Below are positions 1 to 46,225 of a DNA stretch of 46,225 nt, piece by piece. The notes below the pieces were generated by a model. That model made no database searches, had not been told where the DNA came from, and saw nothing but the letters and a program-made list of their open reading frames with translations. Source of the DNA: Oscillospiraceae bacterium (GTDB taxonomy: Bacteria > Bacillota > Clostridia > Oscillospirales > Oscillospiraceae); the NCBI GenBank assembly GCA_902767915.1, contig CACXJE010000015.1, forward strand, positions 1 to 46,225, given 5' to 3'. Both the position numbers and the translations under genes were made by a program. Numbering within the stretch: position 1 is the first letter of the stretch; every line of letters begins with the position of its first letter.

Positions 1-114
1 CAACGTTCTTTGGCCGATTTTTTCAATCGACCGGTATTTGTCCATGGTGTTTGTTCATGTTTTCGTTGTTTAATTTTCAAGGTACAACCGCGCCCTTTTC
101 GCGAGCGCTTCGAT
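1..114 (-). other. Probable rRNA operon leader (5' part), reading out of the window
   Basis: Read on the minus strand this stretch follows a near-consensus promoter and contains CTTGAAAATTAAACAACG (about 63-82). That resembles the boxA-like CTTTGAAAACTAAACAAG found in Bacillus and Clostridia rRNA leaders and 16S-23S spacers. No gene is seen here. The inference is that a 16S or 23S rRNA gene lies just left of position 1. The mature rRNA itself is not in the window, so this rests on the promoter and the leader motif only. Confidence 0.55.
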
Positions 115-143
115 ATAATAGCACGTTCCTCCCCAATTGTCAA
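115..143 (-). promoter_or_regulatory. Strong sigma-A promoter facing left (probable rRNA promoter)
   Basis: On the minus strand TTGACA (143-138) is followed after exactly 17 bases by TATTAT (120-115), an almost perfect vegetative promoter. It is divergent from no gene in the window and drives the rRNA-like leader to its left. Confidence 0.75.
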
Positions 144-171
144 GCACTATTTTTTCTTTTTTTCAACTTTT

Positions 172-192
172 TTATCCACAGTTTGTGGAAAA
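172..192. promoter_or_regulatory. DnaA-box-like inverted pair
   Basis: TTATCCACA (172-180) is identical to the classical DnaA box. It is followed three bases later by TGTGGAAAA, the reverse of TTTTCCACA, a common Gram-positive variant. The two face each other. Only one pair is present and dnaA is not nearby, so this may be a DnaA-titration or regulatory site next to the rRNA promoter, or chance. Confidence 0.4.
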
Positions 193-223
193 CAAAAACC
201 TCGCGGATCAGGCGTCCGCGAGG
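192..223 (-). terminator. Intrinsic terminator of the aro operon, overlapping the aroF stop codon
   Basis: A perfect 9-bp stem (199-207 with 215-223) has a 7-base loop and is followed on the minus strand by TTTTTGTT. The TGA stop of the upstream gene (210-208) lies in the loop, so the right arm of the hairpin encodes the last residues of the protein. Confidence 0.85.
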
Positions 224-1233
224 TCTAAGATCAGGCGTTCTGTTTTTTCCCAGCCCAGGCAGGGATCCGTGATGGACCGGCCGTATACGCCGCCTCCCAC
301 CGGCTGGCAGCCGTCCTCCAGGTAGCTCTCCATCAAAAAGCCCTTTACCAGCCGGCCCAGCTCCGGGTCGATCCGGCAGCTGTGGAGCACCTCTCGCAGG
401 ATCCGGGGCTGCTGGAAGGGATCCTTGCCGGAATTGTCGTGGTTGGCGTCGATCAGCACGGAAGGGTTCTGATGGCCGAACTCCTGATAGAGGTCCAGCA
501 GACGGCGCAGGTCCTCATAGTGATAATTGGCCCGGCTGCGGCCGTCGCCGGCCCGGCTGCCCCGCAGAATTGCGTGGGCGTGGGGATTTCCCTGGGAATG
601 GACGGCCCAGCCTCTGTAAATAAACGTATGGCCGGTCTGGGCCGAGTGGATGGCGTTCATCACCACCCGGAGATCGCCGGACAAGGGGTTCTTCATGCCT
701 ACAGGAATGCCGAGACCGCTGGCGGTCAGGCGGTGCTGCTGGTCCTCCACAGACCGGGCACCCACCGAAACATAGGCCAGAAGGTCGTCCAGATACCGGT
801 GGTTTTCGGGATAGAGCATCTCATCGGCGCAGGTGAAGCCGGTTTCCCGCAGGGCCCGCAGATGCAGCTCCCGAACCGCGATGATCCCCTTATAGGGATC
901 CGGGCGGCCGGTGGAATCCGGCTGGTGGACCAGGCCCATATAGCCGTCGCCGGAGGTCCGGGGCTTGTTCGTAAACAGCCGGGGCACCAGGAAGATCCGA
1001 TCCTTCACCTGCTCCCGCAGGCGGCTGAGCCGTTCCAGGTATTCCATGACGCTGTCCACCCGGTCGGCTGAGCAGGGACCCACGATCAGCAGAAGCCGAT
1101 CATCCTCCCCTTCAAAAATCCGCCGCAGGGCTTCTGCCCGCTCCCGGACAACAGGCACCAGATCCGGCGTCACCGGATACATGGCCTTGGTCTCCATGGG
1201 GATGGTCAGCTTGCGTTCAAATTCCAGATTCAT
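208..1233 (-). CDS. aroF: 3-deoxy-7-phosphoheptulonate (DAHP) synthase, class I
   Basis: Condenses phosphoenolpyruvate and erythrose 4-phosphate to DAHP, the first step of the shikimate pathway, in the cytoplasm. The 341-residue length suits the AroF/G/H class. Visible motifs are GPCSAD near residue 52, a phosphate-binding KPRTSGDGYMG segment near 90, SVGARSVEDQQHR, and the C-terminal LIDANHDNSGK and MESYLEDG segments. The start is the ATG at 1233, preceded by GGAGG; it lies 17 bases inside the end of aroA, so the two are translationally coupled. It is last in a four-gene minus-strand operon and ends inside its own terminator hairpin. Which aromatic amino acid, if any, inhibits it cannot be read from the sequence; the symbol aroF is used for the class rather than a specific isozyme. 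Confidence 0.93.
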   Translation of the reverse strand: MNLEFERKLTIPMETKAMYPVTPDLVPVVRERAEALRRIFEGEDDRLLLIVGPCSADRVDSVMEYLERLSRLREQVKDRIFLVPRLFTNKPRTSGDGYMGLVHQPDSTGRPDPYKGIIAVRELHLRALRETGFTCADEMLYPENHRYLDDLLAYVSVGARSVEDQQHRLTASGLGIPVGMKNPLSGDLRVVMNAIHSAQTGHTFIYRGWAVHSQGNPHAHAILRGSRAGDGRSRANYHYEDLRRLLDLYQEFGHQNPSVLIDANHDNSGKDPFQQPRILREVLHSCRIDPELGRLVKGFLMESYLEDGCQPVGGGVYGRSITDPCLGWEKTERLILDLADA

Positions 1234-2455
1234 CCTGCGCCTCCGCGTTCTCGGGTTCTACAGAGAGCCCCAGCTCCTTCAATACGTCAAAAAAGTCCGG
1301 CCAGCTCTTTTGCACCGCCTCTGCCTCCCGGATGGTTCCGCCGTACATGGTACACAGCACCGCCAGGGCCATGGCGATCCGGTGGTCACCGTTGGAATCC
1401 AGCGGCTCGGCGGGCCGGGAAAGTCTGGTATCAGCCACCCAGATCCGGTCTTCATCCACCAGGACCTCAGCCCCGAATTTCCGAAGCTCCCTGGCCATGG
1501 CTTCTCCGCGGTTGGACTCCTTCTGCTGCAGCCGGGCGGTATTGGTAAAGACGCCTCCGTGGAGGGCCGCCGCCAGGGTCATCAGGATCGGCGCCAGGTC
1601 CGGGTTGTCCGCCAGGGAAAGCTCTGTTTTGCCCTTGGCCAGCCGCCGGAACCAGTCCCGGCAGATCTTGTCGCCCTGGGTACTGGTCTCCACCAGGCCC
1701 TTGATTTTGACCCGGCTGCCCAGGGTGTTCAGCGCCTCCAAAAAAGCGGCGTTGGACCAGTCTCCCTCCACCTTGACCCGATGGGGACGGAATTTCTGCT
1801 TGCCGGGGATGTGGAAACGGTCCTCCCCGATGGAGACGATCCGGATCCCGTAATCCCGCAGGACGCCGAGGCTCATGGACACGTAGGGCCGGCTTTCCAC
1901 CGGCGGCAGCAGCCGAAGCTCGCTGGGCTCCGCCAGCAGCGGCAGCGCCAGCAGCAGACCTGTGACAAACTGGCTGCTGACGTTTCCGGGAATCTCATAT
2001 TCACCCGGGCGAAGCCGTCCTTCCACGGTCAGGTGCTCCGCTTCCGGTTCAAAGCGGAGCTTCTGCCGCTTGCAGAGCGATTCGTAAACCGAAAGAGGTC
2101 TGGTAAACAGCCGCTCCGTGCCGGTGAAGGTCACCGGCCGACCGGTGGTGAGCGCCAGAGGGATCAGAAACCGAAGCGTGCTGCCGGAGCTTCGGCAGGG
2201 CAGGGTCAAGGGGCCCTCTCCGGTCAGAAAGGCAGCACCGTCCACCTCGGCGGCGTCCTCCTGGCAGGCGACGCTTGCGCCGAGGGCCCGCAGGCAGTCC
2301 ACGGTGGCCAGAATGTCCTCGGACCAGGCCAGGTTCTCCACCCGACAGGGCCGGCGGGACAGGGCGGCACAGATCAGCTGCCGATGGGCCATGCTTTTGG
2401 AAGGCGGCGCAGTCACGGTCCCGGCGGCGAAGCCGGGTTCAATGGTCAGATTCAT
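1217..2455 (-). CDS. aroA: 3-phosphoshikimate 1-carboxyvinyltransferase (EPSP synthase)
   Basis: Transfers the enolpyruvyl group of PEP to shikimate 3-phosphate, the sixth step of the shikimate pathway. At 412 residues it has normal length. Family signatures are visible: PPSKSMAHRQ near the N-terminus with the substrate-binding lysine, RSSGSTLRFL, NPDLAPIL, ESNRGEAMARELRKFG and DHRIAMALAVL toward the C-terminus. The start is taken at the ATG at 2455, not the upstream in-frame codon. It has GGGAGGAAG upstream and forms a four-base ATGA overlap with the stop of the preceding radical SAM gene. The 3' end overlaps aroF by 17 bases. No other shikimate genes are in the window, so the pathway is split in this genome. 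Confidence 0.94.
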   Translation of the reverse strand: MNLTIEPGFAAGTVTAPPSKSMAHRQLICAALSRRPCRVENLAWSEDILATVDCLRALGASVACQEDAAEVDGAAFLTGEGPLTLPCRSSGSTLRFLIPLALTTGRPVTFTGTERLFTRPLSVYESLCKRQKLRFEPEAEHLTVEGRLRPGEYEIPGNVSSQFVTGLLLALPLLAEPSELRLLPPVESRPYVSMSLGVLRDYGIRIVSIGEDRFHIPGKQKFRPHRVKVEGDWSNAAFLEALNTLGSRVKIKGLVETSTQGDKICRDWFRRLAKGKTELSLADNPDLAPILMTLAAALHGGVFTNTARLQQKESNRGEAMARELRKFGAEVLVDEDRIWVADTRLSRPAEPLDSNGDHRIAMALAVLCTMYGGTIREAEAVQKSWPDFFDVLKELGLSVEPENAEAQDESGI

Positions 2456-3075
2456 GGATTCACTTCCTCCCGTATCACATAGGGAAAGCATTCGATGTCC
2501 ATCAGGCCCAAGACGTTCAACAATTCGACAGTCCGGGCCAGGTCGGCTTTATCATTATAGCCCGGGATCAGCGGGACCCGGACGTGGATCCGTTCCGGGC
2601 CGACCAGACGGTACAGCAGGGCCAGGTTATCATACACCGGGCCGAGATCCGATCCGGTATAGGCCCGGTAGATTTCCGGATCCAGGGTTTTGACGTCCGC
2701 GATGAAGGCGTCAAAGAGGCGGGCCGCCCGCTCCACCGTTTCCGGGGGAACGTGCAGGCTGGTTTCGGCGGTGAAATGCCAGCTTGGACAGAGCGGACGC
2801 AGGGCGTCGTAAAAATCCATGTGCAGCAGGCTCTCGCCGCCGCCGAAGGCGAGGCCTCCGCCGGTGGCCTGAAAATACAGGTCGTCGCACTTCACCTTTT
2901 CATACAATTCCGCCGCCGTTACCAAAGTTGGGGCTTGGCAAAGGAGTTTTTTATTGATACAATAGGCGCAGGAAAGCGGACAGCCGCTTCCGGCAACCAA
3001 GGTGGTGACGCCTTGCCCGTCGATCTCCATCCGATGCCGGGACAGGGCCAGCAGCGGATACCGGGGCGCGGTCAC
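2452..3075 (-). CDS. Radical SAM protein, glycyl-radical-enzyme activase-like
   Basis: A 207-residue radical SAM protein. GCPLSCAYC near residue 31 gives the CxxxCxxC cluster ligands for the 4Fe-4S centre, and GGGESLLH near residue 77 is the GGE SAM-binding motif. The overall layout resembles pyruvate-formate-lyase activating enzymes. It has no extra ferredoxin insert and is shorter than most activases (about 240-300 residues). No glycyl radical enzyme lies nearby, so the substrate is unknown. The start is GTG at 3075, giving a GTGA overlap with the previous stop; the end overlaps the aroA ATG. The coupling to aroA and to a Cys-cluster protein is the only functional hint. It may be a housekeeping activase of a distant partner. 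Confidence 0.78.
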   Translation of the reverse strand: MTAPRYPLLALSRHRMEIDGQGVTTLVAGSGCPLSCAYCINKKLLCQAPTLVTAAELYEKVKCDDLYFQATGGGLAFGGGESLLHMDFYDALRPLCPSWHFTAETSLHVPPETVERAARLFDAFIADVKTLDPEIYRAYTGSDLGPVYDNLALLYRLVGPERIHVRVPLIPGYNDKADLARTVELLNVLGLMDIECFPYVIREEVNP

Positions 3076-3596
3076 GGCTGGGTTTCGGCGTCGGGCAGGA
3101 TGGCCACGTCGCCCTCCAGCTCGTACTCCGACTCGGTTTCCGGCTGAATCTCGGTGTTGCCCTCCGGAAGCGGAGCTCCGGCAAGCTCAAAGTGCGTCGT
3201 CTCCGGCGGCATCGTGTCGATTTCTCCGGCGATTGTCTCCACGGCCTCCCCCTCCAGGGGCAGGCAGGTTTCCGTGGGATCCGTCTGTACTGTCACCCGG
3301 GTCGCTTCTGTTCCCTGGGCTCCCGCTTGGGTGGAAACAGGACTTCCCTGCTTGACGCAGCCGGTCAGCGCCATGGACAGGCTCGCCGCCACGGCAGCTA
3401 TTGCCACGGTCTTGCCCAGCTTGCGGCGCTTTTCCAGCTCCTGCTCCAGATAGCGAAGCTCCGCCTCGCACTTGGGGCAGGTCCCCTTGCATTCTCCCTG
3501 ATAGGTGCATTCCCGGGTCACATAGGGAATGTCGTTTTCGTCGGCGATCCTTTGCCGGATCTCCTTAAGAATTTTACATTTATTCTTTCCCTTCAA
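3072..3596 (-). CDS. Uncharacterised Cys-cluster protein with one membrane segment
   Basis: A 174-residue protein of unknown function. The N-terminal third holds a dense cysteine motif (C-x5-C-x3-C-x2-C around residues 34-48), which looks like a zinc or Fe-S knuckle. A charged helix follows, then a hydrophobic segment (about 66-85) ending in LTGC, and an acidic Thr/Glu/Pro-rich tail. I take the start as TTG at 3596, because AAAGGAGG lies seven bases upstream and the N-terminal KGKNKCKILKEIR segment begins there; the open frame further upstream has no ribosome site. It is the first gene of the aro operon and is coupled to the radical SAM gene by a GTGA overlap. The buried LTGC could suggest a lipobox, but it is internal, so a membrane anchor is more likely. 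Confidence 0.7.
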   Translation of the reverse strand: MKGKNKCKILKEIRQRIADENDIPYVTRECTYQGECKGTCPKCEAELRYLEQELEKRRKLGKTVAIAAVAASLSMALTGCVKQGSPVSTQAGAQGTEATRVTVQTDPTETCLPLEGEAVETIAGEIDTMPPETTHFELAGAPLPEGNTEIQPETESEYELEGDVAILPDAETQP

Positions 3597-3666
3597 GGCA
3601 AACGCCTCCTTTCCGGTTCTGTGATTTAGACGAGCAAAACCGAAATAAGTTTCTATGGGTGATACT

Positions 3667-3695
3667 ATGATAACAGAAAAACTGTATGAAAACAA
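3667..3695 (-). promoter_or_regulatory. Possible promoter of the aro operon
   Basis: Minus-strand TTGTTT (3695-3690), 17 bases, then TATCAT (3672-3667). It would lie inside the first codons of the divergent alaX gene and start transcription about 60 bases upstream of the TTG start. It has the right spacing but a weak -35. Confidence 0.35.
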
Positions 3696-4812
3696 TCCGT
3701 ATTTGAAAGAATTTTCCGCCCGGGTCCTCTCCTGTGAGGCCGGAAAGGGCGGCTGGCTGGTCACCCTGGACCGGACGGCCTTCTATCCCGAGGGCGGCGG
3801 ACAGCCCTGCGATCTCGGGGTTCTCGGCGGCGCGAAGGTGCTGGACGTGCACGAACGGGAGGGTGTGATCCTGCACACTGTGGACGCGCCCCTGTCCGGC
3901 ACCGTTGCGGGCGCCATCGACTGGGACCGGCGCTTCGATCTGATGCAGCAGCATTCCGGCGAGCATCTGGTCTCCGGCACCGTCCACCGACTCTATGGCT
4001 GCGAGAACGTGGGCTTCCACATGGGCGCGGATCTGATCACCATCGACTTTGACATGATCCTGACCATGGAGGAGCTGGCAAAGGCCGAGGCGCTGGTGAA
4101 TGAGGCCATCTGGGCAGACCGGGAGACCCGGATTCGGTATTATGACAGCGAGGCAGACTGTCCGGAGGACTACCGGAGCAAAAAAGCCATTTCCGGCCGG
4201 CTGCGGCTGGTGGAGTTTCCAGGAGTGGACGTCTGCGCCTGCTGCGGGACCCATGTGGCCCGGACCGGAGAGATCGGGATCGTTAAGCTCCTGTCTGTGG
4301 TGAAATTCCACCAGGGGGTCCGGGTGGAGCTGGTCTGTGGGAAACGGGCTTACGGTTATCTTGCAGGAGTCACGGCGCAGAACCGGACGGTCTCCGGCCT
4401 GCTTTCGGCCAAGCCCCTGGAAACGGCCAAGGCCGTGGAACGGGTTCTGGGTGAGCTGAGCCAGGTCAAGCAGGAAAAGGCCTTCTGGGAGAATCGCTGC
4501 TTTGCGGCGACTGCCGATTCCCTGCGGGGGACCGGAAACGTGACCTTATTCGAGGAGGGGCTGAGCCCGGACTCCCTGCGGCGGCTTTGCGCCGCGGTGA
4601 TGGAGACCTGCGGCGGCCGATGCGGGGCCTTCTCCGGCAGCGATGCGGAAGGCTATGCCTACGCCATCGGCCAGGAGGGCGGCGACCTGCGGAGCTTTGT
4701 GAAGGAGCTGAACGCAGCGCTCAACGGCCGGGGCGGCGGAAAGCCCAATTTTGCCCAGGGCCGGGTCAGCGCTGCCCGCAGCGAGATCGAAGCCTTCCTG
4801 ACGGGGCGTTGA
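3667..4812 (+). CDS. alaX: Alanyl-tRNA editing protein AlaX-L with DHHA1 domain
   Basis: A free-standing trans-editing factor that hydrolyses mischarged Ser- or Gly-tRNA(Ala). Zinc ligands are visible: HSGEH (H96, H100) and CACCGTH (C192, H196), as in the AlaRS editing domain. The N-terminal FYPEGGGQPCD segment is also typical. The C-terminal part from about residue 230 matches the DHHA1 tRNA-binding domain with GGRCGAFSGSD and GGKPNFAQGR, making it the long AlaX-L form (381 residues). I choose the second in-frame ATG (3667), since the protein then begins MITEKLYENNPYL as in relatives; the first ATG at 3655 cannot be excluded and neither has a strong ribosome site. It is divergent from the aro operon and followed by a palindromic repeat and prfA. 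Confidence 0.9.
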   Translation: MITEKLYENNPYLKEFSARVLSCEAGKGGWLVTLDRTAFYPEGGGQPCDLGVLGGAKVLDVHEREGVILHTVDAPLSGTVAGAIDWDRRFDLMQQHSGEHLVSGTVHRLYGCENVGFHMGADLITIDFDMILTMEELAKAEALVNEAIWADRETRIRYYDSEADCPEDYRSKKAISGRLRLVEFPGVDVCACCGTHVARTGEIGIVKLLSVVKFHQGVRVELVCGKRAYGYLAGVTAQNRTVSGLLSAKPLETAKAVERVLGELSQVKQEKAFWENRCFAATADSLRGTGNVTLFEEGLSPDSLRRLCAAVMETCGGRCGAFSGSDAEGYAYAIGQEGGDLRSFVKELNAALNGRGGGKPNFAQGRVSAARSEIEAFLTGR

Positions 4813-4828
4813 GCGGCAAATTTGGGTT

Positions 4829-4902
4829 TTGTAGCGCGGGCAATTTGCCCGCACAGTAAGCACCAAGTCTGATGAACGGCGAGCAGATTGCCCGCGCTAC
4901 AA
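4829..4902. repeat. 74-bp palindromic repeat element
   Basis: The ends are a perfect 16-base inverted repeat (4829-4844 and 4887-4902, TTGTAGCGCGGGCAAT and its complement). The left arm contains its own hairpin GCGGGC-aattt-GCCCGC (4836-4852). It is non-coding, begins 17 bases after the alaX stop, and resembles a small MITE-like unit. Compare the 73-bp element at 7367-7439, which has the same architecture but a different sequence. Confidence 0.7.
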
Positions 4903-4955
4903 TTATTCAAATCCGAATCCACTGTCGAAAGGGAAAAGAATATTTCGGAAAACGA

Positions 4956-4985
4956 TTGCAAGAACCCTTTTCGATATGATATAAT
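4956..4985 (+). promoter_or_regulatory. Promoter of prfA
   Basis: TTGCAA (4956-4961), 18 bases, then a perfect TATAAT (4980-4985). It lies 31 bases before the prfA ATG, with the ribosome site GACAGGAG between. Confidence 0.7.
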
Positions 4986-5016
4986 GTATAGACGCAATCA
5001 TTGACAGGAGTCCTGT

Positions 5017-6087
5017 ATGGAAGAAAAGCTTGCACTGATCGAAAATAAATACGAGGAGCTCTGCGCCCGCTCCGAGCAGCCGGATTTCTACGCGGATCCG
5101 AAGCTGGCAGCAAAGTACCTGAAGGAGCAGCGGGAGCTGGAGCCCGTGGTTACGGCCTTCCGGGCCTGGAAAAAGGCAAAGGCCGACATGGCAGAGGCTC
5201 TGGAGCTCATGGGCGAGGAGCCGGAGATGAAGGACTTCCTGCAGGCGGAGTACCAGGCTGCCAAGCAGGACATGGAGGCGCTGGAGGACCGGCTCCGCAT
5301 CCTGCTGCTGCCCAAGGACCCCAACGACGACAAGAACGTCATCGTGGAAATCCGCGGCGGCGTGGGCGGCGAGGAAAGCGCCCTCTTTGCCCACAGTCTG
5401 TTTCGGATGTACTCCATGTACGCCGCCTCCAAGGGCTGGCAGCTGGAGCTTTTGAACTACAACGAAACCGAGCTGGGGGGCGTCAAGGAGGCGGACTTTC
5501 TGATTTCCGGTGAGGGCGCTTTCTCCCGGATGAAGTTTGAGTCCGGCGTCCACCGGGTCCAGCGGGTGCCGGAGACCGAATCCGGCGGCCGGATCCACAC
5601 CTCCACCGCCACGGTGGCGGTGCTGCCGGAAATGGAGGCAGCTGAGGTGGACATCCGCCCCGAGGACATTGAGATGCAGGTCTACCGCTCCTCCGGCGCC
5701 GGCGGCCAGCACATCAACAAGACCTCCTCTGCGGTCCGGCTGATCCACAAGCCCACGGGCATTGTGGTGGCCTGCCAGGAGGAGCGTTCCCAGTTCCAGA
5801 ACCGGGAAAAGGCCATGAATATGCTGGCCTCCAAGCTCTATGAGATCGAGCAGGAGAAGCGGGACGCCCAGGTTTCCGGTACCCGGAAAAGCCAGGTAGG
5901 CATGGGCATGCGGAACGAAAAGATCCGCACCTACAACTTTCCCCAGGACCGGGTCACCGATCACCGGATCGGGTTGACCCAGCACAACATTGAGAGCTTT
6001 ATGGACGGGGATCTGGACAGCATGATCGACGCCCTGACCAACGCGGCCCAGGCGGAGCGCCTCCGCGCCGGAGGCACGGAGGAATGA
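5017..6087 (+). CDS. prfA: Peptide chain release factor 1
   Basis: Recognises UAA and UAG in the ribosomal A site and triggers peptidyl-tRNA hydrolysis. The 356-residue length is standard. The catalytic GGQ is at residues 229-231 within SSGAGGQHINKT. The codon-recognition tripeptide (PxT) is PET at about 185-187, and GGVGGEESALFA is typical of RF1. The C-terminus has DHRIGLTQHNIESFMDGDLD. The start ATG at 5017 has AGGAG nine bases upstream. No prmC methylase gene follows. The TGA stop is formed by the first ATGAAGT unit of the downstream palindrome array, so the repeat abuts or overlaps the gene end. Confidence 0.96.
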   Translation: MEEKLALIENKYEELCARSEQPDFYADPKLAAKYLKEQRELEPVVTAFRAWKKAKADMAEALELMGEEPEMKDFLQAEYQAAKQDMEALEDRLRILLLPKDPNDDKNVIVEIRGGVGGEESALFAHSLFRMYSMYAASKGWQLELLNYNETELGGVKEADFLISGEGAFSRMKFESGVHRVQRVPETESGGRIHTSTATVAVLPEMEAAEVDIRPEDIEMQVYRSSGAGGQHINKTSSAVRLIHKPTGIVVACQEERSQFQNREKAMNMLASKLYEIEQEKRDAQVSGTRKSQVGMGMRNEKIRTYNFPQDRVTDHRIGLTQHNIESFMDGDLDSMIDALTNAAQAERLRAGGTEE

Positions 6088-6317
6088 AGTATGCTGCGCA
6101 TATGAAGTATACTTGCCGCTGACGCGGCTTCGTATATGAAGGCCGCTTCGCGGATGAAGTATGGCCTGCAGCCATATTGCGGTTTTTTCTTCTTTCATCG
6201 TTTTATTCGAAGAATTAAACGATACCTCCATATGCGCATTGCGCATACTTCATATCGGTGTAAGCCGATACTTCATCTGCGCAGCAGACTTCATATCGCC
6301 GCAAGGCGATACTTCAT
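6084..6317. repeat. Array of heptamers (ATGAAGT / ACTTCAT) separated by small palindromes
   Basis: Left half: ATGAAGT or ATGAAGG at 6084, 6102, 6136 and 6154. Right half: exact ACTTCAT at 6247, 6270, 6288 and 6311, with degenerate copies at 6192 and 6224. The heptamers of the two halves are reverse complements. Each spacer is itself a hairpin of unrelated sequence, for example CCGCttcgCGG, ATGGC-ctgca-GCCAT, ATCGG-tgtaag-CCGAT, CTGC-gca-GCAG and ATCGCC-gcaa-GGCGAT; the centre (6198-6224) is ATCGTTT...AAACGAT. The whole is a large inverted repeat decorated with hairpins. It lies between prfA and tsaC and contains no gene. Confidence 0.85.
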
Positions 6318-6332
6318 CCGATTGGAGGCCTT

Positions 6333-7409
6333 ATGACAACGCAACTGCTTACAACAACCGAACACGACCTGAACGCCGCTGCCGCCATCATACGTTCCGG
6401 CGGTCTGGTGGCCATTCCCACAGAGACGGTCTATGGTCTCGGCGCCGACGGGTTGAATCCGGAGGCGGTGAAGAAGATCTTCCTGGCCAAGGGCCGGCCC
6501 CAGGACAATCCGCTGATTCTGCACATCCACGATGCGGTCCAGCTGCGGGACTTCTGCCGGGACATCCCCGACAGCGCCTGGCTGCTGGCAAAAACCTACT
6601 GGCCCGGGCCCCTGACCATGGTGCTTCCCGTGCGGGACGTGGTTCCGAAAACCACCACCGCCGGACTGGACACCGTAGCGGTTCGCTGCCCGGACAACGC
6701 CGCCACCCGGGAGATCATTAGGCTGGCAGGCGTCCCGATCGCGGCACCCTCCGCCAACACCTCCGGCAAGCCCTCCACCACCACAGCCCAGCACGTTCTG
6801 CACGACATGGACGGAAAAATCGACGCCATTGTGGACGGAGGTCCCTGTCGGGTGGGAGTGGAATCCACCATTGTGGATCTGACCGGCCCTGTGCCGCGGC
6901 TGCTGCGGCCCGGCGGGATCACCCCCGAGGAGCTGGAGGCCCTGCTGGGCGGTCTCATCATCGACAAGGCCGTCACCGGGGAAATCTCCAACGACACGGT
7001 GGTTCGCGCCCCAGGCATGAAATACAAGCACTATGCGCCGGCGGCGGAGGTACTGATCATTGACGGCAGCCGGGAGGCCGCCGCCAGGTACATCCGGCAG
7101 CGGTTTCAGCCCGGGGACGCGGTGCTCTGCTTCTCCGAGGAGCTGGACCTTTACGCCGGCTGCAGCCCCACCGCCTACGGGGCAGAGGCGGAGCCCTCCA
7201 CTCTCTCCGCCGGTCTGTTTGCCGCCCTGCGGAAGCTGGACGACGGCTCGGTGAAACGGATCTTTGCCCGCTGCCCCACCGGCGGCGGCATCAACGTGGC
7301 CACCCGGAACCGGCTGCGGAAAAGCGCCGGGTTCCATATCATAGACGCAGGAGCTTCCGAAGCGCCTGCAGGGACAAGCATCGCTTGTCCGAATCATTCC
7401 GAAATCTGA
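6333..7409 (+). CDS. L-threonylcarbamoyladenylate synthase (Sua5/TsaC family)
   Basis: Makes threonylcarbamoyl-AMP from threonine, bicarbonate and ATP for the t6A37 modification of ANN-decoding tRNAs. At 358 residues it is the two-domain Sua5 form: a YrdC-like catalytic domain (about 10-200) with IPTETVYGLGAD, KGRPQDNPLI and SANTSGKPS, then a linker ending MKYKHYAP, and the Sua5 C-terminal domain. GTNVATRNRLRK-like ending (GGGINVATRNRLRKSA) is where relatives usually finish. The start ATG at 6333 has TTGGAGG upstream and begins 15 bases after the palindrome array. Oddity: the last ~14 residues and the stop codon come from a palindromic repeat (7367-7439), giving a tail of no family character. 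Confidence 0.93.
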   Translation: MTTQLLTTTEHDLNAAAAIIRSGGLVAIPTETVYGLGADGLNPEAVKKIFLAKGRPQDNPLILHIHDAVQLRDFCRDIPDSAWLLAKTYWPGPLTMVLPVRDVVPKTTTAGLDTVAVRCPDNAATREIIRLAGVPIAAPSANTSGKPSTTTAQHVLHDMDGKIDAIVDGGPCRVGVESTIVDLTGPVPRLLRPGGITPEELEALLGGLIIDKAVTGEISNDTVVRAPGMKYKHYAPAAEVLIIDGSREAAARYIRQRFQPGDAVLCFSEELDLYAGCSPTAYGAEAEPSTLSAGLFAALRKLDDGSVKRIFARCPTGGGINVATRNRLRKSAGFHIIDAGASEAPAGTSIACPNHSEI

Positions 7410-7439
7410 TACAGCGGACAAGCAGTGCTTGTCCCTGCA
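7367..7439. repeat. 73-bp palindromic repeat overlapping the sua5 3' end
   Basis: Outer inverted repeats begin TGCAGGGACAAGC and end GCTTGTCCCTGCA. Each arm is itself a hairpin: GGACAAGC-atc-GCTTGTCC (7372-7390) and GGACAAGC-agt-GCTTGTCC (7416-7434). The sua5 TGA (7407-7409) lies in the middle. The length and design match the element at 4829-4902, suggesting one class of mobile or formerly mobile small repeat. Confidence 0.75.
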
Positions 7440-7456
7440 AAAAAGGGCGGAGTTAC

Positions 7457-8191
7457 ATGTACACCATCGGCATCACCGGACCCTCCGGGGCCGGAAAAAC
7501 CACAGCCCTGCGGGTGCTGGAGGAGATGGGTGGCCGGGTATTCGACTGCGACGCCATCTACCACGAAATGCTGGCTTCTGACGGCGAGCTGCTGGGCCGG
7601 ATCGAGGCCGCCTTTCCCGGTTCCGTAAAAAACTACACGCTGGACCGGAAGGCTCTTGGGGCCCGGGTCTTTGCGGATCCGGAAGGGTTGCAGCGGTTGA
7701 CCGACATCACCCAGCCCCTGGTGGCAAAGCGGGTACTGGAGGAGATCGAAAAAACGGACGCCACCTCATCTGGCGCTTCGCGCCACCTTCCCCGCAAGGG
7801 GAAGACTAATGCCTCGGGCGGGCGGCCAATGGCCGCCCCTACGGTGGAATCTCCGTCACCGTCCCCTGTTGCCCGTTGCCTGTTGCCTGTTGCCTCATTT
7901 GCGGTGATCGACGCCATTGGGCTGTTTGAAAGCGGACTGGGCGCCCGCTGCGACCTGACTGTGGCCGTCGTCGCTGACCCGGAGGTACGGGTCCGGCGGC
8001 TCATAGACCGAGACGGGATCACGGAAGAATACGCCAGATCCCGAATTGCCGCCCAGAAGCCTGCGGAATGGTTTGCCGGGCAGGCGGACATGACCCTGGA
8101 AAATAACGGAAGCGAGGAAGCTTTTGCACAAAAATGTCATTCCGTTTTTATGCAAAGACTCCCTGCGAAACCGACGAAAACAGAACTGTAA
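7457..8191 (+). CDS. coaE: Dephospho-CoA kinase with a 47-residue repeat-derived insertion
   Basis: Phosphorylates the 3'-hydroxyl of dephospho-CoA, the last step of CoA synthesis. The P-loop GPSGAGKTT is at residues 8-16; DCDAIYHEML, the ITQPLV segment and RDGITEEYARSRIAAQ are family-typical. The length is 244 residues, whereas the family usually has about 200. The excess is residues 101-147, placed between the helix ending EEIEKT and the strand FAVIDAIGLFESGL (equivalent to the usual PLLFE strand). Removing it leaves 197 residues. The inserted DNA (about 7757-7897) consists of palindromes and heptamer repeats of intergenic type, yet stays in frame with no stop. The start ATG at 7457 has GGGCGGAG upstream. 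Whether the enzyme is active cannot be judged from sequence. Confidence 0.88.
   Translation: MYTIGITGPSGAGKTTALRVLEEMGGRVFDCDAIYHEMLASDGELLGRIEAAFPGSVKNYTLDRKALGARVFADPEGLQRLTDITQPLVAKRVLEEIEKTDATSSGASRHLPRKGKTNASGGRPMAAPTVESPSPSPVARCLLPVASFAVIDAIGLFESGLGARCDLTVAVVADPEVRVRRLIDRDGITEEYARSRIAAQKPAEWFAGQADMTLENNGSEEAFAQKCHSVFMQRLPAKPTKTEL
7771..7893. repeat. Composite intergenic-type repeats inside coaE
   Basis: Four blocks in series: hairpin TGGCGC-ttc-GCGCCA (7771-7785), hairpin CTTCCCC-gcaa-GGGGAAG (7787-7804), hairpin GGGCGGCC-aat-GGCCGCCC (7820-7838), and four tandem heptamers CTGTTGC/CCGTTGC (7866-7893). Sequences of these types are familiar from intergenic regions of gut Clostridia. Here all lie within a reading frame. 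Confidence 0.8.
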
Positions 8192-8255
8192 TCATTGCGC
8201 ACACTGTGCGCTGCTGGAAAAACAAGCATATTATATATAATCAAGGAGGCTTATC

Positions 8256-9650
8256 ATGAGTGAAAGAACCGACGAACTGAGAAAGGCCCTGCTGCGGGCG
8301 CCCAAGAACGGCTATGACCGGATCGACGCTGAAGAGCGTGCCGAGCTGGAGCGCTACTGCAAGGACTACATGAAGTTCATGGACGCAGCCAAAACCGAGC
8401 GCGAGGCTGTGACCTACACCGTGGAGAAGGCCGAGGAGGCCGGTTTTGTGCCCTTCGAGCCCGGTATGGAGCTGAAGCCCGGTATGAAGATCTACCGCAA
8501 CAACCGGGGCAAGAGCGCTATCTTTGCCGTCATCGGCCGGGAGCATATCGACAACGGCGCCCAGATCGTGGCTTCCCATATCGACTCCCCCCGCATGGAC
8601 ATCAAGCCCAATCCCCTCTATGAAGAAGCCGGCATGGCCTATCTGAAGACCCACTATTACGGCGGCATCAAGAAGTATCAGTGGACCACCATTCCCCTGT
8701 CCATCCACGGCGTTGTGGCCAAGAAGGACGGCTCTGTGATCACGGTCCGCATCGGCGACGATCCCGCAGATCCCTGCTTCATGGTTACCGATCTGCTGAT
8801 CCACCTGTCTGCCGACCAGATGAAAAAGACTCTGGCCGAGGGCGTCACCGGCGAAGCTCTGAACATTCTCATCGGCTCCGAGCCCATTGCCGACGACGAA
8901 GGCGCCGATCGGGTCAAGCTGGGCGTCATGCAGCTGCTCAACGAAAAGTACGGCATCATCGAGGAGGACTTCCTCTCCGCCGAGCTCACCATGGTCCCCG
9001 CCAACAACGCCCGGGAGATCGGTCTGGACCGGTCCCTGATCGCTGCCTACGGCCACGACGATCGGGTTTGCGCCTACGCCTCCTTCGAGCCCCTGCTGAC
9101 CATGGAGACCCCCGAGCACACCGCAGTCTGCGTGCTGGCCGACAAGGAAGAGATCGGTTCTGTGGGCGTTTCCGGCATGCAGAGCCGCTTCTTCGAGACC
9201 TTCATGGAGGACATCTGCGAGTCCCAGCAGGGCCAGCTGCGCCGCTGCCTGGAGCGTTCCTTCTGCCTGAGCTGCGACGTTTCCAACGCCTTCGACCCCA
9301 TCTACGCCGAGACCTGCGACAAGCGCAACAACTCCCAGGTCAATTACGGCATCGCCCTGTGCAAGTACACCGGCTCCCGGGGCAAGGGCGGCTGCTCTGA
9401 CGCCTCCGGCGAGGTCATGGGCCGCATCCGCCGTCTGTTCGACAACAACGGCGTGGTATGGCAGACCGCTGAGCTGGGCAAGGTGGACCAGGGCGGCGGC
9501 GGCACCGTTGCCGCTTACATGGCCAACCGCAACATCGACACCCTGGACGCCGGCGTGCCGGTTCTGTCCATGCACGCGCCGATGGAAATCGTCTCCAAGC
9601 TGGACTGCTACATGACCATGAAGGGCATGAAGGCGGTTTACAATGACTGA
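8256..9650 (+). CDS. M18 family aminopeptidase
   Basis: A di-zinc aminopeptidase of the M18 (aspartyl aminopeptidase/LAP4) family that removes N-terminal residues from peptides in the cytoplasm. At 464 residues the length is typical. Likely metal ligands and active-site residues are H108 (ASHIDSPRMD), D268 or D269 (YGHDDR), E298/E299 (ADKEEIGS), D341 (SCDVSNA) and H440 (SMHAPMEI). There is no signal peptide. The start ATG at 8256 has AAGGAGG six bases upstream. A palindrome GCGCACACTGTGCGC lies at 8197-8211 in the leader. The next gene starts eight bases before the stop, so the two are translationally coupled. Substrate preference is not readable. Confidence 0.92.
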   Translation: MSERTDELRKALLRAPKNGYDRIDAEERAELERYCKDYMKFMDAAKTEREAVTYTVEKAEEAGFVPFEPGMELKPGMKIYRNNRGKSAIFAVIGREHIDNGAQIVASHIDSPRMDIKPNPLYEEAGMAYLKTHYYGGIKKYQWTTIPLSIHGVVAKKDGSVITVRIGDDPADPCFMVTDLLIHLSADQMKKTLAEGVTGEALNILIGSEPIADDEGADRVKLGVMQLLNEKYGIIEEDFLSAELTMVPANNAREIGLDRSLIAAYGHDDRVCAYASFEPLLTMETPEHTAVCVLADKEEIGSVGVSGMQSRFFETFMEDICESQQGQLRRCLERSFCLSCDVSNAFDPIYAETCDKRNNSQVNYGIALCKYTGSRGKGGCSDASGEVMGRIRRLFDNNGVVWQTAELGKVDQGGGGTVAAYMANRNIDTLDAGVPVLSMHAPMEIVSKLDCYMTMKGMKAVYND

Positions 9651-10209
9651 GCGTCGGAGCAGCGACGCTTCCTCCGACAGTCGGAGGCTGCTGCTCTGGA
9701 TGCGGATCCAGACCTGCTTTCTCGGTCTGATCCTGATTCTGCTGGTGGTGGGAATCGTTCTGCTGGCCGGCTCCGTCGGCAAGCTGGATAAGGGTCTCAA
9801 CACGGTACAGCAGGAGCTGGACGTCATGGACATGGATAACGTCAACGAGGCCGTAGCAGCCCTCACGGATGCAGCAAACCAGCTGGCGTCCGTGGACGTG
9901 GACACATTGAATCGGACCGCCGGTTCCCTTCGGGAAGCAGCCGCGAAACTCAGCGCGGTGGACGTGGAGGCCCTGAATCAGACTGCCGGATCCCTGCGGG
10001 ATGCGGCGGACAGTCTCAAGGATGTGGACATCACGGCCCTGAACGGGGCGATCGCCTCCCTGAAGGAAGCGGCCGACACCCTGAAGAGTCTGGACATCGA
10101 GGCCTTCAACGGTGTGATCGGCGCGCTGAACGACACGGTGCAGACCCTGGAAAACACGGTCTCTGCCCTCCAGAGCGTCACCGGCGGCATCGGCAGCATC
10201 TTCCACTGA
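9643..10209 (+). CDS. Single-span membrane protein with four 22-residue repeats
   Basis: Unrecognised 188-residue protein. A basic N-terminus is followed by one strong membrane segment (about 24-46). The rest is a helical domain of four tandem 22-residue units, each starting V/L-D-(V/I)-x-x-(L/F)-N and continuing in the pattern SLREAAAKL, from about residue 82 to 168. Alanine, leucine and acidic residues repeat with coiled-coil spacing, recalling methyl-accepting or MCE-associated helices, but no family can be named. The ATG overlaps the end of the M18 aminopeptidase (ATGACTGA), so expression is coupled to it. A strong terminator follows. The topology is probably N-in with the coiled domain outside. 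Confidence 0.8.
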   Translation: MTERRSSDASSDSRRLLLWMRIQTCFLGLILILLVVGIVLLAGSVGKLDKGLNTVQQELDVMDMDNVNEAVAALTDAANQLASVDVDTLNRTAGSLREAAAKLSAVDVEALNQTAGSLRDAADSLKDVDITALNGAIASLKEAADTLKSLDIEAFNGVIGALNDTVQTLENTVSALQSVTGGIGSIFH

Positions 10210-10225
10210 ACATAACACAAGAAAC

Positions 10226-10260
10226 AGCCCCGGCTTCCGAGGAAGCCGGGGCTTGATTTA
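10226..10260. terminator. Terminator between convergent operons
   Basis: A perfect GC-rich stem AGCCCCGGCTTCC / GGAAGCCGGGGCT (10226-10253) is followed on the plus strand by TGATTTATGTTT. On the minus strand it follows gdhA and is trailed by GTTTCTTG. It probably serves both directions, better on plus. Confidence 0.8.
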
Positions 10261-10307
10261 TGTTTGGGTCAATGTAAGATTGTCGTCAATTGAAAGCCTT
10301 CAACTGA

Positions 10308-11660
10308 TTAGAACGCACCCTGCTCGAACATGGCGGTGGCAACCTTCTTGAAGCCAGCGATGTTGGCACCGGCAACCAGGTCGTAGCCCAGGCCGTACTC
10401 TTCGGCAGCCTCGGCGGAGACGCGGTGGATGTTCTCCATCATGCGGTGCAGCTGCTCGTCGACTTCCTCAGCACTCCAGACCAGACGCTCGGAGTTCTGA
10501 GCCATTTCCAGAGCGGAAACGCCCACGCCGCCGGCGTTGACAGCCTTGGAAGGAGCAACGATCATGTGCTTCTGCTTGCGCAGGTAGTCCAGAGCATCGT
10601 TGGTGGTGGGCATGTTGGCGACTTCGATGTAGTACTTGACACCGGACTCGGCGATCTTAACAGCGGACTCCATCTTGACGTCGTTCTGCATGGCAGCGGG
10701 CATGTAGATGTCCACGTCCTTGACGCCCCAGCACTTCTCACCGGGAACGAACTCGCAGCCGTACTTGTCAGCATAGGGCTTGCAGTGCATGGGATCCTTG
10801 GCACGCATCTCGAGGATGAAGTTCAGCTTCTCTTCGGTGACAACACCGTCGGGATCATGGATGTAGCCGTCGGGGCCGGCGAAGTAGGTGACAGCAGCGC
10901 CCAGCTGAGCAGCCTTCTTCATAATGCCCCAGCCCACGTTGCCGTAGCCGGAGATGGCGATCTTCTTGCCCTCGATGGTGTCGTTCTCATGCTTCAGGAC
11001 TTCCTGCAGATAGTAGACAGCGCCGTAGCCGGTGGCCTCGGGACGGATCAGGGAGCCGCCGTAGCTCAGGCCCTTGCCGGTGAGAACGCCGTTCTCCCAC
11101 ACGCCCTTCAGGCGGCGGTACTGGCCGAACAGGTAGCCGATCTCACGGCCGCCCACGCCCATGTCGCCGGCGGGAACGTCGATGTCGGGCCCGATGTAAC
11201 GGTACAGAGCAGTCATGAAGCTCTGGCAGAAACGCATGACTTCAGCGTCAGACTTGCCGTAGGGGTCGAAGTCGGAGCCGCCCTTGCCGCCGCCGATGGG
11301 CAGACCGGTCAGAGCGTTCTTGAAGATCTGCTCAAAGCCGAGGAACTTGATGATGCCGGGGTAAACGTTCTTCTGGAAGCGCAGGCCGCCCTTGTAGGGG
11401 CCGATGGCGCCGTTGAACTGGCAGCGGTAGCCGGTGTTGGTGTGATAGTTGCCGGCATCGTCCATCCACACGACACGGAAGGTGAACATACGCTCGGGCT
11501 CCACGATGCGGCCCAGCAGGTCGACCTTCTCGTACTCGGGGTGCTTGTCGATCACAGGGGACAGGGAGGAAAGGACTTCCTCGATGGTCTGGCAGAACTC
11601 GGGCTCAGAAGCGTGCTTTGCCTTGACGTTTTCGATGACTCTCTGGACATAAGCGTTCAT
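10308..11660 (-). CDS. gdhA: Glutamate dehydrogenase (hexameric type)
   Basis: Interconverts 2-oxoglutarate plus ammonium and glutamate with NAD(P)H. The 450-residue length is that of the hexameric bacterial enzyme. Visible are GPYKGGLRF (substrate loop), KNALTGLPIGGGKGG with the catalytic lysine, VPAGDMGVGGREIGYL, and the dinucleotide fold signature GYGNVGWG. The start is taken at the ATG at 11660 (MNAYVQRVI), with GGAGG 11 bases upstream; the earlier in-frame ATG at 11678 has no ribosome site. It follows serA by 57 bases on the same strand with no terminator between, so it is probably co-transcribed with serC and serA. Codon choice is very biased, suggesting high expression. Coenzyme specificity is not assigned. 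Confidence 0.95.
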   Translation of the reverse strand: MNAYVQRVIENVKAKHASEPEFCQTIEEVLSSLSPVIDKHPEYEKVDLLGRIVEPERMFTFRVVWMDDAGNYHTNTGYRCQFNGAIGPYKGGLRFQKNVYPGIIKFLGFEQIFKNALTGLPIGGGKGGSDFDPYGKSDAEVMRFCQSFMTALYRYIGPDIDVPAGDMGVGGREIGYLFGQYRRLKGVWENGVLTGKGLSYGGSLIRPEATGYGAVYYLQEVLKHENDTIEGKKIAISGYGNVGWGIMKKAAQLGAAVTYFAGPDGYIHDPDGVVTEEKLNFILEMRAKDPMHCKPYADKYGCEFVPGEKCWGVKDVDIYMPAAMQNDVKMESAVKIAESGVKYYIEVANMPTTNDALDYLRKQKHMIVAPSKAVNAGGVGVSALEMAQNSERLVWSAEEVDEQLHRMMENIHRVSAEAAEEYGLGYDLVAGANIAGFKKVATAMFEQGAF

Positions 11661-11717
11661 AGTTTTTTTGACCTCCATAGATTTTATATGCTTTTGCTTT
11701 CGCAAAGGGGTAACAGA

Positions 11718-12623
11718 TTAGAAGTTTTCGATGATGGACACGATTTCCGCGCCGATCCGCTTCTGGGCCTCGCCGGTGGCAGCGCCGATGTGCGGGGTGC
11801 AGGAGACATTGGGATGGTTGTACAGAGCCGCGTTCTGAGAGGGCTCCTCCGCCCAGACGTCCAGGCCGGCGGCGCGGACCTTGCCGGACTCAAGCGCAGC
11901 CAGCAGGGCGGCTTCGTCGACGTTGGTGCCGCGGGATGTGTTGATGATGGTGACGCCGTCCTTCATCTTGGCGATGTTCTCCGCGTTGATCAGCGCGCCG
12001 CCGTCAACGGCGGGAGCATGGACGGAGATGAAGTCGGACTGGGCCAGCAGCTCATCCATTTCCACGTAGGGGATGCCCAGCTGCTCTTCGATGCCGGGGA
12101 TGTGGAAAATATCGAAGGCAATGACCTTCATGCCGATGGCCTTGGCCATGACGCCCAGGTGCTGGCCGATGCGGCCGAAGCCCACGATGCCCAGGGTCTT
12201 GCCCTGCAGCTCATAGCCCTTGCCGTAGGCCTTCTTTTCCCACTTGCCTTCCCGCATGGTGTGACCGGCCACGGAAATGAACCGGGCGCAGGCGAACATA
12301 TGGCCCAGAGCCAGCTCAGCCACAGACTGAGAGGAGGCTCTCGGGGTGTTCTTCACGGTGATGCCGTTGGCTTCCGCATACTTGACGTCGATGTTGTCCA
12401 CGCCCACGCCGCCGCGGATGATGAGCTTCAGCTTGCCGCCCTTGGCTTCGTCGATGTGGTTGGCACGGACCTTGGTCTTGGAGCGGACGACGACAGCGTC
12501 GAACTCCCGCAGGGCAGCGCCCAGCTGATCGGGCTCATAGAACTGCTCAACGACCTCATGGCCCTGCTCACGCAGCTTGGCCATTGCGGACTTGTCCATT
12601 CCGTCAGTAACAAGAATTCTCAT
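11718..12623 (-). CDS. serA: D-3-phosphoglycerate dehydrogenase, short form without ACT domain
   Basis: Oxidises 3-phosphoglycerate to 3-phosphohydroxypyruvate with NAD+, the first step of serine synthesis. At 301 residues it lacks the C-terminal regulatory and ACT domains of long SerA forms, so feedback inhibition by serine through ACT is not expected. The NAD motif is GFGRIGQ. The catalytic arginine is in IIRGGVGVDN and the histidine in CTPHIGAAT; SRGTNVDEAAL is also typical. The start ATG at 12623 has TTAGGAGG upstream. It sits 47 bases after serC and 57 before gdhA, which supports the pathway assignment over other D-2-hydroxyacid dehydrogenases. Confidence 0.92.
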   Translation of the reverse strand: MRILVTDGMDKSAMAKLREQGHEVVEQFYEPDQLGAALREFDAVVVRSKTKVRANHIDEAKGGKLKLIIRGGVGVDNIDVKYAEANGITVKNTPRASSQSVAELALGHMFACARFISVAGHTMREGKWEKKAYGKGYELQGKTLGIVGFGRIGQHLGVMAKAIGMKVIAFDIFHIPGIEEQLGIPYVEMDELLAQSDFISVHAPAVDGGALINAENIAKMKDGVTIINTSRGTNVDEAALLAALESGKVRAAGLDVWAEEPSQNAALYNHPNVSCTPHIGAATGEAQKRIGAEIVSIIENF

Positions 12624-12639
12624 GTAATAATCCTCCTAA

Positions 12640-12671
12640 TTGTCAATTGTCAACTGTCAATTGTCAATTGT
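12640..12671. repeat. Tandem heptamer repeat TTGTCAA
   Basis: Four consecutive heptamers (TTGTCAA, TTGTCAA, CTGTCAA, TTGTCAA) and a partial fifth fill most of the serC-serA gap and touch the serC stop codon. It is similar in design to the CTGTTGC heptamers inside coaE. Confidence 0.85.
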
Positions 12672-13759
12672 TATTTGTGTTCAGCCTCGAACTTCTTCAG
12701 GCAATCCACCAGGGCCTCGACGCCTTCCTTGGGCATGGCGTTGTAGATGGAGGCCCGCAGACCGCCAACAGACTTGTGGCCCTTCAGGTTCTCAAAGCCG
12801 GCAGCCTTGGTGTAGGCAATGACCTCAGCGTCCAGATCCTTGTCACCGGTGACGAAGGGGATGTTCATCAGGGAGCGGTCCTCCTTGCGGACGGTGCCCA
12901 CAAACATCTTGGACTGATCCAGGAAGTCATAGAAGACCTTGGCCTTGTCGATGTTGATCTTTTCCATGGCCTCCAGGCCGCCGATGGACTTCAGGTACTT
13001 GAAGACCTTGCCGCAGACGTAAATGGCCCAGCAGTTGGGGGTGTTGTACATGGAGCCGTTGTCAGCGTGGGTCTTGTACATCATGTAGATGGGGGTCTTG
13101 GGATCCAGGTCTTCGCGGATCAGGTCCTCACGGATGATCACGATGGCCAGGCCGGCAGGCCCGATGTTCTTCTGCACGCCGCCGTAGATCATGCCGTAGT
13201 CGGACACGTTGCAGGGCTTGGACAGGAACATGGAGCTCTGGTCGGAAACCAGGATGTGGCCCTTGGTGTTGGGCAGCTTGGGCCAGGTGACACCATGGAT
13301 GGTCTCGTTCTCGCAGATATAAACGTAGTCGGTATCCTCGGGGATGTCCAGGTCGGAGCAGTCGGGGATGTAGGAGTAGTTCTTATCCTTGGAGGAGGCG
13401 GCCACGATCACTTCGCCGTATTTCTTGGCTTCCGCAATGGCCTTCTTGGACCAGGCGCCGGTTTCGATGTAGACGGCCTTGCCGTTCTTCATCAGGTTCA
13501 TGGGAATCATGGCGAACTGAAGGGTAGCGCCGCCCTGGATGAACAGGACTTTGTAATTGTCGGGAATCTGCATCAGCTCGCGCAGATCTGCCTCGGCTTC
13601 ATCAATGATCTGCTGGAAGACCTTGGAGCGGTGAGACATTTCCATGACGCACATGCCGCTGCCGCGGTAGTTCATCATCTCATCACGAATCTCTTCCAGA
13701 ACAGGCTCCGGCATAGTTGCGGGACCGGCGGAGAAGTTGTAAGTACGTCCGTATTTCAT
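12671..13759 (-). CDS. serC: Phosphoserine aminotransferase
   Basis: A PLP enzyme that converts 3-phosphohydroxypyruvate and glutamate to phosphoserine and 2-oxoglutarate. The 362-residue length is standard. YNFSAGPATMPEPVL at the N-terminus, FIQGGATLQFAMIPMN, SDQSSMFLS and the GVQKNIGPAGL segment with the PLP lysine all fit class V SerC. The start is the ATG at 13759, with AGGAGG six bases upstream; the longer open frame is leader sequence. It is first in the serC-serA-gdhA operon with a good promoter at 13835-13863. serB is not in the window. Confidence 0.95.
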   Translation of the reverse strand: MKYGRTYNFSAGPATMPEPVLEEIRDEMMNYRGSGMCVMEMSHRSKVFQQIIDEAEADLRELMQIPDNYKVLFIQGGATLQFAMIPMNLMKNGKAVYIETGAWSKKAIAEAKKYGEVIVAASSKDKNYSYIPDCSDLDIPEDTDYVYICENETIHGVTWPKLPNTKGHILVSDQSSMFLSKPCNVSDYGMIYGGVQKNIGPAGLAIVIIREDLIREDLDPKTPIYMMYKTHADNGSMYNTPNCWAIYVCGKVFKYLKSIGGLEAMEKINIDKAKVFYDFLDQSKMFVGTVRKEDRSLMNIPFVTGDKDLDAEVIAYTKAAGFENLKGHKSVGGLRASIYNAMPKEGVEALVDCLKKFEAEHK

Positions 13760-13806
13760 TTCGTACCTCCTGCGTATTATGGTAGTATTTGGTAATTTTT
13801 CACAAG

Positions 13807-13819
13807 GCCATAGTGGCCA
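13807..13819. promoter_or_regulatory. Palindrome in the serC leader
   Basis: GGCCA-tag-TGGCC lies about 15-28 bases downstream of the -10 box of the serC promoter, where a repressor could block elongation or an RNA hairpin could form. No binding family is recognised. Confidence 0.35.
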
Positions 13820-13834
13820 TCGTGACGCATTCTC

Positions 13835-13863
13835 AGTATACATGACAAACTCGAAATAATCAA
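13835..13863 (-). promoter_or_regulatory. Promoter of serC-serA-gdhA
   Basis: Minus-strand TTGATT (13863-13858), 17 bases, TATACT (13840-13835). It lies 76 bases upstream of the serC start. Confidence 0.7.
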
Positions 13864-13918
13864 CCGCTTTTTTCAATTATTTAAAAATAATTTTCAATTT
13901 TCTCCCCTGCCCAGGCAG

Positions 13919-13951
13919 AAAAACAGGACGCCAGCCTCTGCTGACGTCCTG
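13919..13951 (-). terminator. Intrinsic terminator of the SASP gene
   Basis: Minus-strand stem CAGGACGTCAGC / GCTGGCGTCCTG (13951-13924, one mismatch pair) with a four-base loop, followed by TTTTT. It ends about 50 bases after the SASP stop. Confidence 0.8.
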
Positions 13952-13999
13952 CTGCCGCGAAAAAAACTCTCCGCAGCGCTTTCTCCTGCGGGAACAGAA

Positions 14000-14197
14000 T
14001 TACTTCATGTTCTGCTCGTAGGACTCGATCATCTTCTTGACCATCTGGCCGCCGACGGAGCCGGCTTCGCGGGAGGTCAGATCGCCGTTGTAGCCCTGCT
14101 TCAGGTTGACGCCCACTTCGGACGCGGCCTGCTGCTTGAACTGCTCCATGGCCTGCTTGGATTCGGGAACGTTGATGCTGTTATTACGGTTGCTCAT
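14000..14197 (-). CDS. Alpha/beta-type small acid-soluble spore protein
   Basis: A 65-residue DNA-binding protein that coats and protects forespore DNA and is degraded by the GPR protease at germination. It matches the family in size, in the QFKQQAASEVG segment around the protease site, and in the conserved C-terminal half with GDLTSREAGSVGGQMVKKMIE. The start ATG at 14197 has AAGGAGATG upstream. It is monocistronic, with its own terminator and a sigma-G-like promoter. It shows that the organism belongs to a sporulating lineage. Confidence 0.95.
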   Translation of the reverse strand: MSNRNNSINVPESKQAMEQFKQQAASEVGVNLKQGYNGDLTSREAGSVGGQMVKKMIESYEQNMK

Positions 14198-14238
14198 GTT
14201 TTACATCTCCTTCAAGTTGTATTGGGTCTTGCCGCTGA

Positions 14239-14267
14239 TAGTTTGACCCGTAATTCCGGAGATATAC
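14239..14267 (-). promoter_or_regulatory. Sigma-G-like promoter of the SASP gene
   Basis: Minus-strand GTATA (14267-14263), 17 bases, CAAACTA (14245-14239). This fits the sigma-G consensus (GHATR, then CATNHTA) except for one -10 position. It lies about 40 bases before the gene, as expected for a late forespore gene. Confidence 0.6.
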
Positions 14268-14351
14268 ACATACAAACCGGGAATTCCTGACAGTTTCCGT
14301 GTTTCAGCTTCATAAAATAATGAAAAAAACTGATCGCGCACAAAACAGCAA

Positions 14352-14388
14352 GGACCCGGACTGGGGAGCTTATCCCCAGCCCGGGTCC
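14352..14388 (-). terminator. Hairpin terminator after the lacI locus remnant
   Basis: A long stem GGACCCGG-CTGGGG / CCCCAG-CCGGGTCC with one bulge, followed on the minus strand by TTGCTGTTTTG. The T-tract is broken, so termination may be partial. Confidence 0.6.
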
Positions 14389-14427
14389 GGTTCTTATGAA
14401 TTCAATTTGTTAAGACCTTCCAGAGAA

Positions 14428-14835
14428 TCAGAATTCCAGGTTCTTTTCGGTCTCCTTGCTGAACACGTGGGCAACCTTGCCCGCGAAGGTGAAGTGAACG
14501 GTATCGCCCATGCTGTAGTTGCCGGTCATGTCCACGGTGGGAACAATGATGATCACGTCACGGCCTTCGGCGGTGATGTGCAGATGGACGGAGGAGCCCA
14601 TCATCTCAGCCACGTCCACGCGGCCGGCAACACCGGTCTCCGCCACGTCGGTATGCTCCGGACGAACACCCAGCGTCACATCCTGGCTCTCCACATTGTT
14701 GGCATAGAGCCTGGCTTCCTTCTCCATGGAGAACTCCACCCGATGGCAGCCCAGCTCCACAAAATACTTGCTGCCCTCGCGGATCAGCTTGGCGTCGAAG
14801 AAGTTCATGACGGGCATGCCGATGAAGCTGGCCAC
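14428..14835 (-). pseudogene. C-terminal (TOBE-domain) remnant of an UgpC/MalK-type ABC ATPase
   Basis: An open frame of about 135 codons that begins at ASFIGMPVMNFFD and runs through the regulatory/TOBE region to a normal-looking end. It aligns by eye with residues about 230-370 of the intact ATPase encoded at 16183-17334 (AGFIGMPVMNFFD, GIRPQHV versus GVRPEHT, SEMMGS versus AEMMGS, LIPTVDL versus IVPTVDM). The whole nucleotide-binding domain (Walker A, signature, Walker B) is missing; coding similarity fades just before the lacI stop. There is no ribosome site. It is best explained as the scar of a deletion that removed most of a second ATPase gene. Expression of a free TOBE domain by read-through from lacI is possible but unsupported. 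Confidence 0.8.
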
Positions 14836-14867
14836 GTCATAGGCCAGTCTGGTCTCATCCCAGCGGC

Positions 14868-15896
14868 CTACCTTGTGCTGGCTCTCCAGATGGGGGTTGT
14901 GGAAACGTAAACCCGACGGAATGGACGGTTTTTGTTCGAGATCCGATCCAGGAGCATTTCAGCAGCCATCCGTCCGATCTCTGCGCTGGGAATCAGGGCG
15001 GTCGTCAGGCCGGGCGTCACAACCGCAGATTCCGGTGACCCGTCAAAGCCGGCAACCATCACGTCCTCGGGCACGGAATAGCCCATGTATTTCAATGCTG
15101 TCATCAGGTGAAGGGCCAGGTAATCGTTGGCGCACAGGAAAGCCTCCGGCAGATAGGGCATTGCCCGTAGCCGCTGCATCAGCCATGCCGGATCATTGTA
15201 GGGCTCATCGTCGGGAGCAAGAATATTGACCTCCGGGTCCTGGGCATAGGACATCCGCCGCAGGGCCAGCTGAAAACCCAGGTAGCGCTCATAGAAGCTG
15301 TTGCAGTGCCGGACGTCACCGACAAAGCCAAAGGTTCTGGCGCCTGCATCCGCAAAGCGTCGGGTCAAGGCTATAGAGCTGGCCATATTTTCCATGGAGA
15401 TGAAATCACAGCGGGCAACGTCCGCATAGGCGCCGGAAAAAGCGTCCACCGTGATCAGCGGAAGGCCCAGTCTGCAGAGCATCTCCAAATAGTCCCGATC
15501 AAACAGCTCGATACACAGGATGCCGTCGGTCTGCTCCAGATGCAGATGCGGGGGAAGCTGCTTTTGCGCCAGCTCCTCCTGGGATATCTCATATATTTTC
15601 AGCGTATTGCCGGTGCGGCTGATAATGTCTGTAAAGGCTGTGACAAAATAGGATCCGAACGTATGGCTCAGAGGTGTGCTGCTGGTCAGAAGCGCAATGG
15701 TGTGAAGCGAGTGGGACTCCTCTTGCTTTTCACGCTGCGGAAACTGACTGTAGCCCAATTCCCGGGCTTTCTCCATCACAGTCCGGCGCGTTGGTTCCGG
15801 CACAGAGCCCCGACCGTTAAAGATTTTGGAAACGGTATTTCTGGAAAGACCGCAGGCATCGGCAATGTCCTGCATTGTAACTCTTTTGACTGCCAT
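14868..15896 (-). CDS. LacI-family regulator of the fructan locus
   Basis: A 342-residue transcriptional repressor. The N-terminal helix-turn-helix is clear (RVTMQDIADACGLSRNTVSKIFNGRG, the DIA/LSRNTVSK pattern of LacI), followed by a periplasmic-binding-protein-like effector domain with FGFVGD, PEAFLCANDYLALHLM and VMVAGFDGSPES. It ends WRASTR, as usual. The start ATG at 15896 has AGAGGAATT upstream. It is divergent from the fructan ABC/GH32 operon, with GTTTAC-type sites at both promoters, so it probably represses that operon and perhaps itself. The inducer is probably fructose, a fructooligosaccharide or a sugar phosphate (inference from context). Confidence 0.92.
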   Translation of the reverse strand: MAVKRVTMQDIADACGLSRNTVSKIFNGRGSVPEPTRRTVMEKARELGYSQFPQREKQEESHSLHTIALLTSSTPLSHTFGSYFVTAFTDIISRTGNTLKIYEISQEELAQKQLPPHLHLEQTDGILCIELFDRDYLEMLCRLGLPLITVDAFSGAYADVARCDFISMENMASSIALTRRFADAGARTFGFVGDVRHCNSFYERYLGFQLALRRMSYAQDPEVNILAPDDEPYNDPAWLMQRLRAMPYLPEAFLCANDYLALHLMTALKYMGYSVPEDVMVAGFDGSPESAVVTPGLTTALIPSAEIGRMAAEMLLDRISNKNRPFRRVYVSTTPIWRASTR

Positions 15897-15927
15897 AGAA
15901 TTCCTCTTTCTGAACAGTGATATAAAG

Positions 15928-15956
15928 ATTATATCATGTGGATGGTAAAAAATCAA
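15928..15956 (-). promoter_or_regulatory. Promoter of lacI-family gene
   Basis: Minus-strand TTGATT (15956-15951), 17 bases, perfect TATAAT (15933-15928). A GTAAAC half-site (15969-15974) lies just upstream of the -35. Confidence 0.75.
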
Positions 15957-16063
15957 TATGTGCAAAATGTAAACTTTTTTGAAGCGCATGTTGGAAAAAC
16001 GCACAAGCAAAGCGCAAACAAATTAGTCGAAGCTCCAAAAAATCAAAAAAAATACAGGGAATA

Positions 16064-16092
16064 TTGACATTCAGTAAACAATGTCTTATAAT
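16064..16092 (+). promoter_or_regulatory. Promoter of the fructan operon
   Basis: TTGACA (16064-16069), 17 bases, TATAAT (16087-16092): a consensus vegetative promoter, which implies that repression rather than activation sets expression. GTAAAC lies in the spacer (16074-16079). Confidence 0.85.
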
Positions 16093-16094
16093 TT

Positions 16095-16131
16095 GTTTAC
16101 ATTACGGTTTACGTTATTAATTAATGTAAAC
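16095..16131. promoter_or_regulatory. Probable LacI-family operator cluster
   Basis: Just downstream of the -10 box are GTTTAC (16095-16100), GTTTAC (16107-16112) and GTAAAC (16126-16131). GGTTTAC and GTAAACC form a perfect inverted repeat with a 13-base gap; GTTTACATTA and TAATGTAAAC form a longer one. A further GTAAAC is in the promoter spacer. The position over the start site suits a repressor. The match to the divergent LacI regulator is an inference. Confidence 0.6.
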
Positions 16132-16182
16132 CAGTGGTGAAAAGAGCAGAATCTCTTACAGAAAAGGAGGAATCAAACTCGC

Positions 16183-17334
16183 ATGTCAGAAGTCATTCTG
16201 AAGGATCTGAAGAAGGTCTATGACAACAAAGTGACCGCGGTGCACGACGTCAACCTGACCATTCAGGACAAGGAATTCATCGTGCTGGTCGGTCCCTCCG
16301 GCTGCGGCAAATCCACCACCCTTCGCATGGTGGCCGGGCTGGAGGAAATCTCGGACGGCGAACTCTACATTGACGGCAGATTGGTCAATGAGGTCGCCCC
16401 CAAGGACCGTGACATTGCCATGGTCTTCCAGAACTACGCCCTGTACCCCCACATGACCGTGTATGACAACATGGCCTTCGCTCTGAAGCTCCGCAAGGTC
16501 AAGAAGGCGGACATCGACAAGAAGGTTCGTGAAGTCGCCGAAATCCTCGACATCACCCAGTACCTGAAGCGGAAGCCGAAGGCGCTCTCCGGCGGTCAGC
16601 GTCAGCGTGTGGCCATCGGCCGCGCCATGGTTCGCGACCCCAAGGTCTTCCTGATGGACGAGCCCCTGTCCAACCTGGACGCCAAGCTCCGCAACCAGAT
16701 GCGCGCAGAGATCATCAAGCTCCGTTCCCGCATCAACACCACCTTTATGTACGTCACCCATGACCAGACCGAGGCCATGACCCTGGGCGACCGGATCGTC
16801 ATTATGAAGGACGGCTTCGTCAACCAGATCGGCACGCCCCAGGAGGTCTTCAACCGCCCGGTCAACCTGTTCGTCGCCGGCTTCATCGGCATGCCCGTCA
16901 TGAACTTCTTTGACGGCTGCAAGCTGCTGCTGGAGAACGGCAAATACTTTGCCGAGATCCGCGGCGTGAAGTTCGAGCTGGACGAGTTCCAGCAGAAGGC
17001 CCTCAAGCAGAACGGCGTCAAGCCCTGCGACATCGTCGCCGGCATCCGTCCCCAGCACGTCACAGTCGGCTCCGGCGACCTGACCGCCACCATCGAGGTC
17101 AGTGAGATGATGGGCTCCGAGTACAACATCCACGCCCGCTCCGGCGAGGATGAGGTCGTCATGCTGATCCCCACCGTGGACCTGACCACCGACGTCTCCA
17201 TCGGCAGAAACATTCGCTTCACCACCAAACCCGGCCTGATCCAGCTCTTCGACAAGGCCACCGGCAACAACCTGATTTGGTATGACGCTGACTCCGCGGC
17301 AAACAACGCCCCGGTTTGCAAGCGTTATGACTGA
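16183..17334 (+). CDS. Sugar ABC transporter ATPase, UgpC/MsmK type
   Basis: The energising subunit of a carbohydrate importer, at the inner face of the membrane. Of 383 residues, the first about 235 are the ATPase: Walker A GPSGCGKST (37-45), signature LSGGQ (135-139), Walker B FLMDEP (156-161) and H-loop H193. The rest is the TOBE regulatory region. AGGAGG lies 12 bases before the ATG. Such ATPases often serve several transporters, but here the gene heads the operon and carries its own promoter and operator. Highly biased codons suggest strong expression. The C-terminal tail (SAANNAPVCKRYD) is unusual. A related C-terminal remnant lies at 14428-14835. Confidence 0.93.
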   Translation: MSEVILKDLKKVYDNKVTAVHDVNLTIQDKEFIVLVGPSGCGKSTTLRMVAGLEEISDGELYIDGRLVNEVAPKDRDIAMVFQNYALYPHMTVYDNMAFALKLRKVKKADIDKKVREVAEILDITQYLKRKPKALSGGQRQRVAIGRAMVRDPKVFLMDEPLSNLDAKLRNQMRAEIIKLRSRINTTFMYVTHDQTEAMTLGDRIVIMKDGFVNQIGTPQEVFNRPVNLFVAGFIGMPVMNFFDGCKLLLENGKYFAEIRGVKFELDEFQQKALKQNGVKPCDIVAGIRPQHVTVGSGDLTATIEVSEMMGSEYNIHARSGEDEVVMLIPTVDLTTDVSIGRNIRFTTKPGLIQLFDKATGNNLIWYDADSAANNAPVCKRYD

Positions 17335-17363
17335 ACCGAGTTTTTTCAAAAAGGAGGCAATCT

Positions 17364-18332
17364 ATGGACGCAGCTACCGGTACGCTGAAAGCGCCTGTCC
17401 TGAAAAAACCCGGTAATTCCGCGAGCCGCAGACTACGAAACTTCAAGGAAAACGCTCCGTTCCTGTTGATGATTCTCCCTGCGGTCGTGGTCGTGTTCCT
17501 GTTTTGCTATCTGCCCATCTACGGCGTGCTGATCGCATTCCAGGACTTCATGCCGGGTGACGAAATCCTGTCGGAGAATACCATCTGGGTAGGCTTTGAC
17601 AATTTCACCCGTTTCTTCAACGACCCCCAGTTCTGGCCCCTGATGAAGAACACCTTCCTGATCTGTATCTTCGGCTTCATCATCGGCTTCCCCCTGCCCA
17701 TCCTCATCGCTCTGACGCTGAACGCCCTCAAGAGCAAGAAGGTCGGCAAGAGTCTGCAGACCATCTTCACCGCACCGCACTTTATCTCACTGGTCGTTCT
17801 GGTCGGTATGCTGCAGCTGTTCTTCGGCAGCGACGGCCTGCTCGCCAGCATAGCGGCTCACTTCGGAGGATCGTATAAATCCCTGTTCCTGAAGGATTCA
17901 GCCTTCCGACCGTTGTACATCCTGTCCTCCAACTGGCAGGACTTCGGCTGGAGCGCGATCATTTACATCGCCGCCCTGTCCAACGTGGACCCGCAGCAGC
18001 ATGAGGCCGCCATTCTCGACGGCGCCTCCCGCTTCCAGCGCGTGATCCACGTGGACCTGCCCGCCATCATGCCCATGATCAGCGTCATGCTCATCATGTC
18101 CATCGGCGGTCTGATGGGCGTCGGTTACGAAAAGGCCCTGCTGATGCAGACCGACGGCAACCTGCACACCAGTGAGCTCGTCTCCACCTACGTGTATAAG
18201 CAAGGTCTTACCGGCATCCCCGATCAGGCCTACGCCGCAGCCATCGGCCTGTTCAACTCGGTGATTAACGTGGTGCTGTTGATTATCGCCAACACCACGT
18301 CCAAGAAGTTCTCCGAGAACTCATTGTGGTAG
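17364..18332 (+). CDS. Sugar ABC transporter permease, LplB-like
   Basis: A 322-residue inner-membrane permease of the MalF/LplB class with about six membrane spans, the first at residues 33-55. The cytoplasmic EAA loop reads EAAILDGASRFQRVIHVDLPAI, where the ATPase docks. A basic N-terminal stretch precedes the first span. It starts 29 bases after the ATPase stop, with AAGGAGG upstream, and is followed 13 bases later by the second permease. Its similarity to the LplB/YteP subfamily, which handles complex-carbohydrate oligosaccharides, fits the GH32 context. Confidence 0.93.
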   Translation: MDAATGTLKAPVLKKPGNSASRRLRNFKENAPFLLMILPAVVVVFLFCYLPIYGVLIAFQDFMPGDEILSENTIWVGFDNFTRFFNDPQFWPLMKNTFLICIFGFIIGFPLPILIALTLNALKSKKVGKSLQTIFTAPHFISLVVLVGMLQLFFGSDGLLASIAAHFGGSYKSLFLKDSAFRPLYILSSNWQDFGWSAIIYIAALSNVDPQQHEAAILDGASRFQRVIHVDLPAIMPMISVMLIMSIGGLMGVGYEKALLMQTDGNLHTSELVSTYVYKQGLTGIPDQAYAAAIGLFNSVINVVLLIIANTTSKKFSENSLW

Positions 18333-18345
18333 GGAGGGCTGTATC

Positions 18346-19260
18346 GTGGAAAAAGCATTGAAACCCAAGAAAAAGCGGAATGCCCTGCGGGACACCGTGG
18401 GCGACAAGATCTTCTATACGATCAACGCCATTTTCCTTGGCCTGGTCGCCCTGATCGTTCTCTACCCCCTGTACTTTATCGTCATCGCATCCATCTCCAA
18501 CACCGACGCGGTGCTGGGCGGCAAGGTCATCCTCTACCCGGTGGACATCAACTTTGACGGCTACGCCAGAATCCTGGAGCACACCGAGATCTGGAGAGGC
18601 TACCTCAACACCCTGATCTACACCGGTCTGACCGTGGTCCTGGCCCTGCTGGTCACCATCCCCGCCGGCTGGGCCCTGAGCCGCAAGACCCTTCCCGGGA
18701 AGAAGCTCTTCATGATCTTCTTCATCATCCCGATGTTCTTCGGCGGCGGCCTGATCCCGTTCTACAACGTCATGAACAGCCTGGGCCTGATCAACTCCAT
18801 GTGGGCCATCATCCTGCCCTCGATCCTGTCGGTGTGGAACCTCTTCATGTGCAAGACCTTCTTCGAATCCAGCATCCCCGGCGGCCTGATCGAGGCGGCC
18901 AAGATCGACGGCGCCGGACAGTGGCGCACCTTCGGATCCGTGGTCATTCCCCTGTCCAAGGCAGTCATCGCCGTGATGGCCCTGTACTACGCCGTGGGTC
19001 AGTGGAACAGCTACTTCAGCGCCATGATCTTCCTGCAGGACGAGGAGAAGTACCCCCTGCAGCTGGTCCTGAAGGAGATCCTGATCGCCTCTGAAAGCAC
19101 CGTGGGCGGCAGCGGCGAAACCATGCTCGAGCAGTTCCGTCTTGCCAACCAGCTTAAGTACGTCTCCGTCATCGCGTCCAGTCTGCCCGTCCTCTGCCTG
19201 TACCCCTTCGTTCAGAAGTACTTTGCACAGGGCGTCATGATCGGCTCGCTGAAGGAGTAA
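18346..19260 (+). CDS. Sugar ABC transporter permease, LplC/AraQ-like
   Basis: A 304-residue partner permease of the MalG class. About six spans are visible, with the EAA loop at IEAAKIDGAGQWRTFGSVVIPLSK. The start is GTG at 18346 with GGGAGGG nine bases upstream. It ends YFAQGVMIGSLKE, the usual terminus of this class (QKYFxxGVxxGSVKG). It forms the channel heterodimer with the preceding gene. Confidence 0.94.
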   Translation: MEKALKPKKKRNALRDTVGDKIFYTINAIFLGLVALIVLYPLYFIVIASISNTDAVLGGKVILYPVDINFDGYARILEHTEIWRGYLNTLIYTGLTVVLALLVTIPAGWALSRKTLPGKKLFMIFFIIPMFFGGGLIPFYNVMNSLGLINSMWAIILPSILSVWNLFMCKTFFESSIPGGLIEAAKIDGAGQWRTFGSVVIPLSKAVIAVMALYYAVGQWNSYFSAMIFLQDEEKYPLQLVLKEILIASESTVGGSGETMLEQFRLANQLKYVSVIASSLPVLCLYPFVQKYFAQGVMIGSLKE

Positions 19261-19290
19261 ATAAGAAAATCATCTACGGAGGATTCACAA

Positions 19291-20970
19291 ATGAAAAAAT
19301 GGGTATCCCTGCTGCTGGTCGTCGTCATGCTTCTGAGCATGGTCGCCTGCGGCAAAAAGACCAAGAAGGCCGCCAGCGTCGGCCTGGACAAGCTGAAGTC
19401 CGAGTACGGCTTCCAGTGGACCGATCCTACCAAGCCCATCCTGAACGAAAAGGGCGCGCAGGAGCTCTCCTTTAATATGTACTCTTCCAAGAACGCATCC
19501 GCCAAGGACTACAACGACATGAAGATCATGCAGGATCTGGCTGCCAGCACCAACGTGACGGTGAACTGGGAAAATGTTTCCGAGTCCATCTACAGCACCC
19601 AGAAGAACCTGATCTTCGGCAACAAGGACAACCGTCCCGACGGCATCTATCACGCCGGCATGGGCGCAGGCGAGATCATCAAGTACGCCAAGCGGAACGT
19701 GCTGGTGCCCATCAGCGACTATCTGGAGTACATGCCCAACTTCTCCAAGATTCTGGAAGAGCGGCCCGACATCAAGGCCCAGCTCATCAACGTGGAGGAC
19801 GGCAAGATCTACTCCCTGCCCCGCATCGAGGAAATGGGACTGCTGCAGAACCCCAACATTCTGTTCCTGAACAAGAACTGGGCCAAGGAAGCCATTGACG
19901 CCGGCGCTGTGACCGGTCTGTCCGCGGACGACCTGAAGGACGGCGTGACCATCAAGGCTGACCAGATGGAAGCCATGCTGACCTACTTCAAGGACAACGA
20001 CATGAACGGCGACGGCAAGACCACCGACGAGCGCCCCCTGAGCTTTGTTTACAACAACTGGCAGGGCAACCAGTGCGATCTGTACGGCATGTTCGGCCTG
20101 AACGACAACCTGGAGCACCGGATCATTGTGGACGGCAAGGTCACCTACACCGTCCAGGACGACCGGTTCAAGGAAGCCACCAACTTCATCGCCAACTGGG
20201 TCTCCAAGGGCCTGATCTCCGAGGCCTCCTTCGACCAGTCCCAGGATATGTTCCTGGCCAACGGCAAGGGCCTGGAGAAGTACGGCGCCTTCTACTGGTG
20301 GGAGTCTGAGACTGTGGTCTCCAACCCGGAGAACTACATCGTCTGCGCCCCCATCGTCGGCCCCAACGGCGACCAGACCGTCTGCATCTCCAACAACCCC
20401 GAGGTCGGCGTCGGCGAGCTCATCTTCTTCTCCGACACCCCCAACATCGAGGTCCTGCTGGCCTACTTCGACCGTTACTATGATCCCATCATCTCCGCCC
20501 AGATCAACTACGGTCCCATCGGCATCGTCTACGAGGAAGAGCTCGACGCCAACGGCATGCTGGTCCAGAAGCCCCTGCCCGAGGGTCTGACCGCTGACGA
20601 GCTCCGTCTGCAGAACGCGCCTCTCGGCATCATCTACCTGTCCGACTATGCCTGGAACAACGTGGTCAACATGGAGCCCCGCGCCAAGCTGCGTCTGGAG
20701 CGCCTGACCGCCTACGTGACTCCCTACATGCCCACCAACGTGAAGCCCTGCCCCAACCTGCAGTTCACCATGAGCGAGCTGAACACCCTGGCCAACTATG
20801 AGACCGCCCTCAACGACTATATCCGCACGAATCTGTTCAAGTGGATCACCGACGGCGGCGTCTCCGATTCTGCCTGGAGCGCCTTCCAGAGCGAGCTGAA
20901 CGGCAAGTGCAAGATCGGCGAGCTGGCCAAGGTCTATCAGGATGCCTACGACCGGTATCTTGGGAATTAA
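19291..20970 (+). CDS. Sugar ABC transporter substrate-binding lipoprotein
   Basis: A 559-residue extracellular solute-binding protein of family 1, the LplA-like long class. The signal peptide ends in the lipobox LSMVAC with Cys20 as the lipidated residue; KK-rich residues follow. It captures the oligosaccharide outside the membrane and delivers it to the two permeases. A calcium-site-like DNDMNGDGKTTDE segment (about residue 233) is seen in relatives. From its place between permeases and GH32 enzymes the ligand is inferred to be a fructooligosaccharide. The ribosome site is GGAGG. Very biased codon use suggests it is abundant. Confidence 0.92.
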   Translation: MKKWVSLLLVVVMLLSMVACGKKTKKAASVGLDKLKSEYGFQWTDPTKPILNEKGAQELSFNMYSSKNASAKDYNDMKIMQDLAASTNVTVNWENVSESIYSTQKNLIFGNKDNRPDGIYHAGMGAGEIIKYAKRNVLVPISDYLEYMPNFSKILEERPDIKAQLINVEDGKIYSLPRIEEMGLLQNPNILFLNKNWAKEAIDAGAVTGLSADDLKDGVTIKADQMEAMLTYFKDNDMNGDGKTTDERPLSFVYNNWQGNQCDLYGMFGLNDNLEHRIIVDGKVTYTVQDDRFKEATNFIANWVSKGLISEASFDQSQDMFLANGKGLEKYGAFYWWESETVVSNPENYIVCAPIVGPNGDQTVCISNNPEVGVGELIFFSDTPNIEVLLAYFDRYYDPIISAQINYGPIGIVYEEELDANGMLVQKPLPEGLTADELRLQNAPLGIIYLSDYAWNNVVNMEPRAKLRLERLTAYVTPYMPTNVKPCPNLQFTMSELNTLANYETALNDYIRTNLFKWITDGGVSDSAWSAFQSELNGKCKIGELAKVYQDAYDRYLGN

Positions 20971-20985
20971 TCGGAGGAAACATTC

Positions 20986-22827
20986 ATGAAGCTGAAAAAA
21001 CTGTTTGCCCTTCTGCTGGCCCTGGTCATGATCCTGACCCTGGCGGCCTGCAAGAAGGATGAAGAAGACGCGGCCGACAACAACGCGGACAACACCGCGC
21101 CCGTCATCAGCGGCGTCCATGATCTGTCTGTCCAGGCCGGTTCCGAGATCGACCTGCTGGAAGGCGTCACCGCCAACGACGCGGAGGACGGCGACCTGAC
21201 CGCCAAGATCACCATCGAGCCCACCCCTGAAATGGACATCAAGAACGGCAAGGCCGTTCCCCCCGCTGCCGGCGACTATGAGCTGACCTTCTCCGTCACC
21301 GACAACGGCGGCAAGACCACCCAGGAATACGCCACCCTGACCGCCACCCGCCAGACCGGCGAGCCCACCGTCTACAAGCAGTTCGACTTCTCCAGCCAGC
21401 CTGTGGAAGATTCCCACGGCTGGGAATCCCGGATCGGTGAGAACGCCGACGCTGTTGCCTCCCTGGAAAAGGGCGCCCTCCTGGTCGAGATCACCGATCC
21501 CGGTCAGAGTGACGGCGACATCCAGCTGGCGCTGCCCGGCTTCGCCGTGACCAAGGCCGACTACCGCGTCAAGGTCTGGGCCAAGTCCACCAAGGACACC
21601 TACTGCCACTTCATCGCCCGCGACGAGAACGCGGAGGACTGGGCCACCTTCGGCGACGTCTGGAACGTCCGCATCGGCCAGAAGATCGCTCCCGTGGAGC
21701 TGAACTTCTCCAGCCAGGGCGAAGGCAGCGCCGAGCTGCTGCTCAACCTGGGCAAGATCACCCCGAACCCCGACAACGCTGAGGACACCACCCCCACCGA
21801 TTTCACCGTGACCATCGACAAGATCGAGCTCTACGAGATCACCGGCGAGGAGACCCTGGTCCCCGTCTACACCGCTGACTTCTCCAAGGAAGACGCTCTG
21901 ACCGCCGAGGCCGGCGACGGCGCCGACGCTGCCGTGACCGGAGAAGGCGAGTTCACCATCAACGCCTACCCCACCGAAGGCGGCGTTTGGAGCATCAAGG
22001 CCAACCTGGGCCTGGGCGATCTGACCATTGAGAACGGCGCCAAGTACTACTACACCTTCACCATCAACGCCGAAAACGGCGTCAGCGGCGAAGCCCTGGT
22101 GGAGAGCCTGACCCAGTACCATGAGGCCAGAGCCAACTTCAACGGCTTCAGCGCGGCTCCCGGCGAGGACGTGGTGATCACCAACACCTTCACCGCGGAA
22201 GCGGAGGTCTCCGATCCCGTCATCCGTCTGCAGATCGGCAACGCCCCCGAGGGCGCCGCCAACAACAAGATCACCTTCTCCAACGTGGAATTCGGCAAGG
22301 TCGAGGGCGACAGGGACACCAACAAGACCATCCAGAAGTTCATCGCCTTCGGCAACGGCACGCCCAACGAGACCAACCCGGACGCCCCCTGGACCACCTT
22401 CAACGGCACCGATGAAGACAACGACCGCGGCGTCGGCACGATCTGGGCCGAGAACGGCAGCTTCTTCTACCGGATCGACGACGGCGGCAATGTGGACTGG
22501 CACAACAAGCTGATCTGCGGCTACCGTGAGAACCCCCTGACCCTGGCCTCCGACAGCTACTACACTGTGGAGATCACCGTCAAGGCCGACAAGAACGTTT
22601 CCTGCGGCTTCTTCCTGAACCCCATCGGAAGCTGGGATCCCAGAATCTCCGAGAGCATGGACATCACCACCGAGGAACAGACCTTCACCTTCACCACCAC
22701 CGACACCTTCCTGGTCGACATGGACTTCGAGATGCTGTTCCAGTTCGGCTCCGACAACACTGCAGCCCTGGATGACGTGACCATCGAATTCACGAACATC
22801 ACCATTTATCAGATGCTCGTTCAGTAA
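20986..22827 (+). CDS. Large surface lipoprotein with Ig-like and carbohydrate-binding-like domains
   Basis: A 613-residue lipoprotein (lipobox LAAC, Cys22) that I cannot assign to a named function. After an acidic linker, residues about 38-125 form an Ig-like domain of the DUF5011/cadherin-like type (NTAPVISGVHDLSVQAG, DAEDGDLT, YELTFSVTDNGG). Then come three beta-rich segments of about 150 residues (roughly 128-285, 290-440 and 445-612), each containing family-4/9-CBM-like features: an initial phenylalanine-rich strand, Y-x-V-x-V/I-W/A strands (YRVKVWAKST, YYYTFTINAE, YYTVEITVKA) and a closing I-Y-x-I/M strand. It sits between the binding protein and the surface GH32. The inference is a fructan-capturing surface protein. 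No catalytic motif is seen. Confidence 0.75.
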   Translation: MKLKKLFALLLALVMILTLAACKKDEEDAADNNADNTAPVISGVHDLSVQAGSEIDLLEGVTANDAEDGDLTAKITIEPTPEMDIKNGKAVPPAAGDYELTFSVTDNGGKTTQEYATLTATRQTGEPTVYKQFDFSSQPVEDSHGWESRIGENADAVASLEKGALLVEITDPGQSDGDIQLALPGFAVTKADYRVKVWAKSTKDTYCHFIARDENAEDWATFGDVWNVRIGQKIAPVELNFSSQGEGSAELLLNLGKITPNPDNAEDTTPTDFTVTIDKIELYEITGEETLVPVYTADFSKEDALTAEAGDGADAAVTGEGEFTINAYPTEGGVWSIKANLGLGDLTIENGAKYYYTFTINAENGVSGEALVESLTQYHEARANFNGFSAAPGEDVVITNTFTAEAEVSDPVIRLQIGNAPEGAANNKITFSNVEFGKVEGDRDTNKTIQKFIAFGNGTPNETNPDAPWTTFNGTDEDNDRGVGTIWAENGSFFYRIDDGGNVDWHNKLICGYRENPLTLASDSYYTVEITVKADKNVSCGFFLNPIGSWDPRISESMDITTEEQTFTFTTTDTFLVDMDFEMLFQFGSDNTAALDDVTIEFTNITIYQMLVQ

Positions 22828-22856
22828 TCCGGATTTCTCCATTTTCATTCGCCCCA

Positions 22857-22886
22857 GCGGACAGGAGGGGCAACCCTCCTGTCCGC
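22857..22886 (+). other. Intercistronic RNA hairpin
   Basis: A perfect 13-bp stem GCGGACAGGAGGG with a GCAA tetraloop. It is followed by CATTTCAAAAAAA, not a T-tract, so it is unlikely to be a full terminator. It probably protects the highly expressed transporter mRNA 3' end or attenuates the downstream enzyme genes. Confidence 0.7.
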
Positions 22887-22910
22887 CATTTCAAAAAAAC
22901 GGAGGCAGCT

Positions 22911-24443
22911 ATGTATAAGAAACTCATCGCGGTGATTCTGACCTTGATTCTGGCGCTCAGTCTGTTCAGCGCCTGCTCCAAGAGCAAGTCTTCCACTGCC
23001 GAAGAAACCACAGTGGACTTCTTCCTGGATGATGACAAGGACTTCTCCACCCTCCGGACCCCCGGAAGCCAGGAGGAGGCCTATGACTACGACATTTTCT
23101 TCCAGCCCGAGCAGGACGGCGCTTCCCAGCCCTACGTTGGGGATACCATGCCCTACTACGAAGACGGAACTTACTATATTTACTATCTGAAAGAGGCAGG
23201 AGACTCCTATAACCACTCCATCTACCTCGCCACCACCAAGGATTTCATCTCCTATACCGAATACGACGACCCGATCCTGGAGTCCAACCGCGACGGCGGC
23301 CAGGACAGCTGGATCGGCACCGGCTCCGTGGTCAAGCCCGGGAACGAATACCTGTTCTTCTACACCGGCCACACCTCCTCCGACGCCTTTGAATTCAAGG
23401 AGAAGATCATGGTTGCCAAGGGCTCCGATCTGACCTCCTTTGAAAAGGTCGAGGGCTGGGAGCTGACGCCCCCGGCAGAGCTGGGCCAGAAGAATGATTT
23501 CCGGGATCCCCAGGCCTATTATGACCCGGCTACCGATACCATCTCCCTCACCGTCACCGCCTCTCAGAGCGGCGTTGCCCGGATCCTCAAGTATACCCTG
23601 TCTGCAGATCTGTCCGAGGCAACCTATGACGGCATTATCTTCACTGATCCCACGGGTGATTTCTGGAACCTGGAGTGCAGCGACACCTTCCGCCTGGGAG
23701 ACCGCTGGTATCTGACCTATTCCGCCCAGGATGACACCCTCTGGTACGCCTCCTCCGACAGCCAGTACGGCCCCTATTCCGAGCCCCAGCGGCTGGAGGG
23801 CAAGCTGTTTTATGCGGCCAAGCACGTGGAGGACGGTACCAACTCCTACCTGGTGGGCTGGGCAAGACGATCCGACTCTCCCTCCTCCACCCAGGAGGTC
23901 GCCGGCTGGGCTGGCAATTTGCTGGTGCAGCAGCTGGCGCAGTCGGAGGACGGCGGCCTTGTGCTTGCGCCTCCCCAGAGCATCACCGACACCTTCACCG
24001 TTGCCCGGCCCCTGCATGTGAGCGGCACGGAATGCAGCGTGGAAGCAGGCTCCCGCTACAGCTACACCGAGGCCTTTACGGCCTATGAGCGCTTTCTCAT
24101 TACCGGAAAATTCACCTGTACCGGCAACGGCAGCTTTGGCCTGGCCTTTGACTACAACGGCCGGGAGGACAAGTATAAGCTGATTTCTCTGGACCCCGAT
24201 GCCGATACAATGACCCTCAGCTTCAACGAGGGCAACACGCCCATCGCGGAATCCGCGGTCGTACTGGATCCGAATCAGACCTATTCCTTCACCTATCTTC
24301 AGGACGGTTCTGTCGGCGTGTTCTACATCGACGGCACCGCTGCCCTGACCGTTCGCCTCTACGGCGTCAGCGGCAAGGCCATCCGTCTGTTCGCCGAGAA
24401 CAACAGCGTCACCTTTACGGACCTGACAGAATATACGAACTGA
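22911..24443 (+). CDS. Extracellular GH32 glycoside hydrolase lipoprotein
   Basis: A surface-anchored beta-fructosidase (510 residues; lipobox FSAC, Cys22). GH32 five-bladed propeller motifs are present but divergent at the first: the usual WMNDPNG is replaced by GDTMPYYEDG, with D78 as the likely nucleophile. RDP (D199 as transition-state stabiliser) and WNLEC (E255 as acid/base) are conserved. The C-terminal part (about 365-510) is the beta-sandwich. It would cut fructan (levan or inulin) outside the cell so that oligosaccharides can be imported; endo or exo action cannot be told. The ribosome site is ACGGAGG. It follows a hairpin in the operon. Confidence 0.88.
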   Translation: MYKKLIAVILTLILALSLFSACSKSKSSTAEETTVDFFLDDDKDFSTLRTPGSQEEAYDYDIFFQPEQDGASQPYVGDTMPYYEDGTYYIYYLKEAGDSYNHSIYLATTKDFISYTEYDDPILESNRDGGQDSWIGTGSVVKPGNEYLFFYTGHTSSDAFEFKEKIMVAKGSDLTSFEKVEGWELTPPAELGQKNDFRDPQAYYDPATDTISLTVTASQSGVARILKYTLSADLSEATYDGIIFTDPTGDFWNLECSDTFRLGDRWYLTYSAQDDTLWYASSDSQYGPYSEPQRLEGKLFYAAKHVEDGTNSYLVGWARRSDSPSSTQEVAGWAGNLLVQQLAQSEDGGLVLAPPQSITDTFTVARPLHVSGTECSVEAGSRYSYTEAFTAYERFLITGKFTCTGNGSFGLAFDYNGREDKYKLISLDPDADTMTLSFNEGNTPIAESAVVLDPNQTYSFTYLQDGSVGVFYIDGTAALTVRLYGVSGKAIRLFAENNSVTFTDLTEYTN

Positions 24444-24503
24444 TCCCCCGGTCGGATTCCGGAATCGATCAGATCAGCTCGCGCATAAAATGGAGGTATC
24501 TCA

Positions 24504-25154
24504 ATGCGGCGTTTTTTGAACATCGACAATCCCATCATGCGGGGATTATCCCGGGTGACAGACTGCCTGATCCTGAGCATTCTTTGGTTTGTGTTCAGTC
24601 TGCCCATCGTCACGCTGGGCGCGGCCTCCACGGCTCTGTACAACACAGTCTTCCACTATATCCGCCGGGGGGAGGGCTATCTCTGGCAAAACTTCTGGAC
24701 CGGCTTCAAGGAGTCCTTCAAGCGGGCCACCGGCGCCTGGCTCATCGCGCTGCTGGCGCTGGTGCTGCTGTTCTTTGACTCCCTGGTTTTCCGCTCCATG
24801 CAGATCCAGGGACGGCCTCTGGGGTTCCTCTACTGGGTGATCCTGGGCATCATGGCGATCCTGTGCGGCTGGACCCAGTATCTGTTTGCCTACTGTGCCA
24901 GATTCGAGGGCGGCACGCTGGAATCCGTGCGTCTCAGCTTCCTGCTGATGGCCGCCCATCCCCTGCTGTCCCTGATCGTCCTTCTGTTTGTGGTGATTGC
25001 CATCGTTCTGATCCTGATCGTCCCGTTCCTGATCTTCCTGATGCCGGCCTTTACCACCTGGCTCAGCAGTATCACCATCGAACAGGTCTTCCTCAAGCAC
25101 ATGAGTGAGGAAGACCGGGAACGGACCCTCCGGGAAACCGAGACCAAAAGATAG
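24504..25154 (+). CDS. YesL family (DUF624) membrane protein
   Basis: A 216-residue integral membrane protein with about five hydrophobic spans. The N-terminal pattern (NPIMRGLSRVTDCLILSILWFVFSLPIVTLGAASTALY) is that of YesL/DUF624 proteins, which are regularly found in carbohydrate-utilisation operons of Firmicutes with LplB/LplC-type transporters. The biochemical role is unknown; an accessory role in uptake is often assumed. The start ATG at 24504 follows TGGAGG. It ends nine bases before the next gene. Confidence 0.88.
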   Translation: MRRFLNIDNPIMRGLSRVTDCLILSILWFVFSLPIVTLGAASTALYNTVFHYIRRGEGYLWQNFWTGFKESFKRATGAWLIALLALVLLFFDSLVFRSMQIQGRPLGFLYWVILGIMAILCGWTQYLFAYCARFEGGTLESVRLSFLLMAAHPLLSLIVLLFVVIAIVLILIVPFLIFLMPAFTTWLSSITIEQVFLKHMSEEDRERTLRETETKR

Positions 25155-25163
25155 GAGTATTCC

Positions 25164-26645
25164 ATGAGCAAGTTTACCATACATCGTGCCAGAGTCTTTG
25201 AGCAAAAGTATCGGGATCGGCTTACGCCGGACCTGCATCCGAGCTTTCACCTGACTGCGGGCGTGGGCTGGGCCAACGATCCCAACGGCTTCAGCCGATT
25301 TGACGGGGCCTACCACCTGTTTTTCCAATACTATCCTTACGACGTTAAATGGGGCCCCATGCACTGGGGCCACGCAAAGACCACGGACTTCCTCCACTGG
25401 GAGTTTCTGCCCTGTGCGCTGGCTCCGGATACGCCCTATGACAAGGACGGCTGCTTCTCCGGCGGCGCCATCGAGCTGCCCGACGGTCGACATCTGCTCA
25501 TGTACACCGGTGTGCGGAACGTCCGCCGTTCCAACGGCGTGGTGGACGGCTATCAGACCCAGTGCATCGCCATCGGCGACGGCGTGGACTATCAAAAATA
25601 TGAGGCCAATCCGGTGCTTGACGCCAGGGATCTGCCGGAGGGCGGCTCCGCCATTGACTTCCGGGACCCCAAGATCTGGTTCGAGGACGGAAAATATTGG
25701 GCCGTGGTGGGCAATCGCCCCGCCGACGGCTCCGGCTCCATCCTGCTCTTTGAGAGCGAGGACGCCCTGCATTGGAGCTTCTCCTCGGTCCTGGCCTCCG
25801 GCCACAACCAGTTCGGCAAGATGTGGGAATGTCCCGACTTCTTCCAGCTGGACGGCAAGGCCGTGCTGCTCACCAGTCCCCAGGACATGACCTCCATGGG
25901 CCTGGAATTCCACCCGGGCAATTCCACCCTGTGCATCATCGGAGAATACGACCGGGAGCGGCGGCATCTGCTGCGGGACAATCTCCAGGCCATCGACTAC
26001 GGCACAGACTTCTATGCCACCCAGACCCTGGAAACCCCGGACGGCCGCCGGATCATGATTGCCTGGATGCAGAGCTGGGAATCCTCCGGCTCCAAGATCA
26101 AGGAGCTGCCCTTCTTCGGCCAGATGACCCTGCCGAGAGAGCTGCGGGTAAAGGACGGCCGGCTGATCCAGAATCCGGTGCGGGAGCTGGAGGCCTGCCG
26201 GACGGTGAAGGTCAAGTATCAGAACGTGATGATCTCCGACGAGACCAACCTCCAGGGAATTTTCGGCCGGTTCCTGGATATGACCGTAACAGTCCGTCCC
26301 GGCAACAAGAACAAAATGTACCGCTACTTCAAGGTCAACGTGGCCAAGGACGGCGAACGGGTCACCATGATCCGTCACAAGCCGGAAAACAACACCATCC
26401 GGGTGGACCGGAGCCGCTCCGGCTTCCCCCATGACATCGTAAATATCCGGGACTTCCCGGTGTCCGCCTATGACGAGCTGAAGCTGCGGATCATTCTGGA
26501 CCGCTACAGCCTGGAGCTCTTTGTCAACGACGGAGAGCAGGCCGCCAGCTTCGTGCTCTACACCCCCATTTCCGCCGATTCCATCTCCTTCTCCTGTGAC
26601 GGCGCCGCCATCATCGACGTGGAGAAATATGATTTGGAGGTATGA
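25164..26645 (+). CDS. Cytoplasmic GH32 beta-fructofuranosidase
   Basis: A 493-residue hydrolase without a signal peptide. The GH32 triad is intact: WANDPNG with D39 as nucleophile, RDP with D168 as stabiliser, and WECPD with E222 as acid/base. HFxxQYYPYDVKWGPMHWGHA and SGGAI are also conserved. The C-terminal beta-sandwich ends LELFVNDGEQAASFVLYTP. It would split imported fructooligosaccharides, or sucrose or its 6-phosphate, into fructose and glucose. As the locus has an ABC importer rather than a PTS, unphosphorylated substrates are more likely (inference). The ATG at 25164 has ATAGGAG upstream; the fructokinase begins three bases after the stop. Confidence 0.93.
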   Translation: MSKFTIHRARVFEQKYRDRLTPDLHPSFHLTAGVGWANDPNGFSRFDGAYHLFFQYYPYDVKWGPMHWGHAKTTDFLHWEFLPCALAPDTPYDKDGCFSGGAIELPDGRHLLMYTGVRNVRRSNGVVDGYQTQCIAIGDGVDYQKYEANPVLDARDLPEGGSAIDFRDPKIWFEDGKYWAVVGNRPADGSGSILLFESEDALHWSFSSVLASGHNQFGKMWECPDFFQLDGKAVLLTSPQDMTSMGLEFHPGNSTLCIIGEYDRERRHLLRDNLQAIDYGTDFYATQTLETPDGRRIMIAWMQSWESSGSKIKELPFFGQMTLPRELRVKDGRLIQNPVRELEACRTVKVKYQNVMISDETNLQGIFGRFLDMTVTVRPGNKNKMYRYFKVNVAKDGERVTMIRHKPENNTIRVDRSRSGFPHDIVNIRDFPVSAYDELKLRIILDRYSLELFVNDGEQAASFVLYTPISADSISFSCDGAAIIDVEKYDLEV

Positions 26646-26648
26646 TCT

Positions 26649-27623
26649 ATGGAAAAAAAGACCTTCGACGTGGTCGCCCTGGGCGAACTGTTGATTGACT
26701 TTACCCAGAACGGGCTCAGCGGCCAGGGGAATCCGCTCTTTGAGGCGAATCCCGGCGGCGCGCCCTGTAACGTGCTGGCTATGCTGCAAAAGCTGGGCCG
26801 CAAAACCGCCTTCATCGGCAAGGTGGGCAAGGACGGCTTCGGCGACCAGCTGCGGAAAACCGTGCTGGAAGCCGGCATCAATGTGGACCACCTGCTGACC
26901 GACGACACGGTCCACACCACCCTGGCCATCGTCCATACAAAGCCCGGCGGGGATCGGGACTTTTCCTTCTACCGGAATCCCGGCGCGGACATGATGCTGA
27001 CGGAGCAGGAGCTGCCCCGGGAGCTGCCCGCTCACTGCGGGATCTTCCACTTCGGCACCCTCTCCATGACCCATCCCGGCGTCCGCGCCGCCACCAAGAC
27101 CGCCGTCGGCATCGCCAAAGAGGCCGGCGCGCTGATCTCCTTCGACCCGAATCTCCGGCCGCCCCTCTGGCCGGATCTGGAGGTGGCGCGGCAGCAGATG
27201 GAGTGGGGCTTCGGGGTCTGCGATATTCTGAAGATCGCCGACAACGAGCTGGAGTTCTTCACCGGCGAGACGGATTTTGACCGGGGCGCCTCCAGAATGC
27301 AGCGGCAGTTCCCGAACATCCGGCTGCTGAACGTGACGGCCGGCGCGGAGGGCAGCTATTCCTACTGCTGCGGCCAGCGGGTCTTTGTGCCCGCCTTCCG
27401 CCTGGGCGGCACCATTGAGACCACCGGCGCCGGAGACACCTTCTGTGCCTGCGTCCTCCACGACGTGCTGGCAAAGGGCCTGGAAAACCGGTCTGCCGAG
27501 AGCCTGCGGGAGATGCTGCGGTTCGCCAATGCGGCTGCCTATCTGGTCACCACCAAAAAGGGCGCCATCCGCTCCATGCCGGAGCCGGGACAGGTTTACG
27601 CCCTGCTGAAAGAAAATCCCTGA
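26649..27623 (+). CDS. Fructokinase, PfkB family
   Basis: A 324-residue carbohydrate kinase that phosphorylates fructose released by GH32. The first PfkB signature lies around residues 35-60 (GGAPCNVLAMLQKLGRKTAFIGKVG). The second is TTGAGDTFCACVL near residue 258, with the catalytic aspartate in GAGD. NPGADMML and DPNLRPPLW are typical of ScrK-like fructokinases. TTGGAGG lies just before the ATG. It is the last gene of the operon and links fructan breakdown to glycolysis. Confidence 0.93.
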   Translation: MEKKTFDVVALGELLIDFTQNGLSGQGNPLFEANPGGAPCNVLAMLQKLGRKTAFIGKVGKDGFGDQLRKTVLEAGINVDHLLTDDTVHTTLAIVHTKPGGDRDFSFYRNPGADMMLTEQELPRELPAHCGIFHFGTLSMTHPGVRAATKTAVGIAKEAGALISFDPNLRPPLWPDLEVARQQMEWGFGVCDILKIADNELEFFTGETDFDRGASRMQRQFPNIRLLNVTAGAEGSYSYCCGQRVFVPAFRLGGTIETTGAGDTFCACVLHDVLAKGLENRSAESLREMLRFANAAAYLVTTKKGAIRSMPEPGQVYALLKENP

Positions 27624-27720
27624 ATCACCGCAGGGGCATTCTCCGGAAGCCCCGCAAGCTTCTGCCTTTGAAAATCCCCGTTCTGCCCGTTGGGGAACCG
27701 GGCAAGACTGTTCTGCCTGA

Positions 27721-27770
27721 ACCGGGGAAGCCGAGCCCCCGGTCCATTCAACCTGCTTTTTCTCTTTTCT
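27721..27770 (+). terminator. Possible terminator of the fructan operon
   Basis: Stem ACCGGGG / CCCCGGT (27721-27743), followed after about 14 bases by a long pyrimidine tract CTTTTTCTCTTTTCTTC. The gap between stem and T-run weakens the call; see also 27814-27848. Confidence 0.45.
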
Positions 27771-27813
27771 TCATTTCTTTCCTTTTCATAATTGTTCCCC
27801 ATGCTCTCTTTCC

Positions 27814-27855
27814 CCGCCCGGCGCCGAGGTCTCCCCGACGCCGGGCGGCTTTCTC
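27814..27855 (+). terminator. Second hairpin after the fructan operon
   Basis: Stem CCGCCCGGCG / CGCCGGGCGG (27814-27848), extended inside by near-complementary CCGAG/CCCGA, then CTTTCTCTG. It is stable but has a short T-tract. Together with the hairpin at 27721 it probably ends operon transcription. Confidence 0.55.
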
Positions 27856-27931
27856 TGCCGCTGCGTTTGCGCTCCTCTCTCATACTAAGCTCCACCAACG
27901 AAAACAAGTTTTCGGGTGTCGCTTATCATGC

Positions 27932-27990
27932 GAACTCCAACGCGCCTTCGGCGCTATAAAATGCTTTTTTAAAGCATTTTAATGGAGTTC
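27932..27990. repeat. Three-way-junction palindrome
   Basis: GAACTCCA (27932-27939) pairs with TGGAGTTC (27983-27990). Between them sit two hairpins, GCGCC-ttc-GGCGC (27942-27954) and AAAATGCTTT-ttt-AAAGCATTTT (27958-27980). The design is a cruciform or branched RNA and no gene is present. It looks like another class of intergenic repeat unit. Confidence 0.75.
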
Positions 27991-28430
27991 AGTATCAGAC
28001 GCCGTCTGTGCGTTTCTGAGGTTTGGATATCCAGACGAAGGGTCGGTTTTGGGACGAAGACTCCCGGGGAGGCACTTCTAAGGAATTTGTCATTGTGAGA
28101 CCTGCACAGCATAAGTTCCGGCAGCCAAATCTGCTGCGCCCATGCTTGCAGATTTGGGCCGTCACATAACCGCGCACGCTGGTCGTGGCAATCCGTTCTC
28201 CCCACGCATGGGGACGGATTCCCACTTCGGCCTTTTCAGGCCTCCTCGGAATGACAGAATTCCACCGGCGCGGGCAGCCCGTTTTGTCGGCTGCCCTCTG
28301 CGGGAAAGCCACATCGTGGTTTTCCCGCAGCCTCCCTCGGAAGCGAAGCTTCCTTCGTCCGGGCGTGGGGGTTGCGTGAGAAATGCATTTCGGCCAGCTC
28401 CCGGTTTTTCAAAAATCTCAAACCGTGGGC
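27991..28430. other. Non-coding, hairpin-rich stretch (repeat remnants)
   Basis: No credible gene on either strand. Recognisable pieces are a segment around 28083-28255 with GTCATTGTGAGACC, CTGGTCGTGGCAATCCG and CGGAATGACAG, wording typical of repeats in gut Clostridia; hairpin GGCAGCC...GGCTGCC (28273-28295); a long perfect hairpin CTGCGGGAAA-gCCACatcGTGGt-TTTCCCGCAG (28298-28330); and GGAAGC-gaa-GCTTCC (28339-28353). It reads as accumulated repeat debris. Confidence 0.55.
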
Positions 28431-28459
28431 TTGCCATTTCTTACGAGATCGGCTATACT
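28431..28459 (+). promoter_or_regulatory. Possible upstream promoter
   Basis: TTGCCA (28431-28436), 17 bases, TATACT (28454-28459). It has no gene directly downstream; transcription would run into the hairpin CCCGGCCC...GGGGCCGGG at about 28569-28594 and the promoter at 28579. It could make a short RNA of about 120 bases. Confidence 0.35.
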
Positions 28460-28578
28460 GTGTGCAGGGTAAAAAGAAAAGCGGCTGTTTTCTATGACTC
28501 ACCTTTGCCGAAGCAGTGGCTCTTCCGCATCTCACTGCCCGCCGGATTGCTGCATATCAGAAAATCTTCCCGGCCCTC

Positions 28579-28606
28579 TTGACAGGGGGCCGGGATGTGA
28601 TATAAT
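28579..28606 (+). promoter_or_regulatory. Promoter of the riboswitch unit
   Basis: TTGACA (28579-28584), 16 bases, TATAAT (28601-28606). The -35 sits in the loop of an inverted repeat CCCGGCCC/GGGGCCGGG. The predicted start, about 28613, is just before the riboswitch-like sequence. Confidence 0.75.
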
Positions 28607-28612
28607 ACTTCT

Positions 28613-28735
28613 ACAATCTTGAATACCCACGAGGGAGTAGTACCGTCCTTCCGGACGGGGGCCTGTCGTCAAGCCGCAGCTTCGCTGCCGGTGCGCCCAG
28701 ATACGATCATCGCATAAAACCCTTTCAGATCTTTG
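28613..28735 (+). ncRNA. Candidate yybP-ykoY (manganese) riboswitch
   Basis: The order of conserved blocks matches the yybP-ykoY class: GAGGGAGTAG (28631-28640; class consensus GGGGAGUAG), a helix CCGTCC-ttcc-GGACGG (28643-28658), GTCGTCAA (28665-28672; the second conserved loop), a hairpin GCAGC-ttc-GCTGC (28676-28688) closed by CCGG, then a CCCTTTC (28720-28726) that can pair with the GAGGG start. In known members the GUCGUCAA and CCGG strands face each other as here. The fourth helix is weak. It is followed by a terminator and an unknown membrane-protein gene. In characterised members Mn2+ raises downstream expression. The assignment is by eye; a covariance-model scan would be decisive. 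Confidence 0.65.
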
Positions 28736-28759
28736 AATCTTTTGAAATCGTTTTATCCG

Positions 28760-28812
28760 ATCATAGTATGATCGAGACTCATGCACGCAAGCGTGTGTGG
28801 GTTTTTCTTTTT
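28760..28812 (+). terminator. Riboswitch-associated terminator
   Basis: Stem CTCATGCACGC / GCGTGTGTGGG (28778-28801, some G-U pairs), followed by TTTTTCTTTTT. Just before it is a perfect small hairpin CGATCAT-agt-ATGATCG; its right arm could alternatively pair with CGATCAT at about 28704-28710 in the riboswitch tail. That gives a possible mutually exclusive antiterminator. The terminator ends 13 bases before the gene start. Confidence 0.75.
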
Positions 28813-28825
28813 GAAGGAGGCTGCA

Positions 28826-30061
28826 ATGAAATTCCCAACGCTAAAACATCCCTGGCTGTGCCAGCATCTGCTGTATTCGCCGGCATATCTGGCCTTTGGT
28901 TCTCTGTTTGTTCCGCTGATTCTGGAAAGGCACGGCGTCGAGGTCCCGGGCCTGGCCTTTGCTCTGGGCTTCATCGGGGTGATGGGGCTGGCCCTGTGGT
29001 ACTTGTTTCACAATTTCTTCCTGCTCTTCGGCTCTGACGTCATTTTGAATGAAATCCACAGCTGGCAGCGGGACCGGCTGGAATACGCCTCCCGGGTCAA
29101 CGGCTTGGATCGGGCCACCGCCCAGCGCAGGATTCTGCGCCGCTGCCGCCTCTGGGGCCGCAAATGGAAGGACGGGGCGGACGAGCGCTTCACCGTGTAC
29201 TGCAAGCACGCCTACTCCTGGACCGTCTACCACTCCATGATCGAAAAGCGGCTGGTCCTGTGCCAGACGGAGCACCTGGACGCGGAGCAGTACCATATTC
29301 TGCTGGGGCAGGCCAGGCATCAGCTCTCCAGGCTCCCGGACGGCACCGTTCGCTTTCATACCAAACAGGAGAAGAGGGCGCCCAGGGCCTACGTCTCTTT
29401 GGTGGTGATCCTGGCGGACCGGGTGGACGAGGACGTAAAGGCCAAGGCACGGCTGCTGCCGGTGAACACCGACGACGCAGCCATCCTCCCCTGCGTGGTG
29501 GAGTGCCCCACGGGCCACTATTATATGAACGGCGGCAAGCAGGGCTACGAGGCCGGCATGATGGGCCGTCCTGCGCAAAACTACGCCAGAGGCATGGCGC
29601 GGCGGCTGGTCTTTGCCCGGGGCCTGCCCAAGAGCCATCCGGAAAAGCGGCCTGTCTGCGACGTTGAGGAATTTCTGAACATGTCCCTCTGGGAATACGT
29701 CCGCCAGATGCGCAGCGACATGAAAGAGGAGCGGACCGGCGAGGAAAAGGAACGGGTGAAAATGCTCCGCCGTCTGCATGAGGGCGAGGTAAAGCTCGGC
29801 GAATACGCCGTTTACTGCAAGCTCCAAGGGCGTCTGGCGGAGTGGTGTTATCTTTCCGAGGAGGAAGACGAGAAAACCGTCAGCCTTTTGCCCGGTAACA
29901 CCTGGTACTATCAAAAGGATTCCTTGAAATACATCCCCGGCTTCCGCAACGACTACAACCGCCGCAAAATGAAGCCGGACCAGGTAAAAGACGTCGACCG
30001 CCGCATCCGTACTGCCCTGCAAGCGCAGGGGTATCGCATCCTGAAGGAGGATGAAGCGTGA
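28826..30061 (+). CDS. Uncharacterised membrane-anchored protein under riboswitch-like control
   Basis: I do not recognise this 411-residue protein. Two hydrophobic segments lie at the N-terminus (about 15-34 and 42-68). The remaining about 340 residues are soluble and charged, rich in Arg/Lys and Glu, with no signature I can name; YHSMIEKRLVLCQTEHLDAEQYHILL (about 115-140, described in two parts: YHSMIEKRLVL and HLDAEQYHILL) and GHYYMNGGKQGYEAGMMGRP-type segments are the most distinctive. The ATG at 28826 has GAAGGAGG five bases upstream and starts 13 bases after the leader terminator, so the riboswitch-terminator leader belongs to it. The stop overlaps the next start (GTGA). If the riboswitch call holds, a role in manganese homeostasis is a reasonable hypothesis. 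Confidence 0.7.
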   Translation: MKFPTLKHPWLCQHLLYSPAYLAFGSLFVPLILERHGVEVPGLAFALGFIGVMGLALWYLFHNFFLLFGSDVILNEIHSWQRDRLEYASRVNGLDRATAQRRILRRCRLWGRKWKDGADERFTVYCKHAYSWTVYHSMIEKRLVLCQTEHLDAEQYHILLGQARHQLSRLPDGTVRFHTKQEKRAPRAYVSLVVILADRVDEDVKAKARLLPVNTDDAAILPCVVECPTGHYYMNGGKQGYEAGMMGRPAQNYARGMARRLVFARGLPKSHPEKRPVCDVEEFLNMSLWEYVRQMRSDMKEERTGEEKERVKMLRRLHEGEVKLGEYAVYCKLQGRLAEWCYLSEEEDEKTVSLLPGNTWYYQKDSLKYIPGFRNDYNRRKMKPDQVKDVDRRIRTALQAQGYRILKEDEA

Positions 30062-30663
30062 AAGCTGTTTTGAAAAGGCACTGGCTTCGCCCTTATTGGC
30101 GGGCGGACGAGCTGGATGAATGGCTGGCCGCTCAGGAGGCCGCCGGCTGGCGGTTGGATCAAGTTGGGTTCTTCCGCCGGTTCGTCTTCCGGGAGGCAAA
30201 GCCGCGGAATGTAGCATATTACATGACGTTCAATCTTCCGAAGGAATTCAGAATGTTTGACATTCGACTTTGGATCACCCGTACGATGAAGGCAGATGTT
30301 GTGAACATGGTAACATTCGCAAGTTACTGGTCTGAATGCTGCCGGATCACCAGCCCGTTGACCCCCGAACAGAAGTACGAGCTCTTTTATCAAAAAAACA
30401 ACTACCTCCGGCACCTTTCACGGATGGGGATGCTGATGTGGGCGATAGTCTTTGTTCCAATTATGATAGCCCTTGTACTCGCTTCGGTTAACCCGTCTTC
30501 CGTCCGCACCTTGGGTTATGTGCTGCTCTTCGGGGTGACAATCGTGTCCGGCCTGGGCCTGCTGTACTATTTCTACGGCTGGCTCTTTCTGTGCAGGCGG
30601 CGCCGCCTGGGACGACCTGGTGCAAACCGCCCAGCGGGGTTACCAACGGGCCCACGGTGGTAA
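30058..30663 (+). CDS. DUF2812-like membrane protein, probably frameshifted near its end
   Basis: A 201-codon frame starting with GTG at 30058 (GGAGG upstream; GTGA overlap with the previous stop). Residues 10-65 (ADELDEWLAAQEAAGWRLDQ, FRRFVFREAKPRNVAYYMTF) resemble DUF2812, a domain of unknown function common in Firmicutes. Two membrane spans follow (about 126-146 and 155-180). From about residue 184 the frame becomes an Arg/Pro/Gly-rich tail, while frame 2 over the same bases reads GGAAWDDLVQTAQRGYQ and continues as the next open frame. The simplest reading is one ancestral gene broken by a frameshift near 30585-30615. Confidence 0.65.
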   Translation: MKAVLKRHWLRPYWRADELDEWLAAQEAAGWRLDQVGFFRRFVFREAKPRNVAYYMTFNLPKEFRMFDIRLWITRTMKADVVNMVTFASYWSECCRITSPLTPEQKYELFYQKNNYLRHLSRMGMLMWAIVFVPIMIALVLASVNPSSVRTLGYVLLFGVTIVSGLGLLYYFYGWLFLCRRRRLGRPGANRPAGLPTGPRW

Positions 30664-30982
30664 GCGCATCCCCAGGGTGTATTCTGTTCGCCGCAGCCGG
30701 GACCCCTATAACGGAAATGTCTGGCAGCCGGGCGAGTTCATCTTCGTTTTTGTGATTTTGTATTTGCTGTATCTCGGATTCTTCTTGTTTATTCTATTTG
30801 GCATCGACACAGATGTTGGCCCGCTGGTTTTCTTCCCAATCGGTTTGCTTGTTCTTCACCCTGCTTTCGTGATCTTCCACATCTACGTCGGCAGAAACGC
30901 GGATATTTTACCACGTTGGATCGTGGAGCTTTGTTTTCGACCATCCGCTCTGACGTTCCGGACATTGCTAAATAAGCATTAG
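30620..30982 (+). CDS. Small membrane protein, probable 3' part of the DUF2812-like gene
   Basis: A 120-codon frame from a GTG at 30620. A basic segment (QRAHGGKRIPRVYSVRRSRDPYNG) precedes two membrane spans (about 40-63 and 67-90). The frame is open upstream of the GTG without a ribosome site. Coding character begins inside the previous gene, so it is more likely the continuation of that gene after a frameshift than an independent gene. It is also possible that the pair is translated by reinitiation or ribosomal slippage. Confidence 0.5.
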   Translation: MQTAQRGYQRAHGGKRIPRVYSVRRSRDPYNGNVWQPGEFIFVFVILYLLYLGFFLFILFGIDTDVGPLVFFPIGLLVLHPAFVIFHIYVGRNADILPRWIVELCFRPSALTFRTLLNKH

Positions 30983-31134
30983 CTTCTGTTCAGGTCCTGC
31001 TGAAATCGCTAATGAGGCTGGTCATTTCTGCCGGACGCTAACATTTCTTCTGATTAAACGGATTCAATTTCAGCTTTAACCGGATAACATATAATGCTAT
31101 TTAGCTACGAAGAGTAAAAAATTAATACTGAATA
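30983..31134. other. Non-coding stretch
   Basis: No gene is seen. It is AT-richer than its surroundings, with isolated TATAAT-like sequence near 31090 but no partner -35. Confidence 0.5.
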
Positions 31135-31184
31135 ATGGCGTTGTCTTAAAGCAGCGATAAGCCGCTGAATTGAGACAACGCCAT
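31135..31184. terminator. Long hairpin, possible bidirectional terminator
   Basis: ATGGCGTTGTCT pairs with AGACAACGCCAT. The inside (GCAGC / GCCGC region) can extend the stem. It is flanked by AT-rich sequence (ATTTATTCA on the right, TTATTCAGTATTAA read leftward). It separates the DUF2812-like unit from the remnant on the minus strand. Confidence 0.6.
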
Positions 31185-31220
31185 ATTTATTCAATCCTCG
31201 ATCCGATGCTCATTTGGTCC

Positions 31221-31370
31221 CTACAGGTACTTTTCCGGGTTGCCGCTGAGGACGAGCTGGACGTATTCCACCGGCTTGTTGTAGTGTGCAGCCAGTCCAG
31301 CAATGAGCGTTGATATGTATTGTCTGCGACCTCGTTCTCCAGGGCAATAGTGTAAATGGCGATCATGCTC
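31221..31370 (-). pseudogene. Short gene remnant (C-terminal fragment)
   Basis: An open minus-strand frame of about 49 codons, bounded upstream by a stop, reading HLHYCPGERGRRQYISTLIA and then GLAAHYNKPVEYVQLVLSG, ending NPEKYL. The composition looks like genuine protein sequence, but there is no start or ribosome site. A longer ORF in another frame over the same bases is poor. I cannot name the family. Confidence 0.4.
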
Positions 31371-31375
31371 CTATC

Positions 31376-31453
31376 GTGACAGCGAGGACTGTTCTCCGCG
31401 ACACATAGGGTGACATACAAACACATCCACGATCGCTGTCCCTGTTGTCACCC
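31376..31453. repeat. REP-like palindromic remnants
   Basis: GTGACAGCGAGGAC...CTCCGCGACAC (31376-31404) resembles widespread extragenic palindromes built on GTGAC(A)...GTCC/GGAC...GACAC. Beside it GGGTGACA (31408-31415) and TGTCACCC (31446-31453) form an inverted repeat. Both are degenerate. No transposase is nearby. Confidence 0.45.
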
Positions 31454-31540
31454 GGTGTTCGACGTGTCGTGATTTGCCAAAGTGCCGGATAAAACTCATC
31501 CAAATCAGAGGAAAAAATTTCGCCAAATCGCAGGTTTTTA

Positions 31541-31569
31541 TTGCATCTGACGCAGATATGACTTATAAT
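31541..31569 (+). promoter_or_regulatory. Promoter of the AAA_14 ATPase gene
   Basis: TTGCAT (31541-31546), 17 bases, perfect TATAAT (31564-31569), about 30 bases before the start codon. Confidence 0.7.
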
Positions 31570-31600
31570 AGAATCACCAAACTGGACGGAGGGACGTTGT

Positions 31601-32878
31601 ATGGCAAGCTACAAGCCGAGAGTGATCGATGAAGCGATCGCAAATCGCCTGAGAAATAAAGGCGCTATCCTGGTGGAAGGAGCAAAGTGGTGCGGCAAAA
31701 CCACCACCTGTGAGCAGCACGCTGCCAGCATCCTGTATATCAGCGATCCTGACCGGGTGAAGCAGAATCTCCAGCTGGCGGATATCAGCCCTCGCTCTCT
31801 GCTGCAGGGCGATACGCCGCGGCTGATCGACGAATGGCAGATGGCGCCGAAGCTGTGGGACGCCGTTCGTTTCGAGGTGGATCACCGGGCCGGCTTCGGC
31901 CATTTCCTGCTGACCGGATCTGCAGTGCCTGCGGAAATGGACCAGGTGCATCATACTGGCACCGGCCGCTTTGCCTGGATCAAAATGCGGCCCATGAGTC
32001 TGTATGAGTCCGGAGAGTCCTCCGGCGCGGTCAGCCTCGGCGCACTGTTTTCTCCGGACGACAAGCCGGTTTTCGCGGAGAACAAGGCGACGCTGGAGGA
32101 CATTGCGTTTCTCATCTGCCGCGGCGGCTGGCCGCAGGCGACCTTTCTGGAGGGCGAAGACGCGCTGATCCAGTCTTTTGACTACCTGGACGCCGTTGTG
32201 AAATCCGATATCAGCCGCGTGGACGGCGTTTCCCGCAGCGAGAACCGCGCACGCCTTTTGATGCGATCCCTGGCACGGCATCAGGGGACGCAGGCGCCCA
32301 ACACCACGATTTGTGAGGATATCAACGTCAGCGACGATATGGAGCTGAGCAAGGATACTGTGGTTTCCTACACGAACGCGCTGAAAAAGATCTTCGTCAT
32401 CGAGGATTGCCCCGCCTGGAGCCCGAACCTTCGCTCCAAAACAGCGATCCGGACGTCGGACACCCGCTACTTTGTCGATCCCTCCATTGCCACTGCCGCG
32501 CTGGGCGTCGGTCCTGGGGACCTGCTGAACGATCTGGAGACCTGCGGCCTGTTCTTTGAAACGCTGTGCATCCGGGATCTGCGGGTCTACACGGAAGCGC
32601 TGGACGGCAGCGTGTACCATTTCCGCACCAAGGAAGGGCTGGAGTGCGACGCCGTCATCCACCTTCGCAACGGAAGCTACGGCCTCGTCGAGATCAAGCT
32701 CGGCGGCGATAAGCTGATTGAAGAAGGCGCGCATACGTTGAAAACCGTTGCCGATAAGATCGACACGACTAAGATGAAGGAGCCGTCCTTCCTGATGGTC
32801 CTGACCGGCACCTCACCCTATGCCTACCGGCGCGAAGACGGCGTGTATGTCGTGCCGATCACGGCACTGAAGCATTGA
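31601..32878 (+). CDS. ATPase of the AAA_14 / DUF4143 family
   Basis: A 425-residue ATPase of unknown cellular role. Walker A is GAKWCGKTTT (27-36); Walker B is RLIDEWQ (D77, E78). The sensor-like LLTGSAVP segment follows. The C-terminal DUF4143 domain ends in a restriction-endonuclease-like core with ECDAVI, then LVEIKLGG (about residues 350-372). Such genes are widespread, frequently horizontally transferred, and often found near defence or mobile loci. The start ATG at 31601 has GGAGGG upstream. It lies 35 bases before the primase-helicase gene on the same strand and may be co-transcribed. Confidence 0.9.
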   Translation: MASYKPRVIDEAIANRLRNKGAILVEGAKWCGKTTTCEQHAASILYISDPDRVKQNLQLADISPRSLLQGDTPRLIDEWQMAPKLWDAVRFEVDHRAGFGHFLLTGSAVPAEMDQVHHTGTGRFAWIKMRPMSLYESGESSGAVSLGALFSPDDKPVFAENKATLEDIAFLICRGGWPQATFLEGEDALIQSFDYLDAVVKSDISRVDGVSRSENRARLLMRSLARHQGTQAPNTTICEDINVSDDMELSKDTVVSYTNALKKIFVIEDCPAWSPNLRSKTAIRTSDTRYFVDPSIATAALGVGPGDLLNDLETCGLFFETLCIRDLRVYTEALDGSVYHFRTKEGLECDAVIHLRNGSYGLVEIKLGGDKLIEEGAHTLKTVADKIDTTKMKEPSFLMVLTGTSPYAYRREDGVYVVPITALKH

Positions 32879-32913
32879 CAGCGTGAATAACAAAAACGCA
32901 AGGAGCAACAGGG

Positions 32914-35802
32914 ATGAGTGGTCGGAATTTGACTTATGAAGCATTGCTTGCTCGCCTTCGGGCGCTGGAACAGGAAAACGCGGAACTGCGGGAGCGGCTT
33001 GGCATTGGAAAACCCGCGCCGAAACGCGTGGACTTCCCGCCGGTTGAAAGAAAGCCGGCGGAGCAGCCGCTGCGGCCATCGGAACGAATCCACATGTATT
33101 CCCCGCCCCAGGAGAAAATTGCCCTGTTTCGCTCCCTGTTTCGCGGGCGGGAGGATGTGTTTGCTCTTCGGTGGCAGAGCGCAAAGACCGGGAAAAGCGG
33201 ATATTCGCCTTCCTGCGGCAACGAGTGGAAACCGGGCGTTTGCCTCAAGCCAAAGGGACGCTGCTCCGACTGCAAACACCGCGAGCTGCTTCCGCTGACG
33301 GATGAGAGAATTGACCGCCATCTCCGAGGCAAGGACGAGCTTGGCCGGGACGTCATCGGCATCTATCCGATTCTGCCGGATGATACCTGCCGCTTCCTGG
33401 CCCTGGACTTCGACGACGAGGGCTGGCAGGAGAACGTTGCGCTGGTTCGCTCTGCCTGTGAAAGATGGGAGCTGCCCTGTGCCGTGGAGCGCTCCCGCAG
33501 CGGAGCCGGGGCGCATCTCTGGCTGTTTTTCTCTGAATCTGTCCCCTGCGCCGAAGCGCGGAGGCTGGGAACCGCGCTGTTAACAGCCGCAATGGAAGCA
33601 GGCGGCACGTTGAAGCTAAGCGCCTACGACCGGATGTTTCCAAACCAGGACACGCTTCCCAAGGGAGGCTTTGGAAATCTGATTTCCCTGCCGCTGCAGG
33701 GGCAGGCAAGACGCCGGGGAAACAGCGTGTTTGTGGATGAGCGCTTTGAACCGTATCCGGATCAGTGGGCGTTTCTTGCGTCCATCCCCAGGCTGAGCAC
33801 CGAGGACTTTGCGCTGGCTTGCCAGCTTCACGCCCGGGGGAATGTGCTCGGGAATCTGGTGCCCTCGGAGGAAGATCCGAAGCCCTGGGAGAAGCCGCGT
33901 CCCGTTTTGCTTACGTCCATGGATTTCCCGCAGGATCTGGAACTCGTAAAAGCCAATCTTCTGTACTTGACGCAGGCGGGGCTGTCCCCACGGGCGAGAA
34001 ATCAGCTTGTCCGGCTGGCGGCCTTTCGCAACCCGGAGTTTTATAAGGCGCAGGCGATGCGGCTGCCCATTTTTAATAAACCCCGCGTTCTCAGCACAGC
34101 CGAGGAGCGGGACGGGTATCTTGCTCTGCCGCGGGGCTGCGAAGATTCTCTCACAGAGATGCTTGATGACGCAGGTGTGACCTTCCGCGTTTCCGATCAA
34201 CGTCAGCCGGGGCGCACGATTCGAGTGGAATTCAACGGAATGCTTCGCCCCGAGCAGGAGCCTGCGGCTGCGGCACTGCTGGCCCATGATACCGGGGTTT
34301 TGTCCGCGACCACCGCGTTCGGGAAAACGGTCATTGCCGCTTATCTGGTCGGGCAGCGAAAAACAAATACCCTGATTTTGGTTCACTCCCAGGCCCTGCT
34401 AAACCAATGGAAGAATGCCCTGGAGGAGTTTCTGAAAATCGACGAGACGCCGGAGCCCCTGCCGAAAAGGCGGGGACACAAAAAAGCCCGTCCACTGATC
34501 GGCCAGCTTGGGGGAAACAAGAACACGCTCTCCGGAATTGTAGACGTTGCTATTTTTCAATCCCTTCTCAAGGACGATACCGTCAATGAACTGGTCAAGG
34601 ATTACGGTATGGTGATCGTAGACGAATGTCACCATGTTTCTGCCGTCACCTTCGAGCGGGTGATGAAGGAAGTCAATTCAAAATACGTCTATGGACTCAG
34701 CGCCACTCCCACCCGCGCAGATGGCCACCATCCGATCATATTTTTGCAGTGCGGGCCCATGCGCTACCGGGTGGACGCAAAGGAACAGGCACAAAAGCGC
34801 AGCTTTGCGCACTTTGTGATTCCGCGATTCACCTCCTACCGTACCGCTGCCGAGGATCGGGGAATTGCCGCCTTGTACACAGATCTGGCAGAGGATGAGC
34901 GGCGAAATCTGCTGATTGTCAGAGACGTAAAGCAGGCCCTGGCCCAGGGCCGCAGCCCGATCCTACTGACAGAGCGGCGGGAGCACGTCCTTCGACTGGC
35001 GGCACTTCTTTCTCAAGCCTGCCCCAATGTGATAACACTCTATGGCACGACCTCCGCCAAGCTGCGTCGGGAGACCATGGAACGGCTCCAGGCTGTCCCG
35101 CCGGAAGAACCGCTGGTCGTGGTGGCGACGGGGAAATATGTGGGAGAGGGCTTTGACTGTCCACGGCTCGACACCTTGTTTTTGACGCTTCCCGTGGCCT
35201 GGAAGGGGATCGTGGCCCAATACGCCGGGAGGCTGCATCGGAACTACCCCGGCAAGGAGGAGGTGCAGGTCTACGACTATGTGGACGTTCATGTCCCCAT
35301 GCTGGAAACAATGTATCAAAAGCGGCTGAAGGCCTACGCCTCCATTGGATACCAAATCAAAGCAGACGCCGAAACCCCGTTGACAAAGGACCTGATTTAT
35401 GACGGAAAGAGCTTCTATCCGGTATTCTGCCAGGATTTGAAAAACGCGGAAAAGGAGATCCTGATCGTCAGCCCCTTTATGACAAAATCCCGATTGCAGA
35501 AGCTGGTCAAGGTACTCTCAGAGCCAATATTGCGTGGTGTTTCGGTCAAGGCTGTTGTCCGTCCGGCAGAGGATCTGCCGGCCAGGGACCGGAAATCCGT
35601 GCCGGACAACGCGGAATATCTGATGGATTACGGCATTCAGGTGGTCTTCCGCCCCGGCTTTCATCAGAAATTCACGGTGATTGACGTAAGTATTTCCTGG
35701 TATGGCAGCGTGAACATTCTGAGCTTTGGGAAGGCCGAGGAAAGCGTCATGCGGCTGGAGAGCCGAGAAATCGCCGGGGAGCTGATCGACACGGTAATAT
35801 AG
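32914..35802 (+). CDS. TOTE-type primase-helicase-PLD fusion protein
   Basis: A 962-residue multidomain protein. Residues 5-30: short coiled coil. Residues 101-120: four cysteines (C101, C110, C117, C120), probably zinc-binding. Residues 120-260: archaeo-eukaryotic primase domain with LDFDD (D165, D167) and SGAGAHLW (H201), as in the TOTE conflict-system primases. Residues 440-810: SF2 helicase with Walker A FGKT (K471), DECHH (570-574), SATPT (596-600) and QYAGRLHR (motif VI). C-terminus (about 850-962): phospholipase-D-like nuclease with HQKFTVID and GSVN. It has all the parts of a DNA-processing defence or conflict effector. The start ATG at 32914 follows AGGAGC-like sequence. The next gene is RecQ. 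Confidence 0.85.
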   Translation: MSGRNLTYEALLARLRALEQENAELRERLGIGKPAPKRVDFPPVERKPAEQPLRPSERIHMYSPPQEKIALFRSLFRGREDVFALRWQSAKTGKSGYSPSCGNEWKPGVCLKPKGRCSDCKHRELLPLTDERIDRHLRGKDELGRDVIGIYPILPDDTCRFLALDFDDEGWQENVALVRSACERWELPCAVERSRSGAGAHLWLFFSESVPCAEARRLGTALLTAAMEAGGTLKLSAYDRMFPNQDTLPKGGFGNLISLPLQGQARRRGNSVFVDERFEPYPDQWAFLASIPRLSTEDFALACQLHARGNVLGNLVPSEEDPKPWEKPRPVLLTSMDFPQDLELVKANLLYLTQAGLSPRARNQLVRLAAFRNPEFYKAQAMRLPIFNKPRVLSTAEERDGYLALPRGCEDSLTEMLDDAGVTFRVSDQRQPGRTIRVEFNGMLRPEQEPAAAALLAHDTGVLSATTAFGKTVIAAYLVGQRKTNTLILVHSQALLNQWKNALEEFLKIDETPEPLPKRRGHKKARPLIGQLGGNKNTLSGIVDVAIFQSLLKDDTVNELVKDYGMVIVDECHHVSAVTFERVMKEVNSKYVYGLSATPTRADGHHPIIFLQCGPMRYRVDAKEQAQKRSFAHFVIPRFTSYRTAAEDRGIAALYTDLAEDERRNLLIVRDVKQALAQGRSPILLTERREHVLRLAALLSQACPNVITLYGTTSAKLRRETMERLQAVPPEEPLVVVATGKYVGEGFDCPRLDTLFLTLPVAWKGIVAQYAGRLHRNYPGKEEVQVYDYVDVHVPMLETMYQKRLKAYASIGYQIKADAETPLTKDLIYDGKSFYPVFCQDLKNAEKEILIVSPFMTKSRLQKLVKVLSEPILRGVSVKAVVRPAEDLPARDRKSVPDNAEYLMDYGIQVVFRPGFHQKFTVIDVSISWYGSVNILSFGKAEESVMRLESREIAGELIDTVI

Positions 35803-35842
35803 GATGCATCTGAGCCGGATCATGATGGAAGGAGAGAAACAG

Positions 35843-38095
35843 ATGGACAAACAAACGATTCTGCAAGAGCACTTTGGGTTCCGGTCCTTTTGGGACGGGC
35901 AGGAGGCGTTGATTGACGCGATTCTGGCCGGGCGGGACGCCTTTGGGGTCATGCCCACCGGAGGCGGGAAGAGCCTGTGCTATCAGATTCCGGCCCTGCT
36001 GCTGGAGGGGCTGACGCTGGTGGTGTCGCCGCTGATCTCCCTGATGAAGGACCAGGTGGCGGCCCTGAAGGAGGCTGGCATCCCGGCGGCCTTCCTCAAT
36101 TCCTCCCTCACTGCCGCCCAGCAGCGGGAGGTACTGCGCCGGGCCGAGCTTGGGGCATATCGGCTGATCTACGTGGCCCCAGAGCGTCTTTTGACCGACA
36201 GCTTCCTGGCCTTTGCCGCGGGGCAGCGGATCTCTCTGCTTGCGGTGGATGAGGCGCACTGTGTCAGCCAGTGGGGACAGGACTTCCGCCCCAACTATCT
36301 GGACATTCCCGCCTTTGTACACCGTCTGCCGCAGCGACCTGTGCTTGCCGCCTTTACCGCCACCGCCACCGCCGAGGTGGGGGAGGACATCGTGCGGCTT
36401 TTGGAGCTGCAGGAGCCCCTGCGCATTGTCACGGGCTTTGACCGCCCCAATCTGTTCTTTGACGTGCGCCGGGAGCGGGACAAGACGGCCTGGCTCATGG
36501 ACTATCTGGAGGCCCGCCGGGACAAGAGCGGCATCGTCTACTGCGCCACCCGGAAAACCGTGGAGCAGGTATGCCAAAAGCTGCGCGCCGCCGGCTTTGC
36601 CGCCACCCGCTATCATGCGGGACTGGACGACGCCGAGCGGCGGGAGAACCAGGAGGACTTCGCCTATGACCGGGCCACCGTCATGGTGGCCACCAACGCC
36701 TTCGGCATGGGCATCGACAAGTCCAACGTCAGCTTTGTCATCCACTACAACATGCCCAAGAACATCGAAAGCTATTACCAGGAGGCGGGCCGCGCCGGAC
36801 GGGACGGGGCCCCTGCTGACTGCATTCTGCTGTATTCTGCCGGGGACGTGATGACGGCAAAATATCTGATCGAGAAGGGCAATGACCGGGAGCAGCTGGA
36901 CGAAGCCCTGCAGGTCCAGCTCTTGATCCGGGACACCCAGCGCCTGCGGCAGATGGAGAACTACTGCAAGACCACGGACTGTTTCCGGGCCGCCCTGCTG
37001 GACTACTTCGGAGAGCCCCACGCTCCCGGCTGCGGCAATTGCGGCAACTGCATTCAAAGGGAGGAGGAGCCTTCCGGGGAGACGGTGGAGGAGGACATCA
37101 CCCTGGCCGCAAAGAAGATTCTCTCCTGCGTCCGCCGGGTAGAGCGCAAGAACCGGGTCGGCCTGGGCCAGACCATGCTCGTCCTGGTTTTGGCGGGCAG
37201 CAAGGACAAGACCCTGCTGGCCCGGGAATACGACCTGCTTCCCACCTACGGCATTATGAAGGACGTCAAGCGGCCTTTGCTGCGTGAATACGTCCGCGAG
37301 CTGGTGAAGCAGGGTTATCTGCAGCGGCCTCCCGGAGATTACGACGTGCTGATCACCACGGAGAAGGCTGACAAGGTGCTCTTTCAGAACGAGCAGGTAC
37401 TTTGGCGGCATATCGGTCAGAAAATACAAACCCCGCAGCGTCAAAAAACCACCACTCCCGGAAAACCGAGAACAGCGGATCAGGATTTGTTTGAACGGCT
37501 CCGCACCCTGCGGGCAGAGCTGGCCCGGCAGGCCAGGGTCCCGGCCTACGTGATCTTCCATGACGCAACGTTGCTGAACATTGCGAGCGCAAAGCCCTCC
37601 ACAGAAGCAGAGCTGCTGGCAATCTCCGGCGTCGGCGAACAGAAAGCGAAAAAATACGGCCAGGCAGTTTTGGCCGTGATTGCCGAATGGAAGCAGGAGC
37701 AGCAAGCGAAGATGCCCGCCAAAGCAAAGAAGAAGGAGCCCCAGCCGCCCCTTCGCCTGACGCCGGAGCAGCTGGCCCGGTATGTCTGCGACCCGGATGG
37801 GATTTCCATGACAGAGTTTGCCCGGCGGCTGACCGCCCTGAAGGATGCAAACGAGGCAGGAGAGCTCACCGGCAGGCAGCTTTCCGATCAGCTGCTGGCA
37901 GAGGGATACTTGAAGGAGCAAAGCTCCGAAGCGAACAATCTACGCCGTCGTCCCACCCCTGCTGGAGAATCCGTCGGCATTACGCTGACGGAGCGTACCG
38001 GAAAAGACGGCAGGCCGTTTACCATGGTTACACTGACCGAGCAGGCCCAGCGCTGGCTGCTTATCCGCCTGTCGGAGGGGCTCATCATGGAATAG
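35843..38095 (+). CDS. recQ: ATP-dependent DNA helicase RecQ with extra C-terminal domain
   Basis: A 3'-5' DNA helicase of 750 residues. Walker A is TGGGKS (39-44), DEAH lies near 139, and TATA, QEAGRAGRDG (motif VI) and the zinc cysteines C-x-x-C in the GCGNCGNC region (about 395-402) follow. The RQC winged helix is at about 410-520 and HRDC at about 545-615. Beyond HRDC a basic AKAKKK linker leads to a winged-helix-like C-terminal domain (about 635-750; RLTPEQLARYV, MTEFARRLTALKD, GRQLSDQLLAEGYL), found in some clostridial RecQ proteins. The start is the ATG at 35843 with AAGGAG upstream; the longer frame begins earlier without support. It is downstream of the primase-helicase gene by 40 bases and may act with it. 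Confidence 0.93.
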   Translation: MDKQTILQEHFGFRSFWDGQEALIDAILAGRDAFGVMPTGGGKSLCYQIPALLLEGLTLVVSPLISLMKDQVAALKEAGIPAAFLNSSLTAAQQREVLRRAELGAYRLIYVAPERLLTDSFLAFAAGQRISLLAVDEAHCVSQWGQDFRPNYLDIPAFVHRLPQRPVLAAFTATATAEVGEDIVRLLELQEPLRIVTGFDRPNLFFDVRRERDKTAWLMDYLEARRDKSGIVYCATRKTVEQVCQKLRAAGFAATRYHAGLDDAERRENQEDFAYDRATVMVATNAFGMGIDKSNVSFVIHYNMPKNIESYYQEAGRAGRDGAPADCILLYSAGDVMTAKYLIEKGNDREQLDEALQVQLLIRDTQRLRQMENYCKTTDCFRAALLDYFGEPHAPGCGNCGNCIQREEEPSGETVEEDITLAAKKILSCVRRVERKNRVGLGQTMLVLVLAGSKDKTLLAREYDLLPTYGIMKDVKRPLLREYVRELVKQGYLQRPPGDYDVLITTEKADKVLFQNEQVLWRHIGQKIQTPQRQKTTTPGKPRTADQDLFERLRTLRAELARQARVPAYVIFHDATLLNIASAKPSTEAELLAISGVGEQKAKKYGQAVLAVIAEWKQEQQAKMPAKAKKKEPQPPLRLTPEQLARYVCDPDGISMTEFARRLTALKDANEAGELTGRQLSDQLLAEGYLKEQSSEANNLRRRPTPAGESVGITLTERTGKDGRPFTMVTLTEQAQRWLLIRLSEGLIME

Positions 38096-38126
38096 CTGCG
38101 TGTCCGGAGGGGCACACGGAAAACAT

Positions 38127-38161
38127 GGCGAGGATCGACCTGGTTTTGGTCGATCCTCGCC
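38127..38161 (+). terminator. Strong hairpin after recQ
   Basis: A perfect 14-bp stem GGCGAGGATCGACC / GGTCGATCCTCGCC with loop TGGTTTT. No T-tract follows (GTTATTG), so it is a weak terminator or mRNA 3'-end stabiliser. The efficient terminator is at 38276. Confidence 0.55.
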
Positions 38162-38275
38162 GTTATTGTGCCTACGCCGTGATGCGGGTTATGTAGGTCA
38201 GCATCATCCGCCAAACGTATCACAGCTGTTGACGCTTTCTTCCCGGCGCCGGACTTTTCCCCGGCAGCAAAGAAC

Positions 38276-38324
38276 AAAAAGGACCGATCCTGCGGCGTTT
38301 TCAGCCGCAGGATCGGTCCTTTTT
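38276..38324. terminator. Bidirectional terminator
   Basis: AAAAAGGACCGATCCTGCGGC pairs perfectly across a 7-base loop with its complement ending TTTTT, giving U-tracts in both directions. It separates recQ (plus) from the convergent SLH-protein gene (minus). Confidence 0.9.
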
Positions 38325-38353
38325 GTGTTTCCGTTTCGCAGGAAGCCCTGCAT

Positions 38354-41170
38354 TCAGGAGCCCGATTCCTGCTTCAAGTCCCTTGCTTTATACAGGAAGG
38401 TCAGAATCTGGGCTCTTGTACAGGTGTTCTTCGGGCCGAAGGTGGTTTTGCCGGTGCCGGAGGTCACTCCGTTTTCCGAGGCCCACAAAATCGCCTTGCG
38501 GGCATAGGAATCCGGCTTCACGTCCGTGAAGGGGCAGTCCTCGGTCTCGGGCTCCGGGCTTCCGGCTGCCCGCCAGAGGAAGGTCACCACCTGTTCCCGG
38601 GTACAGCCGGCATTGGGCCGGAAGGCTGTTCCCCCGGCGCCGGAAGTGATGCCCTGTTCCACGGCCCACAACACCGCGCTGCGATAATAGGCGTCCGGCT
38701 TGACATCTGTGAATCCGCAGTCCGCTGTTTCCGGCGCCGGGGAGCCGGCTGCCCGCCAGAGGAAGGTCACGATCTGGGCTCTGGTGCAGGTCTTGTTGGG
38801 GCTGAAGGCGGTGGGCCCGGTGCCGGAGGTCACACCGGAGGCGATGGCCCAGTCGATGGGGTCATGGGACCAGTGTCCCTTTGCCGGCATGTCCGCAAAG
38901 ACTCTGCCCGGGCAATCCTCCCCTCCGCTGCAGGGAAGGCTCGGTGCCGGCTGCTTCGTCACAGGGCTCGTCGTATAGAGGTGCTGGCCCGGAACGCCGA
39001 CATAGAGGGTCAGGGGCCCCCGGGGCGTCGTGAGCGTACAGAAGCCGGAGGAGGTGGGGCTGAACTGGATCATACGGGAGGTGAAGCGGGCGTTGGTGAT
39101 CACCGCTGTTCCATCGGACCAGCGCATGCGCCAGAGGGCGCCCGTGGTGCCGGGGTCCGTCACCGTGGACAGCAGCACGTTGGAGGAGGGCACAGCCAGA
39201 TAATTCTCGCTGGTCCTCATTTTCAGCAGACCGGCCCCGGTTTCGTCCGGGAGAAATTCATAGACCAGCTCCTCCGGCACCTCATTGAGCCAGTCCCCAT
39301 CCAGGAAGCAGCCGACTTTTACAAGGTCCGCGACGGCACTTGTGCTGATGATGCCCTGCCCGGTGACGCGGCTGCTGGCCCGCAGGGCCTTGACGGACTG
39401 ATAGGTCAGCACATAGGCTCCCGCCCAGTCGGAGGGTTCCCCCGTAACCCGGCGGAACTGCCCCCGGCTCACCCCGTCCTCCGCGGCAAAGTATCCGTAG
39501 ACGGCATAAAAAGCGGTTTCCGGCTGGGTCAGCTTCAGCTTGTAGCCGGGAGCCAGCAGAGCGGGCACCTCCGGGCTGTCCTCCGGCATTGCTTCCGAGC
39601 TCCAGCCCACGAAATGATACAAATAGGCATCCGCCTCCAGAATTCCTTCCGGCTCCGGGAGCACCACGGTATCGCCGACAAACTCATGGATTGCAGCAGC
39701 GGTCTGCCCGGGGCCCAGGTTGAACTGTACCTCGGCAGGGGTCCGTTCCGCCATGCGAAGGGTGACCGCACAGGGTCCCGACGAGGTAAAGGCCAGCGCA
39801 TTGTCCTTTCGGACCGCGGAGGCCTCTCCCTCCGTGATCTCCCAGTCGGAGAATTCGTAGCCCCGGTGCGGCGTAATCTGCACCGTGGTGCGAACAACCT
39901 TCACATCCGCCGTCCCGGCAGGCTCCACCGTCACCGCAATGGGGTAGGCCGGATGCAGCTTCCAGGTGGAGAGGACCTCCTGGCCCTCGGTGAGATGGTC
40001 ACGCCCCGGATAGGGATCCTGGGACGAAACAGCGATGGGCCAGGCACGCTCATGGCCCACATCCACGGGATCCGGGCAGCCCACCTTCTCCTTCATGATG
40101 GCGGCGGCCTCTCCCACGGTGCAATCCTGCAGCAGAGCCTTCCCGAAATACAGCCGATAGTCCTGGTCTGTGGTGGAAATCACCCGCTCGGAGAAGCCGA
40201 TCATCGCCTCCACGCCCTTTTCCCGCAGAGGCGCCGCCATGCCTTCGGTGGCCATTCCAAGGCAGAAGCCCATCCAGACCATGCTGCGGGGCGCGGCGCC
40301 CTCCATGTGATTGGCAATGCAGGTTCCGTCCACACAGTAGTATTCCTCGTCGAAGTCCTCGGATTGTCCGGCGTAGAACGCATGATAATAGGCGCCGTAG
40401 GGGCCGGTGACGCGCTGCCTGTCCTGCGAGGTAAAGCCGGCGTCGGTGGGCAGGCAGATATAGGAGGTATTGGCTTTGGACCTGTGATCCTCACCGACCT
40501 CATAGTCTGTTCTGCCGTGGGAGTTCACCAGAACGATCCCGCAGGTCTGCAAAAGCTGGGCCAGGGTATCCACGCTGCTGTTTTCCGCTGTACAGATATG
40601 CAGCTCCCCGCCGGTGCTTTGCGCCAGCTCCCGGCCCTCGGCGATGGCCTTGTCCACGCAGAAGTAATAGGAGCCGGAATAAGGCACCATCACGCCCACG
40701 TCCCGGGTACTCGGGATGTTGGGCTCCGACTGCCCAGAGGCTTCTCCGGCAGCCGGTTCGGTGCCGCAGCGCAGGTCGGCTTCTGACTGCCGGAAGGCAG
40801 CAGCTTCTGCAGAGGCGGGAGCGCTGTCACCGCGATGGTGAATTTCCGCCCGCAGGGAGGGAGAATAGCCGTTCACGCCGCCGTCGGTAGTTTCCCAAAA
40901 GAAGAAATCCCCGTGGCGGATCAAGCTGCCGGCCACATAGTCCGGAGCGGCCTCCACCGCCCGGATCATCTGCGTCACGCTGCCGGCGTAGGCTGCCTCC
41001 CGGGCTTCCAGGCTCTGCATGCCGGTATCTGCGCCGGCCTGTTTTTCAATTTGTTCGATCGCCTCCCAGCTGCCCGGCCTTTGGGCGGCCGGTTCCGGCA
41101 GGGCATAGACGGGGGACAGCAGACCAGCCGTCAGCAGCCCCGCAAGCAGGATAGAAATCCATCGTTTCAT
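38354..41170 (-). CDS. SLH-anchored surface protein with clan-CD peptidase-like core
   Basis: A secreted cell-wall protein of about 938 residues. It has a signal peptide (MKRWISILLAGLLTAGLL, cleavage near VYA). Residues about 150-390 show a caspase/gingipain-like pattern: a hydrophobic strand ending LVNSHG (H218), then WMGFCLGMAT (C303) and MIGFSERVIS, in the order of the clan-CD His-Cys dyad. A beta region follows (about 400-560) with repeat-like GYEFSDW and YLYHFVGWS segments akin to InlB B-repeats. A segment of about 570-740 is unassigned. Three SLH domains (about 765-935; ITSGAGGTAFRPNAGCTREQ type) bind cell-wall polymers. The start is the ATG at 41170 with AGAAGG upstream. Whether it is an active peptidase is untested. 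Confidence 0.78.
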   Translation of the reverse strand: MKRWISILLAGLLTAGLLSPVYALPEPAAQRPGSWEAIEQIEKQAGADTGMQSLEAREAAYAGSVTQMIRAVEAAPDYVAGSLIRHGDFFFWETTDGGVNGYSPSLRAEIHHRGDSAPASAEAAAFRQSEADLRCGTEPAAGEASGQSEPNIPSTRDVGVMVPYSGSYYFCVDKAIAEGRELAQSTGGELHICTAENSSVDTLAQLLQTCGIVLVNSHGRTDYEVGEDHRSKANTSYICLPTDAGFTSQDRQRVTGPYGAYYHAFYAGQSEDFDEEYYCVDGTCIANHMEGAAPRSMVWMGFCLGMATEGMAAPLREKGVEAMIGFSERVISTTDQDYRLYFGKALLQDCTVGEAAAIMKEKVGCPDPVDVGHERAWPIAVSSQDPYPGRDHLTEGQEVLSTWKLHPAYPIAVTVEPAGTADVKVVRTTVQITPHRGYEFSDWEITEGEASAVRKDNALAFTSSGPCAVTLRMAERTPAEVQFNLGPGQTAAAIHEFVGDTVVLPEPEGILEADAYLYHFVGWSSEAMPEDSPEVPALLAPGYKLKLTQPETAFYAVYGYFAAEDGVSRGQFRRVTGEPSDWAGAYVLTYQSVKALRASSRVTGQGIISTSAVADLVKVGCFLDGDWLNEVPEELVYEFLPDETGAGLLKMRTSENYLAVPSSNVLLSTVTDPGTTGALWRMRWSDGTAVITNARFTSRMIQFSPTSSGFCTLTTPRGPLTLYVGVPGQHLYTTSPVTKQPAPSLPCSGGEDCPGRVFADMPAKGHWSHDPIDWAIASGVTSGTGPTAFSPNKTCTRAQIVTFLWRAAGSPAPETADCGFTDVKPDAYYRSAVLWAVEQGITSGAGGTAFRPNAGCTREQVVTFLWRAAGSPEPETEDCPFTDVKPDSYARKAILWASENGVTSGTGKTTFGPKNTCTRAQILTFLYKARDLKQESGS

Positions 41171-41193
41171 TTGATACACATCCTTCTGGGATG

Positions 41194-41222
41194 ATTATAC
41201 CAAAAAAAGCCCCGCGGCGCAA
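41194..41222 (-). promoter_or_regulatory. Promoter of the SLH-protein gene
   Basis: Minus-strand TTGCGC (41222-41217), 17 bases, perfect TATAAT (41199-41194), placed 24 bases before the ATG. Confidence 0.65.
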
Positions 41223-41307
41223 GCGGTTCCCTCGGATCGGGAAAGGTGTTTTGGAGAAGAATTCCCCGCCACCGGAGCCAGCCGTTCCCGCATTGTCTTC
41301 TCCCCTC

Positions 41308-41336
41308 TTGCCAGTCCTTGACTTTTGTGGTAGAAT
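41308..41336 (+). promoter_or_regulatory. Promoter of the zinc-ribbon membrane-protein gene
   Basis: TTGCCA (41308-41313), 17 bases, TAGAAT (41331-41336), 41 bases before the start codon. Confidence 0.6.
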
Positions 41337-41377
41337 ACCTGTAAACGAAACACGCTTACAAAAAAGGAGTGCGATCT

Positions 41378-42694
41378 ATGGTTTGCAGACAATGCGGCAG
41401 GACGCTGCCGGATCAAGCAAAATTCTGTATCGGCTGCGGTCTTCCGACCCAGCAGGCCCCCACGCCGCAGCCTCCCGTTGCCCCCATTCCACCTGTCAGA
41501 CAGTCCTACGTGCCGACGCCGGAGACTCCCTCCGCCGCCCTGCCCCTGGACACCTCCTATGGCGGCCCGGAGGACCAGCGGCCGGAGGACCGGAGCTTTC
41601 AGCCCGGAGGGCCGGCGCCTTTTTCCCGGCAGACCGGCTTCCAGGCGCAGCCCTATTATGGTCGAACCCGGCAGCAGGATCCGGCGTGGGCCCGGAGGGG
41701 TTATGACCCGGCCCGGACAGCGTCCACGTTCTCTCCCGAGCCGGAGCCGGAACAGCTGGTTGAGAGCAGGGACCCCGGCAGACGCAGCGGGTTTGTGCCT
41801 GTGGGGCTGCGGATCCTGTCGGTCTTCCTGTGCATCCTTCTGGTCTGCTCCGGCCTGGCCGCCACCGCCATCGGCGCTTTGCGCTGGAGCTACAACTCCG
41901 GTCAGGTCAAGGACACCGTCAACGCTCTGGATCTGCGGGAGATTGAGATCCCCATGGAGGACGGCACCGTTCTGTCCCTGATCCCCTTCCTGGAAAACCA
42001 GGCCGGGATCGACCTGGAACAGGATTACGGCATCTCGGACCGGCAGGCGGACACCGTGATGGACCAGCCCTTTGTGAAGGACTTTGTGGGCGATGTGATT
42101 TCCGACTACACCGACTATTTGTTCTTCGGCGCCTCTTTGAACGCTTTGAGTCGAAACCGGGTGGTGGATTTTTTCCGGGAAAACGATCAGGAAATCGAAC
42201 GCTACACCGGATTCTCCTTCCGGGAGCATGAGCACGATCTGAGCTACGGGGTCGGCAACTACCTGGAGCACTATGATCTGGACGCGCTCTTTGACAATTC
42301 CCTCCATGCCCGGGAGCTGTCCGAGGACTATCTGCGGGAGAAAACCGGTGTGAACCTGGATCTGATCCGGTCCCTGCTTTCCACCTGGATCCCCATTGCA
42401 AGCCTGGCGCTGGTGCTGCTCTTCCTCATTCTGATCTTCCTGACCCTGCTGCGGTCTCCCCGCTCGGCCCTCACCGGCATCGGGATCAGCTTTGCGGTGA
42501 TCGGGGTTCTGGATCTTCTGGCCAGCCTTGGCCTCCGGATCTGGCTGAACACGCAGCACATCCATCTGACCTCCCTCTTCCTTCGTCCCTTCAGCAACAA
42601 GCTTGCGATCATCGGCGTTTTGACGCTGGTGCTTGGCGTGGTGCTGATCCTGATCCGGGTCCTTCTCAGAAATCCTGTGGAGGAAGAACTTTAA
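41378..42694 (+). CDS. Zinc-ribbon membrane protein of unknown function
   Basis: A 438-residue protein. The N-terminal zinc ribbon is CRQCGRTLPDQAKFCIGCG (C-x2-C...C-x2-C, residues 3-21), a domain common in Firmicute membrane proteins. A Pro/Gln-rich disordered linker (about 25-140) and a membrane span (about 147-170) follow, then an extracytoplasmic domain (about 175-335) with no recognised family, and three further spans (about 340-365, 377-397 and 412-432). The start is the ATG at 41378 with AAGGAG eight bases upstream; an in-frame GTG nine bases earlier overlaps that site. It is monocistronic, with its own promoter and terminator. Function unknown. Confidence 0.8.
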   Translation: MVCRQCGRTLPDQAKFCIGCGLPTQQAPTPQPPVAPIPPVRQSYVPTPETPSAALPLDTSYGGPEDQRPEDRSFQPGGPAPFSRQTGFQAQPYYGRTRQQDPAWARRGYDPARTASTFSPEPEPEQLVESRDPGRRSGFVPVGLRILSVFLCILLVCSGLAATAIGALRWSYNSGQVKDTVNALDLREIEIPMEDGTVLSLIPFLENQAGIDLEQDYGISDRQADTVMDQPFVKDFVGDVISDYTDYLFFGASLNALSRNRVVDFFRENDQEIERYTGFSFREHEHDLSYGVGNYLEHYDLDALFDNSLHARELSEDYLREKTGVNLDLIRSLLSTWIPIASLALVLLFLILIFLTLLRSPRSALTGIGISFAVIGVLDLLASLGLRIWLNTQHIHLTSLFLRPFSNKLAIIGVLTLVLGVVLILIRVLLRNPVEEEL

Positions 42695-42697
42695 GAG

Positions 42698-42738
42698 AAA
42701 ACGCCATGAAAATGTACATCACATTTTCATGGCGTTTT
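42698..42738. terminator. Bidirectional terminator
   Basis: AAAACGCCATGAAAATG pairs perfectly with CATTTTCATGGCGTTTT across a 7-base loop. It serves the zinc-ribbon gene (plus) and the DHHW-protein gene (minus), whose stop is 14 bases away. Confidence 0.9.
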
Positions 42739-42751
42739 GATTCTTCGCTGG

Positions 42752-44083
42752 TTACTTGAAAATTTTCTCCATAGTGTCCAGCAGGCCCTTGCTGCCGGTG
42801 GAGGAGATGTTGTTGCAGAGGATCACGTCCTGAATGCCCTTTTCCAGCACCAGAGTGGAAATGGCGGAATTCTCCTTCCCTGCCCAGACGCTCCAATCCC
42901 CGTAGCTCCGATAGTCGATCCAGTAGATATGCTCATAGTGATCCACCAGGAAGGGGATAAAGGCGTTGCCGTAGGAGTCCTTCACGATCAGCACGGAGGA
43001 TCCGTCGGTGACGGTCTCATTGTGGGCATAGTTGAAGGGCTGGTCCCCCGCCACAAAGGTCAGATAGTAGGAGCCCCGGTTGTAGCCGGATACGTCCTTG
43101 ACGATCTCCCAGTTGTATTCGCTGTAGCCGCCGTTTGTGGGCATATAGCAGGTCATGGCATTGGTGCCGTTGGGAATATAGGCGGTGACGGTGTCGGGAT
43201 TGGACTTCAGGGCGGCATTGTTGTTGCTGTAGCTGTAAAGGCTGCCGATGAAGCCCTCATAAACGTAGGTCTCAAAGTCATCGGTCTCATGGGGCCGGAT
43301 TCCCTTGACTGCACAGAATTCCCGATAGGCGTAATAGGCGCCCAGGGAGGTCCAGTGATGGTCCGTGCGGAAGAACAGATATTCGTCGTTGTGGCTCTTC
43401 AGCGCACCCCACACCGGCACGTTGTGGACCAGCGGATCCATGTGGTCGCACATCCAGCGGATGGCTTCCCGCTCGTCGCTGTAGCCGATGGCTTCCCGGG
43501 TCTCGTCGGAGAGATTCACGCCCGCGGCCAGGGGGCAGATCAGGCTGTAGACGTCGGCCTTGCCCTCCAGCGCCCGGGCCACGCTGCTCACAGCCTCGCA
43601 ATACCGGGCGCTCTGGGTCTCGCCGAACCAGTAGCCGCCGTAGCCGCTGTCTCCCACGATATAGACGGTGCCGGATTTTACGGCCTTCCCGGTGATATCC
43701 GCCGGGCCGGTGACGTCATCCGGCGTGGGCTCGGGAAGCGGCTCCGTCGGGGCCTCGGTGGTCGGCACTTCGGTGGTAGGCTCCTCCGTCGCGGGCGCAT
43801 CGGTGTCGGGCGCCGCCGTCGCAGGCTCCTCGGTGTCGGGCGTTTCTGTCTCCGGGGCCTCGGTTTCGGGGGCTTCGGTGTCGGGCGCAGCAGGGGTTTC
43901 CACCTGCACAGGATCCGTCTCCGCCGGCTGGTTTGCCCTGCTGTTCCGGACCAGGATCGTGATCAGCCAGATCGACAGTCCCAGCACCAGGACGCAGGAG
44001 AGGATCAGCATTGCCCAGGCTCCCGGGGAATGCTGCTTTTTTTCGGTTTCCGCGATGGGCTCGCGGTTGTCTTCTTGGAACAT
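42752..44083 (-). CDS. DHHW-family protein (AlgJ/AlgX-like) with Thr-Glu-Pro linker
   Basis: A membrane-anchored extracytoplasmic protein of 443 residues. One span (about 22-46) is followed by a low-complexity linker of repeated PDTEAPETEAP-type units (about 54-120). The catalytic-type domain then begins with GDSGYGG (144-150), contains RTDHHWTS (D241-H242-H243-W244) and VKDSYGN near 365. These are the marks of the DHHW family, related to the alginate O-acetylation proteins AlgJ/AlgX. Such proteins usually work with a membrane-bound O-acyltransferase, but none is nearby. The substrate is presumably a cell-envelope glycan (inference). The start ATG at 44083 has AAAGGAG upstream. Confidence 0.88.
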   Translation of the reverse strand: MFQEDNREPIAETEKKQHSPGAWAMLILSCVLVLGLSIWLITILVRNSRANQPAETDPVQVETPAAPDTEAPETEAPETETPDTEEPATAAPDTDAPATEEPTTEVPTTEAPTEPLPEPTPDDVTGPADITGKAVKSGTVYIVGDSGYGGYWFGETQSARYCEAVSSVARALEGKADVYSLICPLAAGVNLSDETREAIGYSDEREAIRWMCDHMDPLVHNVPVWGALKSHNDEYLFFRTDHHWTSLGAYYAYREFCAVKGIRPHETDDFETYVYEGFIGSLYSYSNNNAALKSNPDTVTAYIPNGTNAMTCYMPTNGGYSEYNWEIVKDVSGYNRGSYYLTFVAGDQPFNYAHNETVTDGSSVLIVKDSYGNAFIPFLVDHYEHIYWIDYRSYGDWSVWAGKENSAISTLVLEKGIQDVILCNNISSTGSKGLLDTMEKIFK

Positions 44084-44140
44084 ATAATAACTCCTTTTTT
44101 TGCCTGCAGCTTTGGGCTTGCTTCCCGCTGCAGCCTGAAA

Positions 44141-45100
44141 TTACGGATTCACCACGTTGATGGGGCAGCCCTCCAGATAGCAGCGGATGTTGTCGGCCAC
44201 CATCCGGATCAGGCGCTCCCTGGTCTCGTGGGGAGCCCAGCCCATGTGGGGGGTAAGCCAGGCGTTGGGGGCCTGCAGCAGCGGGTTATCCGGGGTGATG
44301 GGCTCCCGGTCAAAGGCGTCCTGCCCCAGGGCACGGAGCTTGCCGGACCGGAGGGCCTCCGCCACGTCCTGCTCCACCACCAGCCCGCCCCGGGCCGTGT
44401 TGATCAGGATCGTACCGTCCTTCATCTTTGCCAGGTTCTCCCGGTTGATGATGCCGCGATTGTCCGCGTTCAGCGGGCAGTGCAGGGAAATGATGTCGGA
44501 CTCGGCAAAGAGCCTGTCCAGGCTGACGTACTTTGTCAGTTCATCCTCCAGCTCCGGCCGGAAATGCCGGGCATTCACCAGAAGCCGGGCGCCCATGGCC
44601 TTCATCATCCGGCCGAAGGCCTGGCCGATGCCGCCGTAGCCGATGATGCCCACGGTCTTTCCGTTGATCTCCGACAGGCCGGGGGCAATGCTGCAGAAAT
44701 AGGAATTGTCGGTCCAGGCCCCGTTGTGAACGGCTGCGTTGTGCCGGCTCACCTGGGTGCAGATCTCCAGTACCAGAGCCGCCGCCAGCTGGGCCACGGC
44801 AAAGGAGGAATAGCCCGGCACGTTGCAGACCGGGATCCCCCGCTCCCTGGCGGCTTCCACGTCGATGTGGTTAAAGCCCGTGGCAAACAGGGCGATCATC
44901 TTAATGGAGGGGCAGGCCTCCAGCAAAGACCGGGTGATCTCCAGCTTGTCCACGATCACGATCTCACTGTCCCCGATCCGGGCAGCCATTTCCGCGGGCG
45001 CCGTGTGGGGATAGACCCGCAGCTCGCCCAGCTCCGCCAGACAGTCCCAGCGCAGATCCCCGGGATTGGCCCGTTCTCCGTCCAAAACTACAATTTTCAT
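44141..45100 (-). CDS. D-2-hydroxyacid dehydrogenase (glycerate dehydrogenase-like)
   Basis: An NAD-dependent 319-residue enzyme. It has the split substrate domain and Rossmann domain of the family, with GYGGIGQ near residue 158, NTARGGLVVEQDVAEAL near 240 and the catalytic histidine in LTPHMGWAPHE near 290. The PHMGWAP wording is that of glycerate/hydroxypyruvate reductases (HprA-like) rather than SerA. It would reduce hydroxypyruvate or a similar 2-oxoacid. The ATG at 45100 has GTGAGGG upstream and starts ten bases after the small membrane-protein gene, so the two probably share a transcript. Confidence 0.9.
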   Translation of the reverse strand: MKIVVLDGERANPGDLRWDCLAELGELRVYPHTAPAEMAARIGDSEIVIVDKLEITRSLLEACPSIKMIALFATGFNHIDVEAARERGIPVCNVPGYSSFAVAQLAAALVLEICTQVSRHNAAVHNGAWTDNSYFCSIAPGLSEINGKTVGIIGYGGIGQAFGRMMKAMGARLLVNARHFRPELEDELTKYVSLDRLFAESDIISLHCPLNADNRGIINRENLAKMKDGTILINTARGGLVVEQDVAEALRSGKLRALGQDAFDREPITPDNPLLQAPNAWLTPHMGWAPHETRERLIRMVADNIRCYLEGCPINVVNP

Positions 45101-45110
45101 ATTCGTTCCC

Positions 45111-45482
45111 TCACCAGAATTTTTTAGCGGCCCGGGCGTTCACCGAGATATACCAGGCGAACACGCCGAAGCCTGAAAACGGCAGTACGTAGGTCCTGCA
45201 CCAGTCCGGCAGCGGCAGAAGCTTTACCAAGGTGGACAGCCCCAGCAACGCCGCCAGCAGCAGGCAAAGGATCCCCAGGATCCAAAGCCGGGGCAGCTGG
45301 AAGGCAATAAAGCCTGTCACGTCTGTGCAGGCCTCCGGCGGGCAGTTGGCGGGATACAAAAACCGGTTCGGAAACAGCATGTATTCCCGGTTGAGACGAA
45401 TGGCCGTGTATACCGCGTAAACCCCGGCCCAGCCCAGCATAACCACCAGCATCACGTTGAGCATCTGTTCAAAGCCGCCCAT
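45111..45482 (-). CDS. Small membrane protein
   Basis: A 123-residue protein with three hydrophobic spans (about 7-26, 66-85 and 97-113). Between the first and second is a loop with RFLYPANCPPEACTDV containing two cysteines. No family is recognised. The start ATG at 45482 has GAGGAAGGTGG upstream. It precedes the D-2-hydroxyacid dehydrogenase by ten bases in the same direction. Confidence 0.75.
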   Translation of the reverse strand: MGGFEQMLNVMLVVMLGWAGVYAVYTAIRLNREYMLFPNRFLYPANCPPEACTDVTGFIAFQLPRLWILGILCLLLAALLGLSTLVKLLPLPDWCRTYVLPFSGFGVFAWYISVNARAAKKFW

Positions 45483-45512
45483 GGCGCCACCTTCCTCGTT
45501 CTTGATGGCCTT

Positions 45513-45541
45513 ATTGTACCAGACGCCGCAAAAAAAAGCAA
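45513..45541 (-). promoter_or_regulatory. Promoter of the small membrane protein / dehydrogenase unit
   Basis: Minus-strand TTGCTT (45541-45536), 17 bases, TACAAT (45518-45513), divergent from the mnmE promoter. Confidence 0.6.
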
Positions 45542-45552
45542 CCGCAAAGGGC

Positions 45553-45581
45553 TTGTTTTATTGGGAGAAGCAGAATATAAT
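45553..45581 (+). promoter_or_regulatory. Promoter of mnmE
   Basis: TTGTTT (45553-45558), 17 bases, perfect TATAAT (45576-45581), then ribosome site GGAGGG before the ATG at 45612. Confidence 0.65.
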
Positions 45582-45611
45582 AGTCAGAAAAGAAACGGAG
45601 GGAAACGAACC

Positions 45612-46225
45612 ATGTCTGACGTGATTGCTGCCATTGCCACCGGAAAGCAGCCCTGTGCCATCGGTGTTCTGCGTCTGTCCGGCGACGGCTGCGCGGAGGT
45701 TGCCGGTGCCGTCTTCCGCCTCCGGTCGGGCAAGCCTCTCCGGGAAGCCCCGGACCGCACCCTCTGCATGGGGACCCTGTTCGACCTGCAGGGCCGGGAG
45801 ATTGACCGCTGCCTGGCCGTATACTGCCGGGCTCCCCACAGCTACACCGGCGAGGACACAGTGGAGCTCCAATGCCACGGCTCCCCTGCCGTGCTGGCCG
45901 CCGGCCTGGAGGCCCTGCTCCGGGCAGGCGCCCGGAACGCTGCCCCCGGCGAGTTCACCAAGCGGGCGTTCTTGAACGGAAAAATGGATCTGACCGGGGC
46001 CGAGGCCGTGGCAGACCTGATCGAGGCCCAGACCGCCGACATGGCCGCCAACGCCGCCGCCCAGGTGGGAGGCGCCCTGGAGCGGAAAATCCGCCCGATT
46101 TACGAGGATCTCACCGATATCTGCAGCCACTATCACGCGGTGCTGGATTACCCGGATGAGGACATCCCCGAATTCCGGATGGCGGACTTTGAGGATCGGC
46201 TCAGCGCCCACGTCAGCGCCCTCAC
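45612..46225 (+). CDS. mnmE: tRNA modification GTPase MnmE, 5' part (cut by window end)
   Basis: The first 204 codons of MnmE, which with MnmG builds the (carboxymethyl)aminomethyl group on U34 of tRNAs. The start MSDVIAAIATGKQPCAIGVLRLSG is typical, followed by the formyl-THF-binding N-terminal domain with APHSYTGEDTVELQCHGSP, the GARNAAPGEFTKRAFLNGKMDL segment, and the start of the helical domain (AEAVADLIEAQTADMAANAAAQ, DYPDEDIPEF). The G domain lies beyond the window. The gene continues past 46225 in frame. It is not preceded by jag/yidC, as it often is near replication origins. Confidence 0.95.
   Translation, partial: MSDVIAAIATGKQPCAIGVLRLSGDGCAEVAGAVFRLRSGKPLREAPDRTLCMGTLFDLQGREIDRCLAVYCRAPHSYTGEDTVELQCHGSPAVLAAGLEALLRAGARNAAPGEFTKRAFLNGKMDLTGAEAVADLIEAQTADMAANAAAQVGGALERKIRPIYEDLTDICSHYHAVLDYPDEDIPEFRMADFEDRLSAHVSAL

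Follow-up and report, generated by a model that had tools for sequence, protein, structure and literature searches.

The question raised by this locus is what occupies the gap between prfA and tsaC in an Oscillospiraceae genome, where short inverted heptamers alternate with small hairpins. The window, by which we mean the whole stretch of DNA analysed (46,225 nucleotides of contig CACXJE010000015.1), holds the following features there:

5017–6087, plus strand: prfA (peptide chain release factor 1), upstream host gene (NCBIfam)
6085–6087, plus strand: prfA stop codon TGA, inside the first unit
6084–6317, plus strand: whole gene-less element; the arm with the TATGGC inner hairpin is the 5′ side
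6084–6159, plus strand: 5′ arm, ATGAAG units at 6084, 6102, 6136 and 6154
6090–6101, 6108–6135 (nested hairpin) and 6142–6153, plus strand: 5′ arm hairpin spacers
6160–6176, plus strand: innermost 5′ hairpin, TATGGCCTGCAGCCATA
6197–6223, plus strand: central A+T-rich hairpin, ATCGTTTTATTC..GAATTAAACGAT, a form common to many copies
6231–6247, plus strand: innermost 3′ hairpin, TATGCGCATTGCGCATA
6248–6317, plus strand: 3′ arm, CTTCAT units at 6248, 6271, 6289 and 6312
6254–6270, 6277–6288 and 6295–6311, plus strand: 3′ arm hairpin spacers
6333–7409, plus strand: tsaC/Sua5-type threonylcarbamoyladenylate synthase, downstream host gene (NCBIfam)

Reading 6084–6317 confirmed the layout described in the first-pass annotation, with four ATGAAG units on the left (the one at 6136 followed by G), four exact ACTTCAT units on the right (6247–6253, 6270–6276, 6288–6294 and 6311–6317) and hairpins between them; a degenerate CCTCCAT lies at 6225–6231. 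The spacers are perfect or near-perfect hairpins, and that at 6108–6135 is a hairpin nested in a hairpin. The hairpin at 6160–6176 is akin to a recurrent TATGGC-NNN-GCCATA type, to which, as an anchor, the window copy has no match. The annotation was also right that the first unit carries the prfA stop and that the last unit stops 15 bases short of the tsaC ATG (6333), the element occupying the whole gap. It had denied that this is a CRISPR or a simple tandem repeat, and both denials stand: the repeats are inverted and the spacers palindromic, where a CRISPR array has repeats in one orientation and unrelated, non-palindromic spacers, and a hairpin separates every two units. The fold that it proposed to check, 6080–6335 as RNA, is far beyond shuffled sequences (z = −7.7; 0/200 shuffles as good). 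When the window was scanned for 7-mers with two occurrences inside 60 bp and, over the following 400 bp, two occurrences of the reverse complement inside 60 bp, the element was the sole place found (16 word hits), and the same scan gave hits in 3 of 20 mononucleotide shuffles (1, 1 and 8). Rfam searches of 1501 bp round the element returned nothing at E ≤ 1 except a weak match to a human lncRNA family (0.57) inside prfA, and searches of six loci with elements or S23 genes (see below) returned tRNA only.

Heptamer arrays of other kinds were seen elsewhere in the window. The gene coaE (7385–8191), where the CoaE match falls in two stretches, has an extra in-frame stretch at 7760–7893 with a GTTGCCT heptamer array at 7868–7895 and the palindrome GGGCGGGCGGCCAATGGCCGCCC. 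At 12638–12678 a one-armed TTGTCAA tandem heptamer array, of another family, lies at the boundary of two minus-strand ORFs.

The search for further copies that the first-pass annotation had suggested found them in the window's genome and in relatives of the same genus. ATGAAGT-N10..30-ATGAAGT occurs 45 times in the window's genome, making up some 13 elements and one variant at contig C67 when grouped by eye, which puts the design at about 14 places; the unit TATCGCCTTGCGGCGAT of the window copy is found again in contig C59. With at most one mismatch, the anchor ATGAAGTATGGCNNNGCCATAT was present in 10/23 genomes of the genus. In a draw of 300 genomes from the family, covering 106 genera and including 6 genomes of the window's genus, the exact anchor was limited to that genus and absent from the 105 other genera sampled. 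A scan of named genomes returned 62 stretches, 60 of them from Oscillospiraceae/Clostridia MAGs, and those titles that state a source name cattle duodenum, sheep rumen or buffalo rumen. The two Bacteroidales matches (L156 and L177) were rejected as chance, being single matches in a similar stretch with no arrays. A broader pattern matched 36 of 98 relatives, also outside the genus and mostly with 1–3 matches per genome; its reversed-pattern control is not independent, because ATGAAGTA contains the reversed heptamer. The sole IMG/VR match (L192) was rejected as viral, as it looks like host DNA and its flanks are 92–95% identical to L184/L116 of G006; a contig labelled viral by IMG/VR is thus apparently host chromosome carrying this element. 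The resulting set comprised 92 elements in 39 flank clusters, with exact duplicates alone removed; one copy is represented by a few truncated repeats. At L181 (4837–5427) one arm and its inner spacer form a tandem repeat, and that side has 16 units.

No called gene spans any of the 92 elements (39 sites). Seventy stand between codirectional genes, 6 between divergent and 5 between convergent genes, and 11 at contig or locus edges, and the preference for codirectional pairs was not significant (67/78 vs. 215/278, p = 0.12). Their orientation follows transcription, the TATGGC arm being upstream in 48 and downstream in 12 of the 70 codirectional cases (10 ambiguous), or 23 vs. 5 by site. They are also sited at stop codons, as the first unit supplies the stop TGA at 27/86 gene 3′-end edges (14 distinct sites), while any other single distance was seen at most 5 times. 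Gene starts are rough in this analysis because the calls came from our own codon-usage script, and the cluster edges of L037, L160 and L162 enter a gene through a chance coding ATGAAG. The ATGAAG arms give stops in three frames reading inwards in 90/150 cases against 1 outwards because the unit contains TGA; inward three-frame stops as a general rule were dropped, the arrays round S23 genes being 15 inwards and 18 outwards of 38. At the prfA-tsaC site itself, the same family is present in G005, G006, G007, G011 and G021, with a divergent copy in G010. Other inverted-repeat families, recognised by eye, fill the site in G001, G002, G003, G009, G013 and G022, and the gap is just 2–26 bp in G004, G008, G012, G015, G017, G019 and G020. 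G014 gave no tsaC match in this comparison, and G016 and G018 are left out of the grouping.

The claim that structure rather than sequence is maintained in the spacers held in part. Among 477 distinct-context spacers from the fetched loci, mostly of 11, 12, 14, 15, 16 or 17 nt, 367 are palindromic at no fewer than 60% of positions. In 62 of the 69 distinct 17-nt spacers one middle pair is kept as GC, CG, TA or AT (shuffle mean 21.8, maximum 33), and across spacer classes 12 to 17 the middle pairs vary between GC, CG, TA and some AT yet still pair, far above shuffles. The closing C-G and outer TA/AT pairs are less variable, and the loops are variable. The stems therefore vary and stay complementary, as claimed, but orthologues mostly differ by whole units: of 59 index-paired units in orthologous copies, 38 differ in length, 18 differ at equal length and 3 are identical, and the changed stem pairs comprise only 5 double changes that preserve pairing and 9 single changes by which a pair is lost or gained. 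As most orthologous hairpins differ by length and double changes are few, the palindromes appear to be kept by whole-unit turnover and not by stepwise compensation alone. The excess of G.U over A.C on the transcript strand was not significant (38 vs. 26, p = 0.17). The hairpins had also been called private to each spacer, which is so within the window copy only; the same hairpin types recur across the family.

The two arms are complementary to each other, and predicted folding lets them pair as a long stem with side hairpins, as the first-pass annotation envisaged for the RNA. Enforcing the heptamer rungs of such a ladder cost a mean of 4.6 kcal/mol relative to the optimum, and keeping the arms apart cost 22 (59 elements); the ladder was within 10 kcal of the minimum free energy in 50/59. 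For the window copy the energies were −101.7 free, −86.8 as a ladder and −74.9 with the arms apart. The longest exact arm-arm duplex was 8–14 bp (63 elements). In 67 parsed elements there were 83 hairpin types in one arm and 114 in the other, with 2 shared; since permuted arms share a mean of 0.12, these nearly disjoint sets are a property of the arm types and not of single elements.

Within one element (L047, in G005) lies an ORF with matches to Pfam 23S_rRNA_IVP (E = 4e-26) and PDB 2rld, whose homologue in G004 matches TIGR02436; we refer to such genes as S23, for the 23S-rRNA intervening-sequence protein. An S23 gene lies in hairpin-laced ATGAAG arms between infB and rbfA in G004, G005, G006, G008 (in an ATGAAGC form), G011 and G016:

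infB-rbfA, S23-bearing ATGAAG loci: L047, L118, L206, L217, L276 and L283

Four of these six passed an automated test for flanking inverted 7-mers, and L206 and L283 were judged by eye; at the same site G000 has a gene-less element. PF05635 gave 74 matches in 16/23 genomes of the genus, of which 54 were looked at, one (L205) being too short for the 7-mer test. Inverted 7-mers flanked 20/29 and 15/24, together 35/53, of these S23 genes (20/31 distinct loci), a count that includes L047 and L118, which were found through their elements, and leaves 18/53 that failed. Control genes had them in 1/70 cases away from elements and 6/58 near elements (by locus, S23 vs. the 1/70 controls gives Fisher p = 2e-12). 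Round the first 30 genus S23 genes there were 38 strong arrays, every one of period 7; a strong array of any period was present in 4/63 control windows, and in 2 of these the period was 7. Counting loci with a called neighbour, the S23 strand was that of the upstream gene in 28/28 cases and that of the downstream gene in 25/27 (30 loci, not all independent).

In the rest of the phylum 9/28 S23 loci passed the strict test for inverted 7-mers, and the wider claim is therefore based on a looser period scan, in which a period-7 array lay within 450 bp of S23 in 23/29 loci, new ones among the matches listed from 35 genomes with a match, and in 11/116 control windows. On plasmids (14 regions chosen from 30 records, 12 of the 14 cyanobacterial) such an array lay within 250 bp of S23 in 9/14 regions and in 5/112 control windows. 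Some S23 genes are surrounded by arrays whose period is neither 7 nor 14 but 11 (L238 and L240) or 8 (L263). Other hairpin-laced heptamer families with S23, identified by eye, are of the TATAACT, ACATCACT and ATCTTAACTT types, and on the S23 tree the laced state forms clusters (5 changes vs. 12.3 when shuffled, 0/500 as low), near-copies contributing to this. The window's genome, 78% complete, has four S23 genes, all with other arms and none with ATGAAGT arms, and no S23 match was found in phages. A reverse transcriptase was not found in G000 or G011, and as a partner it was rejected, being present in 13/23 genus genomes with no clear link. On the cyanobacterial plasmids L257, L260 and L261, S23 lies between cas6/cas4 or cas10/cmr3 with repeat arrays adjoining, and a 23S rRNA IVP label in a CRISPR figure legend (PMC10910872) may reflect S23 insertions among cas genes. 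S23 is sometimes antisense to its neighbours on cyanobacterial plasmids, which is a poor fit to a strictly sense-RNA life.

Signs of movement were sought in the copies themselves. Within G005, copies whose flanks are unrelated reach 94% identity, and 23 orthologous element pairs were 78–100% identical. When 11 of these 23 were binned (identities are computed without gaps, and several lack whole units), seven pairs from species with clearly diverged flanking genes had elements 98.9–99.6% identical at aligned bases and bins 40–300 bp away of 67–96%; the four others were at 84–87%:

Near-identical orthologous pairs: L153/L135, L163/L175, L138/L181, L117/L139, L044/L184, L141/L180 and L166/L119

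Whole-unit differences, with gaps of 22–65 bases, occur in several of the seven. Judged on these alignments, the seven pairs look like the outcome of recent exchange, or of homing to a shared site, and their near-identity could alternatively come from repeats merged in metagenome assembly. A clean empty site with a target duplication was not found, and short unoccupied spacers exist.

Copies of the element are dispersed, its sub-type is restricted to the genus in the samples searched, and versions that bear S23 have arms of the same kind. We think it probable that the window copy belongs, as a gene-less and non-autonomous form, to a class of small mobile elements that occupy intergenic sites, live at the RNA level and move with the aid of S23. 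The full form of this class would be an S23 gene (23S-rRNA-IVP, a four-helix bundle) between two inverted arrays of a family-specific heptamer. Inverted arrays of one heptamer stand on both sides of the window copy, which has no S23, and the six infB-rbfA relatives have S23 between the arms. In the window's sub-type a short hairpin stands between successive heptamers. Its persistence as a folded insertion in mRNA and each step of movement, S23 help included, we infer as follows. The element would persist as an RNA-level insertion within operon mRNA, where translation would stop at the heptamers and the next gene would restart from its own ribosome-binding site. The arms would pair into a ladder of 7-bp rungs with a hairpin at each junction, a structure comparable to the 23S intervening-sequence stem. 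The unlike hairpins of the two arms would let the ends find each other without a long perfect duplex. The structured RNA, or the matching single-strand DNA, may then be copied with S23 acting in trans, perhaps in concert with a reverse transcriptase of the host, in the manner of Avd, to which S23 is related in fold. S23-bearing versions would supply this RNA-type adaptor and gene-less copies would ride along. An insertion tolerated at the RNA level, with a logic akin to that of 23S intervening sequences, is the best supported mechanism.

Several other explanations were weighed. Mutation without selection is possible but not likely, and it can act on top of the mobile-element reading; here the hairpins would stay perfect because one arm is copied from the other by slippage between units and by template switching in quasi-palindromes. 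Whole-unit turnover between orthologues, the tandemly repeated arm in L181 and the non-significant G.U excess agree with it, yet heptamer constancy, the opposite arms, their orientation and the S23 gene are left unexplained. A cis-regulatory RNA useful to the host is rather improbable; it would act between cistrons as an attenuator, a stabiliser or a site of processing, and selection in operons like prfA-tsaC would keep its structure. The strong fold, the orientation bias, the kept pairing and the occupation of several orthologous sites across species would suit it; however, 2–26 bp suffices at prfA-tsaC in seven relatives and other inverted-repeat families, judged by eye, fill it in six, and the elements stand at 39 different sites with similar copies in unrelated places.

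The S23 association could also be passive, the arrays being products of intergenic slippage that S23 tolerates or settles in. Arrays without S23 are indeed common, and 18/53 genus and 19/28 other S23 genes fail the strict inverted 7-mer test, but the arrays are inverted on two sides with period 7 dominant (38/38), the link with S23 recurs in other families and phyla, and hairpin-laced arms cluster on the S23 tree (5 vs. 12.3 changes), making a passive association quite improbable. Least probable of all, and very doubtful, is the idea that a Y1 (RAYT) transposase spreads these palindromes as repeats of REP/BIME type. In its favour, the palindromes are small, intergenic and arranged in mosaic arrays, and Y1 matches occur in 12/23 genus genomes, the window's included, but the element carriers G002, G006, G007 and G011 (drafts) have no Y1 match, at least four ATGAAG/CTTCAT units cluster at only 2 of the 20 Y1 loci examined (L086 and L090; fetched stretch), and the arms enclose another gene, S23.

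Beyond the probable assignment of the window copy to a mobile S23-heptamer class lies a broader proposal, which we put forward tentatively and at somewhat less than even chances. S23/four-helix-bundle genes across bacterial phyla may supply the protein component of a single class of mobile elements that are RNA-borne and bounded by inverted heptamer arrays. The 23S intervening sequences would be its rRNA-dwelling branch and heptamer repeats its footprints; gene-less copies would home into intercistronic sites, S23 would read the heptamer as structure, and lacing would keep the arms pairable but never in a long duplex. To our knowledge, no function has been assigned to S23/IVP proteins in the decades since they became known, and bacterial heptamer repeats are without an explanation; the pairing of the two in the window's phylum, Cyanobacteriota and others makes both puzzles testable. 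If true, this would be a mobile element with stop codons within operons as its exact landing sites, and such elements may explain S23 genes found between unrelated genes, for example cas genes. A link between S23 and heptamers was not found in the open-access literature searched, which lacks most subscription papers, and a class joining the two appears undescribed, judging from the searches made.

The first-pass annotation knew no named class with this design, which is nearly right, although the design has kin in the heptamer-bounded S23 elements and, more distantly, in the intervening sequences of 23S rRNA. The STRR sequences of cyanobacteria are tandem heptamer repeats in intergenic positions; uninterrupted head-to-tail heptamers of that type are not seen in the window element and do occur in sister S23 families. 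MITEs, Correia-type elements and BIME/REP sequences are short and intergenic, with inverted ends and gene-less dispersed copies. The window element resembles them in all of this, but neither a transposase partner nor a target duplication was found, and S23 is the gene found in the arms. REP/BIME sequences with RAYT have a GTAG or CGTC tag at one palindrome end, according to the abstract of PMC3733652. The TAACTGA repeats of Beggiatoaceae and others are likewise intergenic heptamers, and in the accessible sections of PMC4679880 forward repeats give stops in all frames and overlap ORF ends; there, however, they are direct repeats, sets in the BOGUAY table being almost never inverted (1/170), whereas here the arms are inverted with hairpin spacers, and those sections do not mention S23. 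Homology between S23 and Avd is noted in the part of PMC10053308 available, and an S23 model (L190) matched Avd (4dwl) with TM 0.76/0.85 and a Foldseek E of 0.21; unlike the diversity-generating retroelements that use Avd, the element has no template or variable repeats and no RT. A further likeness is to 23S intervening sequences, which have complementary ends forming a long stem, an ORF of the S23 family (in many, not all) and host-transcript orientation, and are considered selfish. That of Coxiella burnetii, as described in PMC4990558, bears S23, has a 28-bp terminal stem that RNase III cuts in vitro, and carries three tandem heptamers before S23, so that there too tandem heptamers adjoin the gene. 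The window element is predicted to form such a terminal stem from its complementary ends; it differs in lying between the protein genes prfA and tsaC and not in 23S rRNA, in having no ORF, and in its hairpin-laced heptamer arms and many dispersed copies.
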